A stretch of DNA of 64,000 nucleotides, taken from assembly GCA_026702745.1 (NCBI GenBank), contig JAPPBT010000025.1, positions 1 through 64,000 of the forward strand, given 5' to 3'. The notes beneath the pieces were generated by a model. The model was given only the letters and a program-made list of their open reading frames with translations. It searched no databases and was not told the origin of the DNA. The position numbers and the translations under genes are program-made. Of the stretch, positions 1-64,000 are shown one piece after another. Origin of the DNA: Gemmatimonadota bacterium. GTDB lineage: Bacteria; JAAXHH01. Each line of letters begins with the position of its first letter. Position 1 is the stretch's first letter.

Positions 1-2
1 TC

Positions 3-668
3 GAGGGCGAGGAGCACGTGACCTGGTATCCCGAAGTGAAGGAACCGGTCGTGATCTCCTTCGGTGCTGCAGTAGCTGAAATACACCAGCGGGCGGACCA
101 GTTTCCAAAACCTTACTGTCGTCATCATTTCGATCTGCAATACCTGCTGGACGGTCCGCTGCAGACGCTGGGGTCCATCCTGCAAGAGCGGCGCGGCGAA
201 GACCTGACTTTCTTCAAGGATTACGCCGAGCACATGCGCCGGCAGATCAGCGGACTTGGAAAGGGTAAGGACATCTACGGTCTCATCCACGCCGATCTGC
301 ACGTCGGAAACATCCTGTACCATCCCGATAACGGCTACTGCATCCTTGATTTTGACCAGTGTGCCTTCGGCTGGCGGGCCTATGACGTGGCGACCTTCAA
401 GTACAACATCATCGAGACGGTGCCCGACCATCTGACGGACGAGATCTGGCGCTGCTTCCTGGAGGGATATAACCAGGTGCGCCCATTGACGCAGGTGGAG
501 CTGGACTGCCTGCCGGTATTCGCGAATGCCTGGACGCTATGGGATATCGGCGAGACGCTGGTGCTGGCTACGCAGTGGGGCGGTCACCGGCCGGACCTGG
601 TCGAGGGAGATCTAAACCAGGATGAGTATCTGGACGAGGCGGTGGCGGCGTTGCGGGGGATGGTGTGA
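3..668 (+). CDS. APH-family phosphotransferase (5' truncated by window edge)
   Basis: This is a protein-kinase-like small-molecule phosphotransferase (APH/homoserine-kinase-II/fructosamine-kinase superfamily). The frame is open to base 3 and the first in-frame start (GTG at 18) lies mid-domain, so the gene begins upstream of the window. About 216 residues of the C-lobe are visible. They carry the Brenner motif HADLHVGN (catalytic Asp and metal Asn), followed about 12 residues later by LDFDQ, the equivalent of the kinase DFG metal site. The downstream RecQ operon is 173 bases away and has a different base composition, so the two are probably unrelated. The substrate cannot be told from sequence. 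Homologues phosphorylate aminoglycosides, choline, homoserine or ketosamines. Confidence 0.8.
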   Translation, partial: EGEEHVTWYPEVKEPVVISFGAAVAEIHQRADQFPKPYCRHHFDLQYLLDGPLQTLGSILQERRGEDLTFFKDYAEHMRRQISGLGKGKDIYGLIHADLHVGNILYHPDNGYCILDFDQCAFGWRAYDVATFKYNIIETVPDHLTDEIWRCFLEGYNQVRPLTQVELDCLPVFANAWTLWDIGETLVLATQWGGHRPDLVEGDLNQDEYLDEAVAALRGMV

Positions 669-841
669 GTGTGAGTATTGTGCGAGGTTTCGCAACCAAT
701 AACGACTGACATATCATATGAGGGATTTCGAAGATAACAGATCAGTTGATTATAGTACGTTTATGCTTCTACCAAACCATACACAATTGCACTACGGGCA
801 TCGAGGTGACGGCTTCGGTCCTAGCATCGGTGAGTTGATCT

Positions 842-2938
842 ATGGATAGACACCAAGCAGAGAAGCAGCTGAAAATCGCGGTAGATGATCCGAATGTACG
901 ATTTCGCGAAGGCCAATGGGAAGCGATTGACGCTCTAGTAAATCAGAGACGAAAATTGATCGTTGTTCAATATACAGGTTGGGGCAAAAGCTCAGTCTAT
1001 TTCATAAGTACTCGTATTCTACGCGACCGGGGCGCCGGCGTAACGGTTATCGTATCGCCTCTCCTAGCATTGATGCGAAACCAAATTGATGCAGCGCAAA
1101 GGCTTGGTATCCGAGCGGAAACTATAAACTCCACGAATCAGTACAATTGGCCTGATATAAAACAGGATTTGCAATCCGACCGTGTTGATGCATTACTGAT
1201 TTCACCAGAACGGCTTTCGAATGAGGAGTTCGTTGACGAAGTTTTGTTACCGGTGGCTGATCGCGTAGGCCTGTTTGTCGTTGATGAGGTACATTGCATC
1301 TCCGACTGGGGTCACGACTTTCGCCCCGACTATCAGCGATTGGTAAACGTGTTGAAACAAATGCCGCCGAATATGCCGGTTCTTGGTACCACCGCTACTG
1401 CCAATAACAGAGTAATTGAAGACATTGAAGCACTGCTAGGCGACATCGAAATCCATCGCGGTTCACTAGTCAGGAAAAGCCTTGTACTGCAAACACTGCG
1501 TCTACCAGATCAAGCGTCTCGGCTTGCTTGGTTAGCAAGGCATATCCCCAAGCTTCCCGGAACCGGAATTGTATATGTGCTGACAGTACGAGACGCCGAA
1601 CAGGTTGCACAGTGGTTGCGACAAAAGGGGATAGAAGCATACGCTTATTATGGGAACGTGAATCACGACGACTTCGAGGACAGCAACCAGTATCGTCTTT
1701 ATCTGGAAGAATGCTTGTATAAGAACGAGATAAAGACACTGGTGGCTACTACTGCTCTAGGTATGGGCTATGACAAGCCGGATGTAGGCTTTGTGGTACA
1801 TTACCAGGCTCCTAGTTCTGTAGTGGCGTATTACCAACAGGTTGGCCGTGCGGGAAGAGCAATTGACACGGCTTACGGAGTTTTAATAGCAGGGATGGAG
1901 GATGATGAAATCCACGAGTATTTCCGTCGTACTGCGTTTCCAGATGAGGAACATGTAAACAGTATCCTTGCTGTTTTGGCTGAATATGATGAATTATCGA
2001 TCGCCCAAATTCAGCAACATCTCAATCTCAGGTACGGGCAGATCGATAAGGTATTGAAGATACTAAGTGTTGAAAATCCATCGCCTGTGATTAGGGATGG
2101 TTACCGATGGCGCCGGACAGCGGTACCATACCAGATAGACCGCACTAAAATCGAACGCCTGTCATCGCAAAGAGAAATCGAGTGGCAGGAAGTCCAAGAT
2201 TACATTGATTCAGAGATCTGCCTGATGTCCTTCCTGAGGAATTCACTCGATGATCCGGAAAACGAAAAGTGCTGGCGATGTTCAGTCTGTATTGGCGAAC
2301 CTGTTTTGGATATCGATTTAGACCAATTGCCAATCGTTGAGGCAACTCGTTTCCTGAAACAAGGAGATATGCCATTCAAGACGAAAGTACGGGTAGCTGA
2401 TGATGCGTTTCCAACATATGGCTTTCAAGGCTACCTGCCTCAGGAGTTACGGTCATCCGAAGGAAGGATAATGTCGCGTTGGGGAGATGCGGGTTGGGGT
2501 CGAATGATTGCTGCCGACAAGAAGACAGGTGTTTTTCGAGATGAGTTGGTGGCCGCCATGGCAGAGATGATCGAAAAGCGATGGCAACCACATCCCAAGC
2601 CAGAATGGGTAACCTGGGTACCATCGATCAGACAACCAACGTTGGTATCTGATTTTGCAATTAGACTCGCGATACAATTACAGTTGCCTTTCGTTGACGC
2701 CATACACAAGATTACAGATAATGAACCCCAGAAGGATCAGCAGAACATCTTTCATCAGAGCAAAAACCTGGATGGCGTTTTCAGGATTTCAGATCAGATT
2801 CCCGAAGGTCCCGCTATACTGGTTGATGACGTTATCGATTCAGGTTGGACAATGACGGTGCTAACCACTTTGTTGCGACAGGCTGGAGCCGGGTCGATCT
2901 ATCCCGTGGCATTGGCTTCAGCGGATTCTGGGAATTGA
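842..2938 (+). CDS. RecQ-type DNA helicase fused to a ComF-like phosphoribosyltransferase domain
   Basis: A 698-residue superfamily 2 helicase. RecQ motif 0 (FREGQ) is near residue 21, Walker A GWGKSS near 46, DEVH box at 148-151, TTATA near 183, and arginine-finger motif VI QQVGRAGR near 332. A RecQ-style zinc cluster follows (C460, C477, C480, C483). The last 110 residues are not RecQ: WVPS (593-596), then RLAIQLQLP, a Q-rich stretch, and the PRPP-loop motif VDDVIDSG (661-668) followed by LRQAGA. This is the ComFC/ComF-type phosphoribosyltransferase pattern. There is no HRDC domain. The TGA stop directly abuts the ATG of the DprA-like gene, so the two are translationally coupled. Base composition is about 45% GC against about 63% around it, and codon use differs, which suggests recent transfer. 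Likely role: DNA processing in transformation-like uptake or phage/plasmid defence. The helicase call is firm; the biological role is inferred. Confidence 0.88.
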   Translation: MDRHQAEKQLKIAVDDPNVRFREGQWEAIDALVNQRRKLIVVQYTGWGKSSVYFISTRILRDRGAGVTVIVSPLLALMRNQIDAAQRLGIRAETINSTNQYNWPDIKQDLQSDRVDALLISPERLSNEEFVDEVLLPVADRVGLFVVDEVHCISDWGHDFRPDYQRLVNVLKQMPPNMPVLGTTATANNRVIEDIEALLGDIEIHRGSLVRKSLVLQTLRLPDQASRLAWLARHIPKLPGTGIVYVLTVRDAEQVAQWLRQKGIEAYAYYGNVNHDDFEDSNQYRLYLEECLYKNEIKTLVATTALGMGYDKPDVGFVVHYQAPSSVVAYYQQVGRAGRAIDTAYGVLIAGMEDDEIHEYFRRTAFPDEEHVNSILAVLAEYDELSIAQIQQHLNLRYGQIDKVLKILSVENPSPVIRDGYRWRRTAVPYQIDRTKIERLSSQREIEWQEVQDYIDSEICLMSFLRNSLDDPENEKCWRCSVCIGEPVLDIDLDQLPIVEATRFLKQGDMPFKTKVRVADDAFPTYGFQGYLPQELRSSEGRIMSRWGDAGWGRMIAADKKTGVFRDELVAAMAEMIEKRWQPHPKPEWVTWVPSIRQPTLVSDFAIRLAIQLQLPFVDAIHKITDNEPQKDQQNIFHQSKNLDGVFRISDQIPEGPAILVDDVIDSGWTMTVLTTLLRQAGAGSIYPVALASADSGN

Positions 2939-4267
2939 ATGTCAGAACTATATAGAACACAGGCTATCCTGTTATTAAGCGCTCATTTCTCACAGGTGGG
3001 AAATGATGCGGCCAAACCGTTGACGATCAGTGAGTGGAAGCGATTTGCAGGATGGCTTCGGAAACGCGACATGAATCCATGGGATCTAATGACCGGGGAC
3101 ATCCATGAGCAGTTAACGGAGTGGTCTGATAAGTCTATTACACTAGAGCGTCTTAAAAGGCTCTTGGACAGAGGTGGAGCTCTTGCAATCGCGATGGAGA
3201 AATGGACCGGTGCAGGTCTTTGGGTTCTGACACGAGAGGACTATCCAAAGCGGTTCAAAAAACGACTGGGGAACGCTGCGCCAATCGTCGTGTTTGGTAG
3301 TGGGAACAAATCCATGTTGAAGGATGGAGGGTTGGCTGTAGTAGGCTCGCGCAACGCGGCGGAGGAAGACCTGGCGTACAGTTCTGGTGTAGGGGTTGTG
3401 GCCGCTGGAAGTGGCCTAACGGTTGTGTCCGGTGGTGCGAGAGGAGTAGATGAATCCGCAATGCTTGGAGCGCTCGCAAACTGTGGTAACGTGATCGGAG
3501 TGCTAGCGGACAATCTTTTGCGAACTAGTTCGAGTCTAAAGTATCGTAGACACCTTCAGGATCAGAATCTCGTTCTGATTTCTACCACAAATCCAGAATC
3601 GGGTTTCAACACAGCCAAAGCTATGGAGCGCAATAAATACATCTACTGTCTATCTGATGCAGCGATAGTCGTTCACTCCGGCGTTAAAGGCGGCACTTGG
3701 ACTGGTGCCATGGAAAATCATAGGAAGAAATGGGTGCCAACCTGGGTCAAACGTACCGCTGACAGAAAAGCAGGAAATGAGGACATTGTTAATCGAGGGG
3801 GAGGACAGTGGGCTCCTTACAAAATCGCTGATGTTGTTCAGCAAGTACGTCTCTCAGTTGATACTTCCAATCAGACATACAGTGAAGCTGAGAGCAAATT
3901 AGTAATTGGCGAAGGTAAAAACCTTTATAGTGGGATACATGCTGATTTAACACTTGGTTTGGAGACAGATATTCAAAAAGGGGGAGATGCTTCGGATGAC
4001 GAAGTGGCTGGCGAATATCCAGATTCGAATGCGGAATTACATATGATCGACAAAAACTTAGGATTCTACGAGGTGTTTATTTCAAAAGTGAGGATTCTGT
4101 GTGAGAACGATCCAAAGAATCGCACGCAATTGGCTGACATATTGCAACTTAAAAAGACTCAGTTGGATGAATGGTTGAATCAAGCAGTTTTAGAAGGCAA
4201 ACTTGAAAAACTGTCGAAACCAGTTCGCTATATTTGGAGATCGGCAGAGCAAGGTAAGATATTTTGA
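2939..4267 (+). CDS. DprA/SMF-like Rossmann (SLOG) protein with C-terminal winged-helix-like tail
   Basis: A 442-residue DprA relative. The DprA core is recognisable: the lead-in LTREDYPKRFKKRL near 97-109, GSRNA at 136-140, SGGARGVDESAM at 164-175 (canonical DprA has GxARGID..AH, so the usual His is Met here), and RNKYIYCLSDAAIVV at 231-245. KGGTWTGA near 250 replaces the usual SGSLxTA. Residues about 375-435 resemble a small helix-turn-helix like the DprA winged helix. DprA binds ssDNA and loads RecA during transformation; SLOG relatives can act as nucleotide sensors in defence loci. The ATG starts on the base after the upstream helicase stop, so this is a two-gene operon. It shares the helicase's low GC. 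The altered pocket residues argue against an ordinary housekeeping DprA. Confidence 0.85.
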   Translation: MSELYRTQAILLLSAHFSQVGNDAAKPLTISEWKRFAGWLRKRDMNPWDLMTGDIHEQLTEWSDKSITLERLKRLLDRGGALAIAMEKWTGAGLWVLTREDYPKRFKKRLGNAAPIVVFGSGNKSMLKDGGLAVVGSRNAAEEDLAYSSGVGVVAAGSGLTVVSGGARGVDESAMLGALANCGNVIGVLADNLLRTSSSLKYRRHLQDQNLVLISTTNPESGFNTAKAMERNKYIYCLSDAAIVVHSGVKGGTWTGAMENHRKKWVPTWVKRTADRKAGNEDIVNRGGGQWAPYKIADVVQQVRLSVDTSNQTYSEAESKLVIGEGKNLYSGIHADLTLGLETDIQKGGDASDDEVAGEYPDSNAELHMIDKNLGFYEVFISKVRILCENDPKNRTQLADILQLKKTQLDEWLNQAVLEGKLEKLSKPVRYIWRSAEQGKIF

Positions 4268-4332
4268 GCTCAAGTCCTATTTCTAATTGGTCTAGCCTAC
4301 ACGTATCTTAAAAACAGTAGCAATTCAGACTT

Positions 4333-5469
4333 TTATCCTCTCAACATATTCCTCGCCTCCACCACACTTTCCACCGCCTGCTCCCGTGTATCCGCCATCG
4401 CCGTCAAGTGTCCCATCTTTCTTCCGGGGCGGGCTTCCTGTTTTCCGTACAAGTGCAGCTTGACTTCCGGAATGGCCAGGGCCGCTGCCCAGTCCGGTTC
4501 GCCATTCGTCCACAGATCTCCCAATAAATTTGCCATGGCCGCGGGCCGGGGCTGCTCAGTCGATCCGAGGGGCAGACCGCACACGGAGCGGACCTGCTGC
4601 TCGAACTGGCTGGTAACACAAGCATCGAAGGTGAAGTGGCCCGAGTTGTGGACGCGGGGTGCGATCTCATTTATGATGAGGTTCTCGTCGCGGTCGAGGA
4701 AGTACTCGACGCAGGCGACCCCGACGACATCGAGGGCTTCGAAGACCTTCCTGGTTAGGTTCACGGCGGTAACGTTTACCGCGCCGGACACGTCGGCCGG
4801 GGCGGTGGTGACATCGAGTATGTGGTGGCTATGCTTGTTTTCCACCGCACCGTAGTGCGCGTAGTCGCCTGTCAATCCCCTCGCAGCAACCACGGACAGT
4901 TCCAACTTGAAGTCGATAAACGCTTCGAGCACCGCTTCCTGCCCCGCCATGGACGCCCAGGCGCGGTCCACGTCGTCGGCCGAGTCAATCTTCACCTGCC
5001 CTTTTCCGTCATAGCCGAATCCGGCCGTCTTGAGCACGGCGGGCACGCCGATTTCCGCGACGGCCACAGCAAGTTCCTCTTTCGATTTAACGTGACGAAA
5101 TGACGCGACTGGAAACCCGTGTTCCGCCAAAAAAGTCTTCTCCCGCAGGCGGTTCTGCGTCGTGTGGAGGACACTTCCTTTGGGGCGAACCGGTGCAATG
5201 GGCGATGCGGCGTCGACGCATACGGCCGATATGTTCTCGAATTCCAGAGTGATAACGTCCACGTCTTCGGCGAAGCGCTTCACGGCCTCCACGTCGTCGT
5301 AGGCGGCGACGACTTCGCGGTCGGCGACGTGACCGGTGGGCGAGTCGGATTCGGGTGAGAGGGTGTGGACGCGGTAACCCATACGCCGGGCGGCAATGGC
5401 GATCATGCGACCGAGCTGGCCGCTGCCGAGGATACCGATGGTCGAACCCGGAAGGATTGGGTCGTTCAT
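4333..5469 (-). CDS. purK: N5-carboxyaminoimidazole ribonucleotide synthase PurK
   Basis: A cytosolic ATP-grasp enzyme of de novo purine synthesis. It makes N5-CAIR from AIR, bicarbonate and ATP. The 378 residues begin with the pre-ATP-grasp Rossmann motif GILGSGQLGRM. The ATP-grasp core follows, with VLKTAGFGYDGKGQ (the PurK substrate loop), then VEYFLDRDENLIINEIAPRVHNSGH, which is typical of PurK. Full length for the family. It lies 67 bases downstream of purE on the same strand, giving the usual purE-purK pair. It converges with the plus-strand DprA-like gene, and no terminator hairpin was seen between them. Confidence 0.96.
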   Translation of the reverse strand: MNDPILPGSTIGILGSGQLGRMIAIAARRMGYRVHTLSPESDSPTGHVADREVVAAYDDVEAVKRFAEDVDVITLEFENISAVCVDAASPIAPVRPKGSVLHTTQNRLREKTFLAEHGFPVASFRHVKSKEELAVAVAEIGVPAVLKTAGFGYDGKGQVKIDSADDVDRAWASMAGQEAVLEAFIDFKLELSVVAARGLTGDYAHYGAVENKHSHHILDVTTAPADVSGAVNVTAVNLTRKVFEALDVVGVACVEYFLDRDENLIINEIAPRVHNSGHFTFDACVTSQFEQQVRSVCGLPLGSTEQPRPAAMANLLGDLWTNGEPDWAAALAIPEVKLHLYGKQEARPGRKMGHLTAMADTREQAVESVVEARNMLRG

Positions 5470-5536
5470 GTCGCGGCGCCGTCCGTTACGGTCTGGTCGT
5501 TCATAGCGCTCGCGACGGCCAGTTCGTGTGTTCCAC

Positions 5537-6040
5537 TCACTGCAGCTCGTCTCCCATGACCTTGTCGGTCTGATCTTCCCGGTACGTCCTCAGTTTCTCC
5601 CGCAGGTCCGGCCGCGAGGTGGCCAGGATGGCCACGGCGAGCAGGCCCGCGTTCACTGCGCCGGACTGGCCGATGGCCAGCGTGCCCACGGGGATGCCGC
5701 GGGGCATCTGGACGATGGAGAGCAGGGAGTCCATGCCCTTGAGCGCCTTGCTTTCCACGGGTACGCCGAGGACCGGCAACAGGGTCTGGGCCGCCATCAT
5801 GCCGGGGAGATGGGCCGCGCCTCCGGCGCCCGCGATGATGACTTCGAGTCCTCTTCCCTCGGCCTCGGCCGCGTATTCGGCCAGCCAGAGGGGCGTGCGG
5901 TGGGCTGAGACGATCCGGCATTCATGGGGCACGTCGAACTGCTCGAGAACGTCCCTGACTTTCTGCATGGTGTCCCAGTCGGACTTGCTGCCCATGACCA
6001 CGCCGACGAGGGGATTGGGAGAAGATTGCCTTTCATTCAT
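5537..6040 (-). CDS. purE: N5-carboxyaminoimidazole ribonucleotide mutase PurE
   Basis: Converts N5-CAIR to CAIR, the step after PurK. The 167 residues contain the class I PurE signatures: [10 protein letters not shown] near the N terminus (phosphate binding), SAHRTP (catalytic His loop), [12 protein letters not shown], and a late [12 protein letters not shown] segment. The length is normal. It is the first gene of purE-purK. The 142 bases upstream hold no gene. They separate it from the end of the broken DCC gene, so purEK probably has its own promoter, although none stood out. Confidence 0.96.
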
Positions 6041-6182
6041 GGATTCACCTCTTCATCGACAAAAACACTGGCGTGGAGCAACTGAGCAACCGAATGGAAG
6101 ATCGCCACGTACGACATGGCATGCCGCGTTCGGCAAGTTCGCCATTTACGGCATGGTACACCGCGAACAGTGATTAACCGTC

Positions 6183-6497
6183 TCAAATCTCGCATGCGTC
6201 GCCGTTACATCCCGTTTTTCTTCGTCCTGCGAACTTCAGGACAGGCGTCAGAAACAGAAACAGTCCGAAAGGAATCAACAGGGGAATCTGCATGCACACT
6301 TTGCGCGTCGCAAAGATCCCGGTGAATACCCTGTCCGTTCATTTTTCGTCCACGACGATTTCACCTGCGGGTACCTCTCCGATTGGTGACCGGTCAGTCC
6401 GCAATTCTACTCGGTCCAGCCAGTCCATGCGACCCGTGCGCTGTGCCTTCTGCGCGCAATCGGGACAGTGCTCATTGAAATACAGTCGTATACTCAC
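6183..6497 (-). pseudogene. DCC-family (DUF393) thiol-disulfide protein interrupted by an in-frame TGA
   Basis: Reading from a GTG at 6497 gives MSIRLYFNEHCPDC, the DCC-type N terminus with a CxxC (CPDC) redox motif. It continues through MDWLDRVELR and VPAGEIVVDEK to a TGA at 6341-6339. The same frame then carries on for 51 codons with no further stop: TDRVFTGIFATRKVC, then MQIPLLIPFGLFLFL (a membrane-like stretch), ending CNGDACEI before the true-looking TGA at 6183. The halves together match the DCC layout of CxxC head, GxxATxKVxxxxPLL and hydrophobic tail. The simplest reading is a single nonsense substitution, or a sequencing error. TGA recoding is unlikely because many genes here end in TGA. 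The gene follows ypdA directly, and its start lies in a 20-base duplication of the ypdA end. Confidence 0.7.
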
Positions 6498-6527
6498 TGC
6501 GAAATCTGTATACTCACTGCGAAATCT
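6488..6527. repeat. Perfect 20-base tandem duplication spanning the ypdA stop codon
   Basis: Bases 6488-6507 and 6508-6527 are identical (the unit begins GTATACTCACTGCG on the plus strand). The higher copy contains the ypdA TGA (6514-6516). The lower copy contains the GTG (6495-6497) used by the DCC gene. In one unit TGA and GTG overlap as GTGA, so the ancestral junction was probably a coupled stop/start that was then duplicated. Confidence 0.95.
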
Positions 6528-7494
6528 CGTCCTGCCCCAGAATATGCTCCACCACCTTCGGTCCATGCAAGCGGCTATTTTCGATGAAGATGTCGCTGCT
6601 CACGTTGCCGGCGGTGATGACGCCGATGATGTAGATACCGGGCACGTTGGATTCGAAGGTGTCGGAATCGTGTACAGGGATGTTGTTTTTGGGGTGGACT
6701 TTGACGCCCGTGCCGCTCAAGAAGGGCACGTCGGGTGTGTGGCCCGTCATGCAGAAGACGAAGTCGTTCGGGATCACGCGCTCAGTGCCCGCTGCTTCCA
6801 GGACCACATCGGTCTGTCGGATTTCCTTCACCGTGGAATCCATGATGGCCGTGATCGATCCCTCGGCGATGCGGTTCTCCAGGTCGGGCAGGACCCAGTA
6901 CTTGATGCCCCGGAACGCGCTCTGGCGGTAGGACATGGTGACCCGCGCGCCGGCGCGGTAGAGGGTCAGCGCCGTCTCCACGGCCGAGCTCTTGCCGCCC
7001 ACGACGAGGACGTCCCGGTCGAAGTAGGGGTGGCCCTCCTTGAAGTAGTGGAAGACCTTGGGCAGTTCCTCACCGGGCACGCCGATCCGGTTGGCGCTGT
7101 CGAAGGCGCCGGTGGCCAGGATGACTTTCCGGGTCCGGTAGTGCCGGTCGCCCTCACGCTGCGACACTGATTCGATCTCGAAGTCGCCGTCCTGGCCCGA
7201 GATGCGGGTGACCTCTTCGTATGTGTTCACCTTGAGTCCTTGGGACTCGACGAATTTCAGGTAGTAGTTCAGCGCCTCTTCCCGGGTGGGCTTGAGTCCC
7301 TGGACGATCATGGGCACGTCGCCCAGCGAGATGAGTTCCGGGGTCGAGTAGAAGACCAGGCCCGTGGGGAACTGGTAGATGGTGTGGACGATGCACTGGC
7401 GTTCCACGACCACGTAGTCCAATCCGGCTTGCTTGGCGGCGTAGGCCGCGGCGAGTCCGGCCGGGCCGGCCCCTATGATGACGGCGTCGTACAA
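6514..7494 (-). CDS. ypdA: YpdA-like FAD-dependent (bacillithiol-) disulfide reductase
   Basis: A flavin reductase of the thioredoxin-reductase-like YpdA/Bdr family, which uses NADPH to reduce bacillithiol disulfide. The TTG start at 7494 is chosen because GGAGG sits four bases upstream and the FAD motif VIIGAGPAG then begins at residue 5. Longer readings add about 29 residues that overlap the ABC-F gene and look non-coding. The NADPH site is VLVVGGKSSAVETAL, as in YpdA. There is no CxxC of the classical TrxR type. The late GHTPDVPFL and IYIIGV segments complete the FAD domain. At 326 residues it is normal length. It lies 13 bases after the ABC-F stop. A bacilliredoxin gene at 22.4 kb supports a bacillithiol-type system. 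No bsh biosynthesis gene is in view. Confidence 0.85.
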   Translation of the reverse strand: MYDAVIIGAGPAGLAAAYAAKQAGLDYVVVERQCIVHTIYQFPTGLVFYSTPELISLGDVPMIVQGLKPTREEALNYYLKFVESQGLKVNTYEEVTRISGQDGDFEIESVSQREGDRHYRTRKVILATGAFDSANRIGVPGEELPKVFHYFKEGHPYFDRDVLVVGGKSSAVETALTLYRAGARVTMSYRQSAFRGIKYWVLPDLENRIAEGSITAIMDSTVKEIRQTDVVLEAAGTERVIPNDFVFCMTGHTPDVPFLSGTGVKVHPKNNIPVHDSDTFESNVPGIYIIGVITAGNVSSDIFIENSRLHGPKVVEHILGQDEISQ

Positions 7495-7507
7495 AATCCC
7501 TCCGATC

Positions 7508-9442
7508 CTAATCTTCCAGTTCCATGGCGACGACCTCCCACTCCAGGTAGAGGTCTTCCAGTTCCTGCCGGGCGCGCGCATAAGCGCTGCCGACCCGTTC
7601 GACCTGCTCCCGGTCGGAGAAGGTCCCCTCCTCGCCGAGGTCGCCCTCGAGGCGGGCGATCTCCGCCTCCTTCTTCCGGATGGCCTCTTCCAGCGCCTCG
7701 GCCATCATCCGCTGCTCCTTGCGTTCCTTCTTACGGGGATCGTAGGCCGCCCCGGTCGCCCCGCCAGTCGTCCCGTCAGCCGCCCCGGCCTTTCGACGCG
7801 GTTTCTTCTCCTTCGCCCGCGCAGCGGCGAGGCGCTGCTCCTCCTTGTAGGCTCGGTACTCCGAGTAGGTGCCTTCCCAGTGGCGGACGCCTTCCTGTTC
7901 GAAGATCAGCAGCGCGCCGACCATCTGGTCGAGGAAATACCGGTCGTGGGACGCCACCATGAGCGTGCCGGGGTAGTCGGCCAGGGCCTGTTCGAGGGCC
8001 TGCCTGGAGAGGATATCCAGGTGGTTGGTCGGCTCGTCGAGGACCAGGAAGTTCGGCTCCTCCAGGATCAGCTTGGCCAGCGCCAGGCGCCCCTGCTCCC
8101 CTCCGCTCAGCAGGTTCACCTGCTTGAAGACATCGTCTCCCCGGAAGAGGAACCGGCCGAGGAGGTTGCGCACGGTGCCTTCGTTCATGCCCGGCCTGAC
8201 CGACCAGAGTTCGTTCAGTACGGACCGGTCGCCCGTGAGGCTGGCCCGTTCCTGGTCGTAGTAGCCGATGTCCACGCCCGTACCCAGGCGGATGCTTCCG
8301 GACGAAGGCGTCTCCTGACCCACGATCATGCGGAGCAGCGTGGTCTTGCCCGCGCCGTTGTATCCGATCAGGCCTACACGGTCGCCCAGGTGCTGGGTGA
8401 AGTGCAGCTCCGAGAACAGCGTCCGCGTACCGTAGCTTTTGGATACGTCGTCGAGCGCGAGTACGTCCCGCCCGCTGCGCTTCATCGCCCCGAAGTTCAG
8501 AGAGGCCGTCCGGTGCTTCGTCCGCGGCTTCTCGAGGCGCTCCAGGCGCGCCAGGTGGCTCCGCCTTCCCTGGGCCTGCTTGGTCTTGACGCCCTCGATG
8601 GTCCGGCGAATGAACTCTTCCCGCTCCTGGATGAAGGCCTGCTGCTGGTCGTAGGCGCGCTGCCGCGCCTTGAGGCGTTCGGCCTTGACCTCCATGGCCC
8701 GGGTGTAATTGCCCGGGAAGTTCTGCAGACCCAGGTCTTCCAGTTCGGCGATCCGGTTCACGGTCCGGTCGAGGAAGTAGCGGTCGTGGGAAACGAGCAG
8801 GATGGCCGCCGGGTGGTCGGTGATGTACTCTTCCAGCCATTCCGTCGCGGCCACGTCCAGGTGGCTTTCCGGCTCGTCCAGCAGCAGCAGGTCCGCGTCC
8901 CCCAGCAGCAGCTTGCCCAGGCGCAGGCGCGTCTTCTGCCCGCCGCTGAGCACGTTGACCGGCAGGGGCAGGTCTTCCTCCTTGAAACCCAGCCCGTGAA
9001 GCACGGTCTTTGCGCGATGCGGGTAGGTGTAACCGCCGGCCCGTTCGAACTCTTCCGTCAGCCGGCCATACAGTCCGAGGCGTCGCTCGGACTCTTCCGC
9101 GTCGCCCTTTGCCTTCTCCAGCGCCGCTTCAGCCGTGCGCAGCTGCTTTTCCAGTGCGTGAATGCGCTCGAAGCTGCTCAGCGCCTCGTCCAGGACCGAG
9201 TTGGTGGCGGTCAGGTGCGCGTCCTGGGTCAGGTAGCCGGTCCGGAGGTCCCGACGGCGGGAGATCTCCCCCTCGTCCGGCGACAGGTCGCCGGTGATGA
9301 GCTGCAGCATGGTCGTCTTGCCGGTCCCGTTGGAACCGATCAGGCCCACGTGCTGGCCGGGGTCAATGCCCCAGCTGATGCCCTGCAGGACACATTGCGC
9401 GCCGTAGTATTTCGTGACTTTGTGGAAGGATACGAGCGGCAT
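7508..9442 (-). CDS. ABC-F family ATPase (Uup/EttA-like, ribosome-associated)
   Basis: A 644-residue soluble duplicated ATPase with two nucleotide-binding domains and no membrane segments. Domain 1: Walker A GSNGTGKTT, signature LSGGQKTRLRL, Walker B LLLLDEPESHLD. Domain 2: GYNGAGKTT, LLSGGEQGRLAL, FLVLDEPTNHLD. The charged helical linker between them (around residues 240-320) corresponds to the P-site tRNA interaction motif region. A C-terminal coiled coil (about residues 560-640) resembles Uup. ABC-F proteins act on ribosomes or in DNA/translation stress. Domain 1 carries ESHLD where TNHLD is usual, a small deviation. It heads the ABC-F-ypdA-DCC minus-strand operon. Confidence 0.93.
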   Translation of the reverse strand: MPLVSFHKVTKYYGAQCVLQGISWGIDPGQHVGLIGSNGTGKTTMLQLITGDLSPDEGEISRRRDLRTGYLTQDAHLTATNSVLDEALSSFERIHALEKQLRTAEAALEKAKGDAEESERRLGLYGRLTEEFERAGGYTYPHRAKTVLHGLGFKEEDLPLPVNVLSGGQKTRLRLGKLLLGDADLLLLDEPESHLDVAATEWLEEYITDHPAAILLVSHDRYFLDRTVNRIAELEDLGLQNFPGNYTRAMEVKAERLKARQRAYDQQQAFIQEREEFIRRTIEGVKTKQAQGRRSHLARLERLEKPRTKHRTASLNFGAMKRSGRDVLALDDVSKSYGTRTLFSELHFTQHLGDRVGLIGYNGAGKTTLLRMIVGQETPSSGSIRLGTGVDIGYYDQERASLTGDRSVLNELWSVRPGMNEGTVRNLLGRFLFRGDDVFKQVNLLSGGEQGRLALAKLILEEPNFLVLDEPTNHLDILSRQALEQALADYPGTLMVASHDRYFLDQMVGALLIFEQEGVRHWEGTYSEYRAYKEEQRLAAARAKEKKPRRKAGAADGTTGGATGAAYDPRKKERKEQRMMAEALEEAIRKKEAEIARLEGDLGEEGTFSDREQVERVGSAYARARQELEDLYLEWEVVAMELED

Positions 9443-9581
9443 GGGTCAGATCGTGATTGAGAAAGTTGTAGTTGCCGAAGGAATGCTCGCGGAAGTCGCG
9501 TCCGCGGAAATCGCTTTGATGGAAATCGAGATCACGGTAGTCGCTTCGATGAAAGTCGCGTCCGCGGTATGCATACGAGTA
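9443..9581 (-). pseudogene. Possible remnant of a pentapeptide-repeat reading frame
   Basis: On the minus strand one frame between a TAA (9582-9584) and the ABC-F start reads RDFHRSDYRDLDFHQSDF, then RGRDFREHSFGNYNFLNHDL. An aromatic residue or Leu occurs every five residues, as in pentapeptide-repeat proteins. The DNA is internally repetitive (two copies of GTCGCGTCCGCGG). No in-frame start codon exists, and a terminator hairpin lies immediately upstream. It is therefore either a gene relic or a chance product of repetitive DNA. The rest of the 9443-9804 gap, apart from the hairpin, shows nothing recognisable. Confidence 0.3.
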
Positions 9582-9585
9582 TTAC

Positions 9586-9625
9586 AAAAAAACCATGGAA
9601 GGCTGGCAGAAAGCTTCCATGGTTT
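9586..9625 (-). terminator. Rho-independent terminator (minus strand)
   Basis: Perfect 12-base inverted repeat, AAACCATGGAAG (9590-9601) and CTTCCATGGTTT (9614-9625), with a 12-base loop. The run of A at 9586-9592 becomes a U-tract in the minus-strand transcript. It would end transcripts from the 9805-10125 gene before the ABC-F gene. Confidence 0.85.
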
Positions 9626-9804
9626 CGTCGAGTGGGATGCACTCAGTCCGGCATTTTGTATGCGTAAGACCCGGTCAGGCACGGCCTGTCCAGGCAGTCC
9701 AGGCACATATGGACCGGGGAAGTCTTTGAAAGGATGCCGACAGGCCGGGGCGGCCCCTGGGAAGTGAGCGGGTTCCGCCGGGTCGGATCAGGCAGGCCCG
9801 TGAT

Positions 9805-10125
9805 TCAGACAGCGGCTTCCTGGGCAGTGACTTCTCCGTCCGCGTACCATTCCACGAAGTTGTAGACCCCCTTGCGGATGATCCCGCGGGGATTCCCGTG
9901 TATGTCCACCCGGTCGCTGCGCACCGTGACAATCTTGGAACGGGTATCGATCTCTTCGTCCGGCACGATGACCCGGGCCACGAAGAACTTGCCGTCCTGC
10001 TCGCAGACGCCGAATTCCATGTTCTTGCTGTTCAGATCCTGAACGCAGAACTCGATGGCTTCACGCTTTTCGAATTCGCCTGTTACCTGAATGTATTCGC
10101 CCTCGGTGGGTCCCAGTAGCTGCAT
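9805..10125 (-). CDS. Uncharacterised 106-residue soluble protein
   Basis: I do not recognise the family. The ATG-started frame encodes 106 residues with no signal peptide or membrane segment. It looks beta-rich (YIQVTGEFEKREAIEFCVQDL, MEFGVCEQDGKFFVARVIV) and has two cysteines. Acidic and basic residues are balanced and codon use matches neighbouring genes, which supports real coding. A good terminator lies 180 bases downstream. It sits 76 bases after the enoyl-CoA hydratase stop on the same strand and may be cotranscribed with it. Confidence 0.6.
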   Translation of the reverse strand: MQLLGPTEGEYIQVTGEFEKREAIEFCVQDLNSKNMEFGVCEQDGKFFVARVIVPDEEIDTRSKIVTVRSDRVDIHGNPRGIIRKGVYNFVEWYADGEVTAQEAAV

Positions 10126-10201
10126 ACGATCGCTCTCTTCCTGCCGCGTGCCATGGTTACCGATGAAATCCAGGTCGCTTATTGAGTGCGCACGCCTCGA
10201 C

Positions 10202-10981
10202 TCAGCGACCCCGGAATGCCGCGGGACGTTTCTCGAGAAACGCCGCGATGCCTTCCGCCTTGTCCTCTGAGGAGCTCACCGCTCCGAATTCCCGGGCTTC
10301 AAGCGCCAGGGCTTCGTCCAGCCCCTGGTCCAGCCCTTCGTTGACGCAGGTCTTGATGGAAGCCAGCGCCACGCCGCCTTTTGCGGCCATGCGCCCGGCC
10401 AGTTCCCCGACCGTATCCATCAACTTCTCCGGCGCCGTAACGCGATTGACGAGTCCGAGGCGATGGGCCTCGGCGGCATCGAACATATCGCCCGTCAACA
10501 TCAACTCGAGGGCCCGTCCCCGACCGATGAGTCGCGGCAACCGTTGCGTGCCGCCCCATCCCGGGACCAGGCCGAGGTTGATTTCCGGCTGGCCGAACCG
10601 GGCTTTCTCCGAGGCGTAACGCAGGTCGCACGCCATGGCCAGTTCGCATCCGCCTCCGAGCGCCACCCCGTTCACGGCGGCAATGACCGGCAATCTGAAT
10701 CCTTCGATCCGCCGGAAGAGGCGATGCCAGCGATGGGTCATTTCCTCGGCGTCCGAACCCGACAGCCGCTGCAGTTCCCGGATGTCGGCCCCGGCGGCAA
10801 AAGCCCGGTCGCCGCTACCCGTGAGCACGACCACGGAAGCGTCCGGGTCGCCGTCTAACTGGTCGAGCGCTTCACCGAGTTCACGTCCGACCTGGGCGCT
10901 GAGCACGTTCAGGGGAGGATGGTCGATCGTGATCGTGACCACCCCGCCGTCCTGCTCAATGAGGATCTGCTCAAACGACAT
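10202..10981 (-). CDS. Enoyl-CoA hydratase/isomerase family protein
   Basis: A crotonase-fold enzyme, probably hydrating enoyl-CoA in fatty- or amino-acid breakdown. The start at 10981 gives MSFEQILIEQDGG and has AAGGCG just upstream. A longer frame to 11044 adds unlikely residues. Family marks: DHPPLNVLSAQ, AFAAGADIREL (oxyanion-hole AGADI), and ALGGGCELAMACDLRYA, with the second catalytic-type acid in QPEINLGLVPGWGGTQRLPRL, as in active hydratases. At 259 residues it is typical. A strong promoter at 11077-11105 points at this gene. Confidence 0.92.
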   Translation of the reverse strand: MSFEQILIEQDGGVVTITIDHPPLNVLSAQVGRELGEALDQLDGDPDASVVVLTGSGDRAFAAGADIRELQRLSGSDAEEMTHRWHRLFRRIEGFRLPVIAAVNGVALGGGCELAMACDLRYASEKARFGQPEINLGLVPGWGGTQRLPRLIGRGRALELMLTGDMFDAAEAHRLGLVNRVTAPEKLMDTVGELAGRMAAKGGVALASIKTCVNEGLDQGLDEALALEAREFGAVSSSEDKAEGIAAFLEKRPAAFRGR

Positions 10982-11076
10982 GCAAGCGCCTTGTCGACGT
11001 GCCTGAAAATAACCCATACAACCGGGACGATTCTCTTGGAACACGGCCCGGTTTTCGCAGAAAGCGCGAACAGTTT

Positions 11077-11105
11077 AAGATAATGTATTTACGTCACTTC
11101 GTCAA
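11077..11105 (-). promoter_or_regulatory. Sigma70-type promoter for the enoyl-CoA hydratase gene
   Basis: Minus strand TTGACG (11100-11105), 17-base spacer, TATCTT (11077-11082). It lies about 95 bases upstream of the hydratase ATG in a locally AT-rich stretch. Confidence 0.7.
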
Positions 11106-11121
11106 TAGGAAAGTGAAAAAT

Positions 11122-11139
11122 TGTAACACGTTTGTCACA
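11122..11139. promoter_or_regulatory. Imperfect palindrome upstream of the -35 box (candidate operator)
   Basis: TGTAACACGTTTGTCACA is an 18-base interrupted palindrome (6 of 8 positions match) placed 16 bases upstream of the -35 hexamer. The TGT...ACA ends resemble CRP/TetR-type operators. The cognate regulator is unknown. Confidence 0.4.
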
Positions 11140-11207
11140 GAATTGCGAGGGGACTTCGAAGGAGTTTTCGCGGATAGCTGCGGACCGGAATCGTGCTGAA
11201 CCGAACC

Positions 11208-11308
11208 CTATTCCCGGTCCCGCGCGTCGACGGTCCACTGCGCCTTACGGTGGTTGCCGTTCGTTATCTCGCGCGCTATTCCCGGTTCCGCGCGTCGACG
11301 GTCCACTG
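11208..11308. repeat. 33-base direct repeat duplicating the 3' end of the adjacent PLP-enzyme gene
   Basis: Bases 11208-11240 and 11276-11308 match at 32 of 33 positions, offset by 68. The second copy holds the last codons and TAG of the 11276-12376 gene (QWTVDARNRE then stop). The first encodes QWTVDARDRE with its own TAG, so an extra copy of the gene end lies downstream of the real one. Confidence 0.9.
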
Positions 11309-12376
11309 TTCGCGGCAGAGGCCGTCGCCGTCGATCACGTAGACCTGGCGATGCAGCGCGGTACAGGGGCATACGTGGGTGGGGAAGACGTATATAGGGT
11401 CGCCGACTGACTGGCCGGAACTGTCCGGGCAGTCCATGATCCAGTGTTCCTCGTTGTGCAGCCCGGGTTCGGCACCGGGAAGGTTCCAGGGGATGCCGCG
11501 CTGCCCGGCCGGATCCGAGGCGATGGACTTGTTGCCCAGGTCGAGGGTCACGCGCGTCGGCGTGGGAACGCTGATGATGCGGCTGAGTAGCAGGGCCGCG
11601 GCTTCGAAGGGCAGGTCGGGGAAGCGGCTGCTGTACCCCCAGTCCCAGAACACAGAAGTACCGGGCGAGGGTTCCACGTCTTCGGCCGGGGCATAGCACG
11701 GGAAAGATATGGAACCGCCCATGACCCGCCGCGGCACGGGCAGGCCCCGGGACTCCAGCCGGGCCTGAAAAGCGCGCACCTGGTCCAGTGCGGCGCCGCA
11801 GGCCTGCCGGCGTTCCTCGAGGTCCGCCTGGTGGTTATGGCCGTCATAGCCGTGCAGGCCGCCGGGCGTGATGCCGGGCAGGCGGTCGAGCAGCGCGTAG
11901 AGTTCGAGCGCTTCCGGCCCGGCCGCGATACCGGTGCGGTGCTGGCCCACGTCGAAGTCCAGCAGCACGTCGATGGTTACGCCTGCGCCATCCGCCGCCG
12001 CCGACAGCGCCTCGGCCGCGCCCGCATCATCCACCATGCTGCGGAAGGTCGTACCGGGATGACGACCGGCGAGGTCGACCAGGCGTCCAATGTTGGGCCC
12101 GATCATCTGGTAGGCGATGAAGACGTCCTCCACGCCCATTTCCGCCAGCATCCGCGCCTCGTAGATCGTGGCGCACTTGAACCTGTCGATCCCGGCCGCG
12201 CGCTGCATCTCGATGACGGCCCGCATCTTGTGGGTCTTTATGTGGGGACGGAGGCGTTCGGGGCCGCCCGCGATCTCCAGGGTCCGGTCGATGTTCTCCT
12301 TGAGCCGCTCCCGGTAGACCAGCATGGATGGGCTGGGAATCTCATCGACGTTGATTACGTGGTATCGGGGATCCAT
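11276..12376 (-). CDS. DSD1/D-threonine-aldolase-type PLP enzyme (alanine racemase fold), copy 2
   Basis: A fold-type III PLP enzyme acting on D-amino acids (D-serine/D-threo-3-hydroxyaspartate dehydratase or D-threonine aldolase group). The start at 12376 (MDPRYHVINVDEIPSPSMLVY) has AGGAG upstream, overlapping the end of the preceding gene; the longer frame adds 36 unlikely residues. The PLP lysine is in RPHIKTHK. The C-terminal PTHVCPCTAL has the His-x-Cys pattern that binds the divalent metal in this family. 366 residues. It follows its paralogue by eight bases, so the pair is one operon. The two differ strongly in sequence, so they probably have different substrates. Confidence 0.85.
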   Translation of the reverse strand: MDPRYHVINVDEIPSPSMLVYRERLKENIDRTLEIAGGPERLRPHIKTHKMRAVIEMQRAAGIDRFKCATIYEARMLAEMGVEDVFIAYQMIGPNIGRLVDLAGRHPGTTFRSMVDDAGAAEALSAAADGAGVTIDVLLDFDVGQHRTGIAAGPEALELYALLDRLPGITPGGLHGYDGHNHQADLEERRQACGAALDQVRAFQARLESRGLPVPRRVMGGSISFPCYAPAEDVEPSPGTSVFWDWGYSSRFPDLPFEAAALLLSRIISVPTPTRVTLDLGNKSIASDPAGQRGIPWNLPGAEPGLHNEEHWIMDCPDSSGQSVGDPIYVFPTHVCPCTALHRQVYVIDGDGLCREQWTVDARNRE

Positions 12377-12384
12377 AGTTGCTC

Positions 12385-13473
12385 CTACTGTAGTTTTCCG
12401 CGCGCCGCGATGTCCCACACGGACTCGACCGTACCGTCGCGCACGCCGTAGAACCGGTCGTGGAGGTTGATGGTCGTGCAGCAATGGCTCGGGACGATGT
12501 GGAACTTGTCGCCAGGCCGCAAGATACAGGACGCGCCGGGCAGCTCGATTTTGACGTGTTCTTCGGACTGGCGCAGGATGGATGCGCCTTCCACGCCGCG
12601 GACGGACTGCAGCCCCATGTCGTTTGTCATGGTCTTCAGGCCCGCGTCGGCGACGGCGAGTTCGTCGCCGGGCCGGCTGACGATCGTGGCGTAGACCGTA
12701 AGCGCGCAGTCGAATTCGGGGATGCGTTGCTGGTAGGTGCCGTCCATCAGGATGTAGGATCCCGCCTGCACTTCGTTCACTCCCGGAAACGTCCCGGTGA
12801 CCTTGTACGTCCCCGTGCCGCCGCCGCTGACCAGGTCCACGGCCAGCCCCCGCTCACGGATGTAGTCGGCGGTCTGGGTGAGCATGGTCATGGACGCCCG
12901 ACAGCCGGCGTACCGTTCCTCGTCGTTCGGGTTGCCGATGATGTGGCCCTCGTAACCCATCACCCCGCGGAAGACGACACCGGGATGCCGGTCGATGGCC
13001 TGTGCGAGTTGCCAGGCGGGTTCGCCGGGCGGCACGCCGCAGCGCTCCATGCCCACATCGACTTCGATGATCATGTTCACCCGGGTGCCGGCGGCCTGCG
13101 CCGCGTCGGAGATCTCCCGTACGTTTGCTTCATGGTCCGAGGCGACGATGACGTCCGAATGGCGTGCGAGGGCGACGAGGCGGTCGATCTTGACGCGTCC
13201 GACGACCTGGTTGGCCACCAGAATGTCGCGAATGCCCGCCGCGGCCATGACCTCGGCCTCGCCCAGCTTGGCGCAGGTGACGCCCCGGGCGCCGGCCTCG
13301 ATCTGCCGGTGTGCCAGGACCGGCGTCTTGTGTGTCTTGGTGTGGGGCCGCAAGTAGGCGTCCTTGTCGGCGAAGAACGCCGCCATGCGGGCGATGTTGC
13401 CTTCCATCCGATCCAGGTCGATCACCAGGGCCGGGGTGTCGATGTCCTCGATCGGACTGCCGGGACGGGCCAT
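12385..13473 (-). CDS. DSD1/D-threonine-aldolase-type PLP enzyme (alanine racemase fold), copy 1
   Basis: The paralogue of the next gene, 362 residues. It starts MARPGSPIEDIDTPALVIDLDRMEGNI, the usual N terminus for this group. The PLP lysine is in RPHTKTHK. SGGGTGTYK forms the phosphate-binding loop, and PSHCCTTINLHDRFYGV near the C terminus holds the metal-binding His and Cys. Members cleave D-threonine to glycine and acetaldehyde or dehydrate D-serine-like substrates. The surroundings (Gfo/Idh/MocA enzyme, MFS transporter) suggest a catabolic cluster, but the substrate is not evident. Confidence 0.87.
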   Translation of the reverse strand: MARPGSPIEDIDTPALVIDLDRMEGNIARMAAFFADKDAYLRPHTKTHKTPVLAHRQIEAGARGVTCAKLGEAEVMAAAGIRDILVANQVVGRVKIDRLVALARHSDVIVASDHEANVREISDAAQAAGTRVNMIIEVDVGMERCGVPPGEPAWQLAQAIDRHPGVVFRGVMGYEGHIIGNPNDEERYAGCRASMTMLTQTADYIRERGLAVDLVSGGGTGTYKVTGTFPGVNEVQAGSYILMDGTYQQRIPEFDCALTVYATIVSRPGDELAVADAGLKTMTNDMGLQSVRGVEGASILRQSEEHVKIELPGASCILRPGDKFHIVPSHCCTTINLHDRFYGVRDGTVESVWDIAARGKLQ

Positions 13474-13520
13474 GAGACGTACTCCAGATTTCTCGACAGA
13501 TGCGAGCCGCTAAGCGTAGT

Positions 13521-13584
13521 GTATTGTCAAAGTATAGCCGCCCGCGCCTGCAACTTTGCGTATTGTCAAAGTATAGCCGCCCGC
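13521..13584. repeat. 25-base direct repeat, period 39, in an intergenic gap
   Basis: Two perfect copies (13521-13545 and 13560-13584) beginning GTATTGTCAAAGTATAGCC. On the minus strand each unit contains TATACT followed by TTGACA, promoter-like hexamers in the wrong order. No properly spaced promoter results. They lie between the Gfo/Idh/MocA stop and the PLP-enzyme start. Confidence 0.9.
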
Positions 13585-13635
13585 ACCGGTCAGGTACAGC
13601 GTAAACTATCCCTGGCTGAGACCGCCAACCGCCGT

Positions 13636-14793
13636 TCAGCGCTCCGGAGGTTCCGAGTACCAATCCCTCGAATCCGGGACAGGCAGGGAACTGCCGTTTT
13701 CGGCGATGGACTGCTGGCTGACGAGACCGGGCAGGGTCATGTCCATGGCCTCGTGCAGGCCGATGGACGGCTTGCGCAGGCCTTCCGCGGCTTCGATGAA
13801 CTCAACCAGTTCGTGGTAGTCGCTCCCGCCGTGCCCGGCGCCTTTCGCGGCCGCCGCCCCCATCCAGTCGGGCAGGAACTCCTCTTCGAGCTCGTGAAGG
13901 TCCATCCACGTGTTCTCGTCCACGCAGCGGGACTTGAGCCAGACGCGGTACGCCTGTCCCTTGCCCCGGGCCGATTCGTAACAGCCGTCGGTCCCCTGGA
14001 GCTGGTAGTTGGTCAGCGCGTGGGGCCGGTCGGAGGTAAGGTCCATGCGGATCTTGGCCAGGCCGCCGCCCGCCATCTTGCAGAGCATGACGCTCGTGTC
14101 CTGGGCGTAGGCCCTGCCCTCCGTGTCCAGGTAGTGGTGGCCGCTGCCGTGACAGGTCACGTACGCCACGCGGTCGTCGAACCACTGGAGGATGGGCCCC
14201 AGACTGTGGGTCCCGTAGGTGATGCCGTCGATGCCCGACTGCCAGTGGCGGCGCCAGACCTGTTCGGGCGGCAGTCCCCGGGCCGCCAGGCGTTGCTCGT
14301 CGTATCCCTTGAGCTCGTGAAGGTATTCTCCCTCGGCGTAGTAGGGCGTGCCGAAATGCCCCGCCTTGACGAGCGCCTTCACCAGCACGTTCTCGCGGAT
14401 GTAGGTGTAGTTTTCGCCCATCATGTATACGCGTCCGGAGGACTGGGCCGCCCGGACGATCGCCCGGCACTCCTCGACCGAAACCGCCGCCGGGACCTCG
14501 CTGAATACGTGCCGTCCCCGGTCCAGCGCGGCGATGGCCTGCGGCGCATGAAGCGGCATGGGGGTGGCGATGATCACGCCGTCTAGGTCGGACCGTTCGA
14601 GCATTTCATCGTAGTCGGTGTACTGCTCCGAAGCGCCCAGCAGCTCCGCGGTGGCGGGCAGCGCGCCGGCGTCGATGTCGCACACGGCGTGGACGCGCAC
14701 ACGGGGGAGGGCGTCGCAGGCGGCGCGGAAGCTCATGCCCCGTCCGCATGCCCCGGCGATGCCCAGGTGGAACTGTTCCCGAGTTTTGTTCAT
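13636..14793 (-). CDS. Gfo/Idh/MocA family oxidoreductase
   Basis: A predicted NAD(P)-dependent sugar or cyclitol dehydrogenase, 385 residues from the ATG at 14793. The earlier ATG at 14823 adds ten residues. The Rossmann start is HLGIAGACGRGMSFRAA, less canonical than GxGxxG. ATPMPLHAPQAIAALDRGRHVFSEVPAAVSVEECR follows, equivalent to the EKP motif but with EVP, so the usual lysine is replaced. A GSDYHELVEFIEA segment lies near the C terminus. It sits 120 bases after the MFS transporter gene on the same strand. The altered EKP motif raises the chance that the chemistry differs from classical dehydrogenation. Confidence 0.85.
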   Translation of the reverse strand: MNKTREQFHLGIAGACGRGMSFRAACDALPRVRVHAVCDIDAGALPATAELLGASEQYTDYDEMLERSDLDGVIIATPMPLHAPQAIAALDRGRHVFSEVPAAVSVEECRAIVRAAQSSGRVYMMGENYTYIRENVLVKALVKAGHFGTPYYAEGEYLHELKGYDEQRLAARGLPPEQVWRRHWQSGIDGITYGTHSLGPILQWFDDRVAYVTCHGSGHHYLDTEGRAYAQDTSVMLCKMAGGGLAKIRMDLTSDRPHALTNYQLQGTDGCYESARGKGQAYRVWLKSRCVDENTWMDLHELEEEFLPDWMGAAAAKGAGHGGSDYHELVEFIEAAEGLRKPSIGLHEAMDMTLPGLVSQQSIAENGSSLPVPDSRDWYSEPPER

Positions 14794-14913
14794 AGTCGAA
14801 CTCTTCCATGGCCGGCTGGTCAACCCGGTTCATCCACGCCGGCGGCGCGTCACAACCGTGGATTCGGCCGTCGCATCGGGGGACGTCGTCAGCTCGTTAC
14901 ACCATCCTGCATA

Positions 14914-17187
14914 TCAGCTCACCAGCGTGGCGATCCGCCGCATGCACACCGCCAGGAAGATCTCCTGGGCGCCCGGCAGATCCTGGTGGGCGTCGCTGTC
15001 GATGAAGTGGTTCATGGTCATGATAATGAGATACACCGACAGGGTGTCAAGGGGACTCTGTTCGATGACGGGGTGGCTGTCGCGGATGAGCGCCGCGAGC
15101 AACCGGGCCTGTTCCATCATGGACGGCACGTCGTTGCGTTCGTAGGCCTGGGTGAACAGCGCGAAGAGGCTTTCCACGCTCCGGCGGGTGTCTTCGGGGA
15201 CGGCCTTCGAATCGGTAAACCGGGTTACGGTCCGCTTGATCATGCGTTCCAGTTCGCCGTAGCGTTCGTTTTCCTCCATGGACAGCAGCTTGTAGAAGCG
15301 GTCGCCGGCGCCCAGCGTGTGGCAGATATTGTTGAGCAGCTGCAGCCGAACCGCGGGCGATGTGAAGGACCCCAGGCGGTCGAAGGTCGGCTTGATGATG
15401 CGGTAGTCCTCGCGGTGGCTCAGGGCCTCCACGAGCGTGGGGAAGGTCAACGGGTCCACGTTGTTCGAGAAATGCCAGAACAGCAGTTCCTGCACGTCGT
15501 CGCCTTCCATCTGGCCCAGTCCGGAAATGGCGCTGATCCGCACCCTGGGATCTTCGTCTTCCAGGGCCTCGACCAGCGGGTCTACCGCCCTGGCGTGTTT
15601 CAGTTGGCCCAAAGCTTCGGCCGCCTCGCTGCGAATGTCCGAAGAAGGACTCTCCAGTTCCCGTATGAGCGAGTCCACCGCCACCTCCGAGCCGGTTTCC
15701 CCCAGCGCCCGCGCGGCCTGCCGTCGCACCTTGGAGCTGGCGTCGGACAGGGCCTGGACGAGGTGGTCGATGGCCATGGGATTCCGGGACCGACCCAGCC
15801 TGTAGGCCGCCCTCGCGCGCCGGTCTTCGGCCGTGGCCACGTTGAACACGATGTAGTTGAAGGTGTAGCTCAGCAGGTTGCCGCGGAACATGTTTGAAAG
15901 AAGCTGCTGGGACGAGATGGAGCGGGCGTCGCGTACCGGCCGGAGCAGGAACAGCGGCACGAAACGCATGATCCCGCTCAGGAAGAACAGGAGATTGATG
16001 TCCTGGATGAGGAACCCGGCCACGGTGAAACGGACCCCGGCCAGCGAAGCCACCAGGATGCCTCCAAGGAGCGGCCCGGCGGCATAGAGCAGGTTGATCG
16101 ACGTGGACCACGAGGCCATGTAGGCGACCCGCTCGTCCTGGTTCTCCTTCGGGAGCAGCGCGTACTGCAGGGGCGTGACGCCCAGGTTGATGCCGCCCAT
16201 GATGAGGCCGGAAAGCAACATGGCGACGGCCACCATGGCGTGATTGCCGGGTTGGCACAGGCCCCAGAGAAAGGCGTTCAGCGCGCCGGGGATGATGAGG
16301 ATCTGGAGGACCGGCTTGCTGCCGAAGCGATCGATGATCACGCTCCAGGCGCGGTACCCCGCGATGGTGGCGAGCGTGCCCAGGGCGCTCAGCAGGGAAA
16401 TGGCGGTGTAGCCGAACCCCAGGCGGTCGAGCATGAACACGCTGAAGAGCGGACCGGAGAGCCCGAGGGCGAACTGCCAGGACGCGTAGAATGTGACCAG
16501 CTGGCGGAAGTTCCGGTCCCTGAATGGCTGCAGCAGGTGGCGCAGGGGATTCCGGGTCTCGGTCTCGTCGACGCGGGTCGGGTAAGGCGTGCGCTTGAGA
16601 AACAGCGGCCCGGCGGCGCCGCAAAGGGTGCCAACGACGAAGACCACCACAAAGGCCATGAGCTTTTCGTCATCCGGAAACCAGTCCACGAAACGGCCCG
16701 TCATGACGCCCACCGCCGCGCCCACGAGGCTGTTGACGATGGTCTGACGGCTCGTGAAGCGGGCGCGGATGTTTTCCGGGACGGTGCCGGCGACCCAGCT
16801 CGAGTAGAACGGCGTGTAGATGTACCCCGCGGTCAGCCCGGCGACCAGGAAGATGAGCAGCATCCGTTGGTGCAGCGATTCAACGAAGAGGAAGGGGATG
16901 GTGATCATGAGCCCCCGGAACAACGCCTCCAGCACGCCGTTCCAGACGACCCAGCGCTTCTTGTTCTCGATGGACTTGCTGAAGAGGGAGGAAATGATCT
17001 GCACCGGGGCGAGGATCGATGCGATCGCGGAGTAGAAAGCGATGTCCGACGCGTCCAGTCCAAGGGACAACACGAAACCCGCGAAGACGGCCGTGTTCGT
17101 CCCGACCATCTGGCCCCAGGCCCCCCAGAGTCCTCTCACGACGATAAAGGATCGTAGCGATCGGTTGACTTCGCCTCGTGACAGCAT
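14914..17187 (-). CDS. MFS transporter fused to C-terminal HEAT-like repeats
   Basis: A 757-residue inner-membrane protein. Residues about 15-420 have the hydrophobic pattern of a 12-helix major facilitator, with a cytoplasmic basic loop. From about 430 to 640 the sequence becomes HEAT/PBS-lyase-like repeats: AVDHLVQALSDASSKVRRQAARALG, VDSLIRELESPSSDIRSEAAEALG, AVDPLVEALEDEDPRVRISAISGLG, each about 31 residues. A soluble helical tail follows. The start at ATG 17187 has GGAG ten bases upstream. A GTG at 17226 would add 13 polar residues. MFS-HEAT fusions are uncommon, and the repeats may bind a partner or regulate gating. Substrate unknown. Confidence 0.85.
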   Translation of the reverse strand: MLSRGEVNRSLRSFIVVRGLWGAWGQMVGTNTAVFAGFVLSLGLDASDIAFYSAIASILAPVQIISSLFSKSIENKKRWVVWNGVLEALFRGLMITIPFLFVESLHQRMLLIFLVAGLTAGYIYTPFYSSWVAGTVPENIRARFTSRQTIVNSLVGAAVGVMTGRFVDWFPDDEKLMAFVVVFVVGTLCGAAGPLFLKRTPYPTRVDETETRNPLRHLLQPFRDRNFRQLVTFYASWQFALGLSGPLFSVFMLDRLGFGYTAISLLSALGTLATIAGYRAWSVIIDRFGSKPVLQILIIPGALNAFLWGLCQPGNHAMVAVAMLLSGLIMGGINLGVTPLQYALLPKENQDERVAYMASWSTSINLLYAAGPLLGGILVASLAGVRFTVAGFLIQDINLLFFLSGIMRFVPLFLLRPVRDARSISSQQLLSNMFRGNLLSYTFNYIVFNVATAEDRRARAAYRLGRSRNPMAIDHLVQALSDASSKVRRQAARALGETGSEVAVDSLIRELESPSSDIRSEAAEALGQLKHARAVDPLVEALEDEDPRVRISAISGLGQMEGDDVQELLFWHFSNNVDPLTFPTLVEALSHREDYRIIKPTFDRLGSFTSPAVRLQLLNNICHTLGAGDRFYKLLSMEENERYGELERMIKRTVTRFTDSKAVPEDTRRSVESLFALFTQAYERNDVPSMMEQARLLAALIRDSHPVIEQSPLDTLSVYLIIMTMNHFIDSDAHQDLPGAQEIFLAVCMRRIATLVS

Positions 17188-17459
17188 GTTGGGTTGCTCC
17201 GTTGGCTTGTCCGGACTGGCGGTCACGCGGTTCCCGCGGTTTCGGCCGCGGTAAACCAGGCGTTCCCGTCGGTCACGTAGTCACGCGACAATCTGCCCAG
17301 CCCGTCATAAACTGCGAGTCCCGCGAAATGCGCCTCAGAATAGGAGCGCCGTGCCGGTAACGTCAAGAATATAAAAGAAAAAGCGAGAATCGTGGCCGGC
17401 ATTTCCACTATTCCATTTATAATCACAATGGTATCGGATCATTTGAAAGGAGCATGGAA

Positions 17460-17780
17460 ATGGAAACCATATCGATCTGGATCCAACCGGCCGTACTGGT
17501 GACCGCCTTTATCTTCTTCTGGCGTGAGGCCAAGGGCAGCAGACGGGAAATCAAAGCTGAAATGCTTGAAATAGAATCCAGGATTCTCGACCGGATGGAC
17601 GAGAAATTCAAAGCGGTGGAAAGGCGGTTTGACGAAGTGGACAGGCGGTTCGATGCTGTTGACCGGCGGTTTGACCGGCTGGAGGAACGTACGTCTTCTG
17701 TCGAAATTCAACAGGGCAGACTGGATGAAAGGATAACGGCTGCGCAGGGCCGCGTGGACGAAATGGACAGCAAGAATTGA
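17460..17780 (+). CDS. Small membrane-anchored coiled-coil protein (RRFDxVD repeat)
   Basis: 106 residues: one N-terminal membrane segment (WIQPAVLVTAFIFFW), then a long charged coiled coil with seven-residue repeats (ERRFDEVDRRFDAVDRRFDRLEER). The start at 17460 is preferred because AGGAG lies seven bases upstream; the ATG at 17454 is too close to it. It belongs with similar proteins at 50.7 and 54.1 kb. Related phage and bacterial proteins (DUF1640-like, XhlA-like) have the same build. No function can be assigned. It probably forms trimeric or tetrameric coils at the membrane. Confidence 0.65.
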   Translation: METISIWIQPAVLVTAFIFFWREAKGSRREIKAEMLEIESRILDRMDEKFKAVERRFDEVDRRFDAVDRRFDRLEERTSSVEIQQGRLDERITAAQGRVDEMDSKN

Positions 17781-17807
17781 AGGAATATACGTCAGAATCA
17801 AATCAAA

Positions 17808-17835
17808 TTGACAACCGAGCCAAATATCGTACATT
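17808..17835 (+). promoter_or_regulatory. Promoter candidate upstream of ccmH
   Basis: TTGACA (17808-17813), 16-base spacer, TACATT (17830-17835); CATTAT at 18-base spacing is an alternative -10. It lies 50 bases before the ccmH ATG in a short AT-rich stretch. Confidence 0.5.
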
Positions 17836-17886
17836 ATTATCAGGTAGATTAAGACCGCGGCCTTCACAACCAGCCCGACGGGATCC

Positions 17887-18381
17887 ATGCGACGAGCCAC
17901 CCTCTTCCTCATCATACCGTTAATCGTTCTTCTGGCAGCGGCCAGCACGGCCATTTCACAGGTAAACTCGGTCATGGCCGAAGCCAGGGAACGCCTCGCC
18001 GCGTTGGTCGAGGAGCAGTTGATCGCGCCATGCTGCTGGCGCGCCCCGCTGAGCCAGCACTACTCGGGTACCGCGGAAAGGATGAAAGAGGATCTCCGGG
18101 AAATGCTCGCCAACGGAAAGACGCAAACGGATATCATCGAATATTACAAGGCCATGTACGGGGAACGCATCCTTTCCTCCCCGCCCAATGCCGGATTCAA
18201 CCGGCTGGCCTATCTCTTCACACCGCTCATGTTCCTCGTCGGCGCCGGGATCATCTTCCTCACGTTGCGCCGGTGGCGGGCAGGACGAATGAGCCGTGGT
18301 GATCCCGCGCCCGTCGCAGGGCCGGCCGCCGACCCCCGGCACCGAGACCGCATCGACGCGGAACTGAACGCCTACGACTGA
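17887..18381 (+). CDS. ccmH: CcmH-like cytochrome c biogenesis thiol protein
   Basis: A membrane-anchored periplasmic thiol protein that reduces apocytochrome c before haem attachment. 164 residues: an N-terminal signal/anchor (LIIPLIVLLAAASTAIS), the redox head EQLIAPCCWRAPLSQHYS, the three-helix CcmH segment (MKEDLREMLANGKTQTDIIEYYKAMYGERIL), then a transmembrane helix near 115-138. The canonical LRCxxC is replaced by adjacent cysteines (PCCW), a variant I associate with some non-proteobacterial homologues. It stands alone, away from other ccm genes, and its end overlaps the convergent LysR gene by ten bases. Confidence 0.82.
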   Translation: MRRATLFLIIPLIVLLAAASTAISQVNSVMAEARERLAALVEEQLIAPCCWRAPLSQHYSGTAERMKEDLREMLANGKTQTDIIEYYKAMYGERILSSPPNAGFNRLAYLFTPLMFLVGAGIIFLTLRRWRAGRMSRGDPAPVAGPAADPRHRDRIDAELNAYD

Positions 18382-19298
18382 TCCCGTTTCTGCCGCTCCA
18401 CCCAGGCCTCACCCTCGCCGTAACTTTCGAAGATATCCTCCAACAGCACTTCCAGCGCCGGGCTGAAGTACCGGCCGCGTCGCCAGGCCACGCCGATGTC
18501 GCGGCTGAATTCGAAACCCTCGACGGCAACCTCCCGAAGCGTACCGGCCGCGATGGATTCCTGGACCGTCAGTGATGGCAGGAAGGAAATCCCCACGCCG
18601 GCCTCCACGAGTTTCCGCATGGCCTCCGGACTGCGCATTTCCATAACGACCCGCGGCGACACGCCCACCTCGGTGAATCGTTCGTCCACGATCCGCCGCG
18701 ACACGGAATCCTCGTGAAAGAGGATCAGCGGCTGTTCCGCCACCTCAGTCGGCACGACCGACGTCCGGCCGGCGAAGGGATGGCCGCCACCGACGACAAG
18801 CGGCATGGCATCGTGGTAGATGGACATGGTCTCGATGCGGGGATGGGTATACGGCAGGGTGATCAGGGCGAACTCCGACCGGTTGGCCAGGAGTTCCTCC
18901 ACCAGGTACTGGGAAGGCGAGACGTGCACGGACAGTTCCAGTTCCGGATACCGCTCCACGTAGCGCTTGAGGATATCGGTGAGCAGGTAGGTCACCGCGG
19001 CGTCGGTGGCCCCGAAGGCGAATCCCTCGCCCGGCAGGACGTCCCCGCTGGCCAGCCGGTTCTCCGCCTCCTCGGCGAGGTCCTGGATGCGCACGGCGTA
19101 GTCGACCAGCGCCCGGCCTTCCATGGTCAGCGAAACGTGGCGGCTTCCCCGGTTGAACAGCTTCACGCCCAGCGTCTCCTCCAGTTCCCGCACGCCGTTG
19201 CTCACCGTGGGCTGCGTCACGTGCATGTCCCGCGCCGCACGGGAGAAACTCTCTCGCCGCGCGACGGCCAGGAAGTACTGCAGGTAGTACAGGTTCAT
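18372..19298 (-). CDS. LysR-family transcriptional regulator
   Basis: 308 residues. The N-terminal winged helix-turn-helix is MNLYYLQYFLAVARRESFSRAARDMHVTQPTVSNGVRELEETLG, a standard LysR head. It is followed by a periplasmic-binding-protein-like effector domain (GFAFGATDAAVTYLLTDILKRYVERYPELELSVHVS). The target is unknown. Divergent placement relative to the myo-inositol-phosphate synthase gene at 19555 suggests that gene as a candidate, although the gap is 256 bases and holds repeats. An LTTR-like box overlaps its own promoter, consistent with autorepression. Confidence 0.93.
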   Translation of the reverse strand: MNLYYLQYFLAVARRESFSRAARDMHVTQPTVSNGVRELEETLGVKLFNRGSRHVSLTMEGRALVDYAVRIQDLAEEAENRLASGDVLPGEGFAFGATDAAVTYLLTDILKRYVERYPELELSVHVSPSQYLVEELLANRSEFALITLPYTHPRIETMSIYHDAMPLVVGGGHPFAGRTSVVPTEVAEQPLILFHEDSVSRRIVDERFTEVGVSPRVVMEMRSPEAMRKLVEAGVGISFLPSLTVQESIAAGTLREVAVEGFEFSRDIGVAWRRGRYFSPALEVLLEDIFESYGEGEAWVERQKRDQS

Positions 19299-19317
19299 GG
19301 TGTTTACTCTTTTAGCT

Positions 19318-19346
19318 ATAGATAACGTCTATAGATAATATAACAA
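19318..19346 (-). promoter_or_regulatory. LysR promoter overlapping a T-N11-A operator box
   Basis: Minus strand TTGTTA (19341-19346), 16-base spacer, TATCTA (19319-19324). The -10 overlaps the perfect interrupted palindrome ATAGA-TAACG-TCTAT (19318-19332), which fits the LysR T-N11-A rule. CTATAGATAA also occurs twice in tandem here. Confidence 0.6.
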
Positions 19347-19455
19347 TTATTTATTTGAGTTATATGAAAAATGAGGTTTCTTATTGCGATAGATGTATCG
19401 GAGATCCCATTGAGCATTTCATTCATTCTTCAATACTCCGGGGGCGCGTAACTCT

Positions 19456-19511
19456 GAGCGCGTGACGTTGAGCACGTGACGTTGAGCGCATGACGTTGAG
19501 CACGTGACAAG
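19456..19511. repeat. 14-base tandem repeat, four units, before the inositol-phosphate synthase gene
   Basis: Units GAGCGCGTGACGTT, GAGCACGTGACGTT, GAGCGCATGACGTT and GAGCACGTGACAAG at 19456, 19470, 19484 and 19498. Two contain the palindrome CACGTG. The block ends 43 bases before the start codon, in the likely leader or promoter region. Confidence 0.92.
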
Positions 19512-19554
19512 GTGCGTGACGCGGGCCCGGCGACGGAAGGAAAGCGGGGAAAAC

Positions 19555-20709
19555 ATGAGCAGCAAAGTCAGAGTGGCCATCGTCGGCGTGGGCAACTGCG
19601 CCTCGTCCCTGGTGCAGGGCGTGGAGTACTACCGCAGCGCCGCGCAGGACGAGTTCATTCCGGGCCTGATGCACGCCAACCTGGGTGGCTATCACATCAG
19701 CGACGTCGAGTTCTCGGCCGCCTTCGACGTGGGTGCGGACAAGGTGGGCAAGGACCTCAGCGAGGCCATTTTCGCCCATCCCAACAACACGGTGAAGTTC
19801 GCCGACGTGCCGAACCTGGGCGTACCTGTGCAGCGGGGCATGACCCACGACGGCCTCGGCAAGTACCTCAGCGAGGTCATCGATAAGGACACGGGTGATA
19901 CCGTCGACGTGGTCGAGGTGCTGAAGGAAACGAAGACGGACGTGGTGGTAAGCTATCTGCCTGTGGGCAGCGAGGAAGCCACGAAGTGGTACGTGGAGCA
20001 GATCCTGCAGGCCGGCTGCGGCTTCGTGAACTGCGTCCCGGTCTTCATCGCGAGCACGGGACACTGGCCGGAGCGATTCCGCAAGCACGGCCTGCCCATC
20101 ATCGGCGACGACATCAAGTCCCAGGTGGGCGCCACCATCACCCACCGCGTGCTGACCCGCCTGTTCGCGGACCGCGGCGTCAAGGTCCTGCGCTCCTACC
20201 AGCTCAACTTCGGCGGCAACACCGATTTCTACAACATGCTGGAGCGCTCGCGGCTCGAGTCCAAGAAGATAAGCAAGACCAACGCGGTGACGTCCCAGCT
20301 CAGTTACGACATGGGCGAGGACAACATCCACGTCGGTCCCAGCGACCACGTACCGTGGCTCGAAGACCGCAAGTGGTGCCACATCCGCATGGAAGGCGAG
20401 ACCTTCGGCGGCGTGCCGCTGAACCTCGAGCTCAAGCTGGAAGTCTGGGATTCGCCCAACTCGGCCGGCGTGGTCATCGACGCGGTGCGGTGCTGCAAGC
20501 TGGCCCTGGACAACGGCCTCAGCGGTCCCCAGCTCGGCCCTTCGTCCTACTTCATGAAGTCCCCGCCCGAGCAGTACGCCGACGACGTGTGCCGCCGCCT
20601 GGTGGAGGAGTTCATCGAGGAATACGGCAAGCAGTCGGACCGTCCCGCGGAAGCGCCCGCGCAGGCCCCCGCGGAAGTGCCGGTCGAAGAACCCGTTCTC
20701 GGCAGCTGA
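19555..20709 (+). CDS. ino1: Inositol-3-phosphate synthase (myo-inositol-1-phosphate synthase)
   Basis: Converts glucose 6-phosphate to inositol phosphate with NAD, in the cytosol. 384 residues from ATG 19555 with GGGGA upstream; a GTG at 19504 is less likely. Rossmann start [22 protein letters not shown]. The conserved core includes [15 protein letters not shown] (catalytic lysines) and [14 protein letters not shown], then [14 protein letters not shown] and [19 protein letters not shown]. These are signatures of the short actinobacterial/archaeal-type enzyme. The product could feed inositol phospholipids, compatible solutes or inositol-containing thiols. The C-terminal 20 residues are Ala/Pro/Glu-rich and likely disordered. 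Confidence 0.94.
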
Positions 20710-20725
20710 CAGGGAACAGGGACCC

Positions 20726-21922
20726 ATGGCCAAGCGCCTTCGCGTCGCCGCCATCTGCACGATCTATTTCCCCGGCGCCCACGCGGACGTCATCGTCTCC
20801 AAGTTCCTGAAGGGCTGGTCGGTCGACGAGGGATACTTCGCCCCCGAAGTGGACGTCGTATCTCTCTACATCGACCATGTCCTCGAGAACGACATCGGCC
20901 TGCAACTGGCCGAGAAGTTCGGCGTGCCCGTCTACCCGAGCATACGCCGCGCGCTGCACGCGGGCGGCGACAGCCTGGGGGTGGACGCGGTGCTGCTCAT
21001 CGGCGAGCACGGCGACTACCCGTGGAACGAGCGGGGCCGCCACATGTATCCGCGGCGGTACTTCTTCGAGCAGATCGCCGGCGTCTTCGCCGAGAGCGGC
21101 CGTTCCGTGCCCGTGTTCAGCGACAAGCACCTCGCCTACGACTACCGGGACGCACAGTGGATGTGGAACCGGGCGGAGGAACTGGACATCCCCCTGATGG
21201 CCGGCTCCTCCCTGCCCCTGGCCTGGCGCGAACCGTGGATCGAGTACGACCTCGAAACCAACGTCGAAGAGGCGCTTACCGTGGGGTTCGGCGGGATCGA
21301 ATCCTACGGCTACCACACCCTGGAGGCACTGCAGTGCATGGTCGAGCGGCGGATCGGCGGGGAGACGGGCGTGGCTTCGGTTCGGTGCCTGGAAGGCGAC
21401 GAAATGTGGCGGGCCTGTGAGGAGGGCCTGTGGTCGCGGGACCTGATGGATGCGGCCCTCGACGCCATACCCGGCAAGCCGGAAGGATCGGCGCGGGATC
21501 ACGCGAAGGAACCGGCGGTCTTCCTGGTGGAGCGGCGCGACGGGCTGAGGACGACGACCCTCATGCTCGGCGGCTACATCGAGACCTGGGCCTACGCCGC
21601 CCGGGTCGACGGCAACGTGCACAGGGCCGTCTTCAACCTGGTTCGCGAGGGCAACCACGCCCACTTCGGCTACCTGTGCGCCAATATCCAGCAGTTCTTC
21701 CTGACGGGCGCCGCGCCGTACCCGCCCGAGCGGACGCTGCTGGTCACGGGCATCGTCGACGCCGTGATGAACAGCCGGCACGAAGACCATCGCCGCATCG
21801 AAACCCCGTGGCTCGACGTCGCGTACAAATCCTATACGGAAATGCCATGCAGGCCTGTCGCCACCCAGCCGGAGGGCGGCAGCGTCGACCCCGAGGCGCC
21901 GGATATCACGGGCCGGGTGTAG
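20726..21922 (+). CDS. Uncharacterised 398-residue oxidoreductase-like protein
   Basis: Family not firmly recognised. The N terminus LRVAAICTIYFPGAHADVIVSKFLKGW resembles a Rossmann strand-turn but lacks GxGxxG. Distinct features are GEHGDYPWNERGRHMYPRRYFFEQI and VPVFSDKHLAYDYRDAQWMW, then PLMAGSSLPLAWREP and FGGIESYGYHTLEALQCMVERR. The layout recalls Gfo/Idh/MocA-associated proteins seen in Planctomycetes-type genomes. No signal peptide. It starts 16 bases after ino1 and is probably cotranscribed with it, so a role in inositol or sugar metabolism is possible but unproven. Confidence 0.6.
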   Translation: MAKRLRVAAICTIYFPGAHADVIVSKFLKGWSVDEGYFAPEVDVVSLYIDHVLENDIGLQLAEKFGVPVYPSIRRALHAGGDSLGVDAVLLIGEHGDYPWNERGRHMYPRRYFFEQIAGVFAESGRSVPVFSDKHLAYDYRDAQWMWNRAEELDIPLMAGSSLPLAWREPWIEYDLETNVEEALTVGFGGIESYGYHTLEALQCMVERRIGGETGVASVRCLEGDEMWRACEEGLWSRDLMDAALDAIPGKPEGSARDHAKEPAVFLVERRDGLRTTTLMLGGYIETWAYAARVDGNVHRAVFNLVREGNHAHFGYLCANIQQFFLTGAAPYPPERTLLVTGIVDAVMNSRHEDHRRIETPWLDVAYKSYTEMPCRPVATQPEGGSVDPEAPDITGRV

Positions 21923-21969
21923 TCACGGGAAAGGTTTGAGGGAAGAAGCGTTTGAGGGAACAAGAACCG

Positions 21970-22368
21970 ATGAACATCGAACCCCGACAGAAGCAGTTCG
22001 ACTTCGACGGCCCCGAGGCCATCAGGCCGGAAGTCCTGGAGACCTTCCCGTACGAATCCAAGGGCGATCCCCTCGACGTGGATATCGATACGGACGAGTT
22101 TACGGCGGTCTGCCCCTGGACGGGGTTGCCGGATTTCGGTGAGGTGATCGTGTCCTACGTGCCGGACGAGAAGGTCCTCGAACTGCGGTCCTACAAGTAC
22201 TACCTGCTCTCCTACCGGAACGTCGGCATGGTGCAGGAGCACGTCACGCGCCGGATCCTCGACGACCTCGCCGCCGCCGTACAGCCGGTCCGCATGACAG
22301 TCAGTACCGACTACCGGAAACGCGGCGGCATCCACACGACCTGCACGGCGGAGTACGAGAAGAATTAA
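21970..22368 (+). CDS. queF: NADPH-dependent 7-cyano-7-deazaguanine reductase QueF (short type)
   Basis: Reduces preQ0 to preQ1 in queuosine biosynthesis; a cytosolic T-fold enzyme. 132 residues from ATG 21970, with GAGGG 11 bases upstream; a TTG at 21952 would add six residues. The catalytic cysteine is in FTAVCPWTGLPDFG. The substrate-binding stretch ELRSYKYYLLSYRN and the closing HTTCTAEY are standard for unimodular QueF. It lies 47 bases after the uncharacterised 20726 gene. No preQ1 riboswitch was recognised in that short leader. Confidence 0.94.
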   Translation: MNIEPRQKQFDFDGPEAIRPEVLETFPYESKGDPLDVDIDTDEFTAVCPWTGLPDFGEVIVSYVPDEKVLELRSYKYYLLSYRNVGMVQEHVTRRILDDLAAAVQPVRMTVSTDYRKRGGIHTTCTAEYEKN

Positions 22369-22395
22369 AAACGGCGTTCGAACCGGGCTCCCGGC

Positions 22396-22812
22396 CTAAC
22401 CGCAGTGTTCGTTGAAGGCCATCATCAGCCGCTGGGCCACGTCGAGCGCCGTGCGGCCCTCGATGTCATGACGTTCCAGCATGAACGCCACCTGGCCGTC
22501 CTTCATCAGCGCGATCTGCGGCGATGACGGGAAATACCCCTTGAAGTAATCCCTCGCCTTGCTCGTGGCTTCCAGGTCCATGCCGGCGAAGACCGTGGTG
22601 ATCCGGTCCGGCTTTTTCCTGTTCTGCAGGGCCATGGCGACGCCGGGCCGGGCATTGGCCGCCGCGCAGCCGCAGACGGAATTGACCACGACCAGCGCCG
22701 TACCCTCGTGCTCCTCCAACAGCGCGTCCACCTCGTCGGCGGTCTTCAACTCTTCCACGCCCAGGTCCGTCAGCTCCCGGCGCATGGGTTCAACGAGTAC
22801 GGGATCGTACAT
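22396..22812 (-). CDS. brxA: BrxA/BrxB family bacilliredoxin
   Basis: A thioredoxin-like protein that removes bacillithiol (or another small thiol) from mixed disulfides. 138 residues with the family's CGC active site in VVVNSVCGCAAANARPGVA, where thioredoxins have CxxC. YFPSSPQIALMKDGQVAFMLERHDIEG is characteristic of YphP/YqiW (DUF1094) proteins. Full length. Together with the YpdA-like reductase at 6.5 kb it makes a plausible reductase/redoxin pair, though the two loci are 15 kb apart. Convergent with queF. Confidence 0.92.
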   Translation of the reverse strand: MYDPVLVEPMRRELTDLGVEELKTADEVDALLEEHEGTALVVVNSVCGCAAANARPGVAMALQNRKKPDRITTVFAGMDLEATSKARDYFKGYFPSSPQIALMKDGQVAFMLERHDIEGRTALDVAQRLMMAFNEHCG

Positions 22813-22870
22813 GCTGTGATGCCTCCTCGGGTTTTGATGAGCGTCACGATCATTCAGGCGATGATCGTAT

Positions 22871-22897
22871 ATTATACCTGCGCGACCAACGATTCAA
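22871..22897 (-). promoter_or_regulatory. Promoter candidate for the bacilliredoxin gene
   Basis: Minus strand perfect -10 TATAAT (22871-22876), with TTGAAT (22892-22897) at a short 15-base spacing. It lies 59 bases before the ATG, and the surrounding sequence is AT-rich. Confidence 0.45.
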
Positions 22898-22949
22898 TTC
22901 AATTTACTATTAAATGTTAACTTTCACGCGGCGTCCCCCGCGGCCCTCC

Positions 22950-23801
22950 CTAAGTTCGCTCCGCCTGCGACGCCTCGAAGGCAGCCTCCAGCGTACGGTA
23001 GGCCAGGCCGGCTGCGTCCAGGGGATCGTAGTCCTCGCGCTGCTGCACCATCATGCTCACTTCCACGGTAATGTAATCGTCGTATCCCGCCGCCTGCATG
23101 GCGTCCAGGTACTCCACGTAATCGAAATCGCCCTCGCCGGGGATCAGGAACTCGAAGTCCGGCACCCGGCCCCGCTGGTCCTTCACGTGGGTGTGCACGG
23201 TGTAGGGCGCCAGGGCCGCCACGCTTTCCGCCGTGGGCACGCCGGCCACATCGAAGTGGCTGATGTCGTAGTTGAGCTTCAGGTACTCGGAATCGATCTG
23301 CTCGAGCAGCCACAGGGTCCGCTCCACGTCGCAGAGGCAGCAGCCGATGTGGGGCTCCATGGCAATGACCACGCCGTGGCGGGCGCCGTAATCCACGAGA
23401 TCGCCCGTCTCGTTCAGCAACCGGTCCCGCACGCCGGTCCAATCCTCTGGCCCGCCTGGCCGGCCGCCGGGCGTGGTGTCCAGGCAGGGCACGAGATGGT
23501 CCATGGTCAGGTCCGCGCAAAGATCCACGGTCTCCATAAGCCGTTTCATGTTGGCGGCGTGCAGGCGCACGTCGGGCTCGAGGAGGCTGGTGTGCCCGGC
23601 GATGGCGGGCATCTCCACGCCGTGCTTTGCGAAGAGGCCGCGGATCCGGCGGCGTTCCTCGGCGTCGAGCGTGCCAAGCTCCGTGACATAGCCCGGAATG
23701 ACGGTGATTTCGATGCCGTCGTAACCCAGGGAAGCCAGGTGGGGTACCGCTTCGTCCAACTCGACGGCCGGCATGCCCCAGGTGGAATAGCCGAGTTTCA
23801 T
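22950..23801 (-). CDS. Sugar phosphate isomerase/epimerase (xylose-isomerase-like TIM barrel)
   Basis: 283 residues from ATG 23801 with GGAG four to five bases upstream. TIM-barrel marks: MKLGYSTWGMPAVELDEAVPHLASLGYDGIEI at the N terminus, IAMEPHIGCCLCDVERTLWLLEQID mid-protein, YDISHFDVAG, and HTHVKDQRGRVPDFEFLIPGEGDFDYVEYL. The E, D, H and E metal ligands of the AP-endonuclease-2/xylose-isomerase family appear present (for example in VEVSMM near the end). Usually an inositol/keto-sugar isomerase or epimerase. It is followed upstream on the same strand by a Gfo/Idh/MocA oxidoreductase 72 bases away, a common catabolic pairing. Confidence 0.87.
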   Translation of the reverse strand: MKLGYSTWGMPAVELDEAVPHLASLGYDGIEITVIPGYVTELGTLDAEERRRIRGLFAKHGVEMPAIAGHTSLLEPDVRLHAANMKRLMETVDLCADLTMDHLVPCLDTTPGGRPGGPEDWTGVRDRLLNETGDLVDYGARHGVVIAMEPHIGCCLCDVERTLWLLEQIDSEYLKLNYDISHFDVAGVPTAESVAALAPYTVHTHVKDQRGRVPDFEFLIPGEGDFDYVEYLDAMQAAGYDDYITVEVSMMVQQREDYDPLDAAGLAYRTLEAAFEASQAERT

Positions 23802-23873
23802 AGATCTCCGTCTCTGCGGCCGCAATGCCGGTCGGCCATGCCGTGACTCAACGCCGCCTCGGGCGTCTCTACT

Positions 23874-25142
23874 TCAGATGCCCAGGCTTTCGTTGATTTC
23901 CTGCTGGTAGCCGTTGGTCTCGTCCGCCATGATCTCGTCCATGGTGACGGCCCTGCCCGCCTCGCCCGATTCCATGATGCCGTAGGAGACGGCGACCGAA
24001 CGCATGCCCATGTAGCCGTCCACCTCGGGCTGGCGTCCTTCATCGATGGCCTCCGCGAAGTCGGCATACTCGATGGCGATGATCTTGCGGTCCGTTTCCG
24101 GGAAGGGGAAACTGTATTTCCACATGCGCTCGCCACCGAACAGCGCCGCGGTCGCCTCGTCCAGGGCGAAGTCCGGCACGAGGTCCAGGAGGGCGTCTCC
24201 CTCGATGGTCTTGCCTTCCAGGGCAATGGTGAACGACTGGCCGGAACGGTCGCCGGGCAGTTCCATCGACCCGGATGAACCGTATATGCCCCGGTGCCAG
24301 AATCCCTTGCCGAAGGTCGCGTGCTCTTCCAGGTACTGGCAGACCGCGCCGCTTTGGAAGGTCAGCGTGGCATAGGCCGCGTCCTCGGCGGTCACCTCGA
24401 ATTCAGCGGGCATCTCCGCCTGCCAGTGCTCATAGACCCCGGCCGGCGAGTTTCGGGAAGCCGTCGCGGGATCTTTGCCCGCCATGTCGTTGTAGCGAAT
24501 CTTCTCATGGAGCCGCGTCTGGGCGTAGATGTCCGACACCGGCCCCATGAAGTACTCCAGGATGTCCGCGAAATGAACGCCCACGTCGAGCAGCAAGCCG
24601 CTGACGTTCTTCAGGTGCCGCCACACGGTGATCAGCATCTTGTTGCTGCCGCCGGCCGTGTTATGGACCATGTATCGTGGCGTTCCGATCACGCCGGCGT
24701 CCAGCAGAGCCTTGGCAAGCCGGTTTACCGGATCCCGGCGGTAGTTCTCGGCGACCGACAGGATGCGCCCGGCCCCGTCCGTGGCTTCGCGCATGAGGCG
24801 GCAGGCGCGGACCGTGAGACCCATGGGCTTCTCCGTCATCACGTCCCATCCCCTGGACGCCGCATCGGCGCACACCGTGTGATGGTGGCGCGGATCGGTG
24901 CAGATGTCGACGGCCTGCAGATCGCCGGCGTCCACCTCGTCCAGGCTCGCGACCACTGCCGGACGGATGCCGAAATGGTCTTCAACGTGTCCGGCCAGGG
25001 ATTCGGCGTTCTCCCTGCGGGGGTCGCAGGCCACCACGGGCTCGAACCGGCAGAGGCCGGTCCGGTGCAGTTCTGCCAGGCCGTAGAGGTGCCGGTGCCC
25101 CATGCCGCCGCAACCCACCAGTCCCAGTCTGATCTTCGACAT
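23874..25142 (-). CDS. Gfo/Idh/MocA family oxidoreductase
   Basis: A 422-residue predicted NAD(P)-dependent dehydrogenase of sugars or cyclitols. Rossmann motif IRLGLVGCGGMGHRHLYGLAEL, then VDICTDPRHHHTVCADAASRGWDVMTEKPMGLTVRACRLM with the catalytic-type EKP lysine. The C-terminal beta domain has SGLLLDVGVHFADILEYFMGP, matching the catalytic Asp/His region. It starts with a good promoter upstream (25223-25251) and is followed by the TIM-barrel isomerase, so the two form an operon. Substrate undetermined. Confidence 0.92.
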   Translation of the reverse strand: MSKIRLGLVGCGGMGHRHLYGLAELHRTGLCRFEPVVACDPRRENAESLAGHVEDHFGIRPAVVASLDEVDAGDLQAVDICTDPRHHHTVCADAASRGWDVMTEKPMGLTVRACRLMREATDGAGRILSVAENYRRDPVNRLAKALLDAGVIGTPRYMVHNTAGGSNKMLITVWRHLKNVSGLLLDVGVHFADILEYFMGPVSDIYAQTRLHEKIRYNDMAGKDPATASRNSPAGVYEHWQAEMPAEFEVTAEDAAYATLTFQSGAVCQYLEEHATFGKGFWHRGIYGSSGSMELPGDRSGQSFTIALEGKTIEGDALLDLVPDFALDEATAALFGGERMWKYSFPFPETDRKIIAIEYADFAEAIDEGRQPEVDGYMGMRSVAVSYGIMESGEAGRAVTMDEIMADETNGYQQEINESLGI

Positions 25143-25222
25143 TTTTGCTCCTGTTTATGCTGTCGTCAGGTTGAATGAAGAAATGCGGTAATGCGTACCG
25201 AGCGGGTCAACCAGAACGACTT

Positions 25223-25251
25223 ATAATAGGCTCCGGACCGCGCGCTGTCAA
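25223..25251 (-). promoter_or_regulatory. Strong sigma70-type promoter for the Gfo/Idh/MocA-isomerase operon
   Basis: Minus strand perfect TTGACA (25246-25251), 17-base spacer, TATTAT (25223-25228). The expected leader is about 73 bases. Confidence 0.8.
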
Positions 25252-25341
25252 GCCCCCGGATAACGCGTAGTCAAGGCTTCGAATCGTGTGATGACAAAGC
25301 TTCCGAAACGGTGAAATTCCGTCTGACCGGCGTGCTCACGC

Positions 25342-25370
25342 TTGTTTTTCGAGGTCGAAATCGTTATATT
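25342..25370 (+). promoter_or_regulatory. Sigma70-type promoter for the 25495 membrane protein gene
   Basis: TTGTTT (25342-25347), 17-base spacer, TATATT (25365-25370). It faces away from the promoter at 25223-25251, making this 352-base gap a divergent control region. Apart from the two promoters nothing else was recognised in it. Confidence 0.65.
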
Positions 25371-25494
25371 GAACCATCATCAGAAACCCGGCGCCATCAA
25401 CGGGCATTCACGGGTATTCCCGACGTTGGCGACGCGTTTCGGCGACCGGGCCGTGCAAGAAGCCGCCGACCTTGAATAAAAGGATAAGGAAACC

Positions 25495-25803
25495 ATGTTA
25501 AGACTGATCATTGCCATGGCCGCAACGGCGGCGCTCACCGCCTTCACGTGGCACAGGCGCAGGCTGATCCGGGCGATGGCGGAAGAACTGCTCGAAAAGG
25601 GTATCGAACTGACCGTCAACAACCGGTTCTGGCCTTCGAAATCCGATACGGATCTGGACGTGCCGATCGTTTACGTCACCGATGGGGGCTCGAAGTATCA
25701 CCGGTCGGACTGCAGATTCCTGAACGGCAATGCCAGGGCCATAGCCGTCGACAAGGCGGAGGAAGAATACGCCCCCTGCGGAACCTGCTGGCCCGCGGCA
25801 TAA
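25495..25803 (+). CDS. Small membrane-anchored protein with a C-terminal His/Cys zinc-type motif
   Basis: 102 residues. An N-terminal hydrophobic helix (LIIAMAATAALTAFTW) and basic anchor are followed by a soluble tail. IVYVTDGGSKYHRSDCRFL...YAPCGTC matches the short H-x3-C...C-x2-C module found at the C termini of many secreted nucleases and ComEC-type proteins. The ribosome site AAGGA lies seven bases before the ATG. It stands alone on the plus strand with its own promoter. It converges with the transsulfuration enzyme gene. The module is probably structural or metal-binding; no reaction can be assigned. Confidence 0.7.
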   Translation: MLRLIIAMAATAALTAFTWHRRRLIRAMAEELLEKGIELTVNNRFWPSKSDTDLDVPIVYVTDGGSKYHRSDCRFLNGNARAIAVDKAEEEYAPCGTCWPAA

Positions 25804-25852
25804 TCCCTGCGCGCCCCACCGACCCGGGCTCATACAGTGCAACCCGCCGGTT

Positions 25853-26971
25853 TCACTCCAGCGCCTGCACCAGGTCGCCGATCAGGTCCTCGGCCGCTTC
25901 CAGTCCGGGGGACAGCCGGAGCAGGTTGGGCGTCGTTACCGACCCAGGCCCCTCGATGGACTGACGGTGCTCGATCAGGCTTTCCACACCGCCCAGGCTC
26001 GTGGCGTTCCGTATCAGCCTGACCTTGCTTGCGACTCGCAGCGCGTCCTCCCGCGTGCCCCTGACCCGCAGGGACAGCATGCCGCCGTACCCATCCATCT
26101 GCCGCGTCGCGACGGCGTGTCCCGGGTGATCGGGCAGGCCGGGATAATCGACGCCCTCGATCCCCGGATGACCGGCCATCGCCGCGGCAATGGCCTCCGC
26201 ATTGGCCACGTGGCGCGCCATGCGGCAGCCCAGTGACCGCAATCCCCGCAGGACCAGCCAGGTGTTGAAGGGCGAGAGCACGCCGCCGGTGATCGTGCGC
26301 ACACGCCGCGCGCGTTCGAACCGGTCTCCGCCTTCACGGAACACGAGCGCGCCGCCCTGCACGTCGCTATGGCCGCCCAGGTACTTGGTCATGGAATGCA
26401 TGACGATGTCGGCGCCGTGTTGCAGGGGCCGCTGCATCACCGGCGTGGCGAAGGTGTTGTCCACGACCAGCAGGGCGCCGGCGGCGTGGGCGATGCCGGC
26501 CACCGCGCCGATGTCGATGACGTCCATGGCGGGATTCGACGGGGTCTCCGCCCAGAGCAGCGCCGTATGGGGCCGCATGGCGCGCCCGACCGCGTCCAGG
26601 TCGGTCATGTCCACGTCGCTCACCTCGATGTTCCAGTTCGGCAGGAGCTCCTTACCGACCGCGCGGGTGACGCTGTACACGTCCCGGTGCATCAGCACGT
26701 GAGCGCCCGGCTCGAGCGTCTGCACGCAGCCCGTTACCGCCGCCATGCCCGATGCGTAGACGAGGGACTCCGCGCCGTCCTCGATGGCCGACAGGGCTTC
26801 TTCCAGCCGGTCCTGGGTCGGGTTGCCCATCCGGATGTAGACGTGGTCGTGCGTCGCCTCGCCCTCCGGCGTGTGCTCGAAGGTGGTCGAGAGGTGCATG
26901 GAAGGCGCGATGGCCCCCGAGCCGGGTTCCAATCCTCCCCCCGCGTGGACCAGCAGCGTGTCTGGCTTCAT
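25853..26971 (-). CDS. Cys/Met transsulfuration PLP enzyme (cystathionine gamma-synthase/lyase family)
   Basis: A fold-type I PLP enzyme, 372 residues from ATG 26971 with GGGAGC upstream; the frame can extend eight residues to 26995. The PLP lysine is in HSMTKYLGGHSDV. Other family marks are YIRMGNPTQDRLEEALSAIE, YASGMAAVT, ETPSNPAMDVIDI and VVDNTFATPV, plus the C-terminal RNATSLGGVESLIEHR. Cystathionine gamma-synthase, cystathionine lyases and methionine gamma-lyase cannot be separated by eye. The preserved SLGGVESL region is common to all of them. Confidence 0.92.
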   Translation of the reverse strand: MKPDTLLVHAGGGLEPGSGAIAPSMHLSTTFEHTPEGEATHDHVYIRMGNPTQDRLEEALSAIEDGAESLVYASGMAAVTGCVQTLEPGAHVLMHRDVYSVTRAVGKELLPNWNIEVSDVDMTDLDAVGRAMRPHTALLWAETPSNPAMDVIDIGAVAGIAHAAGALLVVDNTFATPVMQRPLQHGADIVMHSMTKYLGGHSDVQGGALVFREGGDRFERARRVRTITGGVLSPFNTWLVLRGLRSLGCRMARHVANAEAIAAAMAGHPGIEGVDYPGLPDHPGHAVATRQMDGYGGMLSLRVRGTREDALRVASKVRLIRNATSLGGVESLIEHRQSIEGPGSVTTPNLLRLSPGLEAAEDLIGDLVQALE

Positions 26972-27088
26972 GATTTGCTCCCGTTCGGTAACCATTGGTG
27001 ACCGGTCCGGCTCGCAGTCCGCAGCAGGCCGGTACCTTGGTCCAACTCGCCCGGTCAGCGTGCGCTGTCCGCGGCCGCCGGATCTTTG

Positions 27089-27571
27089 CTAACCGCCGCA
27101 GCACGTTGTCGCGTCGGACGAACGCGCCTGTTCGGCAGGGTCGCCGGACTTAAGTTCCGCGCAACACTCTTCTTCATCCCGCCCGCCGGGTTCATCCAGA
27201 TCCCGGTTCAGCACGTAGATCTCCCATTCGCGGCCGTCCGGGTCCTCTACCCAGAACTTGTCCTGGTTGGCGAAACAGCAGTCGCAGTCCATTTCTTCCC
27301 TGGTTTCCAGTCCGGATATCCTGATCCGCAGCAGGTGCCGCAGGACCGATTCGTGGTCCTCGACCTCGATGCCGAAATGGTTCGCCCCGTCGCCCTTCGC
27401 CTTCCCATCCGCGTACAGGGCCAGGTTCAGGGGGGCAATGGACGGCAGGAACTTGACGTAACCGGGATGGGTCTTCACGGGATCCTCGCCAAAGAACTTC
27501 TTGTAGAATTCGATACTTCGGTCCAGGTCGCGTACGGGAAAGGACAAGTGGATCTTGGGGTAGTCTGACAT
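27089..27571 (-). CDS. ArsI/CadI-like VOC protein (putative organoarsenical C-As lyase)
   Basis: 160 residues of the vicinal-oxygen-chelate fold. A 2-His-1-Glu Fe(II) triad is visible: H8 (KIHLSFPV), H65 (NHFGIEV) and E117 (REWEIYV). The Cys-rich loop MDCDCCFANQDKFW (C96, C98, C99) matches the arsenical-binding thiols of ArsI. The protein ends in a second cysteine pair (TTCCGG). ArsI cleaves the C-As bond of trivalent methyl- or aryl-arsenicals; CadI relatives are metal-induced. The gene lies 31 bases after an ArsR-type repressor on the same strand, which fits an arsenic operon. No arsB/arsC is nearby. Confidence 0.85.
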   Translation of the reverse strand: MSDYPKIHLSFPVRDLDRSIEFYKKFFGEDPVKTHPGYVKFLPSIAPLNLALYADGKAKGDGANHFGIEVEDHESVLRHLLRIRISGLETREEMDCDCCFANQDKFWVEDPDGREWEIYVLNRDLDEPGGRDEEECCAELKSGDPAEQARSSDATTCCGG

Positions 27572-27602
27572 GGACTTCCTCCGGTATCGACAGGTGAGAC
27601 GG

Positions 27603-27917
27603 TTAACAGCAGGCGGTAAGCAGGCGCACCAGGTCGCTTACCCGTTCGGGCCGCACCCGGTAGTAGATATACCGTTCTTCGCGCCGGGACGCCAGCAGAT
27701 CGGCGCGGCGCAGGACGTCCAGGTGGTGGGACAGGGTCGCCCAGGGTACGCCGAGCGCTTCCTGCAGGTTCCCGACGGTATCGCCCCCTTCGCCCCGGCG
27801 GACGAGATGGTAGAAGATCGCCAGCCGTGTCCCGTGGCTCAGCGCCTTGAAGGCTTCGGCGTGTTTCTGATCGGCCTCGAGTGAGGCATGAGCGGATTCC
27901 GCGCTAATCATTTCCAT
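27603..27917 (-). CDS. ArsR-family metalloregulator-like repressor
   Basis: A winged helix-turn-helix repressor of about 104 residues: HAEAFKALSHGTRLAIFYHLVRRGEGGDTVGNLQEALGVPWATLSHHLDVLRRADLLASRREERYIYYRV, the ArsR core. It ends in adjacent cysteines (TACC), a possible As(III)-sensing pair. The start is uncertain: ATG codons at 27917 and 27911 both lack a clear ribosome site, and one at 27965 would add 16 residues. Upstream is an inverted repeat that may be its operator. It precedes the ArsI-like gene and probably controls both. Confidence 0.88.
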   Translation of the reverse strand: MEMISAESAHASLEADQKHAEAFKALSHGTRLAIFYHLVRRGEGGDTVGNLQEALGVPWATLSHHLDVLRRADLLASRREERYIYYRVRPERVSDLVRLLTACC

Positions 27918-27931
27918 ATTTCTAAAAATAT
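27916..27931. promoter_or_regulatory. Inverted repeat at the arsR-like gene start (candidate operator)
   Basis: ATATTT-CTAA-AAATAT, perfect 6-base arms, in a short AT-rich island touching the proposed start codon. The position suits autorepression; if it is the operator, ATG 27911 becomes the better start. Confidence 0.5.
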
Positions 27932-28116
27932 TGTAATGGTGTCCGCGCGTCAATTCTTTTTTCATGCCGTCGTCGACGCCCGGAGGACGGGCGGGACATC
28001 CGGTTCCGACGCTTCCTTTGTATCTTGACAGCCCGGTGGCGCGGGTGCATTTTTTGGGATGGTGTTCCTCTCCGGTTTCCCTGTACAGCAGTACCATTTT
28101 TCAGAAAGGCTGCAGA

Positions 28117-28746
28117 ATGAAACTCGCGCTCAGCCACGTCTTCGACACGCCCGGCCCCCATCCCAACGGGCTGCAGGCCACGACCGAAGGCCTCTGGATA
28201 CTGGATCAGGGCGACAACCGGATCAGCCTGCACGATTACCGGGACGGCGCGACGCTGCGGATCTTCGACAGCGACTCCGACCGGGGCAGCGGGATCACCC
28301 ACAGCGGCGTCCATCTCTGGGTGTCGTCCACCTACAGCTGCGAGACCCTGAAGATCGATCCCGGTTCCGGTCGGACGCTGGAGCGCTACCCCACGCCGGG
28401 CGCGAAGAAAACTGGCGCGCACGGCCTGGAGTGGCGGGATGGGGAACTGTGGATGTCGTCGCCACCGGACGCCACTATCTACCGCATGGATCCCGACGCA
28501 TGGACCGTGCTGCAGTCCTTCCCCGCACCGGGCGACCGGCCCCACGGCATTGCTTGGGACAACGGCAGGCTATGGTGCGTGGAGACCAATCATCGCGCCC
28601 TGTTCCTGTACGACCCCGATACGGGCAAGCAGCTGGACCGGCTGGACGTGGAGGGACCGGAACCGCACGGGTTCACGCTCTGGCAGAATGAAGTCTGGAT
28701 CGTGGACGCCACGACGGGCGGCGTTTTTCGCGGCACGCGTTCTTAA
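28117..28746 (+). CDS. Beta-propeller repeat protein (YncE/SMP-30-like)
   Basis: 209 residues, starting at ATG 28117 with AAAGG upstream; the frame is open further back but that part looks non-coding. Repeating blades of about 40 residues carry GLWILDQGDNRISLHDY, VHLWVSSTYSCETLKIDP, GELWMSSPPDATIYRMDP, GRLWCVETNHRALFLYDP and NEVWIVDATTGGVF. This W-x-x-[DE] layout is typical of YncE/Vgb/SMP-30-like propellers. No signal peptide. Only five blades are visible, so it may be incomplete or dimerise. It is followed 50 bases later by a Gfo/Idh/MocA gene and may serve the same sugar pathway (a lactonase-type role is possible). Confidence 0.75.
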   Translation: MKLALSHVFDTPGPHPNGLQATTEGLWILDQGDNRISLHDYRDGATLRIFDSDSDRGSGITHSGVHLWVSSTYSCETLKIDPGSGRTLERYPTPGAKKTGAHGLEWRDGELWMSSPPDATIYRMDPDAWTVLQSFPAPGDRPHGIAWDNGRLWCVETNHRALFLYDPDTGKQLDRLDVEGPEPHGFTLWQNEVWIVDATTGGVFRGTRS

Positions 28747-28796
28747 AGACACGGCACGACCTGAAAACCATAGGAATCTACCGACAGGAACCGATC

Positions 28797-29861
28797 ATGG
28801 ACACTGCACGCATTGGATTCATCGGCACCGGGTGGTGGGCCACGGCCAATCACCTGCCGGTACTTCGTAAACGGGCGGACGAGGCCGGGGACGTGGAACT
28901 TTCGGCCGTCTGCCGGCTCGGGCAGAACGAATTACGGCAGGTCCAGGAAGCCTTCGACGTGCCCTACGGGACGGAAGACTACCGGCGGATGCTGGACGAG
29001 GTCGAGCTCGACGGCGTGGTGGTGTCCAGTCCCCATACGCTGCACTTCGAGCACGCCGCCGCGGCGCTGGAGCGCGGGTTGCACGTCATGGTCGAAAAGC
29101 CCATGTGCACGAAAAGCGCCGACGCAAGGGAACTGGTCCGGCTGGCGGACGAGAAGGGGCTTCACCTGCTCGTACCTTACGGGTGGCACCACAAGCCCTA
29201 TATCCAGGAAGCCAAGCGGCAGCTCGACGCCGGGGTCGTCGGGAACACCGAGTCCGTCCTCTGCCACATGGCCTCGCCCATCCGGGGCCTGCTCCAGGGA
29301 CTGGACTTCGACCACGAGGCCAACGGCGGCGGACTCTTCGCGCCCGATCCGGCCACCTGGGCCGACCCCGTGGTGGCCGACGGCGGCTACGGGCACGCGC
29401 AGATGTCCCACAGCCTGGGCCTCATGTCCTGGCTCACGGGCCTGGTGCCCCGCGAAGTCTTCGCCATGATGACCGAGGCGGAATCCAGGGTGGAGATGTA
29501 CGACGCCGTGACGGTGCGCTTCGAGGACGGCGTGATCGGTGCCCTGTCGGGGTCGGGAGACATCCCGGAGGGGCAGATGTTCCAGCTCGACATCCGGGTA
29601 TTCGGCTCGGAAGGCATGCTGCTGCTCGACGTCGAACGCGCCCGCCTCGCGATCCACCGGCACGACGGGCAAGACCAGGTCCACGACGTGGCCCCCGACG
29701 CCGGCGCCTACAGCTGCGAGGGGCCGCCGGAGAACTTCGCCGACCTGGTGCTCGGACGGGACGTGGAGAACTATACGCCCGGTTACGCGGCCATGCGTTC
29801 GGTCATGATCCTGGACGCCGCCTACCGTTCGTCAAAGTCTGGCGTCCTGGAGCGCGTGTGA
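28797..29861 (+). CDS. Gfo/Idh/MocA family oxidoreductase
   Basis: A 354-residue predicted sugar dehydrogenase. Rossmann motif ARIGFIGTGWWATANHLP; VVVSSPHTLHFEHAAAALERGLHVMVEKPMCTKSADARELV with the EKP lysine; YGWHHKPYIQEAKRQL and GGYGHAQMSHSLGLMSWLTG in the catalytic domain, where the GxxxDxxxH pattern becomes a His-containing variant. Its stop lies inside the first unit of a 44-base tandem repeat. It is probably cotranscribed with the propeller gene. Confidence 0.92.
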   Translation: MDTARIGFIGTGWWATANHLPVLRKRADEAGDVELSAVCRLGQNELRQVQEAFDVPYGTEDYRRMLDEVELDGVVVSSPHTLHFEHAAAALERGLHVMVEKPMCTKSADARELVRLADEKGLHLLVPYGWHHKPYIQEAKRQLDAGVVGNTESVLCHMASPIRGLLQGLDFDHEANGGGLFAPDPATWADPVVADGGYGHAQMSHSLGLMSWLTGLVPREVFAMMTEAESRVEMYDAVTVRFEDGVIGALSGSGDIPEGQMFQLDIRVFGSEGMLLLDVERARLAIHRHDGQDQVHDVAPDAGAYSCEGPPENFADLVLGRDVENYTPGYAAMRSVMILDAAYRSSKSGVLERV

Positions 29862-29998
29862 CTCCGGGCTCGGTCCGTGCGCGGCGCGTCCTGGAGCGCG
29901 TGTGACTCCGGGAACGGCCCGTGCGCGACGCGTCCTGGAGCGCGTGTGACTCCGGGCTCGGTCCGTGCGCGGCGCGTCTTCGAACGCGCGTAACACCG
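29842..29998. repeat. 44-base tandem repeat, about 3.6 units, starting inside a gene's last codons
   Basis: Units start at 29842, 29886, 29930 and 29974 (each begins GCGTCCTGGAGCGCGTGTGA; the last is degenerate and partial). Units 1 and 3 are identical, and unit 2 differs at four positions. Unit 1 holds the end of the Gfo/Idh/MocA gene (VLERV then TGA), and the stop-codon segment is repeated in each unit. The next gene starts at 30051. Confidence 0.95.
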
Positions 29999-30050
29999 CA
30001 CACTTGTTCTTCGTCAGTCTATCTTGGTTTCCACTTTCGGGGGATAAGCC

Positions 30051-32903
30051 ATGGCTCAATCGGACCTTCCCCAGGTATCCTTCGAGAAATTCGTCTTGCC
30101 GAACGGGTTGCAGGCCATCCTGCACGTGGACCGCAAGCTGCCCGTGGTGCACGTCAATCACTGGTTTCACGTGGGTTCCAAGGTGGAACGGCCCGGCCGG
30201 ACCGGGTTCGCCCACCTCTTCGAACACCTGATGTTCGAGGGGTCGCAGAACGCGCCGAATGGGTATTTCAAGTACATCGAACAGGCGGGCGGCAACCTGC
30301 GGGAAGGCGGCGTCAACGGCACTACGAGCAACGACCGCACCAACTACTTCGCCACCGTGCCTTCCGGCAACCTCGAATACGTGCTCTGGCTGGAATCGGA
30401 CCGCGTCGCCACCCTGGCGGACGCGCTCACGCGGGAGAACTTCGAGAACCAGCGCGAGGTCGTCCGCAACGAGCGCCGCCAGACCACGGAGAACCAGCCC
30501 TACGGCCGCTGGTACGAACTGGTCAACGAACACCTCTACCCCGCCGGCCATCCCTATTCCTGGCCCGTCATCGGCCGGCACGAGGACCTGGAAGCGGCCG
30601 GGGTCGACGAGGTGGCCGAGTTCTTCCGGACTTACTATACGCCGAACAACCTGTCGCTGGTCATCGCCGGTGATTTCGACAAAGATCAAGCCCGGGACCG
30701 AGTAGCCCATTACTACGGCGGGCTTGAACCGGGTCCGCTCCTCGAGCGCCAGCGCCGCTGGGTGCCCGCCCTGGCCGAGGGGAAGATCGTTGAGGTCACC
30801 GACCGCGTGCCCCAGGCCCGGGTCCACATGATCTGGCCGGCGCCGCAACGGTTCGAACCCGAGGAAACGGCGCTCGACGCGGCCGCGGCCGTGCTGGGTG
30901 ACGGCCTGTCTTCCCGACTCGAAAAGCTGCTGGTCTACGACCGAAGACTGTGCACCGAGGTCAGCGTCTTCAACTTCGCCAGGGAGATTGCCGGCCTCTT
31001 CGGCGTCATCGCGACCGTCCGGCCGGGCTGCGAAGTCCGGGAAGTTGAAGACCTGGTCACCGGCCAGATCGCGAAACTGGCGTCCGGTGGTCCGACCCGG
31101 GACGAGGTGGAACGCGCCCGCACGGTCTGGGAGTACCAGTACGTCTCCAGCCTGGAGCGCATCGGCGGTTTCGGCGGCAAGGCCGACCGGTTGAACGAAT
31201 CGAATACCTACAAGAACGACCCGGGGTACTTCCACGTCGAGCACGACCGGTTCCGGAACCTGACCGCTTCGAAGATCTCCGAAGCGGTCAAACGGTGGCT
31301 GGTATCCCGCCACGGCCTGACGCTCCGTTACTTCCCCGATACGCTCCCGAAGGCGGTGGCCGGGTCAGGCTCGTCAGCGGCGCGGGCGGCGGGCACGGCC
31401 GCGGCGCAGGCGGAGGACGGATCGCCGTCCGCGCAGGCAGAGGGGGACGGACCGGCGCAGGCGGCCGCGGATGGCGTCCTCGACCGGTCCGTGGTCCCGG
31501 CGCTCGGGTCGGACACGCCCTTTGAGACGCCGGAGGTGCACGAGGACCGGCTGGACAACGGCCTGGAGGTACTGGTCGTCGAGCACCACGAGCTGCCGAA
31601 GGTCGCCGTTTCGCTGAACGTGAAGTCCGGCGGTGTGCACGATCCGCCCGACCGGTGCGGGATGTCCCAGCTCATGCTGCAGACCATGGACAAGGGCACG
31701 CGGGGCTACGGCGCGCTGGACCTTGACGAGGCCCTGAGCCGGCTGGGAACGGTCATCGGAAAATCCATGTATCTTGAATCGGCCCGGATCGGACTGGACG
31801 TGCTGACCGACAAGCTTTCCGCGGCCATGGCCCTTTTCGCCGACGTCGCACGCAATCCCCTGTTCCCCGAAGAGGAGCTGGAGCGGGAACGCCACCGCCA
31901 CCTGGACCACCTCAAGCAACAGGCCTCCCATCCCCAGTCCCTCGCCCAGCGGTTGTGCCCCGGACTGGTATTCGGCGAGGATCATCCCTATGGCCGGCCG
32001 GTGCAGGGCTACGCGTCTTCCGTTGCCGAAATGTCGCGGTACGAGATCGCCCGGGCCTACGAGGAGAACTGGCGGCCGGATCAGTCCGCCCTGGTGTTCG
32101 TAGGCGACATTACCCGCGACCAGGCGATGAAGTTGGCGGACCAGCGTTTCGGCTCGTGGAGCGTCGACGTCCGGCCGGCGAAGGAGGTCCCGGATCCCTC
32201 CCCGGACCGGAAATCGAACCGTATTTACCTGGTGGACCGCCCCGGCGCGCCGCAGACCGTGGTCTGCCAGTTCATCGACGCACCGAACCGCGATACGCCC
32301 GACTACCACGCCCTCCGGCTCGTGGACGCGATCTGGGGCGGCGGATTCCAGTCCCGCCTCAACCAGAACCTGCGGGAAGAAAAAGGCTATACCTACGGCG
32401 TATCCACTTCGCTGGGCCTGCTCGGCGTCTCCGGATACTGGAAGGTGCAGACGTCGATCCAGGCGGACAAGACCGGCGAGGTCGTGAAGGAACTGATGTC
32501 CGAAATGGCCGGACTGGGCGGTGAACGGCCGGTGCGCGAAGAAGAACTCGAGGAAGCGCGCACCGGACGGATCCGAGGTTACGCGCAGCGGTTCGAATCC
32601 CTGAGACGCATCGCCGGCAGCATCGGCGCACTGTGGAGTTCGGAGCGGCCCATGTCGGACATGCGGGACGCGGTGGAGAACCTGAAGTCGGTCAGCCTTG
32701 AGGAGGTGCGGTCTGCCGCTCGCAAATACCTCGATGCGCGACGCGCGAGCTACCTGCTCGTGGGGGACCGTGCCGCCATCGAGACGCAGCTGGCCGACCG
32801 GGGTCTTCCCGTGCCGGAGTTGCTGGACCCCGAGGCGCAGCCGCCCGCCCGGGCGCCGGCCTCGGCCGAGGTGCCGGAGGCCGCGGATCCGGACGCGCTG
32901 TAG
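30051..32903 (+). CDS. Two-domain M16 (pitrilysin-family) zinc peptidase
   Basis: 950 residues, two M16 units in one chain. The N-terminal unit has the inverted zinc motif HLFEH in FAHLFEHLMFEGSQNAPNG, with the downstream Glu ligand region ENFENQREVVRNERRQ, so it is catalytic. The second unit (about residues 490-920) begins EVLVVEHHELPKVAVSLNVKSGG but has CGMSQLMLQTM where HxxEH would be, so it is the structural half. It keeps the R/Y-type substrate motif (QNLREEKGYTYGVS). An Ala/Gln/Glu-rich linker near 455-485 joins them. No clear signal peptide was found, so it may be cytosolic or exported non-classically. Confidence 0.92.
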   Translation: MAQSDLPQVSFEKFVLPNGLQAILHVDRKLPVVHVNHWFHVGSKVERPGRTGFAHLFEHLMFEGSQNAPNGYFKYIEQAGGNLREGGVNGTTSNDRTNYFATVPSGNLEYVLWLESDRVATLADALTRENFENQREVVRNERRQTTENQPYGRWYELVNEHLYPAGHPYSWPVIGRHEDLEAAGVDEVAEFFRTYYTPNNLSLVIAGDFDKDQARDRVAHYYGGLEPGPLLERQRRWVPALAEGKIVEVTDRVPQARVHMIWPAPQRFEPEETALDAAAAVLGDGLSSRLEKLLVYDRRLCTEVSVFNFAREIAGLFGVIATVRPGCEVREVEDLVTGQIAKLASGGPTRDEVERARTVWEYQYVSSLERIGGFGGKADRLNESNTYKNDPGYFHVEHDRFRNLTASKISEAVKRWLVSRHGLTLRYFPDTLPKAVAGSGSSAARAAGTAAAQAEDGSPSAQAEGDGPAQAAADGVLDRSVVPALGSDTPFETPEVHEDRLDNGLEVLVVEHHELPKVAVSLNVKSGGVHDPPDRCGMSQLMLQTMDKGTRGYGALDLDEALSRLGTVIGKSMYLESARIGLDVLTDKLSAAMALFADVARNPLFPEEELERERHRHLDHLKQQASHPQSLAQRLCPGLVFGEDHPYGRPVQGYASSVAEMSRYEIARAYEENWRPDQSALVFVGDITRDQAMKLADQRFGSWSVDVRPAKEVPDPSPDRKSNRIYLVDRPGAPQTVVCQFIDAPNRDTPDYHALRLVDAIWGGGFQSRLNQNLREEKGYTYGVSTSLGLLGVSGYWKVQTSIQADKTGEVVKELMSEMAGLGGERPVREEELEEARTGRIRGYAQRFESLRRIAGSIGALWSSERPMSDMRDAVENLKSVSLEEVRSAARKYLDARRASYLLVGDRAAIETQLADRGLPVPELLDPEAQPPARAPASAEVPEAADPDAL

Positions 32904-32937
32904 CCAGGATTCGCTGGCCGGCGAGGAGACCGACGAC

Positions 32938-34029
32938 ATGAAGGACCACCCCTTCGACAAAAACATCGAAACCGCCTGGACGCTTCCGTCATCCTGGTAC
33001 ACCGATCCGGCATTCCTCCAGCGTGAATACAAAGACATGTTCCGCAGGACCTGGCAGCTCGTGGGCCGGGCGGACCAGGTGGCCGACGTCGGGGACTACT
33101 TCACGGTGGACGTGGCGGGAGAGCCGGTGGTCATCGCCCGCGGGGCCGATGACGTGGTCCGCGCTTTCTACAACGTGTGCAAGCACCGGGCCGGCCCCGT
33201 GGCCCTGGAGCAGGGCAACCGGCGGACCTTCGTCTGCTACTACCACGGGTGGACCTACAACCTGGACGGCTCGCTGCGCCACGCGCCGGAGTTCGAGGAA
33301 GTGCAGGCCCTGGACCGGTGCGCCATGGCGCTCGAACCGGTGCGCGTGAGCCAGTGGGGCCCCCTGCTCTTCGTCAACCTGGACGCGGAAGCGCCGCCTC
33401 TGGATGCTTTCCTGGGCGACATCGGAAAACGCGCGGCTGCCCACAACATCGGCGAAATGAAATGGGCCAAGCGCCGCGACTACGAAATGAACTGCAACTG
33501 GAAGGTGTACGTGGACAACTACCTGGAAGGCTATCACCTGCCGGTCGTGCATCCGGGACTGTACCGCGAGATCGACTACGACGCGTACCGGGTGGAGCCC
33601 TTCCGTTACTACTCCATCCAGCACGCCCCGATCTTCGGTCCGGAGAAGAAGGGGTACAAGGGACCGCGCCGCTACCTGCCGACGGAGCAGGACCAGGGCG
33701 ACACGCAGTACTACTGGGTCTTCCCCACGCTCATGCTCAACATCTACCTGGGCCAGATGCAGACCAACCTGGTGGTGCCCCTGGGCCACGACCGCTGCCT
33801 GACCATCTTCGAATGGTACCTGTCACCCGACATGGAACAGGACGTGGACAACCTGGTGGACTTCGGCGACGAGATCCAGGAAGAGGACATCTTCATCTGC
33901 GAGCACGTGCAGCGCGGGCTGCAGTCCGCGTCCTACAACCAGGGCCGGTTCTCCGTCAAGCGGGAGAACGGCGTGCACCACTTCCATTCACTGATGAACG
34001 AGTACATGAACGGCGCGGAAACGGGCTGA
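32938..34029 (+). CDS. Rieske non-haem iron oxygenase, alpha subunit
   Basis: 363 residues from ATG 32938, with GAGGAG about ten bases upstream; the frame reads back into the M16 gene but that part is not coding. The Rieske [2Fe-2S] ligands are C81-x-H83 (CKHRAG) and C100-x2-H103 (CYYHGW). The mononuclear iron site is in NYLEGYHLPVVHPGL. Such enzymes hydroxylate or demethylate aromatics, betaines, carnitine or choline derivatives. The neighbouring polyamine-type ABC operon suggests a quaternary or secondary amine substrate, which is an inference. No ferredoxin reductase gene is adjacent. Confidence 0.9.
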   Translation: MKDHPFDKNIETAWTLPSSWYTDPAFLQREYKDMFRRTWQLVGRADQVADVGDYFTVDVAGEPVVIARGADDVVRAFYNVCKHRAGPVALEQGNRRTFVCYYHGWTYNLDGSLRHAPEFEEVQALDRCAMALEPVRVSQWGPLLFVNLDAEAPPLDAFLGDIGKRAAAHNIGEMKWAKRRDYEMNCNWKVYVDNYLEGYHLPVVHPGLYREIDYDAYRVEPFRYYSIQHAPIFGPEKKGYKGPRRYLPTEQDQGDTQYYWVFPTLMLNIYLGQMQTNLVVPLGHDRCLTIFEWYLSPDMEQDVDNLVDFGDEIQEEDIFICEHVQRGLQSASYNQGRFSVKRENGVHHFHSLMNEYMNGAETG

Positions 34030-34091
34030 CCACCTTACCTGCGGTGCCCCTGCCGCCTTCCCGCACGACCCGGCACTTCCCAACAACCCAC

Positions 34092-34952
34092 CTACCGCGC
34101 GTTCCGCCTCCTGAGCCACTCCACGGTCAACAGGAACAACACCGCGAAGACGATGAGGAAGACGGCCACGGCCAGGATGGCGGGGCTGATCTCCTCGCGG
34201 ATGCCCGACCACATCTGGCGCGGTATGGTCCGCTGCTCGATCCCGCCCATAAAGAGCACCACGACGACCTCGTCGAAGGACGCGGCGAAGGCGAAGATCC
34301 CCCCGGAGACGACTCCCGGGGCGATGAGGGGGAGCTGAACACGCCGGAACACCGTCAGGGGACCGGCGCCCATGCTCGCAGCGGCCCGTGAGAGGTTCTG
34401 GTCGTACCCGGCCAGCGTGGCGGTGACCGTAATCACGACGAAAGGCGTGCCCAGGGCGGCATGGGCGAGGACCAGCCCGAGGTGGGTCTGAGCCAGGCCC
34501 AGGTTGGAGTAGAAGAAGAACATCCCCGCGGCCGAAATGATGACGGGCGTGACCATGGGGGAAATCAGCAGTCCCGTGGCGAAGCGGCGGGCCGGCATGG
34601 CCGGGTTGGACAGGCCCAGCGCGGCGAGCGTGCCGAGCGCCGTGGCGAGTACCGTGGCGGAGACCCCGATGAGCAGGCTGTTCGCCAGCGCCCGAGACCA
34701 CTCCTCGTCCTCCACGATCTGGCGGTACCACCGCAGGGACCAGGCGTCGGCGTCCAGGCGGAGCATGCCCTCGGTAAAGGTGAAATAGGGCTCGGCGTTG
34801 AAGCTCAGCGGCACGATCACCAGGATCGGCGCGATCAGGAAGGCGAAGACGAGTACGCAGAATCCGAGGTACGCGATGTGCCAGAATCCGTGGCCGGCGG
34901 TCGTCGTAGATGTCGTTGTCGTCGTTGTCGTCGTTGTCGTCGTTGTCGTCAT
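34092..34952 (-). CDS. potC: PotC-type ABC transporter permease
   Basis: An inner-membrane permease for a spermidine/putrescine-type transporter, 286 residues and six predicted helices. The EAA coupling loop is AAASMGAGPLTVFRRVQLPLIAPGVVSGG. The first 18 residues are almost entirely threonine, encoded by a 9-base repeat, which is not a normal PotC feature. Its ATG overlaps the PotB stop by one base (TGATG), so translation is coupled. It is the last gene of the potA-D-B-C operon and converges with the Rieske gene. Confidence 0.9.
   Translation of the reverse strand: MTTTTTTTTTTTTTSTTTAGHGFWHIAYLGFCVLVFAFLIAPILVIVPLSFNAEPYFTFTEGMLRLDADAWSLRWYRQIVEDEEWSRALANSLLIGVSATVLATALGTLAALGLSNPAMPARRFATGLLISPMVTPVIISAAGMFFFYSNLGLAQTHLGLVLAHAALGTPFVVITVTATLAGYDQNLSRAAASMGAGPLTVFRRVQLPLIAPGVVSGGIFAFAASFDEVVVVLFMGGIEQRTIPRQMWSGIREEISPAILAVAVFLIVFAVLFLLTVEWLRRRNAR
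34916..34951. repeat. 9-base tandem repeat encoding a poly-Thr N terminus
   Basis: GTTGTCGTC-type units repeat about four times over 34916-34951. Read on the minus strand they give ACN/ACG threonine codons at the start of the PotC-like protein. Unit number could vary by slippage without a frame change, because the unit is a multiple of three. Confidence 0.85.
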
Positions 34953-36208
34953 CAGCCCAGCCTCATCCGTTCAATGCCCACGAGCCGGTCGTAGAGCACG
35001 TAAAGCCCCGCCACGCAGACCAGCAGGATGCCGCCCAGCGCCGCCGCGAGACTCCAGTTCAGCGACGACTGCATGTGGAAGGCGATCATGTTGGAGATGA
35101 GCTGTCCCGTGCTGCCGCCCACCAGGGCCGGGGTGATGTAGTACCCGATGGCGAGGATGAACACGAGCAGGGAACCGGCGCCCACGCCGGGCAGGGTCTG
35201 TGGCCAGTACACCCGCCAGAAGGACTGCCACGGGGTCGCGCCCAGCGATTCAGCCGCACTCGATTGCACCCGCGGAATGGCGCTCATGACCGAGTAGAGC
35301 GGCAGCACCATGAACGGGAGCAGCACGTGGGTCATGGCCACGAAGGTGCCGGTCATGTTGTAGATCATGGCCAGCCGGCCGTCGTCCCCGATGACGCCCA
35401 GAAAAACGAGCATGTCGTTGAGGACGCCCTGGTTCTGCAGGAGCACGATCCACGAGGTCGTACGCACGAGGAGGGAAGTCCAGAAGGGCACGAGGACCAG
35501 GATCAGGAGCAGGTTGGCGCGCCTGGGTGGGGCGTGGGCGATCAGCCGCGCGACGGGATAGCCGATGAGCAGGCACAGGGCGGTGACCCCCAGGCTCACG
35601 AGCAGGGTGCGCCAGAGCAGGAACAGGTAGATCCGGCGGTCCTCAGGCTGGAAGGCGATGGATCCGCCGGGATCGCGTTGCAGATCGACGGCGTTCAGGT
35701 AGTGGCGCGACGTATACCGGTCGCCGGCCTCCCGCAGCGCGCGCCAGGTCCCGGTCTCTCCCCAGGCCGCGTGGATGCCGGTCATGGCCTCGGACCACGG
35801 CCCTTCATCGACGTTTCGCAGCCTCCGGGCGGTGCGCGTCAGCGCGCTGCGCAGTCCGGACTGTACCCGGTTCACCCGCGTGGCCACCTGGCCGAGTGTG
35901 CGGTCCTCCCGGGCCGCGAGCAGTTCGCGGGCCAGCGCTTCGTAGACCGCATCGTCCGGCAGGCCCCGGCCGTCCCAGGCTTGCAGCCGCTCGAGGGTCT
36001 CGGGGAGGGCGTCGGCGACCACCGGATCGTAAACGCTCCGGACCAGCATGTTCGCCAGGGGCGCGAGGAAGGTCACCCCGACGAAAACCAGGAGCGGCAA
36101 CACCAGCAACCCCGCGCGCAACCGGGGGTCGAACCGGGGCCCGGGCGTGCGGCCGGACCGGGAGGCGTACCAGGGTCGGCCGGACGTATTCTCGGGGTTC
36201 TCGCTCAT
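34952..36208 (-). CDS. potB: PotB-type ABC transporter permease with an enlarged first periplasmic loop
   Basis: 418 residues from ATG 36208, which overlaps the PotD stop as ATGA. Helix 1 (LLVLPLLVFVGVTFLAPLANMLV) is followed by about 140 hydrophilic residues before helix 2 (LFLLWRTLLVSLGVTALCLLIGY). Typical PotB has a much shorter loop. The insert contains repeated Arg-rich helical segments (LQAWDGRGLPDDAVYEALAREL, VNRVQSGLRSALTRTARRLRN). The EAA loop is AAESLGATPWQSFWRVYWPQTLPG. The inserted domain may contact the binding protein. Confidence 0.92.
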   Translation of the reverse strand: MSENPENTSGRPWYASRSGRTPGPRFDPRLRAGLLVLPLLVFVGVTFLAPLANMLVRSVYDPVVADALPETLERLQAWDGRGLPDDAVYEALARELLAAREDRTLGQVATRVNRVQSGLRSALTRTARRLRNVDEGPWSEAMTGIHAAWGETGTWRALREAGDRYTSRHYLNAVDLQRDPGGSIAFQPEDRRIYLFLLWRTLLVSLGVTALCLLIGYPVARLIAHAPPRRANLLLILVLVPFWTSLLVRTTSWIVLLQNQGVLNDMLVFLGVIGDDGRLAMIYNMTGTFVAMTHVLLPFMVLPLYSVMSAIPRVQSSAAESLGATPWQSFWRVYWPQTLPGVGAGSLLVFILAIGYYITPALVGGSTGQLISNMIAFHMQSSLNWSLAAALGGILLVCVAGLYVLYDRLVGIERMRLG

Positions 36209-37338
36209 CGTGCCAGCCACGTGCTGAAGCGCTCGTTCATCTCTTCGCCGTTGTCGCTCCACCATTCCCAGTCGTTGTGCAGGGCGCGGCCGATGTTATC
36301 GGGGCTGGTCGGCATGTGCGGTCTCATGTCGACACCGGTCTCCGCGTGGGTCGAGATCAGGTCCAGTGCGGAACGGCGCGTGGGACTGTAGGAGATGTAC
36401 CGGCCTACGTCCGCCATGGCCCGCGCCGTATTGGCGAAGCGGACGAACTGCTTCGCCGCCTCCAGGTTCCGCGTGCCCTCCACGATCACAAGGCCTCCCG
36501 TGTCCAGGAGCTGTCCGTCCCATACGATGACGAAGGGCTGTTCTTCCAGGACCTGTGCGTTGAAGATCCGTCCGTTGTACGCCGTGGTCATCACCACTTC
36601 GCCGTCGGCCAGCATCTGGGGCGGCTGCGCGCCGGCTTCCCACCAGACGATCCGGTCCTTGATGGAATCCAGTTTCCGGAAGGCCCGGCGCACGCCCGCT
36701 TCGGTGTCCAGCGTGGCGTAGACTTCGTCCGCCGCGACGCCGTCGGCCATCAGGGCGAACTCGAGATTCGCCAGCGGGGAGCGGCGCATGCCCCGTCTTC
36801 CCGGGAACTTCTCCAGGTCGAAGAAATCCGCGATGGAAGCAGGTTTCGATGTCCCGATCCGCGCGTCGTTGTAGACGACGACCGTCGAGTAGAACAGGTT
36901 GGTCGGGCCGCATTCCGTGAGGCCGTCTTCGGGCAGATCGTCCGCCGCCGGAGTTCCGTCGGCGCCCGGGGCCAGTTCGTCGACGTCGATGGGTACGAGG
37001 AGACCTTCGTCGCAGCCCCTTACCATGTCCGGCAGTTCCATGTCGACGACGTCCCAGTACACGTTGCCCACGTCGACCTGGGCTCGGATCTGCGCCAGGC
37101 CGCCATTGTAGTCTTCGATCTGAACGTCGATCCCCGTTTCCCGCTCGAAACGTTCGATGTATCCCTTCTCGCAGGCGCGGGCGTATGCGCCGCCCCAGCT
37201 CACCAGCGTCAGTGTCCGCTCCTGCGCGGCGGCATGTCCGCAAAGCAGAAGGACCAGTACAGCCACGGCCAGGCCCGGAAGCAGTGTGGCCAGGGCCGGA
37301 AGCGGGAAGCGTCGTCTCATGGTGAACATGTGCGTCAT
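36205..37338 (-). CDS. potD: PotD-type periplasmic substrate-binding protein
   Basis: 377 residues from ATG 37338, overlapping the PotA stop as ATGA. A Sec signal peptide is clear (MRRRFPLPALATLLPGLAVAV..., cleavage after HAAA). The mature start is LTLVSWGGAYARACEKGYIERFERETGID, a standard polyamine/2-aminoethylphosphonate-type binding-protein head. YWDVVDMELPDMVRGCDEGLLVPID follows, then TAYNGRIFNAQ. The ligand is a polyamine or related cation by family, but betaine-like substrates are possible. Confidence 0.92.
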   Translation of the reverse strand: MTHMFTMRRRFPLPALATLLPGLAVAVLVLLLCGHAAAQERTLTLVSWGGAYARACEKGYIERFERETGIDVQIEDYNGGLAQIRAQVDVGNVYWDVVDMELPDMVRGCDEGLLVPIDVDELAPGADGTPAADDLPEDGLTECGPTNLFYSTVVVYNDARIGTSKPASIADFFDLEKFPGRRGMRRSPLANLEFALMADGVAADEVYATLDTEAGVRRAFRKLDSIKDRIVWWEAGAQPPQMLADGEVVMTTAYNGRIFNAQVLEEQPFVIVWDGQLLDTGGLVIVEGTRNLEAAKQFVRFANTARAMADVGRYISYSPTRRSALDLISTHAETGVDMRPHMPTSPDNIGRALHNDWEWWSDNGEEMNERFSTWLAR

Positions 37339-38444
37339 TCGCCTTTTCCTTCCGTTTCGGGGTCGAGTACCCGGCAGTCGGTCGGCGTCCACCCGATGAG
37401 GATCTTGTCGCCCGCAAGCAGGGCGCCGTGGCCGACGGTATTGGGTATCTTGATGATGAAATCGGACGTGCGGCACACCGAGACACGCAGGCGCAGGTAG
37501 TCGCCCAGGAACGTGATATCCTCGATCAGGGCCACCATTTCGTTGGTGTAAAGCCCGGATTTCGGCGAGACGGCCACGCGCTCGGGTCGGATGGAAAGCG
37601 TTGCGGTGTCGCCCACCTGGCAAGGCGCGATGCGGATCGCCTCGATGATCTCACCGCCCACGAACACTTCGCATATGTCCCCCTCGATGCCCATCACCTT
37701 GCCGTGCAGCCGGTTGTTCTCCCCGATGAAACGGGCCACGAAGGAGCGCTGCGGTTCCTCGTAGAGCGTCTCGGGATCGGCCACCTGTTCGACCCTGCCG
37801 TCCCGCAGCACGGCGATGCGGTCCGACATGACCATGGCCTCCTGCTGGTCGTGGGTGACGTACACGACCGTGACGCCCAACGTCTTGTGGATGCGGCGGA
37901 TCTCGTACTGCATTTCCTCGCGGAGCCGGCGGTCCAGCGCGCCGAGGGGTTCGTCCATGAGGACCAGTTCGGGATCGAATACCAGGGCGCGGGCGATGGC
38001 CACGCGCTGTTGCTGCCCGCCGGAAAGCTGGCCGGGACGCCGGTGCTCGAATCCTTCCAGCTGCACCAGCTGCAGGACCCGTTCCACCCGTTCCCGGCAC
38101 TGGCCGCGGTCCATTCCGCGGACCTCGAGAGGAAAAGCGAGATTGGCCCCCACCGTCATGTGGGGGAAGAGGGCGTAGTTCTGGAACACCATGCCGATGC
38201 CGCGCTTGCGGGGCGGCAGGTTGTGGATGGAGCGGCCGTCCACGAGGATCTCGCCGGAGGTGGGCGTCTCGAAGCCGGCCAGCATCATGAGGCAGGTGGT
38301 CTTGCCCGAACCGGAAGGACCCAGGAGGGTGAGAAACTCTCCCTTGCGGATGTCCAGGTCGACGCCGTCAACTACCGTGGTCGTTCCGTCATAGCTTTTG
38401 CTGACCTTGCGGTATTCGACGTAGGGCCGGCCGGATCCTTCCAT
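37335..38444 (-). CDS. potA: PotA-type ABC transporter ATPase
   Basis: Energises the polyamine-type importer. 369 residues: Walker A LLGPSGSGKTTCLMML, Q-loop FQNYALFPHM, signature LSGGQQQRVAIARAL, Walker B LVLMDEPLGALD, switch VTHDQ. The C-terminal OB-type (TOBE) domain from about 245 has GENNRLHGKVMGIEGD and LSIRPERVAV. First gene of the pot operon; all four genes overlap by one to four bases, showing tight translational coupling. No clear promoter was seen in the gap to the divergent phosphatase/glycosylase gene. Confidence 0.94.
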   Translation of the reverse strand: MEGSGRPYVEYRKVSKSYDGTTTVVDGVDLDIRKGEFLTLLGPSGSGKTTCLMMLAGFETPTSGEILVDGRSIHNLPPRKRGIGMVFQNYALFPHMTVGANLAFPLEVRGMDRGQCRERVERVLQLVQLEGFEHRRPGQLSGGQQQRVAIARALVFDPELVLMDEPLGALDRRLREEMQYEIRRIHKTLGVTVVYVTHDQQEAMVMSDRIAVLRDGRVEQVADPETLYEEPQRSFVARFIGENNRLHGKVMGIEGDICEVFVGGEIIEAIRIAPCQVGDTATLSIRPERVAVSPKSGLYTNEMVALIEDITFLGDYLRLRVSVCRTSDFIIKIPNTVGHGALLAGDKILIGWTPTDCRVLDPETEGKGE

Positions 38445-38736
38445 TTAGGCACGCTCCAGGCGGAGAATGAGCCGTTCGGAATCAGGTGGGAACCTTAACC
38501 CGCGCCGTCCAGCCTGTCAAACCTTTTCCTTTCGAGAGCAGGACCGGGAATATACCTTATGTCGGTTCGAGCGGACGGCGCGTCCGCCGTGTTGGAATCG
38601 TGCCGCTGCGAAGCGGGTCCGCGGTCGTCGACGCCGACCTGTCAACCAACTTGTCCGCCAACCCGTCAACTGTGCCGGTGCCGACCCATTTTCCACAACC
38701 ACCGCCCGCCTTCCAGGAGAAAGACCGCCCGACCCC

Positions 38737-39963
38737 ATGGAACTCTACATCATCCGCCACGCGGAATCCGAGAACAATGCCCGTCCGCAGGAAGAGCGCA
38801 CCGACGATCCCGCCCTGTCCGCCCTCGGATACCGGCAGGCCGAGTACCTCGTAAACCGCATCCGCCACCTTCGCCCCACGCGCGTATTCGTCAGTCCGTT
38901 CCTCCGCACCCTGGAAACCATCGCCCCCTACATCCGCCAGACGGGTCGGTCCGTGGAGGCGTGGATCGACCTCCACGAACAGGGCGGGGTCCAGTCCGGC
39001 GTGGGCAATGCGGACTATGAAGGCAGGCCCGGCATGAAGCGCTCTGAAATCGAGCGTGGCTTTCCGGGCGTCCGTCTCGGCGACGAGTTCGACGAGGAGG
39101 GATGGTGGAAGTGCCGTCCCTGGGAGGACTACGACGCGGCCCAGGCCCGGGCGGAGCGGGTCGCCCGTAGGATCCACGACGAGTTCGGCCACACGGGGGA
39201 ATGCGTCGTCCTGGTGAGCCACGGGGCGTTCATGCGGTTCCTCGTGGGGGTGATCCTGAACACCCCGGGCATGGGGCACGACCGGATCGACTGGTTCGCG
39301 AATACCTCCGTCACCCGTTTCATCATCACGCCCACCTATACGCACCTGGCCCTGATGAACTGTGTACGGCACCTGCCCGAGACGTGGATCACCGGGGTGG
39401 ACAACCACCCCTTCCGGACGGGTGAGTTCGTCGAAGAGACCGATGACCGGAAGCGTTGCGCATGGACGTTCAAGGACCCCATACTGGCCGCCTACCACGA
39501 CGACGAGTACGGCTTTCCCCTGACCCGGGACGACGATTTCTTCGAGCGATTGGTGCTGGAGATCAACCAGGCCGGACTGAGCTGGCTGACGGTGTTGAAG
39601 AAGCGAAAGGCGCTGAGGGAGGCCTTCGAGGGGTTCGACGTGGACTGTGTCGCGGCCTATGGCGACGAGGATCGAGCGCGCCTTCTCGGGGACGCCCGCA
39701 TCATCCGGAACCGGCTCAAGATCGACGCGGCCATCCACAACGCGCGGGTCATCCAGAAGATCCGGGCGGAACACGGATCCTTCGCGGCCTGGCTGAACGA
39801 CCAGACCTGCGCTTCGCTGGACGAATGGGTGGCGGTGTTCAAAAAAACCTTCCGCTTCATGGGCCCCGAGATCGTCGGCGAGTTCCTCATGAGCACGGGT
39901 TATCTTCCCATTCGCCACGACCCGGAGTGCTTCCTCGCCGGGCAAGGGCACCGGGTGGGCTAG
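38737..39963 (+). CDS. Fusion of histidine phosphatase and DNA-3-methyladenine glycosylase I
   Basis: 408 residues in one frame. Residues 1-230 are a phosphoglycerate-mutase-like phosphatase: MELYIIRHAESENN (catalytic RHxE), VFVSPFLRTLETIAPY, and VVLVSHGAFMRFL. Residues about 240-400 are a TagA-type glycosylase: RCAWTFKDPILAAYHDDEYG (zinc Cys and His), FFERLVLEINQAGLSWLTVLKKR (catalytic Glu region), and a closing RHDPEC with the second His-Cys zinc pair. Both active sites look intact. The ATG at 38737 has AGGAGA 17 bases upstream, rather far. I know of no standard pairing of these domains. Confidence 0.88.
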   Translation: MELYIIRHAESENNARPQEERTDDPALSALGYRQAEYLVNRIRHLRPTRVFVSPFLRTLETIAPYIRQTGRSVEAWIDLHEQGGVQSGVGNADYEGRPGMKRSEIERGFPGVRLGDEFDEEGWWKCRPWEDYDAAQARAERVARRIHDEFGHTGECVVLVSHGAFMRFLVGVILNTPGMGHDRIDWFANTSVTRFIITPTYTHLALMNCVRHLPETWITGVDNHPFRTGEFVEETDDRKRCAWTFKDPILAAYHDDEYGFPLTRDDDFFERLVLEINQAGLSWLTVLKKRKALREAFEGFDVDCVAAYGDEDRARLLGDARIIRNRLKIDAAIHNARVIQKIRAEHGSFAAWLNDQTCASLDEWVAVFKKTFRFMGPEIVGEFLMSTGYLPIRHDPECFLAGQGHRVG

Positions 39964-40009
39964 TTAGCGCGCCCGGAGTGATCGGCGGGGCCGGACCGGC
40001 GGCCGCTAG

Positions 40010-40267
40010 TCAGCCTTCTCCTTCTTCGTCCTTGAGCAGGTTGCGTTCCTTGAGTTCCGATTCCAGCTCGTCGAGACAGGAACGGAAGGATTTCCATGCC
40101 TCCGGTGAGACGGTGATGCCCTTCCTGCTGGGCAGGAAATCGCCGTCGTTCTCGTAGTAGATCCGGATATCGGCGTACTCGTTACCGCGGAAGGACGTGA
40201 TGGTGAAGCGGAACTCTTCCTGGCTGTTTTTCTGGAAACTGGCTACGACCTGGCTGTCCTCGGCCAT
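40010..40267 (-). CDS. PC4/Sub1-like ssDNA-binding transcription coactivator domain protein
   Basis: 85 residues from ATG 40267, with GAGG eight to nine bases upstream; a longer frame adds 16 residues. The sequence follows the p15/PC4 pattern: EEFRFTITSFRGNEYADIRIYYENDGDFLPSRKGITVSPEAWKSFRSCLDELESEL. The beta-sheet FRG..YADIRxYY and KGIxLxxExWxxF helix give an ssDNA-binding dimer in homologues. The role in bacteria is uncertain (transcription or DNA repair). Long AT-rich repeats lie upstream. It converges with the phosphatase/glycosylase gene. Confidence 0.8.
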   Translation of the reverse strand: MAEDSQVVASFQKNSQEEFRFTITSFRGNEYADIRIYYENDGDFLPSRKGITVSPEAWKSFRSCLDELESELKERNLLKDEEGEG

Positions 40268-40310
40268 GTATATACCTCGCGAAGCGGTAGATGGGCGTGC
40301 TGGAACACGA

Positions 40311-40381
40311 TGCACACATTATGCACACATTATGCACCGTATACACATTGTACACCATGACCACATGAAACCGTGTATACG
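40311..40381. repeat. AT-rich repeats and long-arm inverted repeat upstream of the PC4-like gene
   Basis: ATGCACACATT occurs twice in tandem (from about 40311), followed by CGTATACAC (40338-40346). That is a perfect inverted repeat with GTGTATACG (40373-40381) across 26 bases. It lies 45-115 bases upstream of the PC4-like start and may be an operator or RNA stem. The rest of 40268-40653 holds the promoter at 40472 and no gene. Confidence 0.75.
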
Positions 40382-40471
40382 ATGAATATCATGACACGAT
40401 GATCAACATTGACCACCATTTGAAGGCCATGATTAGACATGCATCCACACCTGTGTCAAGGAAATTTGGTC

Positions 40472-40500
40472 TTGTTTTCCCACGGTCCGGACCGTAAAAT
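40472..40500 (+). promoter_or_regulatory. Promoter with a palindrome inside its spacer, upstream of the aminotransferase
   Basis: TTGTTT (40472-40477), 17-base spacer, TAAAAT (40495-40500). The spacer contains the perfect 14-base palindrome ACGGTCCGGACCGT (40482-40495), a MerR-like arrangement. The leader to the start at 40654 is about 147 bases. Confidence 0.6.
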
Positions 40501-40653
40501 AATGCACGCGCGCAGCGGTCTCGAAGGATCGTCGAACGTGAGGAATCCAGTGACCGGCCGGGTGCCTCTAACCGATCGACGGACGCAGGGCCGGCCGCGG
40601 TTCGGTTCGATCACGGTTGTACGTATGCAAAGGATTTACGCAGGGGGTTATTG

Positions 40654-41886
40654 ATGGAATGGCGGGATGTATATGCGGACCGCATGGATCTCATTGGCGA
40701 TACCGCGGTCATTGAGCTGCTCAAGCTGGCGGAACGGCCGGACGTGCTCTCCTTTGCAGGCGGCTTGCCGGACGATGCCACGTTTCCCATGGAGGCGATG
40801 AAGGAAGTCGCCGTCCAGGTCTTCGAAACGCACGGCAGCATGTCGCTTCAATATGGTCCCACGGCGGGTTACACGGCCCTGAGGGAGTGGATCGCCGGCC
40901 GGATGGGGCCCGTCGAGGGCGTGACCGCCACCGTGGACGACATTATCGTCACCACGGGCGGCATAGAGGCCATGGACCTCATCGCCAAGATGCTGCTCAA
41001 CCCAGGTGACGTCATCGTCGTGGAAGCCCCCACCTACCTGACCGCGTTCTCGGTCTTCCGGTGCTACGACGTGGATTTCGTCGCGGTGGATATCGATGAC
41101 GAAGGCATGCGCGTGGACCTCCTGGAAGTGCAGCTTGCGGAACTGGAACGCCGGGGCAAGCGGGCCAAGCTGATCTACACCATGCCGACGTTTCAGAACC
41201 CGGGCGGTGTGACCATGCCCCTGGAACGGCGGCGCAGGCTGGTCGAACTCGCCGACCGGTTCAACATCCCCATCCTGGAAGACCACGCCTATGCGGAACT
41301 GTACTTCGAGCACGCACCCCCACCTTCGCTCAAGGCGCTGAATCCCGATGGTGTGTTGTTCGTCAGCACCTTCTCCAAGATCTTCGGGCCGGGTATCCGC
41401 CTCGGTTGGATCGCGGCGCCGCCACCCGTCATCGCCCAGTTGTGCCAGGCGAAGCTGGGGAGCGACCAGTGTTCCAGCACTCTCGGGCAGCGCATCGTCT
41501 ACGAATACGGCCGCCAGGGCCTGATGGACTCCCAGATCGTGCTGTCCAGGGCGCTATACCAGGCCAAGCGTGACGTTACCCTGGACGCACTGAAGGAGCA
41601 CGCCCCGCCCGGCCTGACCTGGACCCGCCCGGATGGCGGGTTCTACGTGTGGCTGACCGCGCCCGAAGGGATCGACTCCACGGCGATGCTGGCATGGGCC
41701 GTCGAGCATGAGAAGGTGGCTTACGTGGCCGGGCCTTCGTTTTACACCGACGGCCGAGGCGCGAACCAGTTCCGCCTGTGTTACAGCTTCCTCGACCAGT
41801 CGCTCATCGGCGAAGGGATCTCCCGGGTGTGCCGCTCGGTCGCGCACCACGTCGAACGGCGCCACCGAGACCGCATCGGCGTGTAG
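40654..41886 (+). CDS. PLP-dependent class I/II aminotransferase (LysN/2-aminoadipate type)
   Basis: 410 residues from ATG 40654, with AGGGGG about eight bases upstream. Fold-type I marks: LSFAGGLPDDATFP at the N terminus, SLQYGPTAGYTALREWIA, VTTGGIEAMDLIAKMLLNPGDVIVVEAPTYL, PTFQNPGG, and the PLP lysine in STFSKIFGPGIRLGW. This is the LysN/MocR-catalytic-domain group without a DNA-binding head, which transaminates 2-aminoadipate, aromatic or branched amino acids. Substrate not resolved. It is followed 85 bases later by a PhyH dioxygenase. Confidence 0.92.
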   Translation: MEWRDVYADRMDLIGDTAVIELLKLAERPDVLSFAGGLPDDATFPMEAMKEVAVQVFETHGSMSLQYGPTAGYTALREWIAGRMGPVEGVTATVDDIIVTTGGIEAMDLIAKMLLNPGDVIVVEAPTYLTAFSVFRCYDVDFVAVDIDDEGMRVDLLEVQLAELERRGKRAKLIYTMPTFQNPGGVTMPLERRRRLVELADRFNIPILEDHAYAELYFEHAPPPSLKALNPDGVLFVSTFSKIFGPGIRLGWIAAPPPVIAQLCQAKLGSDQCSSTLGQRIVYEYGRQGLMDSQIVLSRALYQAKRDVTLDALKEHAPPGLTWTRPDGGFYVWLTAPEGIDSTAMLAWAVEHEKVAYVAGPSFYTDGRGANQFRLCYSFLDQSLIGEGISRVCRSVAHHVERRHRDRIGV

Positions 41887-41971
41887 GGGCGCGCCGTCCG
41901 CGCCGACCACGCCGCCGGGGATGCCGCCGGCGTCGCCAGGCAAGCACCGTACGTCCATCTTGGAGCAAATC

Positions 41972-42793
41972 ATGTTCCGCCTCACCGAAAAACACGAGAA
42001 AAGGTTCCGGGAAGACGGCTACCTGATGGTGGACGGTCTTTACGACGAGGAAGAAATGGAACTCCTCCTCAACGTGGGCCGTCACGACGGTGAGAAGGCC
42101 TCGCTCGTCCGCGCCGCCGAGGATACCGAGGGCCGCGAAAGCAAGCTGTGGCTGACCTCGGACACGGACCGGGAGGACATCTACAACGCCATCTGCCACG
42201 GCCGGCGCATGGTTGATACGCTGGAGCGGCTCATGGGTGACGAGGTCTACCTGTACCACTACAAGATGATGGTCAAGGAACCCCGCGTCGGCGGCGCGTG
42301 GGAGTGGCACCAGGATTACGGATACTGGTACCACAACCAGGCGCTCTATCCCGACATGGCCAGCTGCTACATCGCGGTGGACCGGGCCCACAGGGGCAAC
42401 GGCTGCCTCCAGGTCATACGGGGTTCGCACCGCCTGGGCCGGATCGAACACGGTCGGTACGGCACCCAGGTGGGAGCCGACCCGAAGCGGGTGGAACTCG
42501 CGCTGGAGCACCTGGACCACGTGTACTGCGAAATGTCACCCGGCACGGCGCTGTTCTTCCACGCGAACGTGCTGCACCGTTCGGACCCGAACGAGAGCGA
42601 CGACCCGAGGTGGAGCCTCATCTGCTGCTACAACACCCGGCACAATCCCTGCCAGGACCGACCGGGCCATCCTTCCTACCGGCCCCTGGGCAAGTGGGAC
42701 GACGGCCGGGTCAAGGAAGTGGGACGCAGGCAGTGGGCGGAACTCGCCGCCACCGCCGAGCATGGCGCCGCCACCGCCGAATCCGGCGCGTGA
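41972..42793 (+). CDS. Phytanoyl-CoA dioxygenase (PhyH) family protein
   Basis: An Fe(II)/2-oxoglutarate oxygenase of 273 residues from ATG 41972, with GGAG eight bases upstream. The iron triad is visible: HQD in WEWHQDYGYWY, and the distal His in FFHANVLHRSDPN; the following WSLICCYNTRHNPC holds the 2-oxoglutarate-binding Arg. GDEVYLYHYKMMVKEP is common in this group. The C terminus has a 7-residue repeat (AATAEHG, AATAESG) matching a DNA repeat. Substrate unknown; the expanded PhyH family in such genomes hydroxylates diverse small molecules. Confidence 0.9.
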   Translation: MFRLTEKHEKRFREDGYLMVDGLYDEEEMELLLNVGRHDGEKASLVRAAEDTEGRESKLWLTSDTDREDIYNAICHGRRMVDTLERLMGDEVYLYHYKMMVKEPRVGGAWEWHQDYGYWYHNQALYPDMASCYIAVDRAHRGNGCLQVIRGSHRLGRIEHGRYGTQVGADPKRVELALEHLDHVYCEMSPGTALFFHANVLHRSDPNESDDPRWSLICCYNTRHNPCQDRPGHPSYRPLGKWDDGRVKEVGRRQWAELAATAEHGAATAESGA

Positions 42794-42815
42794 CCTGATC
42801 CCCGGCCGCCGGTCC

Positions 42816-42837
42816 CGGTAGCAATTCGGTAGCAATT
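42816..42837. repeat. 11-base tandem duplication
   Basis: CGGTAGCAATT repeated twice in tandem (42816-42826, 42827-42837), 23 bases after the PhyH stop and 15 bases before the -35 box of the next promoter. Confidence 0.9.
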
Positions 42838-42851
42838 CAAGCGATTAATAG

Positions 42852-42880
42852 TTGCGAATTTGAGTTATATACCCTATAAA
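42852..42880 (+). promoter_or_regulatory. Sigma70-type promoter for the lipoprotein-sulfatase unit
   Basis: TTGCGA (42852-42857), 17-base spacer, TATAAA (42875-42880), in an AT-rich gap. The start at 42999 gives a leader of about 112 bases. Confidence 0.7.
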
Positions 42881-42998
42881 TAAAGTACGTATAGCCGATG
42901 ACAAAGAAGTCAGCGCAGTACGTATTATCCTCTACATTACAAAGCGTCACTTTTTCCAATCCACCACGATGGGATTTCCACGTGAAAGGAATATGATC

Positions 42999-43616
42999 AT
43001 GAAGCGGTTTACATCATACCTGTTGGCCTGTATGGTAGGCGCGTTCGGCCTCTATGGCTGCGGCGGGGCCGAAGATGCGGCCATGGAAGAGGCGGCAACC
43101 GAAGAGATGGCCATGGACGTTGCCATGATCAACGTCGAGGTCAGCAGTATCAGCGAGGAGTTCGCCAATATCAACACGAACGCCACGAGCGATCAGTTGA
43201 TGGAAGCTGGATTCGCCACCGACGGCTGGATTTCGGTGACCCATAACGAACAGACCCTCGTCATGCCCATGGTCACCGATTACGGCGATGTGGCCGAAGG
43301 CGCCTGGCTCGCCCGGATGGACGAGGAGTCCGGCACGCTACAGATCGCCATTAACGGCGGCAACGCCGCGACCGACATCGGCGCCGCGGTAGGCGACATG
43401 CTCCACGTCATGGCCGCCGATGCCCCGGAAATGGAAGAAGGCGAGATGGACGAAGGCGAAATGGGTGAAGGCGAGATGGGCGAAGGCGAAATGGACGAAG
43501 GTGAAGGCGGCATGGACGAAGGTGAAGGCGGCATGGACGACGAGGGCGCGGAAGACGGTGACTCGGACGCGTCCATGGGCGGAGAGGAAGAAGCCACCAC
43601 GCAGCCTGCCCCGTAA
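42999..43616 (+). CDS. Acidic-repeat lipoprotein with a hydroxide-adenosyltransferase-like barrel segment
   Basis: 205 residues. A lipoprotein signal (FTSYLLACMVGAFGLYGC) with LYGC lipobox points to outer- or inner-membrane anchoring. The start at 42999 puts AAAGGA eight bases upstream. Residues 60-140 include VTDYGDVAEGAWLARMDEE and LQIAINGGNAATDIGAAVGD, which by eye resemble the C-terminal barrel of SAM hydroxide adenosyltransferases (a weak resemblance). The C terminus is a Glu/Gly/Met/Asp repeat (EGEM, DEGEGGM units) encoded by short tandem DNA repeats, so length may vary between strains. Sixteen bases before a sulfatase gene. Function unknown. Confidence 0.75.
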   Translation: MKRFTSYLLACMVGAFGLYGCGGAEDAAMEEAATEEMAMDVAMINVEVSSISEEFANINTNATSDQLMEAGFATDGWISVTHNEQTLVMPMVTDYGDVAEGAWLARMDEESGTLQIAINGGNAATDIGAAVGDMLHVMAADAPEMEEGEMDEGEMGEGEMGEGEMDEGEGGMDEGEGGMDDEGAEDGDSDASMGGEEEATTQPAP

Positions 43617-43632
43617 AGCCTGAGGGCGGCGC

Positions 43633-45036
43633 GTGCAACGCAACATGCCTGTACGCCCAAACATTCTCTGGTACTGCACGGATCAGCAGCGTTTCGACAC
43701 GATCGGCGCGCTCGGCAATCCCCATGTGAGCACGCCGACGCTGGACAGCCTGGTGCGTGAAGGCGTCGCATTTACGCGCGCATACTGCCAGAGCCCGATT
43801 TGCACGCCCAGCCGGTCGAGCTTCATGACGGGCATGTATCCCGGGCGGATCCACAATACACGAAACGGCAACGGCGTCTTCGAGAATCCGCCTCCCCTGA
43901 TCTCCAAACTGCTGGCAGACAGCGGGTACGACTGCGGCCTGGTGGGCAAGTTCCACCTCCAGAGCGCGGGGAAGCGCACCGAACCCCGTATGGATGACGG
44001 CTACCGGTACTGGCGGTTCAGCCACGCGCCGCGGGACGACTGGCCGGAAGGGCATGACTACGCCGACTGGGTAGGCGAGCGCGGCGGCGATCTCGACGCC
44101 CTGCGGGCGAGCGAGGACCGGGTCCCGCCCGATCTCCACCAGACGACCTGGGTCACCGAGTGCGCCCTGGAGTTCATCACCGAGCGCCGGGCGCCCGACA
44201 AGCCCTGGATGCTGACGCTCAACCCCTACGATCCCCACCCGCCTTTTATCCCGCCCCGCGTCTACGCCGACCTGTTCGAACCGGATGATATGCCCGGCCC
44301 GTACTTCCACCTGAGCGACCTGGCCCAACAGGATGAACTAAAGGAAGTGTTCTTCCAGTCGGAGGCCCGGCACCCGATGACCTTCGACGGCAAGAAGCAG
44401 CAGGCCCTCTACTACGCTATGATCAAGCAGATCGACGACCAGTTCGCCCGTATCCTGGGCGAGCTCGAACGCACCGGGCAGCGGGAGAACACCGTGATCA
44501 TCTTCACCAGCGACCACGGCGAATGCCTGGGCGACCACGGGCTCCTGTGGAAGGGCTGCCGGTTCTACGAAGGCCTGGTGCGCGTGCCCCTGATCTTCTC
44601 CCACCCCGGCCATATGGTGTCGGATTTACGGAGCGATGCGCTGGTTGAACTGATCGACATGTCGGCGACCATGCTGGATATCGCCGGCGTAAACGTTCCC
44701 GAGGATTTCCAGGGCCGCAGCCTGCTGCCCATCCTGGACGGCACGGTGGACCCGGGGTACAACCGGTCCTTCGTCCGCAGCGAGTATTTCGACGCCGTCT
44801 CCAACGATACGCATGACTATGCCACCATGTACCGGAACGAGCAGTACAAGCTGGTGCTGTACCACACCCACGGCAAGGGCGAGCTTTACGACCTGGCCAC
44901 TGACCCCTGGGAGTTCGAGAACCTGTGGGACAATCCCGACCATAAAGATCTGAGGAGCCACCTGTGCCTGGAGGCCTTCAACGCCACCATGATCCAGGAC
45001 ATCGACCCGGGCGGCTCCCTGATCGCCGGCACGTGA
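43633..45036 (+). CDS. Type I sulfatase (formylglycine-dependent)
   Basis: 467 residues. The maturation motif C-T-P-S-R (C57-R61) marks the Cys converted to formylglycine. The N terminus RPNILWYCTDQQRFDTIG supplies the first metal ligands, except that the usual DD is CTD here, and IIFTSDHGECLGDHGL the second metal-binding DHG. Full length for the family. No signal peptide, so it is cytosolic or its export is unclear. The GTG at 43633 has GAGGG upstream; ATG 43645 is a weaker alternative. Substrate unknown: sulfated sugar, choline sulfate or phosphonate. Its stop lies in an 11-base triplicate. Confidence 0.9.
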   Translation: MQRNMPVRPNILWYCTDQQRFDTIGALGNPHVSTPTLDSLVREGVAFTRAYCQSPICTPSRSSFMTGMYPGRIHNTRNGNGVFENPPPLISKLLADSGYDCGLVGKFHLQSAGKRTEPRMDDGYRYWRFSHAPRDDWPEGHDYADWVGERGGDLDALRASEDRVPPDLHQTTWVTECALEFITERRAPDKPWMLTLNPYDPHPPFIPPRVYADLFEPDDMPGPYFHLSDLAQQDELKEVFFQSEARHPMTFDGKKQQALYYAMIKQIDDQFARILGELERTGQRENTVIIFTSDHGECLGDHGLLWKGCRFYEGLVRVPLIFSHPGHMVSDLRSDALVELIDMSATMLDIAGVNVPEDFQGRSLLPILDGTVDPGYNRSFVRSEYFDAVSNDTHDYATMYRNEQYKLVLYHTHGKGELYDLATDPWEFENLWDNPDHKDLRSHLCLEAFNATMIQDIDPGGSLIAGT

Positions 45037-45058
45037 CCGGCACGTGACCGGCACGTGA
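45026..45058. repeat. 11-base tandem triplicate over the sulfatase stop codon
   Basis: CCGGCACGTGA at 45026, 45037 and 45048, perfect. Copy 1 contains the sulfatase TGA (45034-45036), and each unit ends in a TGA. It includes the palindrome CACGTG. Confidence 0.95.
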
Positions 45059-45125
45059 CCGCCGCGCCTGGATACCTCGGGCGCCCGATGCCGCGTCCTG
45101 ATGAACCCGCTCCGGAGGACACCGG

Positions 45126-46277
45126 ATGATCGTCGACAGAACCCGGCTGGAAGAAATGGAAGAACGCACCCTCGCGCCCTATGCCGAGAAGAGCAGCACG
45201 AGCCGGGGTCGGAGGCATTCCGAGGAGGAAGCCCCGTGGCGGACGCCCTTCCAGCGGGACCGCGATCGGATCGTGCATTCGAAGTCCTTCCGCCGGCTCG
45301 AATACAAGACCCAGGTCTTCGTGTACCACGAGGGCGATCACTACCGGACGCGCCTCACCCACACCATGGAGACAGCGGGCGTTTCCGAAACGATCGCACG
45401 GAACCTCGGCGCCAACCAGGACCTGGCGGCCGCCATCGCCCTGGCCCACGACCTGGGCCATCCCCCCTTCGGCCACTGCGGCGAGGATGCCCTCGATGGC
45501 CTGATGAAGCACTGCGGGGGGTTCCAGCACAACCGGCAGAGCCTGCGCATCATCGATCTGCTTGAATGGCGCTATCCGTCCTTCCAGGGCCTGAACCTAA
45601 CCTGGGAGACGCGCGAGGGCATCGCGAAGCATAACGCCCCGCACGGCTTTGACGAGGAGGAATTCCAGCCCGGGAAGTTCGCCTCGGTGGAAGCCCAGAT
45701 CGCCAACGTCGCCGACGAGATCGCCTACAACTCGCACGACCTGGACGACGGCGTGAGCGCGGGCATACTCAGCCTGGACCAGCTCACCGACCTGGAGATC
45801 TGGGACGGGGCGATCCGCGAGGAGGTGGAAAAGCTCCGCGACCTCGATCCCACGCGCAAGCGGTACCGGATTATCCGCGCGCTGATCAACCAGATGATCA
45901 TGGACGTGGTCCGGACGACCCACGAGAACCTGGAACGCCACGGGGTGAAGTCGCCGGACGAGGTACGCACCCTCGAAGTCCCCGTGGTGGACTACAGCCC
46001 GTCCATGGCCGGGAAGAACCAGCAGCTCCGCGCATTCCTGATGGAGAACTTCTACCGGCACTACCGGCTGATCCGCATGTCCCGCAAGGCGACCCGGTTC
46101 ATCGAAAGTCTCTTCAACGAGTATACGGCCGACCCGCGCCAGCTTCCACCGGCCGGCGTTCCGCACGGCGAGGACGAGCCGCTCGAGCGCAGGGTCTGCG
46201 ACTACATCGCGGGTATGACGGACCGCTACGCCCTGCGGGAATACGAGCGCCTCTTCGATCCCTACGAGCGCGTATAA
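45126..46277 (+). CDS. dgt: Deoxyguanosinetriphosphate triphosphohydrolase (dGTPase family)
   Basis: An HD-domain dNTP triphosphohydrolase that releases tripolyphosphate and helps set dNTP pools. 383 residues with KSFRRLEYKTQVFVYHEGDHYRTRLTHTMETAGVSETIARNLG (first His of the HD cluster), AIALAHDLGHPPFGHCGEDAL (the HD pair), and ADEIAYNSHDLDDGVSAGIL with the last Asp. The metal ligands are complete and the length matches the short dGTPase group. It starts just after the sulfatase and has its own spacing, so it is probably independent. Some dGTPases also act in phage defence; the context here looks housekeeping. Confidence 0.93.
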   Translation: MIVDRTRLEEMEERTLAPYAEKSSTSRGRRHSEEEAPWRTPFQRDRDRIVHSKSFRRLEYKTQVFVYHEGDHYRTRLTHTMETAGVSETIARNLGANQDLAAAIALAHDLGHPPFGHCGEDALDGLMKHCGGFQHNRQSLRIIDLLEWRYPSFQGLNLTWETREGIAKHNAPHGFDEEEFQPGKFASVEAQIANVADEIAYNSHDLDDGVSAGILSLDQLTDLEIWDGAIREEVEKLRDLDPTRKRYRIIRALINQMIMDVVRTTHENLERHGVKSPDEVRTLEVPVVDYSPSMAGKNQQLRAFLMENFYRHYRLIRMSRKATRFIESLFNEYTADPRQLPPAGVPHGEDEPLERRVCDYIAGMTDRYALREYERLFDPYERV

Positions 46278-46289
46278 CCCTGATTTTAC

Positions 46290-46317
46290 TTGATTTTCGG
46301 AGTGGTATCCCTATCTT
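46290..46317 (+). promoter_or_regulatory. Promoter candidate for tRNA-Gln
   Basis: TTGATT (46290-46295), 16-base spacer, TATCTT (46312-46317), about 49 bases before the mature tRNA 5' end. Confidence 0.5.
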
Positions 46318-46365
46318 AAACGCGGTGGCAATCGGGGAAATCTCCCGGTCGTCCGCCGGTCCGAT

Positions 46366-46436
46366 TGGGGGGTCGTTCAAGGGTAGGACACATGGCTCTG
46401 GACCATGGAATCGGGGTTCGAATCCCTGCCCCCCAG
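46366..46436 (+). tRNA. tRNA-Gln, anticodon CTG
   Basis: Cloverleaf of 71 bases. Acceptor TGGGGGG pairs with CCCCCCA, D stem GTTC/GGAC, anticodon stem CATGG/CCATG with loop CTCTGGA, T arm CGGGG-TTCGAAT-CCCTG, discriminator G. The anticodon CTG reads CAG. The U1-A72 pair is the glutamine-tRNA hallmark. CCA is not encoded. Confidence 0.93.
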
Positions 46437-46503
46437 TGCGCATGTCCCGCGGGAATACAAGGATGAGGATGCCGGCGGCGCGGTGTCACCGCGGCCCGAT
46501 GGC

Positions 46504-46532
46504 TTGACGCCAGAGGGTGAAAGGGGTATATT
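46504..46532 (+). promoter_or_regulatory. Strong promoter for tRNA-Glu
   Basis: TTGACG (46504-46509), 17-base spacer, TATATT (46527-46532). Transcription would begin about eight bases before the tRNA. Confidence 0.8.
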
Positions 46533-46547
46533 CTACTAAAACAACGT

Positions 46548-46619
46548 GGCGGTATCGTCTAGTGGTTAGGACGGGTGGTTCTCAGCCATCAAACCGGGGT
46601 TCGATTCCCCGTACCGCTA
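46548..46619 (+). tRNA. tRNA-Glu, anticodon CTC
   Basis: Cloverleaf of 72 bases: acceptor GGCGGTA pairs with TACCGCT (a G-U at pair 1-72), D arm GTCT...GGAC, anticodon stem GGTGG/CCATC with loop TTCTCAG, T arm CGGGG-TTCGATT-CCCCG, discriminator A. The anticodon CTC reads GAG. CCA is not encoded. Confidence 0.93.
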
Positions 46620-46663
46620 TTCGCATTGAGTCTCGGTTGTTTGCCGAAAGAACCGGCACCTAT

Positions 46664-46703
46664 CCCCGAAGAGCCTTTTAGCAAGGGCATTTCGGGGTTT
46701 TTT
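46664..46703 (+). terminator. Rho-independent terminator after tRNA-Glu
   Basis: CCCCGAA (46664-46670) pairs with TTCGGGG (46691-46697), followed by six T residues, 45 bases after the tRNA 3' end. Confidence 0.8.
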
Positions 46704-46793
46704 GTTTTTGCGCGGCGGTCTTCCCGAATATGCGTTGGGTATTTCAGTCCAGCGGGTACAAGCGAAGAAACCGTGCGAGGAATGCTTATCTGA

Positions 46794-47041
46794 TCAGTTT
46801 TCAAGATACCGCAGGATGGCGAATACGATGGCGCTGAACACCACCACACCGGACAGCACCACGGTTAGGATAAACGACTTCGTGGCGACTTGGTTCAGCT
46901 TCTCCTCTACCTTCCCCAGCCGCACCCAAATGCTCTCGGTCCCGTGGTACAGATCCCTTCGATGCGATCGATAGACCGCTTGATTTCCGTCGTGGAATTA
47001 CCCTGCTTGCCACGCGGTGTCTTATCTTTGTTCTCGCTCAT
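46794..47041 (-). pseudogene. Frameshifted small tail-anchored coiled-coil membrane protein
   Basis: From ATG 47041 the minus strand reads MSENKDKTPRGKQGNSTTEIKRSIDRIEG, then leaves frame and meets a TAG. The frame one base over continues with LYHGTESIWVRLGKVEEKLNQVATK and the membrane helix SFILTVVLSGVVVFSAIVFAILRYLEN to a TGA at 46794. Adding one G to the GGG in the codon after RIE joins the two into an 82-residue protein, so a single-base loss in a G-run is the likely lesion, or a sequencing error. The coiled-coil-plus-membrane-helix build resembles the 50.7 and 54.1 kb proteins. Confidence 0.7.
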
Positions 47042-47238
47042 GTCCTGACCTTGTCTTGATGTTCATCCGTCCTGTATCACCGTGCTGCATCCATACTGCG
47101 TCCGATACTCGAGTTTTGATTCTGCGTCGTTCACCTCGATTCCCGCAAAGGGCCAACTGGACAACGAAACGACCCGTCCGACGCTGCGTGCCGGTCCGCC
47201 GCCGACCGCCGGTGGATCTTACCGCCGGTCACGGGTTG

Positions 47239-47394
47239 TCATCCCCTGGTCAGGATTTCAGCGCACAAAACGATCAGGCCAAAGGTTCCCAGCAATGTCA
47301 GAATAAGCCAGATGATAAACCAGGCCCGCAGAAGATTCCGGATGCTCTCCAGAATGGTCATTTCCGTGTCCGGAAGCTCGAGATCCCTACCCAT
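47239..47394 (-). CDS. 51-residue small membrane protein
   Basis: ATG at 47394 with AAAGG five bases upstream, stop TGA at 47239. The protein has a short polar head (MGRDLELPDTEMTILESIRN), then a long hydrophobic span LLRAWFIIWLILTLLGTFGL and VLCAEILT, enough for one or two membrane crossings. Too short for most gene callers. It precedes the frameshifted small membrane gene on the same strand by about 200 bases, so the two may be a pair. No known family recognised. The rest of 47042-47238 shows nothing. Confidence 0.6.
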   Translation of the reverse strand: MGRDLELPDTEMTILESIRNLLRAWFIIWLILTLLGTFGLIVLCAEILTRG

Positions 47395-47765
47395 CTACCT
47401 TTCTCCATGCAATGCATACCATGATGGAACCTGCCGTGTTTCGGTCGCTTTGTACTTGCCGGGGCTCCTACTTGCGGCGGGGGAAGGGGTGCACGGTGCA
47501 GAGCATCCACCGCATCGGCACCGCCGGGTGCACCGTACACTTTTCGCGGACTCTGTCTTGCACCCGCCGTATGATCCCGGCGCACCGATGTAGCCCGGTA
47601 AATGTAAATTCGACGCACGCCTTGACGCGTGCCATGAGGAATCGACCGTTACCCGGTCTTTACAAAATAGTGATTTGGCCGTTACACACACATGGAAAAA
47701 CAGTTCAATATATGCTATAAACGTGAATATCGGAATATATAATGTGATATTTCGTGATTTAGTAT

Positions 47766-47834
47766 AAAAAACCGCCTTCGGGCATAGGTAGTCACGGTCA
47801 TTTCGTGACCATGATCGTCCCTCGCGAAGGCGGT
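47766..47834 (-). terminator. Large nested hairpin with minus-strand U-tract (terminator or end of an ncRNA)
   Basis: Perfect outer arms ACCGCCTTCG (47771-47780) and CGAAGGCGGT (47825-47834). The enclosed 44 bases fold again as TCACGGTCA...TGACCATGA with one mismatch. A-run 47766-47770 gives a U-tract in the minus-strand RNA. The nearest upstream minus-strand gene is the MarR regulator, 480 bases away. Between 47395 and 47765 there is no gene, only a repeated GGGTGCAC motif and AT-rich DNA near 47690-47765. Confidence 0.65.
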
Positions 47835-48317
47835 ATTCGGGCGACAGCCCGCAGCGTATGCAAATAACCTGGGTCGGCGTGAGACGTAGCTCGAGATGAC
47901 CGCTTAGTTCAACGCTTCCGATTCTTAGGGAAGTATATTGGGCGACGTTCCATCCCCGGCGGGTTCACACTTTATCGTTAACCTGAATCTCATGTCGACA
48001 CCTCTGTGGAATGAATAAAAACTGAAATCGAAATGGATCTCAAGGGCCGTCGCCTGGCCGTGAGTCAGGTGCGCATTGGGAATCAGACGAAGCGGTCAGA
48101 CTAAACGTGGTCTAAGGTGTGGGCAAATTGTGGGCAAGACGTGGAGTAGATGCAGGCTGATCGCAGGTTGGGCCCAGGATCGAAGATGCAGGACTAAAGA
48201 AGCAGGCAAATCGCCGGATGGATGCGGCTAGATGCAGGCTAAGGTAGGGTAGAACCGAGGCAATAAAGAGTAACGAACCGGAATCTGTAGAAGCGCGGCG
48301 GATCTGGGGCCGCACCC
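47835..48317. other. Gene-free stretch with short degenerate repeats
   Basis: No convincing reading frame. The motif TAGATGCAGGCT occurs twice (near 48148 and 48229), and TGTGGGCAA twice in tandem near 48118-48136. It may be the transcribed tail of the MarR gene ending at the large hairpin, or hold an unrecognised RNA. Confidence 0.4.
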
Positions 48318-48812
48318 TTAACCGGAAGCGGCGGCCGTCGATGCGGCGTCGTCGCTCGTCCGGAGATCTTCTTCGGTACACCAGATCAGTTCGAGCGACT
48401 GGACCACCTTTTCGAACTGCTCCAGGTCCCACTGATCGGACGCCTTCAGGGCCCTGGTTTTAATGTGCTCCCAGAACATATCGGTCGCCACCCGGCCGTT
48501 CTTGGTAAGTTCACACTTTACGACTCTCCGGTCGTTCGGGTCCGAATCCCGCTGAACCAACTGCTTTTTTACCAGGCGGTCCACGATGGTCGTGGTCGTG
48601 GAAAGGCCACTGCCCAGGGAACCGGCCAACTGGCCCATCCTGAGCGGACCCGCGTGCTCAAGCAGGATCAGAGTCTTGACCTGGGGCACGGTCATGTCCA
48701 GCCCCTGCCACTCATCCAGCCTGGCTATGTACGTCAAACGGCACAGGTTTCTCACCACGGACACGTAGCGATCGGAAAGTTCTCTCAGGTTGTTGATCTG
48801 CACGATGCTCAC
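48318..48812 (-). CDS. MarR-family transcriptional regulator
   Basis: 164 residues with the MarR winged helix: MTVPQVKTLILLEHAGPLRMGQLAGSLGSGLSTTTTIVDRLVKKQLVQRDSDPNDRRVVKCELTKNGR, including the conserved D-x-R-D/R wing. Helical arms at each end form the dimer. AAGGTGAG precedes the ATG. It stands alone with a good promoter carrying direct repeats, and no adjacent efflux or degradation gene suggests its target. Confidence 0.92.
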   Translation of the reverse strand: MSIVQINNLRELSDRYVSVVRNLCRLTYIARLDEWQGLDMTVPQVKTLILLEHAGPLRMGQLAGSLGSGLSTTTTIVDRLVKKQLVQRDSDPNDRRVVKCELTKNGRVATDMFWEHIKTRALKASDQWDLEQFEKVVQSLELIWCTEEDLRTSDDAASTAAASG

Positions 48813-48887
48813 CTTCGTTGAATCACCGGCTCATGCGAGGTAACACGAGGAAACAGGGAATGTCATTCGCTTTCATCACGATACGCA

Positions 48888-48930
48888 ATTCTACGCAACA
48901 AACAGTGCTTTTGTCAAGCAATATCAAGCA
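48888..48930 (-). promoter_or_regulatory. Promoter of the MarR gene with adjacent direct repeats
   Basis: Minus strand perfect TTGACA (48912-48917), 18-base spacer, TAGAAT (48888-48893). TCAAGCA occurs on the plus strand at 48914-48920 and 48924-48930, overlapping the -35, a possible autoregulatory site. Confidence 0.7.
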
Positions 48931-49497
48931 TTTCGTGCAATCGGCAGGGCGGATTTGTGATGGAAAAATCACACCGAAATCGGAAACCGATGTATATCCA
49001 ATAATACTAAACAAAAACAATAATAATTAGAATATAGTTGTGATATATGTCAGTATTATGAAATAACAAATTTCACTATTCTGCATTTTATCGGTATAAA
49101 GGACGTTCAAAACGTGAATATAGTAATTGTTGTTACGAGAAAGTCTATTCATTGCCATACTCTATCACTATTAATAACAATTATTTACGAAATGTTCTTA
49201 TAGCAATACTTTGATCTCATATAGATTGTTGATTAAATCTGTGAATTTTGCTCAAAATTTGTGTGTGAATTGTGCAACAATACTGACTACTCGATTAAGT
49301 TTGGCAACGTATTCATGGCAATTATTCCATGTTAAGAAGGGTGTATGGTTTAATGTTCGGAAGCTTCGAAGTATCCTGACTCAACACATAAACGGTAGAC
49401 GACTTGGTAGTAGTCAGTGCAGTCAGTCCGATCTCCACTTAGGTTTTCCACACGTTATCCACTCCTGATTCACCTCCCGCTCCCTTAGTTATCCACA
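48931..49497. other. AT-rich region ending in three DnaA-box-like 9-mers (replication-origin candidate)
   Basis: About 500 bases with 30% or less GC (lowest near 49000-49200), then TTTTCCACA (49444-49452), TTATCCACT (49455-49463) and TTATCCACA (49489-49497, a perfect DnaA box), all in the same direction. An AT-rich unwinding zone beside clustered DnaA boxes is the basic plan of a bacterial origin. Genes to the right are almost all plus strand. No dnaA, gyrB, gidA or parAB is visible, so this is a candidate only. Reading frames in this stretch lack ribosome sites. Confidence 0.4.
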
Positions 49498-49539
49498 TCC
49501 TTTCAACATTCAATGCATGGCCAGGCTGGCGGCAGGCTG

Positions 49540-50568
49540 CTACCGAGGCCCGAACTGGTCGGCCAGTTTCTCTGCCCAGGCCCGGTTCGCGTCGATCGTT
49601 CGGCCGGCGTTGTGCGGCGTATGCACGACGTTGTGGCGCCCGAGCAGCGGATCGCCGAGGAGCAGGGGTTCCATGTCCCACACGTCCGCCGCCAGGCTCA
49701 ATTCGTCGGCCAGGACCCGACGTCGGACCGCTTCCATGTCGCAGATCAGGGCTCGGGTGACCAGCACCACGAGGCACCCGCGGGGCAGCGCGTCGATGTG
49801 TCCGGCTTTGACCAGGCCGTGCGTGGATTCGGTAAGCGGCACCATGGGCGCGAACACCTCCGCATCCGAAACCAGCTGATCCAGGTGGTAGATCCGGCGC
49901 GCGCCGGCGCGGTGAAAGCCCGGTTCGGTGGCGTAGGGGTCCCAGGACGCCACGTCGGCGCCCAGCATGGACGCGAAGCTCGCGTATCGGCTGGCGATGT
50001 TGCCGGCCCCCACGATCCGCACCCGCTTGCCGGCCAGCGTGCCGCTCGCGAAGGCGGGATCGTCGCCGAACTGCTGGCCCCGTGCTCCGGGCAGGCCCCG
50101 GCCGCCGGGCGGCTCGTAGTCCCAGGGCGTCTGTCCGTCGATGATCTCCCGGTGCAGCTGGGGGATCCGCCGCAAACCGCACAATGTCAGCGCCAGCCCG
50201 AATTCCGCCACGGACTGCGACCAGAAACCTTCGCTCGGATGGACGTAAACGGCGACGCCGGCTTCCGCCAGGTACGCGTCGCATGCCTCGTCCAGCCCCC
50301 TGCCGCAGGCGGCCTGGAAAGTCGCTTCCTCCAGCGCACCGAAATTCCGTAGACATTCGACGGTCACCGATATGCCGAGGGTGGCCAGCCGTGTCACGCT
50401 CCCCGCACGGTCCGCAGGTCCCGCGTCCGCCACGACTTCGCCCAGGGGCCGGTCGTCCCCGTGCGCCGGGCGGATCAGTTCGGCATCGGGCCAGAGGGTA
50501 TGGAAATGGGCTGCGGCAAAGGGCCATACCCCGTCGAAGTCGGGATGAACGACGATCAGATCGCCCAT
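49540..50568 (-). CDS. D-isomer-specific 2-hydroxyacid dehydrogenase (NAD-binding)
   Basis: 342 residues from ATG 50568 with GGAGGG eight bases upstream; the ORF can extend ten residues. The NAD motif is LAGKRVRIVGAGNIASRYASFASMLGADV (GxGxxx). VPLTESTHGLVKAGHIDALPRGCLVVLVTRALICDMEAV follows, where the catalytic Arg is in TRALI, then AADVWDMEPL and HNVVHTPHNAG with the catalytic His. Close to the phosphoglycerate/hydroxypyruvate dehydrogenase group. The N-terminal half is divergent, so the substrate is open. Confidence 0.88.
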   Translation of the reverse strand: MGDLIVVHPDFDGVWPFAAAHFHTLWPDAELIRPAHGDDRPLGEVVADAGPADRAGSVTRLATLGISVTVECLRNFGALEEATFQAACGRGLDEACDAYLAEAGVAVYVHPSEGFWSQSVAEFGLALTLCGLRRIPQLHREIIDGQTPWDYEPPGGRGLPGARGQQFGDDPAFASGTLAGKRVRIVGAGNIASRYASFASMLGADVASWDPYATEPGFHRAGARRIYHLDQLVSDAEVFAPMVPLTESTHGLVKAGHIDALPRGCLVVLVTRALICDMEAVRRRVLADELSLAADVWDMEPLLLGDPLLGRHNVVHTPHNAGRTIDANRAWAEKLADQFGPR

Positions 50569-50723
50569 GTGGATATCCCTCCGAGGTGAGTAAAACAAAT
50601 CAAGACACGAGAATGCGGAAATTACCAGCGACTAACCTTATATAGCGGGCATTCATCGATGTGGCAACGGTCAGAGAACGGCCACCATGGTTATCCTTGA
50701 ACAATCCACAACGGAGGCTTAAA

Positions 50724-51146
50724 TTGAATAAACCACAAGTACCAGATCACACCGACGATTTCGATCAAAGGATATCGGCCCTGGAGTCGGACATGGACAC
50801 GATCAAATCGAATTTCGAGGGCCTGACTGCCACGCTGCAGAAATCGTTTGCCAAGGTCGAAGAAGATATTCAGGGTATCCGTGATTTGATTGCAAAGGTA
50901 ATCGTGCATACCAATGAAAGATTCAGATCCATTGACGACAAGATACAGTCCATGGATAACAGAATACAGTCCATGGACGCCAGGATTCAGTCCACTCGCG
51001 ATGACCTGCAGAAAAGCTTCAGGGATGACCTGCGCGATTTCCGCAGGGAAATCAAAGAGGATGTAAGGAACAGCGTCAACGGGTTACGTTGGACCGTTGG
51101 AATCATCGTTGCACTTGCCGTAGCGGTGATGAAACTGTTGCCGTGA
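50724..51146 (+). CDS. Coiled-coil protein with C-terminal membrane anchor
   Basis: 140 residues from a TTG at 50724 with GGAGG seven bases upstream; a GTG at 50661 would add 21 residues with no support. A long coiled coil contains repeats (DDKIQSMDNRIQSMDARIQSTRDDLQKSF) and ends in a single membrane helix (WTVGIIVALAVAVMKLL). It resembles the 17.4 kb and 54.1 kb proteins in build but with the anchor at the other end. Function unknown. It is followed by a PIG-L deacetylase 47 bases later. Confidence 0.68.
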   Translation: MNKPQVPDHTDDFDQRISALESDMDTIKSNFEGLTATLQKSFAKVEEDIQGIRDLIAKVIVHTNERFRSIDDKIQSMDNRIQSMDARIQSTRDDLQKSFRDDLRDFRREIKEDVRNSVNGLRWTVGIIVALAVAVMKLLP

Positions 51147-51193
51147 GCAGATTTGCGATATTCGACGCTGGTGATGCCCGCTCGTTATCTCGG

Positions 51194-53164
51194 ATGCGAC
51201 ATGAAATGATGCGAGACCTATGCTTACTTGCGGGAAGATGGCTTGCCTTCGCCCTGCTTCCCCTGACGCTGTCCGGATCTGTCTTCGCACAGCCCATAGA
51301 ACAGATGCGATCCGACCACTTGCTGAAAGTAGACCTGCTCTACATTGGTGCCCATCCCGATGATGAAAGCGGGGTCACGGCCACTTTCGCGCGCGAGGTC
51401 CTCGACGGCGGCGCGAAGGCGGGCATCGTGCTCATCACGCGCGGCGAGGGCGGCGGCAACGCCATCGGCCGGGAGCTCGGACCTTCGCTGGGCATACTCC
51501 GCGAGGCTGAGATCCGCCGGTCCGCGGCCGAGTACGGGGTGGACCTGGTCTACTTCCTGGACAAGACCGATTTCTTCTACACGCTGAGCGACCAGGCCAC
51601 CTACGACGTGTGGGGCTACGAGGACACGCTGGGCAGGGTCGTGCGGATGGTCCGCCTGCTTCGTCCGGATGTCATCGTGACCATGTGGCCCGGTCCGGGC
51701 ACCCACGGCCATCACCAGGTGGCGGCACGGCTCGCAACGGAGGCCTTCACCGCCGCGGCCGATCCCGATCAGTTTCCGGCGCAGATCGAGGACGAGTATC
51801 TGCGTACATGGCAGCCGGTGAAACTGTACTACAACGCCCGCCGGCTGGGTGCCTTCTTCATACCCACGGGCGACATCTCACCCAGCCGCTTCATGAGCTA
51901 CGCGGAGATCAAGTCCCTGGCCCTGCGCAACTTCCGGTCGCAGGGTTTCGACCGTAGGGCTACGGTACCGCCGCGTGGTGCCGGGGCGGAGGCGTTCATG
52001 CTGGTCAAGACCCTCGTGCCGCCTTCGCCGAAGGGCCTCAATACCCTCCTCGGCGGCCTGGAGGGGCCACGCGATACCGGCATCGTCCTGGGTCCTCCGC
52101 CTTCGACGGAACCGCTGTCCATCGGCATGGTGCCTCGCTCGGACATCGTCCGCTACCGTCGGTGGGCCGAGGAGCACCAGGTATCATGGGTCGCGGACCT
52201 GTTGCCCGCCGCGCTGTCTATCGGATCGGGCATGACCGGTACCCTGGAGGCGGAGGTCGTCAGCCGGATCCCCGACGGCGCGTCGGGCCGGGTAAGGCTC
52301 GAACTTCCCGAGGGGTGGACGGACAGCCCCATGCAGGTGGACTACGAGTTGCCGGGCCCTGGCGAGACGACGGTCGCCTTCACCGTGCGCGTGCCGGATG
52401 ACGTCGCGCAGGGCAGCTTTCCGGTGCGGCTGTCGGCCGTCCCGGTGGAAGATCCGGACGGGGATGGACCAACCGTTGACAGTAGCGGCATGATCGACGT
52501 GCTGCCGGTCATGGATCTCACCCTCGCGGCGGGTCCCATGGAGATCGACGGCGACCTTGCAGACTGGGCGGGGATCGCGCCCCAACCCATCCCGTCGGAC
52601 CACATCTGGTCGGGTTCCCTGCCGGGCGGCGACGACGACTGCAGCGCGGTGTTCCGCGCAGCCTACGACCATGAGAACCTGTACGTCGCCGTGGACGTGC
52701 GGGACGACGAGGTGGTCTGCAACATCGCGCCGGACGACATCAAGGGCCACTGGCGTTCCGATGCCGTGGAGATCTGCGTCGACCCCTCCGGCCGGAGCGA
52801 CAACACACTGACGGTCTTCAAGGCGGGCATCTTTCCCGGCACCACGGCGGGACCCGAACCCCGGGCGGCACGGGATGCCGACGCGCGCCAGGGCGTGATC
52901 GAGAAGACGGCGCCGGGCATGCGGGTGGCTTCCAGGTTCACAGAAACCGGCTATGTGATCGAGACCGCTATCCCCTGGGCCGACATGCCGGGTGGTGCGG
53001 CGCCGCAGACCGGCGAGACCATCGGCTTCAACGTGGTAATCTACGACGGCGACGAGACCGATGCCGGCCCCGGGGCCAACATCGGCAAGGCCCGGCTGGC
53101 CTGGTCCTACCGACCCTCCGCCCAGGCCCTGCCCTACTACTACGGCCGGGCCGTCGTCCGGTAG
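51194..53164 (+). CDS. Secreted PIG-L/LmbE-family deacetylase with C-terminal CBM9-like domain
   Basis: 656 residues. An N-terminal signal peptide (LCLLAGRWLAFALLPLTLSGSVFA) is followed by the zinc deacetylase domain: IGAHPDDESG (HPDDE), TRGEGGGNAIG, and PGTHGHHQVAARLA with the third ligand. Residues about 465-650 resemble a family 9 carbohydrate-binding module: MEIDGDLADWAGI, LYVAVDVRDDEV, DAVEICVDPSG, YVIETAIPWADM. It likely deacetylates N-acetylated glycans or polyketide/lipid glycosides outside the cytoplasm; thiol-biosynthesis deacetylases are cytosolic and lack this tail. The start is uncertain: 51194, 51206 and 51209 are all possible. Confidence 0.88.
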   Translation: MRHEMMRDLCLLAGRWLAFALLPLTLSGSVFAQPIEQMRSDHLLKVDLLYIGAHPDDESGVTATFAREVLDGGAKAGIVLITRGEGGGNAIGRELGPSLGILREAEIRRSAAEYGVDLVYFLDKTDFFYTLSDQATYDVWGYEDTLGRVVRMVRLLRPDVIVTMWPGPGTHGHHQVAARLATEAFTAAADPDQFPAQIEDEYLRTWQPVKLYYNARRLGAFFIPTGDISPSRFMSYAEIKSLALRNFRSQGFDRRATVPPRGAGAEAFMLVKTLVPPSPKGLNTLLGGLEGPRDTGIVLGPPPSTEPLSIGMVPRSDIVRYRRWAEEHQVSWVADLLPAALSIGSGMTGTLEAEVVSRIPDGASGRVRLELPEGWTDSPMQVDYELPGPGETTVAFTVRVPDDVAQGSFPVRLSAVPVEDPDGDGPTVDSSGMIDVLPVMDLTLAAGPMEIDGDLADWAGIAPQPIPSDHIWSGSLPGGDDDCSAVFRAAYDHENLYVAVDVRDDEVVCNIAPDDIKGHWRSDAVEICVDPSGRSDNTLTVFKAGIFPGTTAGPEPRAARDADARQGVIEKTAPGMRVASRFTETGYVIETAIPWADMPGGAAPQTGETIGFNVVIYDGDETDAGPGANIGKARLAWSYRPSAQALPYYYGRAVVR

Positions 53165-53165
53165 G

Positions 53166-53224
53166 CCGCCCATTCACCAGTCCGCCCATTCACCAGTCCG
53201 CCCATTCACCAGTCCGCCCACTCA
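53166..53224. repeat. 16-base tandem repeat directly after the deacetylase stop
   Basis: CCGCCCATTCACCAGT at 53166, 53182 and 53198, plus a partial fourth unit to 53224. It begins two bases after the TAG. Confidence 0.93.
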
Positions 53225-53253
53225 ATAGGCCACCCACTGAGAAGGGAATCGTA

Positions 53254-53814
53254 TTGAACCGCGACGACGCAATCGCCTTGCTGCACGAGCACACGAAGAC
53301 GGACAGCCTGCGGAAGCACGCCCTGGGCGTGGAGGCCGCCATGCGCCACTACGCCAGGAAGTACGGCGAGGACGAGGAGAAATGGGGCATCGTGGGCCTG
53401 CTGCACGACTTCGACTACGAAGCCACGCCCGACCCCAAGGACCATCCTATGCGCGGGGCGAAAATCCTGGAGGAGAAAGGCTATCCCGAGGACGTCATCT
53501 ACGCCATCAAGTCCCACGCCACCTACCTCGGCCTCGAACGGCGCAGCCTGATGGACAAGGCGCTCTTCGCCGTGGATGAACTCGTGGGTTTCATCACCGC
53601 CGTCGCCCTCGTGCGCCCCTCCGGAAGCGTACACGAGGTGAAGGTGAAATCCGTGCGCAAGAAGATGAAGGCCATCGCCTTCGCCCGCGCCGTTTCCCGC
53701 GAGGACATCGTCGAAGGGGCCGAAAGCCTCGGTCTAGATCTGGGTGATCACATCGCCAACGTCATCGAGGCCATGCAGGGCGAAGCCGCCGCACTGGGTC
53801 TCGCTGGTTCCTAA
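53254..53814 (+). CDS. HDIG-type metal-dependent phosphohydrolase
   Basis: 186 residues, TTG start with AAGGGA six bases upstream. The HD signature is RKHALGVEAAMRHYARKYG (first His) and GIVGLLHDFDYE (HD pair); KSHATYLGL and AVDELVGFI supply later ligands. This is the small HDIG hydrolase group found near nucleotide or signalling genes. Substrate unknown: (d)NMP, cyclic dinucleotide or other phosphoester. The stop is followed at once by an 11-base tandem repeat. Confidence 0.88.
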   Translation: MNRDDAIALLHEHTKTDSLRKHALGVEAAMRHYARKYGEDEEKWGIVGLLHDFDYEATPDPKDHPMRGAKILEEKGYPEDVIYAIKSHATYLGLERRSLMDKALFAVDELVGFITAVALVRPSGSVHEVKVKSVRKKMKAIAFARAVSREDIVEGAESLGLDLGDHIANVIEAMQGEAAALGLAGS

Positions 53815-53815
53815 C

Positions 53816-53848
53816 CGGCTCCTGGTCGGCTCCTGGTCGGCTCCTGTC
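53816..53848. repeat. 11-base tandem repeat directly after the HD-hydrolase stop
   Basis: CGGCTCCTGGT at 53816 and 53827, with a decayed third unit at 53838. It begins two bases after the TAA and grades into similar CTGG-rich sequence to about 53880. Otherwise 53815-54083 shows nothing. Confidence 0.85.
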
Positions 53849-54083
53849 CGGCCCTGGCTGGGCTTCTTGTCGGTCCTGGGCAGCCATTACCACTCCCGGT
53901 CGTCTTCTGGCTCTCCTAAGACCGTATCCTGCCAGCCGGTCAGACTCCTCACATACCCACTGGTTTTTTCTTACGAGATATCCGAACTCGATCTCGGCTA
54001 TTTCATTATATAAGGGGCTGCTACCTAAGGGGAATGCACGCCCGGACCCACGGCTGATTTAGATTCACCGTCCCGGAGAAACG

Positions 54084-54392
54084 ATGGAACGTAAGGATTG
54101 GGTAATGCTCGGTGGTTTCGTCGGAACGATTTTGACGATCATTGTCGTCTTCTTTGCTGGATTGCAGATCATGAACAGTCGATTCGAGGCGGTAGATCGT
54201 CGATTCGAGGCAGTAGATCGTCGATTCGAGGCGATAGATCGTCGATTCGAAGCGATAGACAGACGTTTCGTGGCAATAGACAGACGTTTCGTGGCAATTG
54301 AAAACCGACTGTTATCTATCGAGGAACATCTCAGGGGTCCCGAAGCAACTTTGGATGACGCCGCATCGGTCGATAAGGGGGCGATTCCCTAG
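54084..54392 (+). CDS. Small membrane-anchored coiled-coil protein (RRFEAVD repeat)
   Basis: 102 residues: membrane helix VMLGGFVGTILTIIVVFFAGLQIM, then six near-perfect heptads RRFEAVD/RRFEAID/RRFVAID, ending IENRLLSIEEHLRG. The DNA is a 21-base tandem repeat. GGAG precedes the ATG. Same build as the 17.4 kb protein, so the genome carries a small family. Heptads of this type predict a straight multimeric coil. Function unknown. Confidence 0.7.
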   Translation: MERKDWVMLGGFVGTILTIIVVFFAGLQIMNSRFEAVDRRFEAVDRRFEAIDRRFEAIDRRFVAIDRRFVAIENRLLSIEEHLRGPEATLDDAASVDKGAIP

Positions 54393-54697
54393 TCTCATCC
54401 CCCTGAACAGGAATGTAGAACTGGACGGTCTGCGCCTTGTTCGCACGGTGTTGGAAGGACCGTTTTACGAAATGGTTGAAATAATGGGCAGAGCCCGTTT
54501 TCGTGGTCTCGGTGATCGATATTTTTGAAATGAATACCAGGTTTTCCCGTATCGAAGGGCAATAATAAACACCAGTTGTCATGTCAGGCAGCGAGACACC
54601 GCCAACCGGGTCGGAGGTTACCTGAGGGTATCCGGTGAGGATTGACACGATTCCCTGACCAGTCCGTCGCAACGCGAGACCGCCGCCCCCAAACCCG

Positions 54698-54726
54698 TTG
54701 ACTTCCGGGTGATTCCGGTGTAGTTT
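54698..54726 (+). promoter_or_regulatory. Promoter candidate for the methylmalonyl-CoA mutase gene
   Basis: TTGACT (54698-54703), 17-base spacer, TAGTTT (54721-54726), 54 bases before the start codon; the -10 is weak. The rest of 54393-54697 shows no supported gene. Confidence 0.4.
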
Positions 54727-54779
54727 TCAGGGTCCATTCAGCTACCCTTCTACCCGTCTGCAACGCGGACTAACCGGTC

Positions 54780-56453
54780 ATGGATGCTGGCAAGGAAGCC
54801 CTGGAAACGGCCCGGAAAGCATGGGAAGAGCAGAAGCTGAAGCCGGCGCTGGAGCGGCTGCCCGAACGCCGCGACCGTTTCGAGACCGGCTCCGGCATTC
54901 CCGTGAAGCGGTTGTACACGCCCGAGGACACGGCGGACATCGATCCGGATGCCGAAATCGGAATGCCGGGGGAGTATCCCTTTACGCGGGGCATCCGCCC
55001 GACCATGTATCGCGGCCGGCTCTGGACAATGCGGCAGTACGCGGGATTCGGTTCGGCCGAAGAGACCAATGCCCGTTACCGGTATCTCCTGTCCCAGGGA
55101 CAGACCGGGCTTTCAGTGGCCTTCGACCTGCCCACCCAGATCGGCTATGATTCCGATCATCCTCTGGTGGCCGGCGAGGTGGGCCGCACGGGCGTAGCGA
55201 TCTCCACGATCGACGACATGCGGACCCTTTTCGAAGATATCCCGCAGGAATCGGTCAGCACTTCACTCACGATCAACGCCACGGCCACAGTGCTCGTTGC
55301 GCTCTACGCGGCGGTGGCCGAGGAACGCGGCGTACCGCTGGATCGGCTCGCGGGCACGGTCCAGAACGACATCCTGAAGGAATACATCGCGCGGGGCACC
55401 TTCATCTACCCGCCCGGTCCCTCCCTGCGCCTGGCCACCGACCTGATCCGGTTCTGCGCCGGCAGCATGCCGAAATGGAACCCCATCAGCATCAGCGGGT
55501 ACCACATACGGGAAGCGGGCGCCACGGCCGTGCAGGAGGTCGCCTTCACCCTCGCCAACGGGCTGGGGTACGTAAAGGCGGTCATGGATGCCGGGATGGA
55601 CGTCGACGCCTTCGCGCCTCAGCTCTCCTTCTTCTTCAACGCCCACAACCAGTTCTTTGAAGAGGTGGCCAAGTTCCGCGCGGCCCGGCGGCTGTGGGCC
55701 CGGCTCATGCGGGAACGGGTGGGGGCGAAGAACCCCCGATCCTGGCAGCTCAGGTTTCACACCCAGACCGGCGGCTCGACCCTGACCGCGCAGCAGCCGG
55801 AGAACAACGTGGTGCGGGTGGCGCTGCAGGCCCTGGCCGCGGTGTGCGGCGGCACGCAGTCCCTCCATACCAACAGTCTCGACGAAGCCCTCGCCCTGCC
55901 TTCCGAATCAGCGGCGACCCTGGCGCTGAGGACGCAGCAGGTCATCGCCCACGAGACCGGGGTGGCCGACACGGTGGACCCCTTTGCCGGGTCCTATTTC
56001 GTGGAAGCGCTGACCGGCGAGATCGAGGAGGCGGCGAAGGCGCACCTGGCTCGCATCGACGGTTACGGCGGCGCCCTGGGTGCCATCGAGGCGGGTTATC
56101 CCCAGGAGGAGATCAGCCGCAGCGCCTATGCCTACCAGATGGCCGTCGAACGGGAAGAACAGGTCATCGTGGGGGTGAACCGCTTTACCGGCGGCGAGGA
56201 GGAGGGGCCGGCGCCTTTTCCCATCGACCCGGCCATCGAAGCCCGCCAGGTGGAACGGGTGCGCGCTTTCAAGAAGGCCCGGGACGGGCAGGCCGCGGCG
56301 CGGGCGCTCGAGGCGCTCGAATCGACGGCCCGCACGCAGGACAACCTGATGCCGCTGATCATCGATGCTGTGCGAAAGCGGGCCACGCTGGGCGAGATCT
56401 GCGATACGCTCCGCGGCGTCTTCGGAGAATATCAGCGGCCCGAGCGGTTCTGA
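54780..56453 (+). CDS. Methylmalonyl-CoA mutase large subunit, catalytic domain (acyl-CoA mutase)
   Basis: B12-dependent isomerisation of methylmalonyl-CoA and succinyl-CoA. 557 residues, the TIM-barrel half only. Marks: [74 protein letters not shown] and the late [18 protein letters not shown]. The B12-binding domain with DxHxxG is absent, as in the split (mcmA1-type) enzymes, so a small B12 subunit must lie elsewhere. The epimerase gene follows 72 bases later, giving a propionate or branched-chain degradation unit. The stop lies in a 13-base duplicate. Confidence 0.95.
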
Positions 56454-56476
56454 GCCGCGTCCGGAGCGGTTCTGAG
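56442..56476. repeat. 13-base duplicate spanning the mutase stop codon
   Basis: GAGCGGTTCTGAG at 56442-56454 and 56464-56476, offset 22. Copy 1 holds the last codons and TGA of the mutase; copy 2 repeats them downstream. Confidence 0.9.
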
Positions 56477-56525
56477 GTGCCCACACCGACGCACTGCCGG
56501 CCGCATGATGGAGAGGTCGAATACT

Positions 56526-57017
56526 ATGTCGAGAAAGCCATCGAAGAAGATCTCCGGTACAGACCTGCCGGCCGCGACGACTCAGAAGGCCCAGTCGTCC
56601 CCGCCCGCCCGTGTCGCCCATATCGGGATCGCAGTGCGCGACCTGGACGAGGCGCTGCGCCTGTACCACGAGACTCTCGGGCTGCCGCTGCACGGCCGGG
56701 AGTCCGTGGAGAGCGACGGCGTCAACGTGGCCTTCCTTCCTGCCGGAGACACCGAACTGGAGCTTCTGGAGGCGACGGGCCCGGAGAGTCCGGTTGCCCG
56801 TTTCATCGAGAAGCGCGGAGAGGGCATCCACCATATCGCCCTGGAAGTCGACGACGTGACGGAATCGTTGAAGATCCTGAGTGACCAAGGATACCGGCTG
56901 ATCGATGAGGAACCGCGCATCGGGGCGGGAGGCGTCCGGGTCGCCTTCGTGCATCCCCGGAGTACAAGCGGCGTACTGATCGAACTGTGCGAAAAGGGCG
57001 GGGACGGCCGGTCGTGA
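56526..57017 (+). CDS. mce: Methylmalonyl-CoA epimerase
   Basis: A VOC-fold epimerase that interconverts the 2R and 2S forms for the mutase. 163 residues from ATG 56526 with GAGAGG upstream; an ATG at 56505 adds seven residues. Metal ligands lie in RVAHIGIAVRDLDEAL (His), GIHHIALEVDDV (His) and GVLIELCEK (Glu). GETIGLPL-type text is replaced by ETLGLPLHG, and IEKRGEGIHH is diagnostic. The N-terminal 30 residues are polar and extra. Partner of the mutase gene. Confidence 0.93.
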   Translation: MSRKPSKKISGTDLPAATTQKAQSSPPARVAHIGIAVRDLDEALRLYHETLGLPLHGRESVESDGVNVAFLPAGDTELELLEATGPESPVARFIEKRGEGIHHIALEVDDVTESLKILSDQGYRLIDEEPRIGAGGVRVAFVHPRSTSGVLIELCEKGGDGRS

Positions 57018-57033
57018 CCGCCGTAACTTTTAC

Positions 57034-57063
57034 TTGACAACGTGGGACAGCCTTTCTTATTTA
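57034..57063 (+). promoter_or_regulatory. Promoter candidate for the 57250/PstS-like/TPR block
   Basis: Perfect TTGACA (57034-57039), 18-base spacer, TATTTA (57058-57063). Leader of about 180 bases to the 57250 start. Confidence 0.55.
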
Positions 57064-57249
57064 GTTAGAATTGAAACTACAGTAAACCAGGGCTCATGGA
57101 TTCCTGCGATCGTCCGCTTGACCGCTATGGATCGAAGCGGAATCCGCGGAAGGCTGGACAAGGTGGCATTCTGCCACTGAACCAGCCGGTGAAGTTATGT
57201 ACAACAATGTCCGTTAGCGCCCGCTCGGTGGATTCCGTTTCACCCGCGT

Positions 57250-57513
57250 ATGATCCGTATTACGTCATTTCGGCAGGCACTCGGCTACGTAGTCGCGCTG
57301 GCGATGTGCGTATCCGGTGTACTGGTCCTGACCGGCTACATTTTGCGGGTGTTCATACAGACGGAACAATTGAGACTGGTTTTCGGCAGCGTGCTCATTC
57401 TCTATGGGGTCTTCCGGTTCGTGTCCGCCTATTACACGGATAAACGGAACGAGGAGACCCGCTCCATCCTTGAGGACGATTCATGGCGAGGTTCGGGGTC
57501 CCCTTCCGATTAG
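57250..57513 (+). CDS. Small two-helix membrane protein upstream of the PstS-like gene
   Basis: 87 residues with two hydrophobic helices: ALGYVVALAMCVSGVLVLTGYIL and LRLVFGSVLILYGVFRFVSAYY, then a charged tail ending RGSGSPSD. Its stop is 31 bases inside the next gene, a long overlap that implies coupled translation. No clear ribosome site before the ATG. Similar small proteins precede PstS-like genes in related genomes, in my recollection; treat that as weak support. Function unknown. Confidence 0.65.
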   Translation: MIRITSFRQALGYVVALAMCVSGVLVLTGYILRVFIQTEQLRLVFGSVLILYGVFRFVSAYYTDKRNEETRSILEDDSWRGSGSPSD

Positions 57514-58403
57514 CGTTTTCCGGTGCGGCCCTGTTATTTTTCATGACGGGTTGCGGCCAACCCGACGAAACGGCCACCCGGGGTTACCTCAAGGTGTCCA
57601 GCGCCGAGGTCGCGTTCCCGTACATCGAGAGTTCGGCGGTCAAGTACGAGCAGGTCTACAACGAAGCCTTCATCGACGTTGGCAAGACGACCTCCCGTGA
57701 AGCGCTGGTCGACCTTTCCGAGGGACGAAGCCGCCTGGCGGTGTTATCCCGCGAACCCAATGAATCCGAGGTCGAAGCGCTTTCGGCCGGCGAAGCGGAC
57801 TTCATTACCCGGACCGTCGCCCACGACGCGCTGGCGGTGATTGTCCACGGAGACAATCCGGTCGAAGACCTGACTGTGGGGCAGTTACGGGACATCTACA
57901 CCGGGAAGATTACCAACTGGCGTGAGCTGGGCGGCAAGGACATGGCGATCCGCCCCCTGGTCCGCGACCGGAATTCCGGCACGTACGAGGTTTTCGAGGA
58001 CGTCGTGCTCGAAGGCGCGGAATACGGCGCCAACGTGTATCCCTGCAGCACGATGGCCGCCCTGGCCAGCATCGCGGGCGCCTATCCGGGCACGATCGGG
58101 ATAACCGGACTGCTGATCACGAACTCGTCCCGTTCCGGGGCCACGATGGCTTATTACAAGACGATCCGGATCGCCGAGGATGAAAGCGGTCCTTATCTGC
58201 TGCCCACGCAGCATAAACTGCTTCAGGAGTTGTATCCGCTCCGGCGGCCCCTCGTGTTGTGCTACTTCAAGCGGTCGTCGCTGGAAGTCAACCTGGTATC
58301 GGGATACGTAACCTTTCTGACGGCGGTCAAGGGACAGCAGATCGCCATTGACGAAGGCGTCGTTCCGGCGACCATGCCGGTCCGGACGGTCAAACTGCAA
58401 TAA
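57483..58403 (+). CDS. PstS-like phosphate-binding lipoprotein
   Basis: 306 residues. Lipoprotein signal with the lipobox MTGC (C21). The mature part has the PstS/SBP domain: GRSRLAVLSREPNESEV, HDALAVIVHGDNPVEDLTVGQLRDIYTGKITNWRELGG (strongly PstS-like), VRDRNSGTYEVFEDVVL and SGYVTFLTAVKGQQI. The stand-alone location without pstCAB suggests it senses or scavenges phosphate rather than feeding a transporter here. It lies upstream of the TPR and ExbBD/TonB genes and may act with outer-membrane uptake. Confidence 0.9.
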   Translation: MARFGVPFRLAFSGAALLFFMTGCGQPDETATRGYLKVSSAEVAFPYIESSAVKYEQVYNEAFIDVGKTTSREALVDLSEGRSRLAVLSREPNESEVEALSAGEADFITRTVAHDALAVIVHGDNPVEDLTVGQLRDIYTGKITNWRELGGKDMAIRPLVRDRNSGTYEVFEDVVLEGAEYGANVYPCSTMAALASIAGAYPGTIGITGLLITNSSRSGATMAYYKTIRIAEDESGPYLLPTQHKLLQELYPLRRPLVLCYFKRSSLEVNLVSGYVTFLTAVKGQQIAIDEGVVPATMPVRTVKLQ

Positions 58404-58436
58404 CAAGGCTCGCAAGAGCATCGGGAGGTATCCAAC

Positions 58437-60434
58437 ATGTGGATCGCAGGTGAGAACCGCAGGATAGGCAAAAGCGCCCTGTTCGTACTCGGCGCGCTGC
58501 TGCTGGTCAGCCTGGCCGGCGCGCCGGCCGTGGCGAACGCCCAGAGCGTGGACGCCGCCCGGGCGGCCTACGACAGCGGGGACTACGACCGGACCGTTTC
58601 CATACTCCGGGACGTGCTCAGCAACGGTAAGAAGAACACGGACGCCCACTACCTGCTCGGCCTGGCGCTCAAGCGGCAGGGCCACCTCGACGAGGCGTAC
58701 TCCGAATTCCTGATCTCAGTCGACCAGCAGAAGAAGAACCACGACGCCCGCTTCGAACTGAGCCTGCAGGAGATCCGCACGGGCCGGTTCGAGGACGCGC
58801 AGAAGACGATCGAGGAAGGCCTGAAGCGCACCAAGGATAAGGACGCGCGGTTCTTCTACGCACAGGGACAGCTTGCCATCGCGCAGGAGGATCTGCGAAG
58901 CGCCGAGGTGCAATTCACCCGGGCGCGCAGTATCGATGCGCAGAACCCGCTGTACGTACGGGGACTGGGCGACGTCTACGAAGCGCGGAATGTCTGGGGA
59001 CTGGCGATTTCCAACTACCGGCAGGCCCTCGCCATGGAGCCCGATTCCCCGGACGCGGCCATGATCCACTACCGGATCGGCCAGTTGCATTTCAAGGCGC
59101 GGCAATGGAACGAGTCCTACGCCGCGTACCAGATGGCGACGGAACTCGATCCCACGTTGGAGGACGCCTGGTACCAACAGGGCTACATCCAGTACGTGGC
59201 CGAACGGTATCCCCTCGTCGTCGAGCCGATCGAGCAATTCGTGGCGCTGGACCAGACCAACGCCGAAGCCTATTTCATGCTGGCCGAGTCCTTCAACAAG
59301 ACGCAGCGGATCAAGATGGCCGTGCCCCATTACATGAAGACCATCGAGCTGGACCCGGGCCGGGTCGAAGCCTATCTGCCGATGGGGGACGGACTGGTCG
59401 CCGAGGGCCGTTACATGGAGGCGGTTAACGCCTACAAGGAAGCCGTGATGCAGAACGCGGACAACGCGGAGCTGCATTTCAGCCTGGGCTGGGTACAGAC
59501 GCAGCCGGAGGTGGGGCAGTACGACGACGGCATCGTCAACCTGAAGAAGTCCATTGAACTGGACGGCTCGTCGGAGAAGCCCTACATCCAGCTCGCGCTG
59601 GTCTATTTCGACCAGGAAAAGTACGGGGAGGCCATTCCGCTTCTCGAAGAGGCCATCAAGGTCAATCCCAACGACCAGAACCCCTACGCGTACTACGGAC
59701 GGGCGTACATCGAGCAGGGACAGTACGCGCAGGCCGTGACGGCCGTCAAGACCGTGCTGGAACCGGCGATTCAGGCAGTGGAGGACGAACGGACGAAACT
59801 CACGCTGAGCAACGTGTACTACAACCTCGGCAGGGAGATCTACGGCGCCTCCCGCGAGGTTGAGCGCGACCAGCGGCCGGCGATGTACGACGCTTCGCTG
59901 GATATGTACCGGGCCAAGGTCGCCCACGACAGCACGGACTATTTCGCCTATCTGAACATGGGCATCACGGGCCTGGTGGCCCAGAACGGCGCGGTTGCAC
60001 GGGACGCCCTCATCAAGGCCCGGGACCTGCGGACCGCAGAGGCCGAGGAGGACCCGACGACCATTCTGCAGCCGCTGAAATACCTGGGAACGGCCTATCT
60101 CATCCTGGAGGATTACCGCAACGCGCGCACGACCTTCCAGCGCGTGCTTGAAATCGATCCCACGGATCACGAGGCCTACTACCGGTTGGGGTTCGACCGG
60201 GTGCTGAACGAGGACTGGGGCGGCGCGATCGGCCAGCTTCGGAAGGCCATAGAGTTGAAGCCGGACGAGGCGTCCTACCATCTCCTGCTCGCCCAGGCCT
60301 ACACGAACTCGCAGCAACTCGCGCCGGCGATCCGCCACTACCGGGAAACCCTTAAGCTCGATCCGAACAATGGAAGGGCGCGCGAGCAGCTGAACACCGT
60401 GCAGGCGATCTACGAGCAGTTGCAGGGAGACTGA
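58437..60434 (+). CDS. Secreted TPR-repeat protein
   Basis: 665 residues. A signal peptide near residues 10-36 (cleavage after ANA) leads to a periplasmic chain of tetratricopeptide repeats covering almost all of the protein (for example AYDSGDYDRTVSILRDVLSNG, AHYLLGLALKRQGHLDEAYSEF, AYFMLAESFNKTQRIKMAVPHYMKTIELDPGRVEAYLPMGDGLV). TPRs are protein-binding scaffolds. GGAGG precedes the ATG. Position between a PstS-like lipoprotein and ExbBD/TonB suggests a role in outer-membrane energisation or assembly. Confidence 0.9.
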   Translation: MWIAGENRRIGKSALFVLGALLLVSLAGAPAVANAQSVDAARAAYDSGDYDRTVSILRDVLSNGKKNTDAHYLLGLALKRQGHLDEAYSEFLISVDQQKKNHDARFELSLQEIRTGRFEDAQKTIEEGLKRTKDKDARFFYAQGQLAIAQEDLRSAEVQFTRARSIDAQNPLYVRGLGDVYEARNVWGLAISNYRQALAMEPDSPDAAMIHYRIGQLHFKARQWNESYAAYQMATELDPTLEDAWYQQGYIQYVAERYPLVVEPIEQFVALDQTNAEAYFMLAESFNKTQRIKMAVPHYMKTIELDPGRVEAYLPMGDGLVAEGRYMEAVNAYKEAVMQNADNAELHFSLGWVQTQPEVGQYDDGIVNLKKSIELDGSSEKPYIQLALVYFDQEKYGEAIPLLEEAIKVNPNDQNPYAYYGRAYIEQGQYAQAVTAVKTVLEPAIQAVEDERTKLTLSNVYYNLGREIYGASREVERDQRPAMYDASLDMYRAKVAHDSTDYFAYLNMGITGLVAQNGAVARDALIKARDLRTAEAEEDPTTILQPLKYLGTAYLILEDYRNARTTFQRVLEIDPTDHEAYYRLGFDRVLNEDWGGAIGQLRKAIELKPDEASYHLLLAQAYTNSQQLAPAIRHYRETLKLDPNNGRAREQLNTVQAIYEQLQGD

Positions 60435-60444
60435 GGGGCCGATT

Positions 60445-60470
60445 GCCAGGCCGTCCATTTACCTGGCATT
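60445..60470 (+). terminator. Weak terminator-like hairpin after the TPR gene
   Basis: TGCCAGG (60445-60451) pairs with CCTGGCA (60463-60469), followed by TTCCATT rather than a clean T run. It may attenuate rather than stop transcription before exbB. Confidence 0.4.
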
Positions 60471-60607
60471 CCATTATAGACGAATCTAGACGGAGTATCT
60501 GGACAACGACATTTTAAAACCAGCCTGTTTCAGGCGACACTCAGGACACGGATGGAAAGGTGGTGGTGAAGGAAGGCGTTTGTCCCGCCTACTAAAAGAG
60601 GACGCGT

Positions 60608-60636
60608 TTCGACACGATAGTTTCTTGGTTTATACG
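60608..60636 (+). promoter_or_regulatory. Low-confidence promoter upstream of exbB
   Basis: TTCGAC (60608-60613), 17-base spacer, TATACG (60631-60636). The 285-base gap suggests exbB-tonB has its own promoter; this is the best match seen. Confidence 0.3.
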
Positions 60637-60719
60637 GCAGGGATTATATCACACCAGAGATGATTGTTTCGCTGCTACGTTCACGATCGCAACTGTACAA
60701 AGTCTAAGGAGAATCTGAT

Positions 60720-61436
60720 ATGCGGCCAGGCGCCTTTATCATGATCATCATCGTCCTTTGCTTTATTGTTTCATGGATTATCTTCGAGTTCTTTCTGCCA
60801 CAGTTCGTAAAGGACGGCGGATATGTTGTCATCGGCCTCATGGTGCTCACCATGCTGGACATCACCTTCATCATCGAGCGTTCGCTGACGCTGAAGAAAG
60901 CCCGCGGCAAGCGGCCGCAGGTGGCTTTTCTCAAGGACGCCATGGCCGCGATCCGCAACAACGACATCAAGCGTGCGGTCAACCTGTGCAATTCGCAGCA
61001 GGGCACCATGGCCAACGTGCTGCGCGCCGGTCTCGAGCGTTTCGATTCCATCTCCGAGGAGAACCTGACGAGCGACCGGCAGGTGCAGGAGATCAAGCGG
61101 GCCTTCGACGAGGCCAACGCCCTCGAGACCCCGCTGCTCGAACGCAACCTGATCGCGCTGCAGACCATCGCGACCATCGCCACCCTGGTGGGGCTGCTCG
61201 GGACGACGATCGGTATGATCCGGGCCTTCGCCGCCATGGCCAACGAAGGCGCGCCGGACGCCATTCAGCTCGCGCTGGGTATCTCCGAGGCGCTGATCAA
61301 TACGGCAGGCGGCCTGGCCGCGGCCATCATGGGTATCGTAGCGTACAACTACTTCGTCAACAAGGTGGACATGTTCACCTACGCCGTGGACGAAGTGGCT
61401 CAGGAAGTCCTGGCAATTCTTACCGGCCGGGCCTAA
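60720..61436 (+). CDS. exbB: ExbB/TolQ/MotA-type proton-channel subunit
   Basis: 238 residues, three membrane helices: MIIIVLCFIVSWIIFEFFL, YVVIGLMVLTMLDITFII, and the long C-terminal pair TIATIATLVGLLGTTIGMIRAFAAMA and LINTAGGLAAAIMGIVAYNYFV. The conserved ExbB core LLGTTIGMIRAF plus the polar pore residues (T and E/D in helix 3) are present. It powers TonB with the proton gradient. AAGGAG precedes the ATG. First gene of exbB-exbD-exbD-tonB. Confidence 0.94.
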   Translation: MRPGAFIMIIIVLCFIVSWIIFEFFLPQFVKDGGYVVIGLMVLTMLDITFIIERSLTLKKARGKRPQVAFLKDAMAAIRNNDIKRAVNLCNSQQGTMANVLRAGLERFDSISEENLTSDRQVQEIKRAFDEANALETPLLERNLIALQTIATIATLVGLLGTTIGMIRAFAAMANEGAPDAIQLALGISEALINTAGGLAAAIMGIVAYNYFVNKVDMFTYAVDEVAQEVLAILTGRA

Positions 61437-61470
61437 TCGGACGGCTTTAAGGCGTTAAGGAGTCTTTGAT

Positions 61471-61956
61471 ATGGCGCACGGAAAACACAAGCCGGTCTTT
61501 ATCGACATGACGCCGATGGTGGATATCGCCTTCCTGCTGCTCATCTTCTTCATGGCCACGACGCAGTTCAAGGCCCCCGAATCGATTCACATCCTGCTTC
61601 CGGAGTCCCATTCGGCCATCAAGTTGCCCGAATCGGACGTGGTGATCCTGACCGTCGGACCGAAGCCGGGAAACGAGTTGTTCTGGCGGCTGGAACCCCA
61701 GCCCGAAGTTGGGATCGAGATGTCGGAAATGGAGAATGCGCTGGTGGAGGCGCGCATCAGGAACCCCCGTCTGCGTATCGCCATCAAGGCGCACAAGGAC
61801 GCCGAGTTCGGCGTCATCAGCGACATGATGGAGATCCTCCAGAAAACGAACAACACCCGGTTCAACCTGGTCACGAACTTCGAGGACGATACGGAAACCT
61901 CGGGCGACGAGCCGACCAGCTTGAGGCCGGTCAACCAAGACCTGGTAAGGAGGTGA
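61471..61956 (+). CDS. exbD: ExbD-type proton-channel subunit 1
   Basis: 161 residues. A single N-terminal membrane helix with the pore Asp in FIDMTPMVDIAFLLLIFFMATTQF, then a periplasmic domain (SHSAIKLPESDVVILTVG). It partners the ExbB gene. A second exbD follows seven bases later. Two different ExbDs beside one ExbB may form mixed channels. Confidence 0.92.
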   Translation: MAHGKHKPVFIDMTPMVDIAFLLLIFFMATTQFKAPESIHILLPESHSAIKLPESDVVILTVGPKPGNELFWRLEPQPEVGIEMSEMENALVEARIRNPRLRIAIKAHKDAEFGVISDMMEILQKTNNTRFNLVTNFEDDTETSGDEPTSLRPVNQDLVRR

Positions 61957-61962
61957 TGGCAC

Positions 61963-62481
61963 ATGGCAGCCGTCCAGGGCACTCAGAAAGCCAGCGACAG
62001 GAATAAGGAAGGCGCTAAGAAGAAAAAGCCTCGCAACCAGGTTTTCATCGACATGACGCCCATGGTGGACATCGCATTCCTCCTGCTCATCTTCTTCATG
62101 GTCACCACGGTTTTCAGGGCGCCGCAGACCATGGAGCTCAACATTCCGCCCGACAAGGACGACAAGGTCGAGATCGCGGAATCGAACGTGCTGCTGATTT
62201 ACATGCTGGACGACGATCGCATGTTCTGGCAGATCGGCCGGGACATGACGCCGGAGGAGTTGACGCTGGATGACGTCCAGGAATTCATCAAGGAGAAGGA
62301 AGTGGAGAACGCCGATCTGCACGACGGCGAATCCAAGCTGGTGACCCTGGTGATGATCCAGCGCACGAGTCCCTACGAACAGATGGTCAACGTCATGGAC
62401 GAACTTCAGTTGGGCGCCATCGACCGGTTCAGCATCACGGTCCTGGAGCAGGATAAGTTCGAGGAGGTGTTTGGCTCATGA
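61963..62481 (+). CDS. exbD: ExbD-type proton-channel subunit 2
   Basis: 172 residues. Same helix motif FIDMTPMVDIAFLLLIFFMVTT after a longer basic N terminus (RNKEGAKKKKPRNQ). The periplasmic domain is divergent from ExbD1 (QTMELNIPPDKDDKVEIAESNVLLIYM). The stop overlaps the TonB ATG as ATGA. Probably a heteromeric ExbD pair. Confidence 0.91.
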   Translation: MAAVQGTQKASDRNKEGAKKKKPRNQVFIDMTPMVDIAFLLLIFFMVTTVFRAPQTMELNIPPDKDDKVEIAESNVLLIYMLDDDRMFWQIGRDMTPEELTLDDVQEFIKEKEVENADLHDGESKLVTLVMIQRTSPYEQMVNVMDELQLGAIDRFSITVLEQDKFEEVFGS

Positions 62482-63218
62482 TGGGTTCGCTGCTCAGCAT
62501 CGAACATTTTCCCCTGAAGAAAGAATCCCCCATGAAGTTCTTCTACCAGCGGAACGCGAAGCGGGGCATTGTGGCGGCCGTGATCATCCACGCGCTGGCC
62601 CTGGGGACCTACTGGGGCGTCTGGTGGTACCAGGAGCAGAGCCGGGTCTACGCGACGCGGATCCTGGATTACGCCGACCTGGGGCCGCCCCCGGCGCTGA
62701 CCGACGCGCCGGAAATGCTGGAAGTACCGGTGGAAGCGCCTTCCAGGCCGGTGATCGGTATACCCGAGCCCGTGGATGACGCCGAGGTGTCCGCCGAGAT
62801 GACGATCGCCACCCAGACCGAGATGAGCCAGCAGATCGCCCCGGTGATCCAGGACATCGAGGAGGAGAACATCATCATCGAGGCGCCGGAGGAGGAGAAC
62901 ATCGTCATCGAGGATGAGGCTCTGCCTCCGCCCGATGCGTTTACGCCCCACGAGACGCCTCCGGCACCGGTATACCAGGTTCAGCCCGAGTATCCTGAAC
63001 TGGCCCGCAAGGCGGGGATCGAGGGAAGAGTCTATATCAAGATCCTGGTCGACAAGGAAGGCAAGGTCCGTGACGCATTGTTGGTGCGGGGCATCGGCGC
63101 GGGTCTAGATGAATCGGCACTCGAGGCCGTGCGGCAGTGGGTGTATACCCCGGCCATTCAGAACAACCGGCCGGTGGCCGTATGGGTAGCGCAGCCGGTC
63201 GATTTCAAGCTCCGCTGA
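62478..63218 (+). CDS. tonB: TonB family energy transducer
   Basis: 246 residues. One membrane helix (IVAAVIIHALALGTYWGVWWY), a Glu/Ile-rich periplasmic spacer (EEENIIIEAPEEENIVIE), and a C-terminal TonB domain PVYQVQPEYPELARKAGIEGRVYIKILVDKEGKVRDALLVRGIGAGLDESALEAVRQWVYTPA. The Pro-rich spacer of classical TonB is replaced by acidic repeats. GAGGAGG precedes the ATG. A downstream ATG at 62532 is possible. Transmits proton-motive force to outer-membrane receptors. Confidence 0.92.
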   Translation: MMGSLLSIEHFPLKKESPMKFFYQRNAKRGIVAAVIIHALALGTYWGVWWYQEQSRVYATRILDYADLGPPPALTDAPEMLEVPVEAPSRPVIGIPEPVDDAEVSAEMTIATQTEMSQQIAPVIQDIEEENIIIEAPEEENIVIEDEALPPPDAFTPHETPPAPVYQVQPEYPELARKAGIEGRVYIKILVDKEGKVRDALLVRGIGAGLDESALEAVRQWVYTPAIQNNRPVAVWVAQPVDFKLR

Positions 63219-63258
63219 TCTCGCGATGCCGCGGTACAGAACTGTTGAACGTTAGCTG

Positions 63259-63287
63259 CAGAGGGCGGGTTTCTGACCCGCCCTCTG
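63259..63287 (+). terminator. Strong hairpin after tonB (terminator-like)
   Basis: Perfect 12-base stem CAGAGGGCGGGT (63259-63270) with ACCCGCCCTCTG (63276-63287) and a 5-base loop. It is followed by TGTGTGTG, not a clean T run, so termination may be rho-assisted. Confidence 0.6.
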
Positions 63288-63337
63288 TGTGTGTAGTCAT
63301 CAGGGCAGACAGGTTTCAAGGGAGAAGGTAAAGGGAC

Positions 63338-64000
63338 ATGATCGAGAACGAGTTGATGTACGGTGTGATCGTCGCGGGCCTGCTGGGAATGATCTACGCT
63401 GTCTGGAGGGCGGCCTGGATCAACGGGCAGGATGAGGGGACGGACAGGATGAAAGCCATCGGCGCCAGCATTTCCGAAGGCGCCATGGCCTTCCTCAAGG
63501 CGGAGTACCGGGTCCTGGCTATCTTCGTCGTGGTCGTGGCCGTGTTGCTGGCCGTGGCGAACATGGGCAAGGTCGAGTCCAGCGCCCTCATCGCCCTGTC
63601 CTTCGTCACCGGCGCCCTGGCTTCCGGTCTGGCCGGATTCCTGGGCATGCGCGTGGCCGTACGGGCCAATACGCGGACGACCCACGCGGCGCGGTCCGGA
63701 CTGGCCCAGGCGCTGCACGTGGCCTTTGCCGGCGGGTCGGTCATGGGTCTGAACGTGGTGGGTCTGGGTGTCCTGGGACTCGGCGGCCTGTTCATCCTCT
63801 ACACGGGGCTTTTCGGAATCGACGAGTCGGGTATCGGCCGCGTGCTGAACGTCATCTCCGGCTTCTCACTGGGCGCTTCGTCCATCGCCCTTTTCGCCCG
63901 CGTGGGCGGGGGCATCTACACCAAGGCGGCCGACGTGGGCGCCGACCTGGTGGGCAAGGTGGAGGCCGGCATTCCCGAGGACCATCCCCTTAATCCTGCC
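63338..64000 (+). CDS. hppA: Membrane-bound ion-pumping pyrophosphatase (3' part outside the window)
   Basis: The frame runs from ATG 63338 (AAAGGGA four bases upstream) to the last base without a stop: 221 residues. The visible part has the N-terminal helices ([35 protein letters not shown]), [39 protein letters not shown], and [36 protein letters not shown]. These are strongly diagnostic of membrane pyrophosphatases, including the [15 protein letters not shown] pyrophosphate-binding region. It pumps H+ or Na+ using PPi. Whether it is the K+-dependent type cannot be seen, because the deciding residue lies beyond the window. Confidence 0.95.

Follow-up and report, generated by a model that had tools for sequence, protein, structure and literature searches.

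What is the pair of low-GC genes near the start of contig JAPPBT010000025.1 of a Gemmatimonadota bacterium, in which a helicase joined to a phosphoribosyltransferase (PRTase) is followed by a DprA-like protein? Here, we propose, with a probability of about 0.9, that positions 842-4267 of the 64,000-nucleotide stretch analysed (the window) hold an intact toxin–antitoxin operon of the PsyrTA (RqlHI) type, a cargo of two genes that was acquired by horizontal transfer and occupies a variable slot flanked by purK and an APH-family gene. The pair consists of two adjoining forward-strand open reading frames, the first (842-2938) encoding 698 amino acids and the second (2939-4267) encoding 442, with the TGA stop of the helicase gene (2936-2938) followed without any spacer by the ATG of the second gene at 2939. 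The original prediction of a RecQ-PRTase gene coupled to a DprA-like gene is thus borne out by both the reading frames and the domains, and the order of the genes, toxin then antitoxin and directly adjacent, is that of PsyrTA/RqlHI. Promoter and terminator scans at the pair returned signals no better than chance.

The PsyrTA family of toxin–antitoxin pairs has been validated; its first description is that of Sberro et al. (2013, cited in PMC8790059), and the literature gives it as an abortive-infection system. In extraintestinal pathogenic E. coli, RqlH, a RecQ-like helicase with a C-terminal PRTase, causes SOS induction and filamentation when alone, and its genotoxicity comes from the PRTase: toxicity is lost when this domain is removed or D663 is changed, the helicase changes K49A and D148A alter the phenotype, and the DprA-like partner RqlI binds and neutralises RqlH (PMC4670107). 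The window pair has the same architecture, while toxicity, binding and neutralisation have been demonstrated only with the E. coli proteins. This common architecture, together with the alignments, leads us to infer that PsyrTA and RqlHI form a single family; shosTA, psyrTA (printed as syrTA) and rqlHI have also been classed together by their DprA-type antitoxins, with DprA suggested as a sensor of phage DNA (PMC9122126). The locus had originally been read as a new module condensing ComFA, ComFC and DprA into two genes. This novelty did not hold up: the system already has a name, and the likeness of RqlHI to the comF operon and to DprA was raised in 2015 (PMC4670107).

The first protein is identified as a PsyrT/RqlH-like toxin, a RecQ-family helicase with a C-terminal PRTase, by PADLOC, Pfam and alignments. 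It matches the PsyrT profile (PADLOC PDLC03928) with 963 bits over profile positions 5-686 of 689, and Pfam recognises DEAD, Helicase_C and Pribosyltran domains plus a weak RecQ_Zn_bind, the Pribosyltran match lying barely over its cutoff (26.7 against 26.3 bits). The cutoff of the broader RecQ-family NCBIfam model is passed. A standard housekeeping RecQ was considered for this product and rejected, the score being 263.7 bits against the 640-bit cutoff of NCBIfam TIGR01389. PsyrT homologues align end to end, and the window protein is 46-60% identical to seven paired homologues and 32% to an eighth. With the E. coli chromosomal homologue, which is the sequence used in the pairwise comparison and is not F11 RqlH itself, it shares 59% identity in an alignment without gaps, and K49, D148 and D663, the residues studied in RqlH, occupy identical positions in the two.

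The catalytic motifs, all on the forward strand, are conserved. Across nine aligned PsyrT sequences, T45, G46, G48, K49 and S50 of the Walker A motif TGWGKS (residues 45-50; 974-991) are unchanged, as are D662, D663, D666, S667 and T670 of the PRPP-binding loop LVDDVIDSGWT (residues 660-670; 2819-2851) in the PRTase domain. In the DExH box (residues 148-151; 1283-1294), D148, E149 and H151 are likewise unchanged across the alignment, the window reading DEVH where homologues mostly read DEAH. Four cysteines of the RecQ zinc-binding region (C460, C477, C480 and C483; 2219-2290), placed by alignment and Pfam, are kept in the E. coli homologue and missing from two other aligned homologues. The predicted model of PsyrT (pLDDT 82) resembles RecQ; in it a strand (656-662) leads into the PRPP loop and a helix (669-680) follows, so that the PRTase domain of the original prediction has an intact loop in a strand-loop-helix setting. 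In Foldseek searches with this model RecQ dominates, with no PRTase match among the matches listed, and the last 190 residues, when searched by sequence among solved structures, matched PRPP enzymes only, all below threshold. We assign a PRTase to the C-terminus on the strength of its Pfam match, its PRPP loop and its homology to RqlH.

The second protein is a PsyrA/RqlI-like member of the DprA/SMF family, a putative antitoxin or partner with a C-terminal winged-helix-like region, as identified by PADLOC and Foldseek. It scores 459 bits against the PsyrA profile (PADLOC PDLC03927; profile positions 6-397 of 398), 117.7 bits against Pfam DNA_processg_A, and much less, 72 and 29 bits, against the PADLOC ShosA profiles. 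Its predicted model is moderate (pLDDT 65, with a weak stretch at residues 260-381), and the best Foldseek matches are DprA (3uqz) and ShosA (8zva). The proposed kinship with ShosTA, which likewise combines a PRTase toxin with a DprA-fold antitoxin, is therefore upheld by the weaker ShosA profile matches and by the likeness of the model to 8zva. We draw a distinction between the two systems: ShosTA has a stand-alone PRTase and a ShosA-type DprA, whereas the window PRTase is fused to RecQ and its partner is far closer to PsyrA than to ShosA (459 against 72 bits). ShosT is not known to carry a helicase.

The original prediction also drew attention to a changed pocket in the DprA-like protein. 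Alignment of PsyrA-type sequences places Met175, in the motif VDESAM (3446-3463, forward strand), at the canonical DprA His position, and KGGTWTGA (residues 250-257; 3686-3709, forward strand) in place of the SGSL-type motif. Both changes are real when set against the ordinary DprA encoded separately in the same genome (L002), which has VDTLAH, with the His, and RSGALITA, but they are normal for PsyrA. Of the eight PsyrA-type sequences aligned, window included, seven have Met in the pocket His column and the most distant has Leu, (K/R)GGT is present in all eight, and the E. coli chromosomal homologue, 42% identical to the window PsyrA, has Met at this column and TGGT. Since a pocket with Met and GGT is common to PsyrA homologues, it is a mark of the family rather than a peculiarity of the window copy. 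A standard DprA was rejected as an identification of this product, which scores 78 bits against the 191-bit cutoff for canonical DprA (NCBIfam) and has Met and KGGT where the canonical pocket has His and SGSL.

Is the pair kept together elsewhere? Eight homologous loci were compared, from Oceanimonas, from plasmid records of E. coli, Sinorhizobium, Acinetobacter and Nostoc, and from three further genomes; a single-protein scan of the genome collection returned Oceanimonas only, the other homologues coming from plasmid, IMG/VR and whole-genome searches. PsyrT lies immediately upstream of PsyrA at all eight genome or plasmid loci and also on one IMG/VR contig, which confirms RecQ-PRTase plus DprA as a conserved pair. 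A search of annotated phages gave no match to it. Defence genes adjoin five homologous loci. On the E. coli plasmid the pair separates hsdS from hsdR within a type I restriction-modification (R-M) operon, in Acinetobacter it is found inside a BREX operon, with pglX on one side and a DUF262/pglZ part on the other, and the IMG/VR copy has a WYL regulator before it and type I hsdM-hsdS genes after it; the Oceanimonas copy has PDC-M72 genes downstream, and the Sinorhizobium copy has nuclease-type genes (HNH/type IV-like) on both sides. The suggested link to defence thus holds for homologues that lie within or next to type I R-M, BREX and PDC-M72 genes, but the window copy itself sits in a single-cargo slot and in no visible defence island, much as an E. 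coli chromosomal pair (G749, L157:4941-8239) stands alone between gntU and yhgN.

Several further observations concern these neighbourhoods. Many E. coli chromosomes hold related RecQ/DprA pairs, according to a distant search. At three loci (L034:4634-12575, L036:309-12004 and L152:5085-13465) PsyrTA lies in or beside type I R-M (two) or BREX (one), and core genes stand on both sides of such nested homologues in two cases. The words RecQ and DprA are absent from a recent BREX survey (PMC12839542).

The window copy sits between conserved genes. On its left, the reading frame at 18-668 (forward strand) is the 3' part of an APH-family phosphotransferase gene, 87-94% identical to the C-terminal 216 amino acids of this gene in nine congeners and cut by the contig end alone (base 1 of the window is base 1 of the contig); on its right, purK (4333-5469, reverse strand) is found in all 12 genus genomes, with protein identities of 90-93%. 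In the nine congeners with both flanks on one contig (L058-L060, L062-L067), the slot between these genes ranges from 604 bases to 13 kb at 40-52% GC and holds varying cargo: AIG2-like, Sel1-repeat, a kinase/phosphatase cluster and uncharacterised reading frames, and in one congener a protein that has an EVE domain and also matches a restriction enzyme. In the window it spans 3,664 bases at 46.9% GC, with no other recognised defence gene. The two genes themselves have 47.6% and 46.7% GC against 62.8% for window positions 4333-64000, close to the contrast of about 45% and about 63% first reported. PsyrT and PsyrA are found in none of the 11 congeneric genomes, and hence PsyrTA occurs in one of 12 genomes of the genus and one of the 16 examined in the class and phylum; these counts use high-scoring PsyrA matches alone, because the PsyrA search across relatives mostly matched ordinary DprA. 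The variable, AT-rich contents of the slot and the lack of the pair in congeners point to a cargo site and to a recent gain of the pair. Horizontal gain is thus supported by sequence comparison, in line with the recent acquisition first suggested from GC content.

Two congeners show related features in this region. In G001, a stretch of about 202 bases from the 3' region of purK, 84% identical to the window purK, is found again about 12 kb further downstream (L067:13322-13523). Among the genes of the low-GC cluster between purK and the repeat is one for a kinase whose matches are PD-T4-6-like and mad6-like, and the arrangement looks like the result of an integration in which the end of purK was copied. 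In G005, a low-GC block (41-44%) a few kb past the slot (L065:7162-12564) carries an N6/N4 DNA methylase and a SNF2/ZorD-like helicase and is possibly a separate defence cargo.

In light of the pair being PsyrTA, what might its role be? By analogy with its relatives, it is likely to act as a toxin–antitoxin system in abortive phage defence. PsyrT, a helicase of the RecQ clade, would bind PRPP through its C-terminal PRTase, a domain that is genotoxic if unrestrained, and the DprA-fold PsyrA would bind PsyrT and hold this activity back. The likeliest trigger would be a replicating phage, or damaged DNA in which single strands are exposed, upon which the PRTase would be released and growth would stop, or the cell would die, before the phage matures. 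This trigger is proposed by comparison with ShosTA-like systems, for which a response to phage single-stranded-DNA-binding proteins or to replication intermediates has been described (PMC10732053). What the locus itself shows is its genes with their domains and motifs, the family they belong to, their order and their foreign origin; that the window copy would behave like E. coli RqlHI is inferred from the relatives, as are the trigger and the PRTase's chemical target. Against this reading count the DEVH in place of DEAH, the lack of any other recognised defence gene in the window slot, the many Gram-positive bacteria that have RqlH without RqlI, so that toxin–antitoxin logic is not universal, and the finding that in one E. 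coli native host neither deletion nor over-expression of PsyrTA gave detectable phage protection (PMC12409345).

One alternative, which we judge rather unlikely, is that the genes serve DNA repair or genome maintenance, with PsyrT unwinding DNA, the PRTase acting on bases or nucleotides and PsyrA completing the reaction, toxicity being a by-product of the loss of the partner. The RqlHI authors proposed such a cooperative, beneficial function on DNA, and in most Gram-positive bacteria RqlH occurs without RqlI; yet the double deletion in E. coli had no visible fitness cost (PMC4670107), and the patchiness of the pair (one of 12 genus genomes), its cargo slot and the nesting of homologues in R-M and BREX operons favour defence over housekeeping. 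It is also unlikely that the pair is an anti-plasmid or element-stabilising addiction module and not an antiviral one: homologues are borne by plasmids and toxin–antitoxin logic permits addiction, but the window copy lies between conserved core genes, with no relaxase or partition gene beside it and no integrase in as much of the slot as the window covers. That PsyrTA is a second-line guard for restriction or exclusion systems, released once a phage disables restriction, is suggested by the several homologues nested in type I R-M or BREX operons; we hold this to be doubtful, and the window copy would then be a free-standing relative. Finally, a shortened natural-transformation module, with RecQ for ComFA, the fused PRTase for ComFC and the DprA-like protein loading RecA, is highly improbable and was rejected, and the DNA-uptake role first envisaged finds no support: despite the likeness of the helicase, PRTase and DprA-fold domains to ComFA, ComFC and DprA, noted also in 2015, the helicase is of the RecQ clade, conserved DprA pocket residues are missing from PsyrA, as throughout its family, a separate canonical DprA is retained in the genome, the pair belongs to no competence locus seen here, homologues are tied to defence or carried by mobile elements, and the strains of the 2015 authors showed no detectable transformation (PMC4670107).

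Thus, the pair at 842-4267 is a further member of the known PsyrTA system and adds no new kind of system. It is like other PsyrTA in its near end-to-end profile matches, gene order, adjacency and domains, and there is no categorical difference, the window copy being set apart by its lineage, its place between purK and the APH-family gene, and its DEVH box. The finding extends the range of PsyrTA to another lineage, where its site is the cargo slot that separates purK from the APH-family gene.
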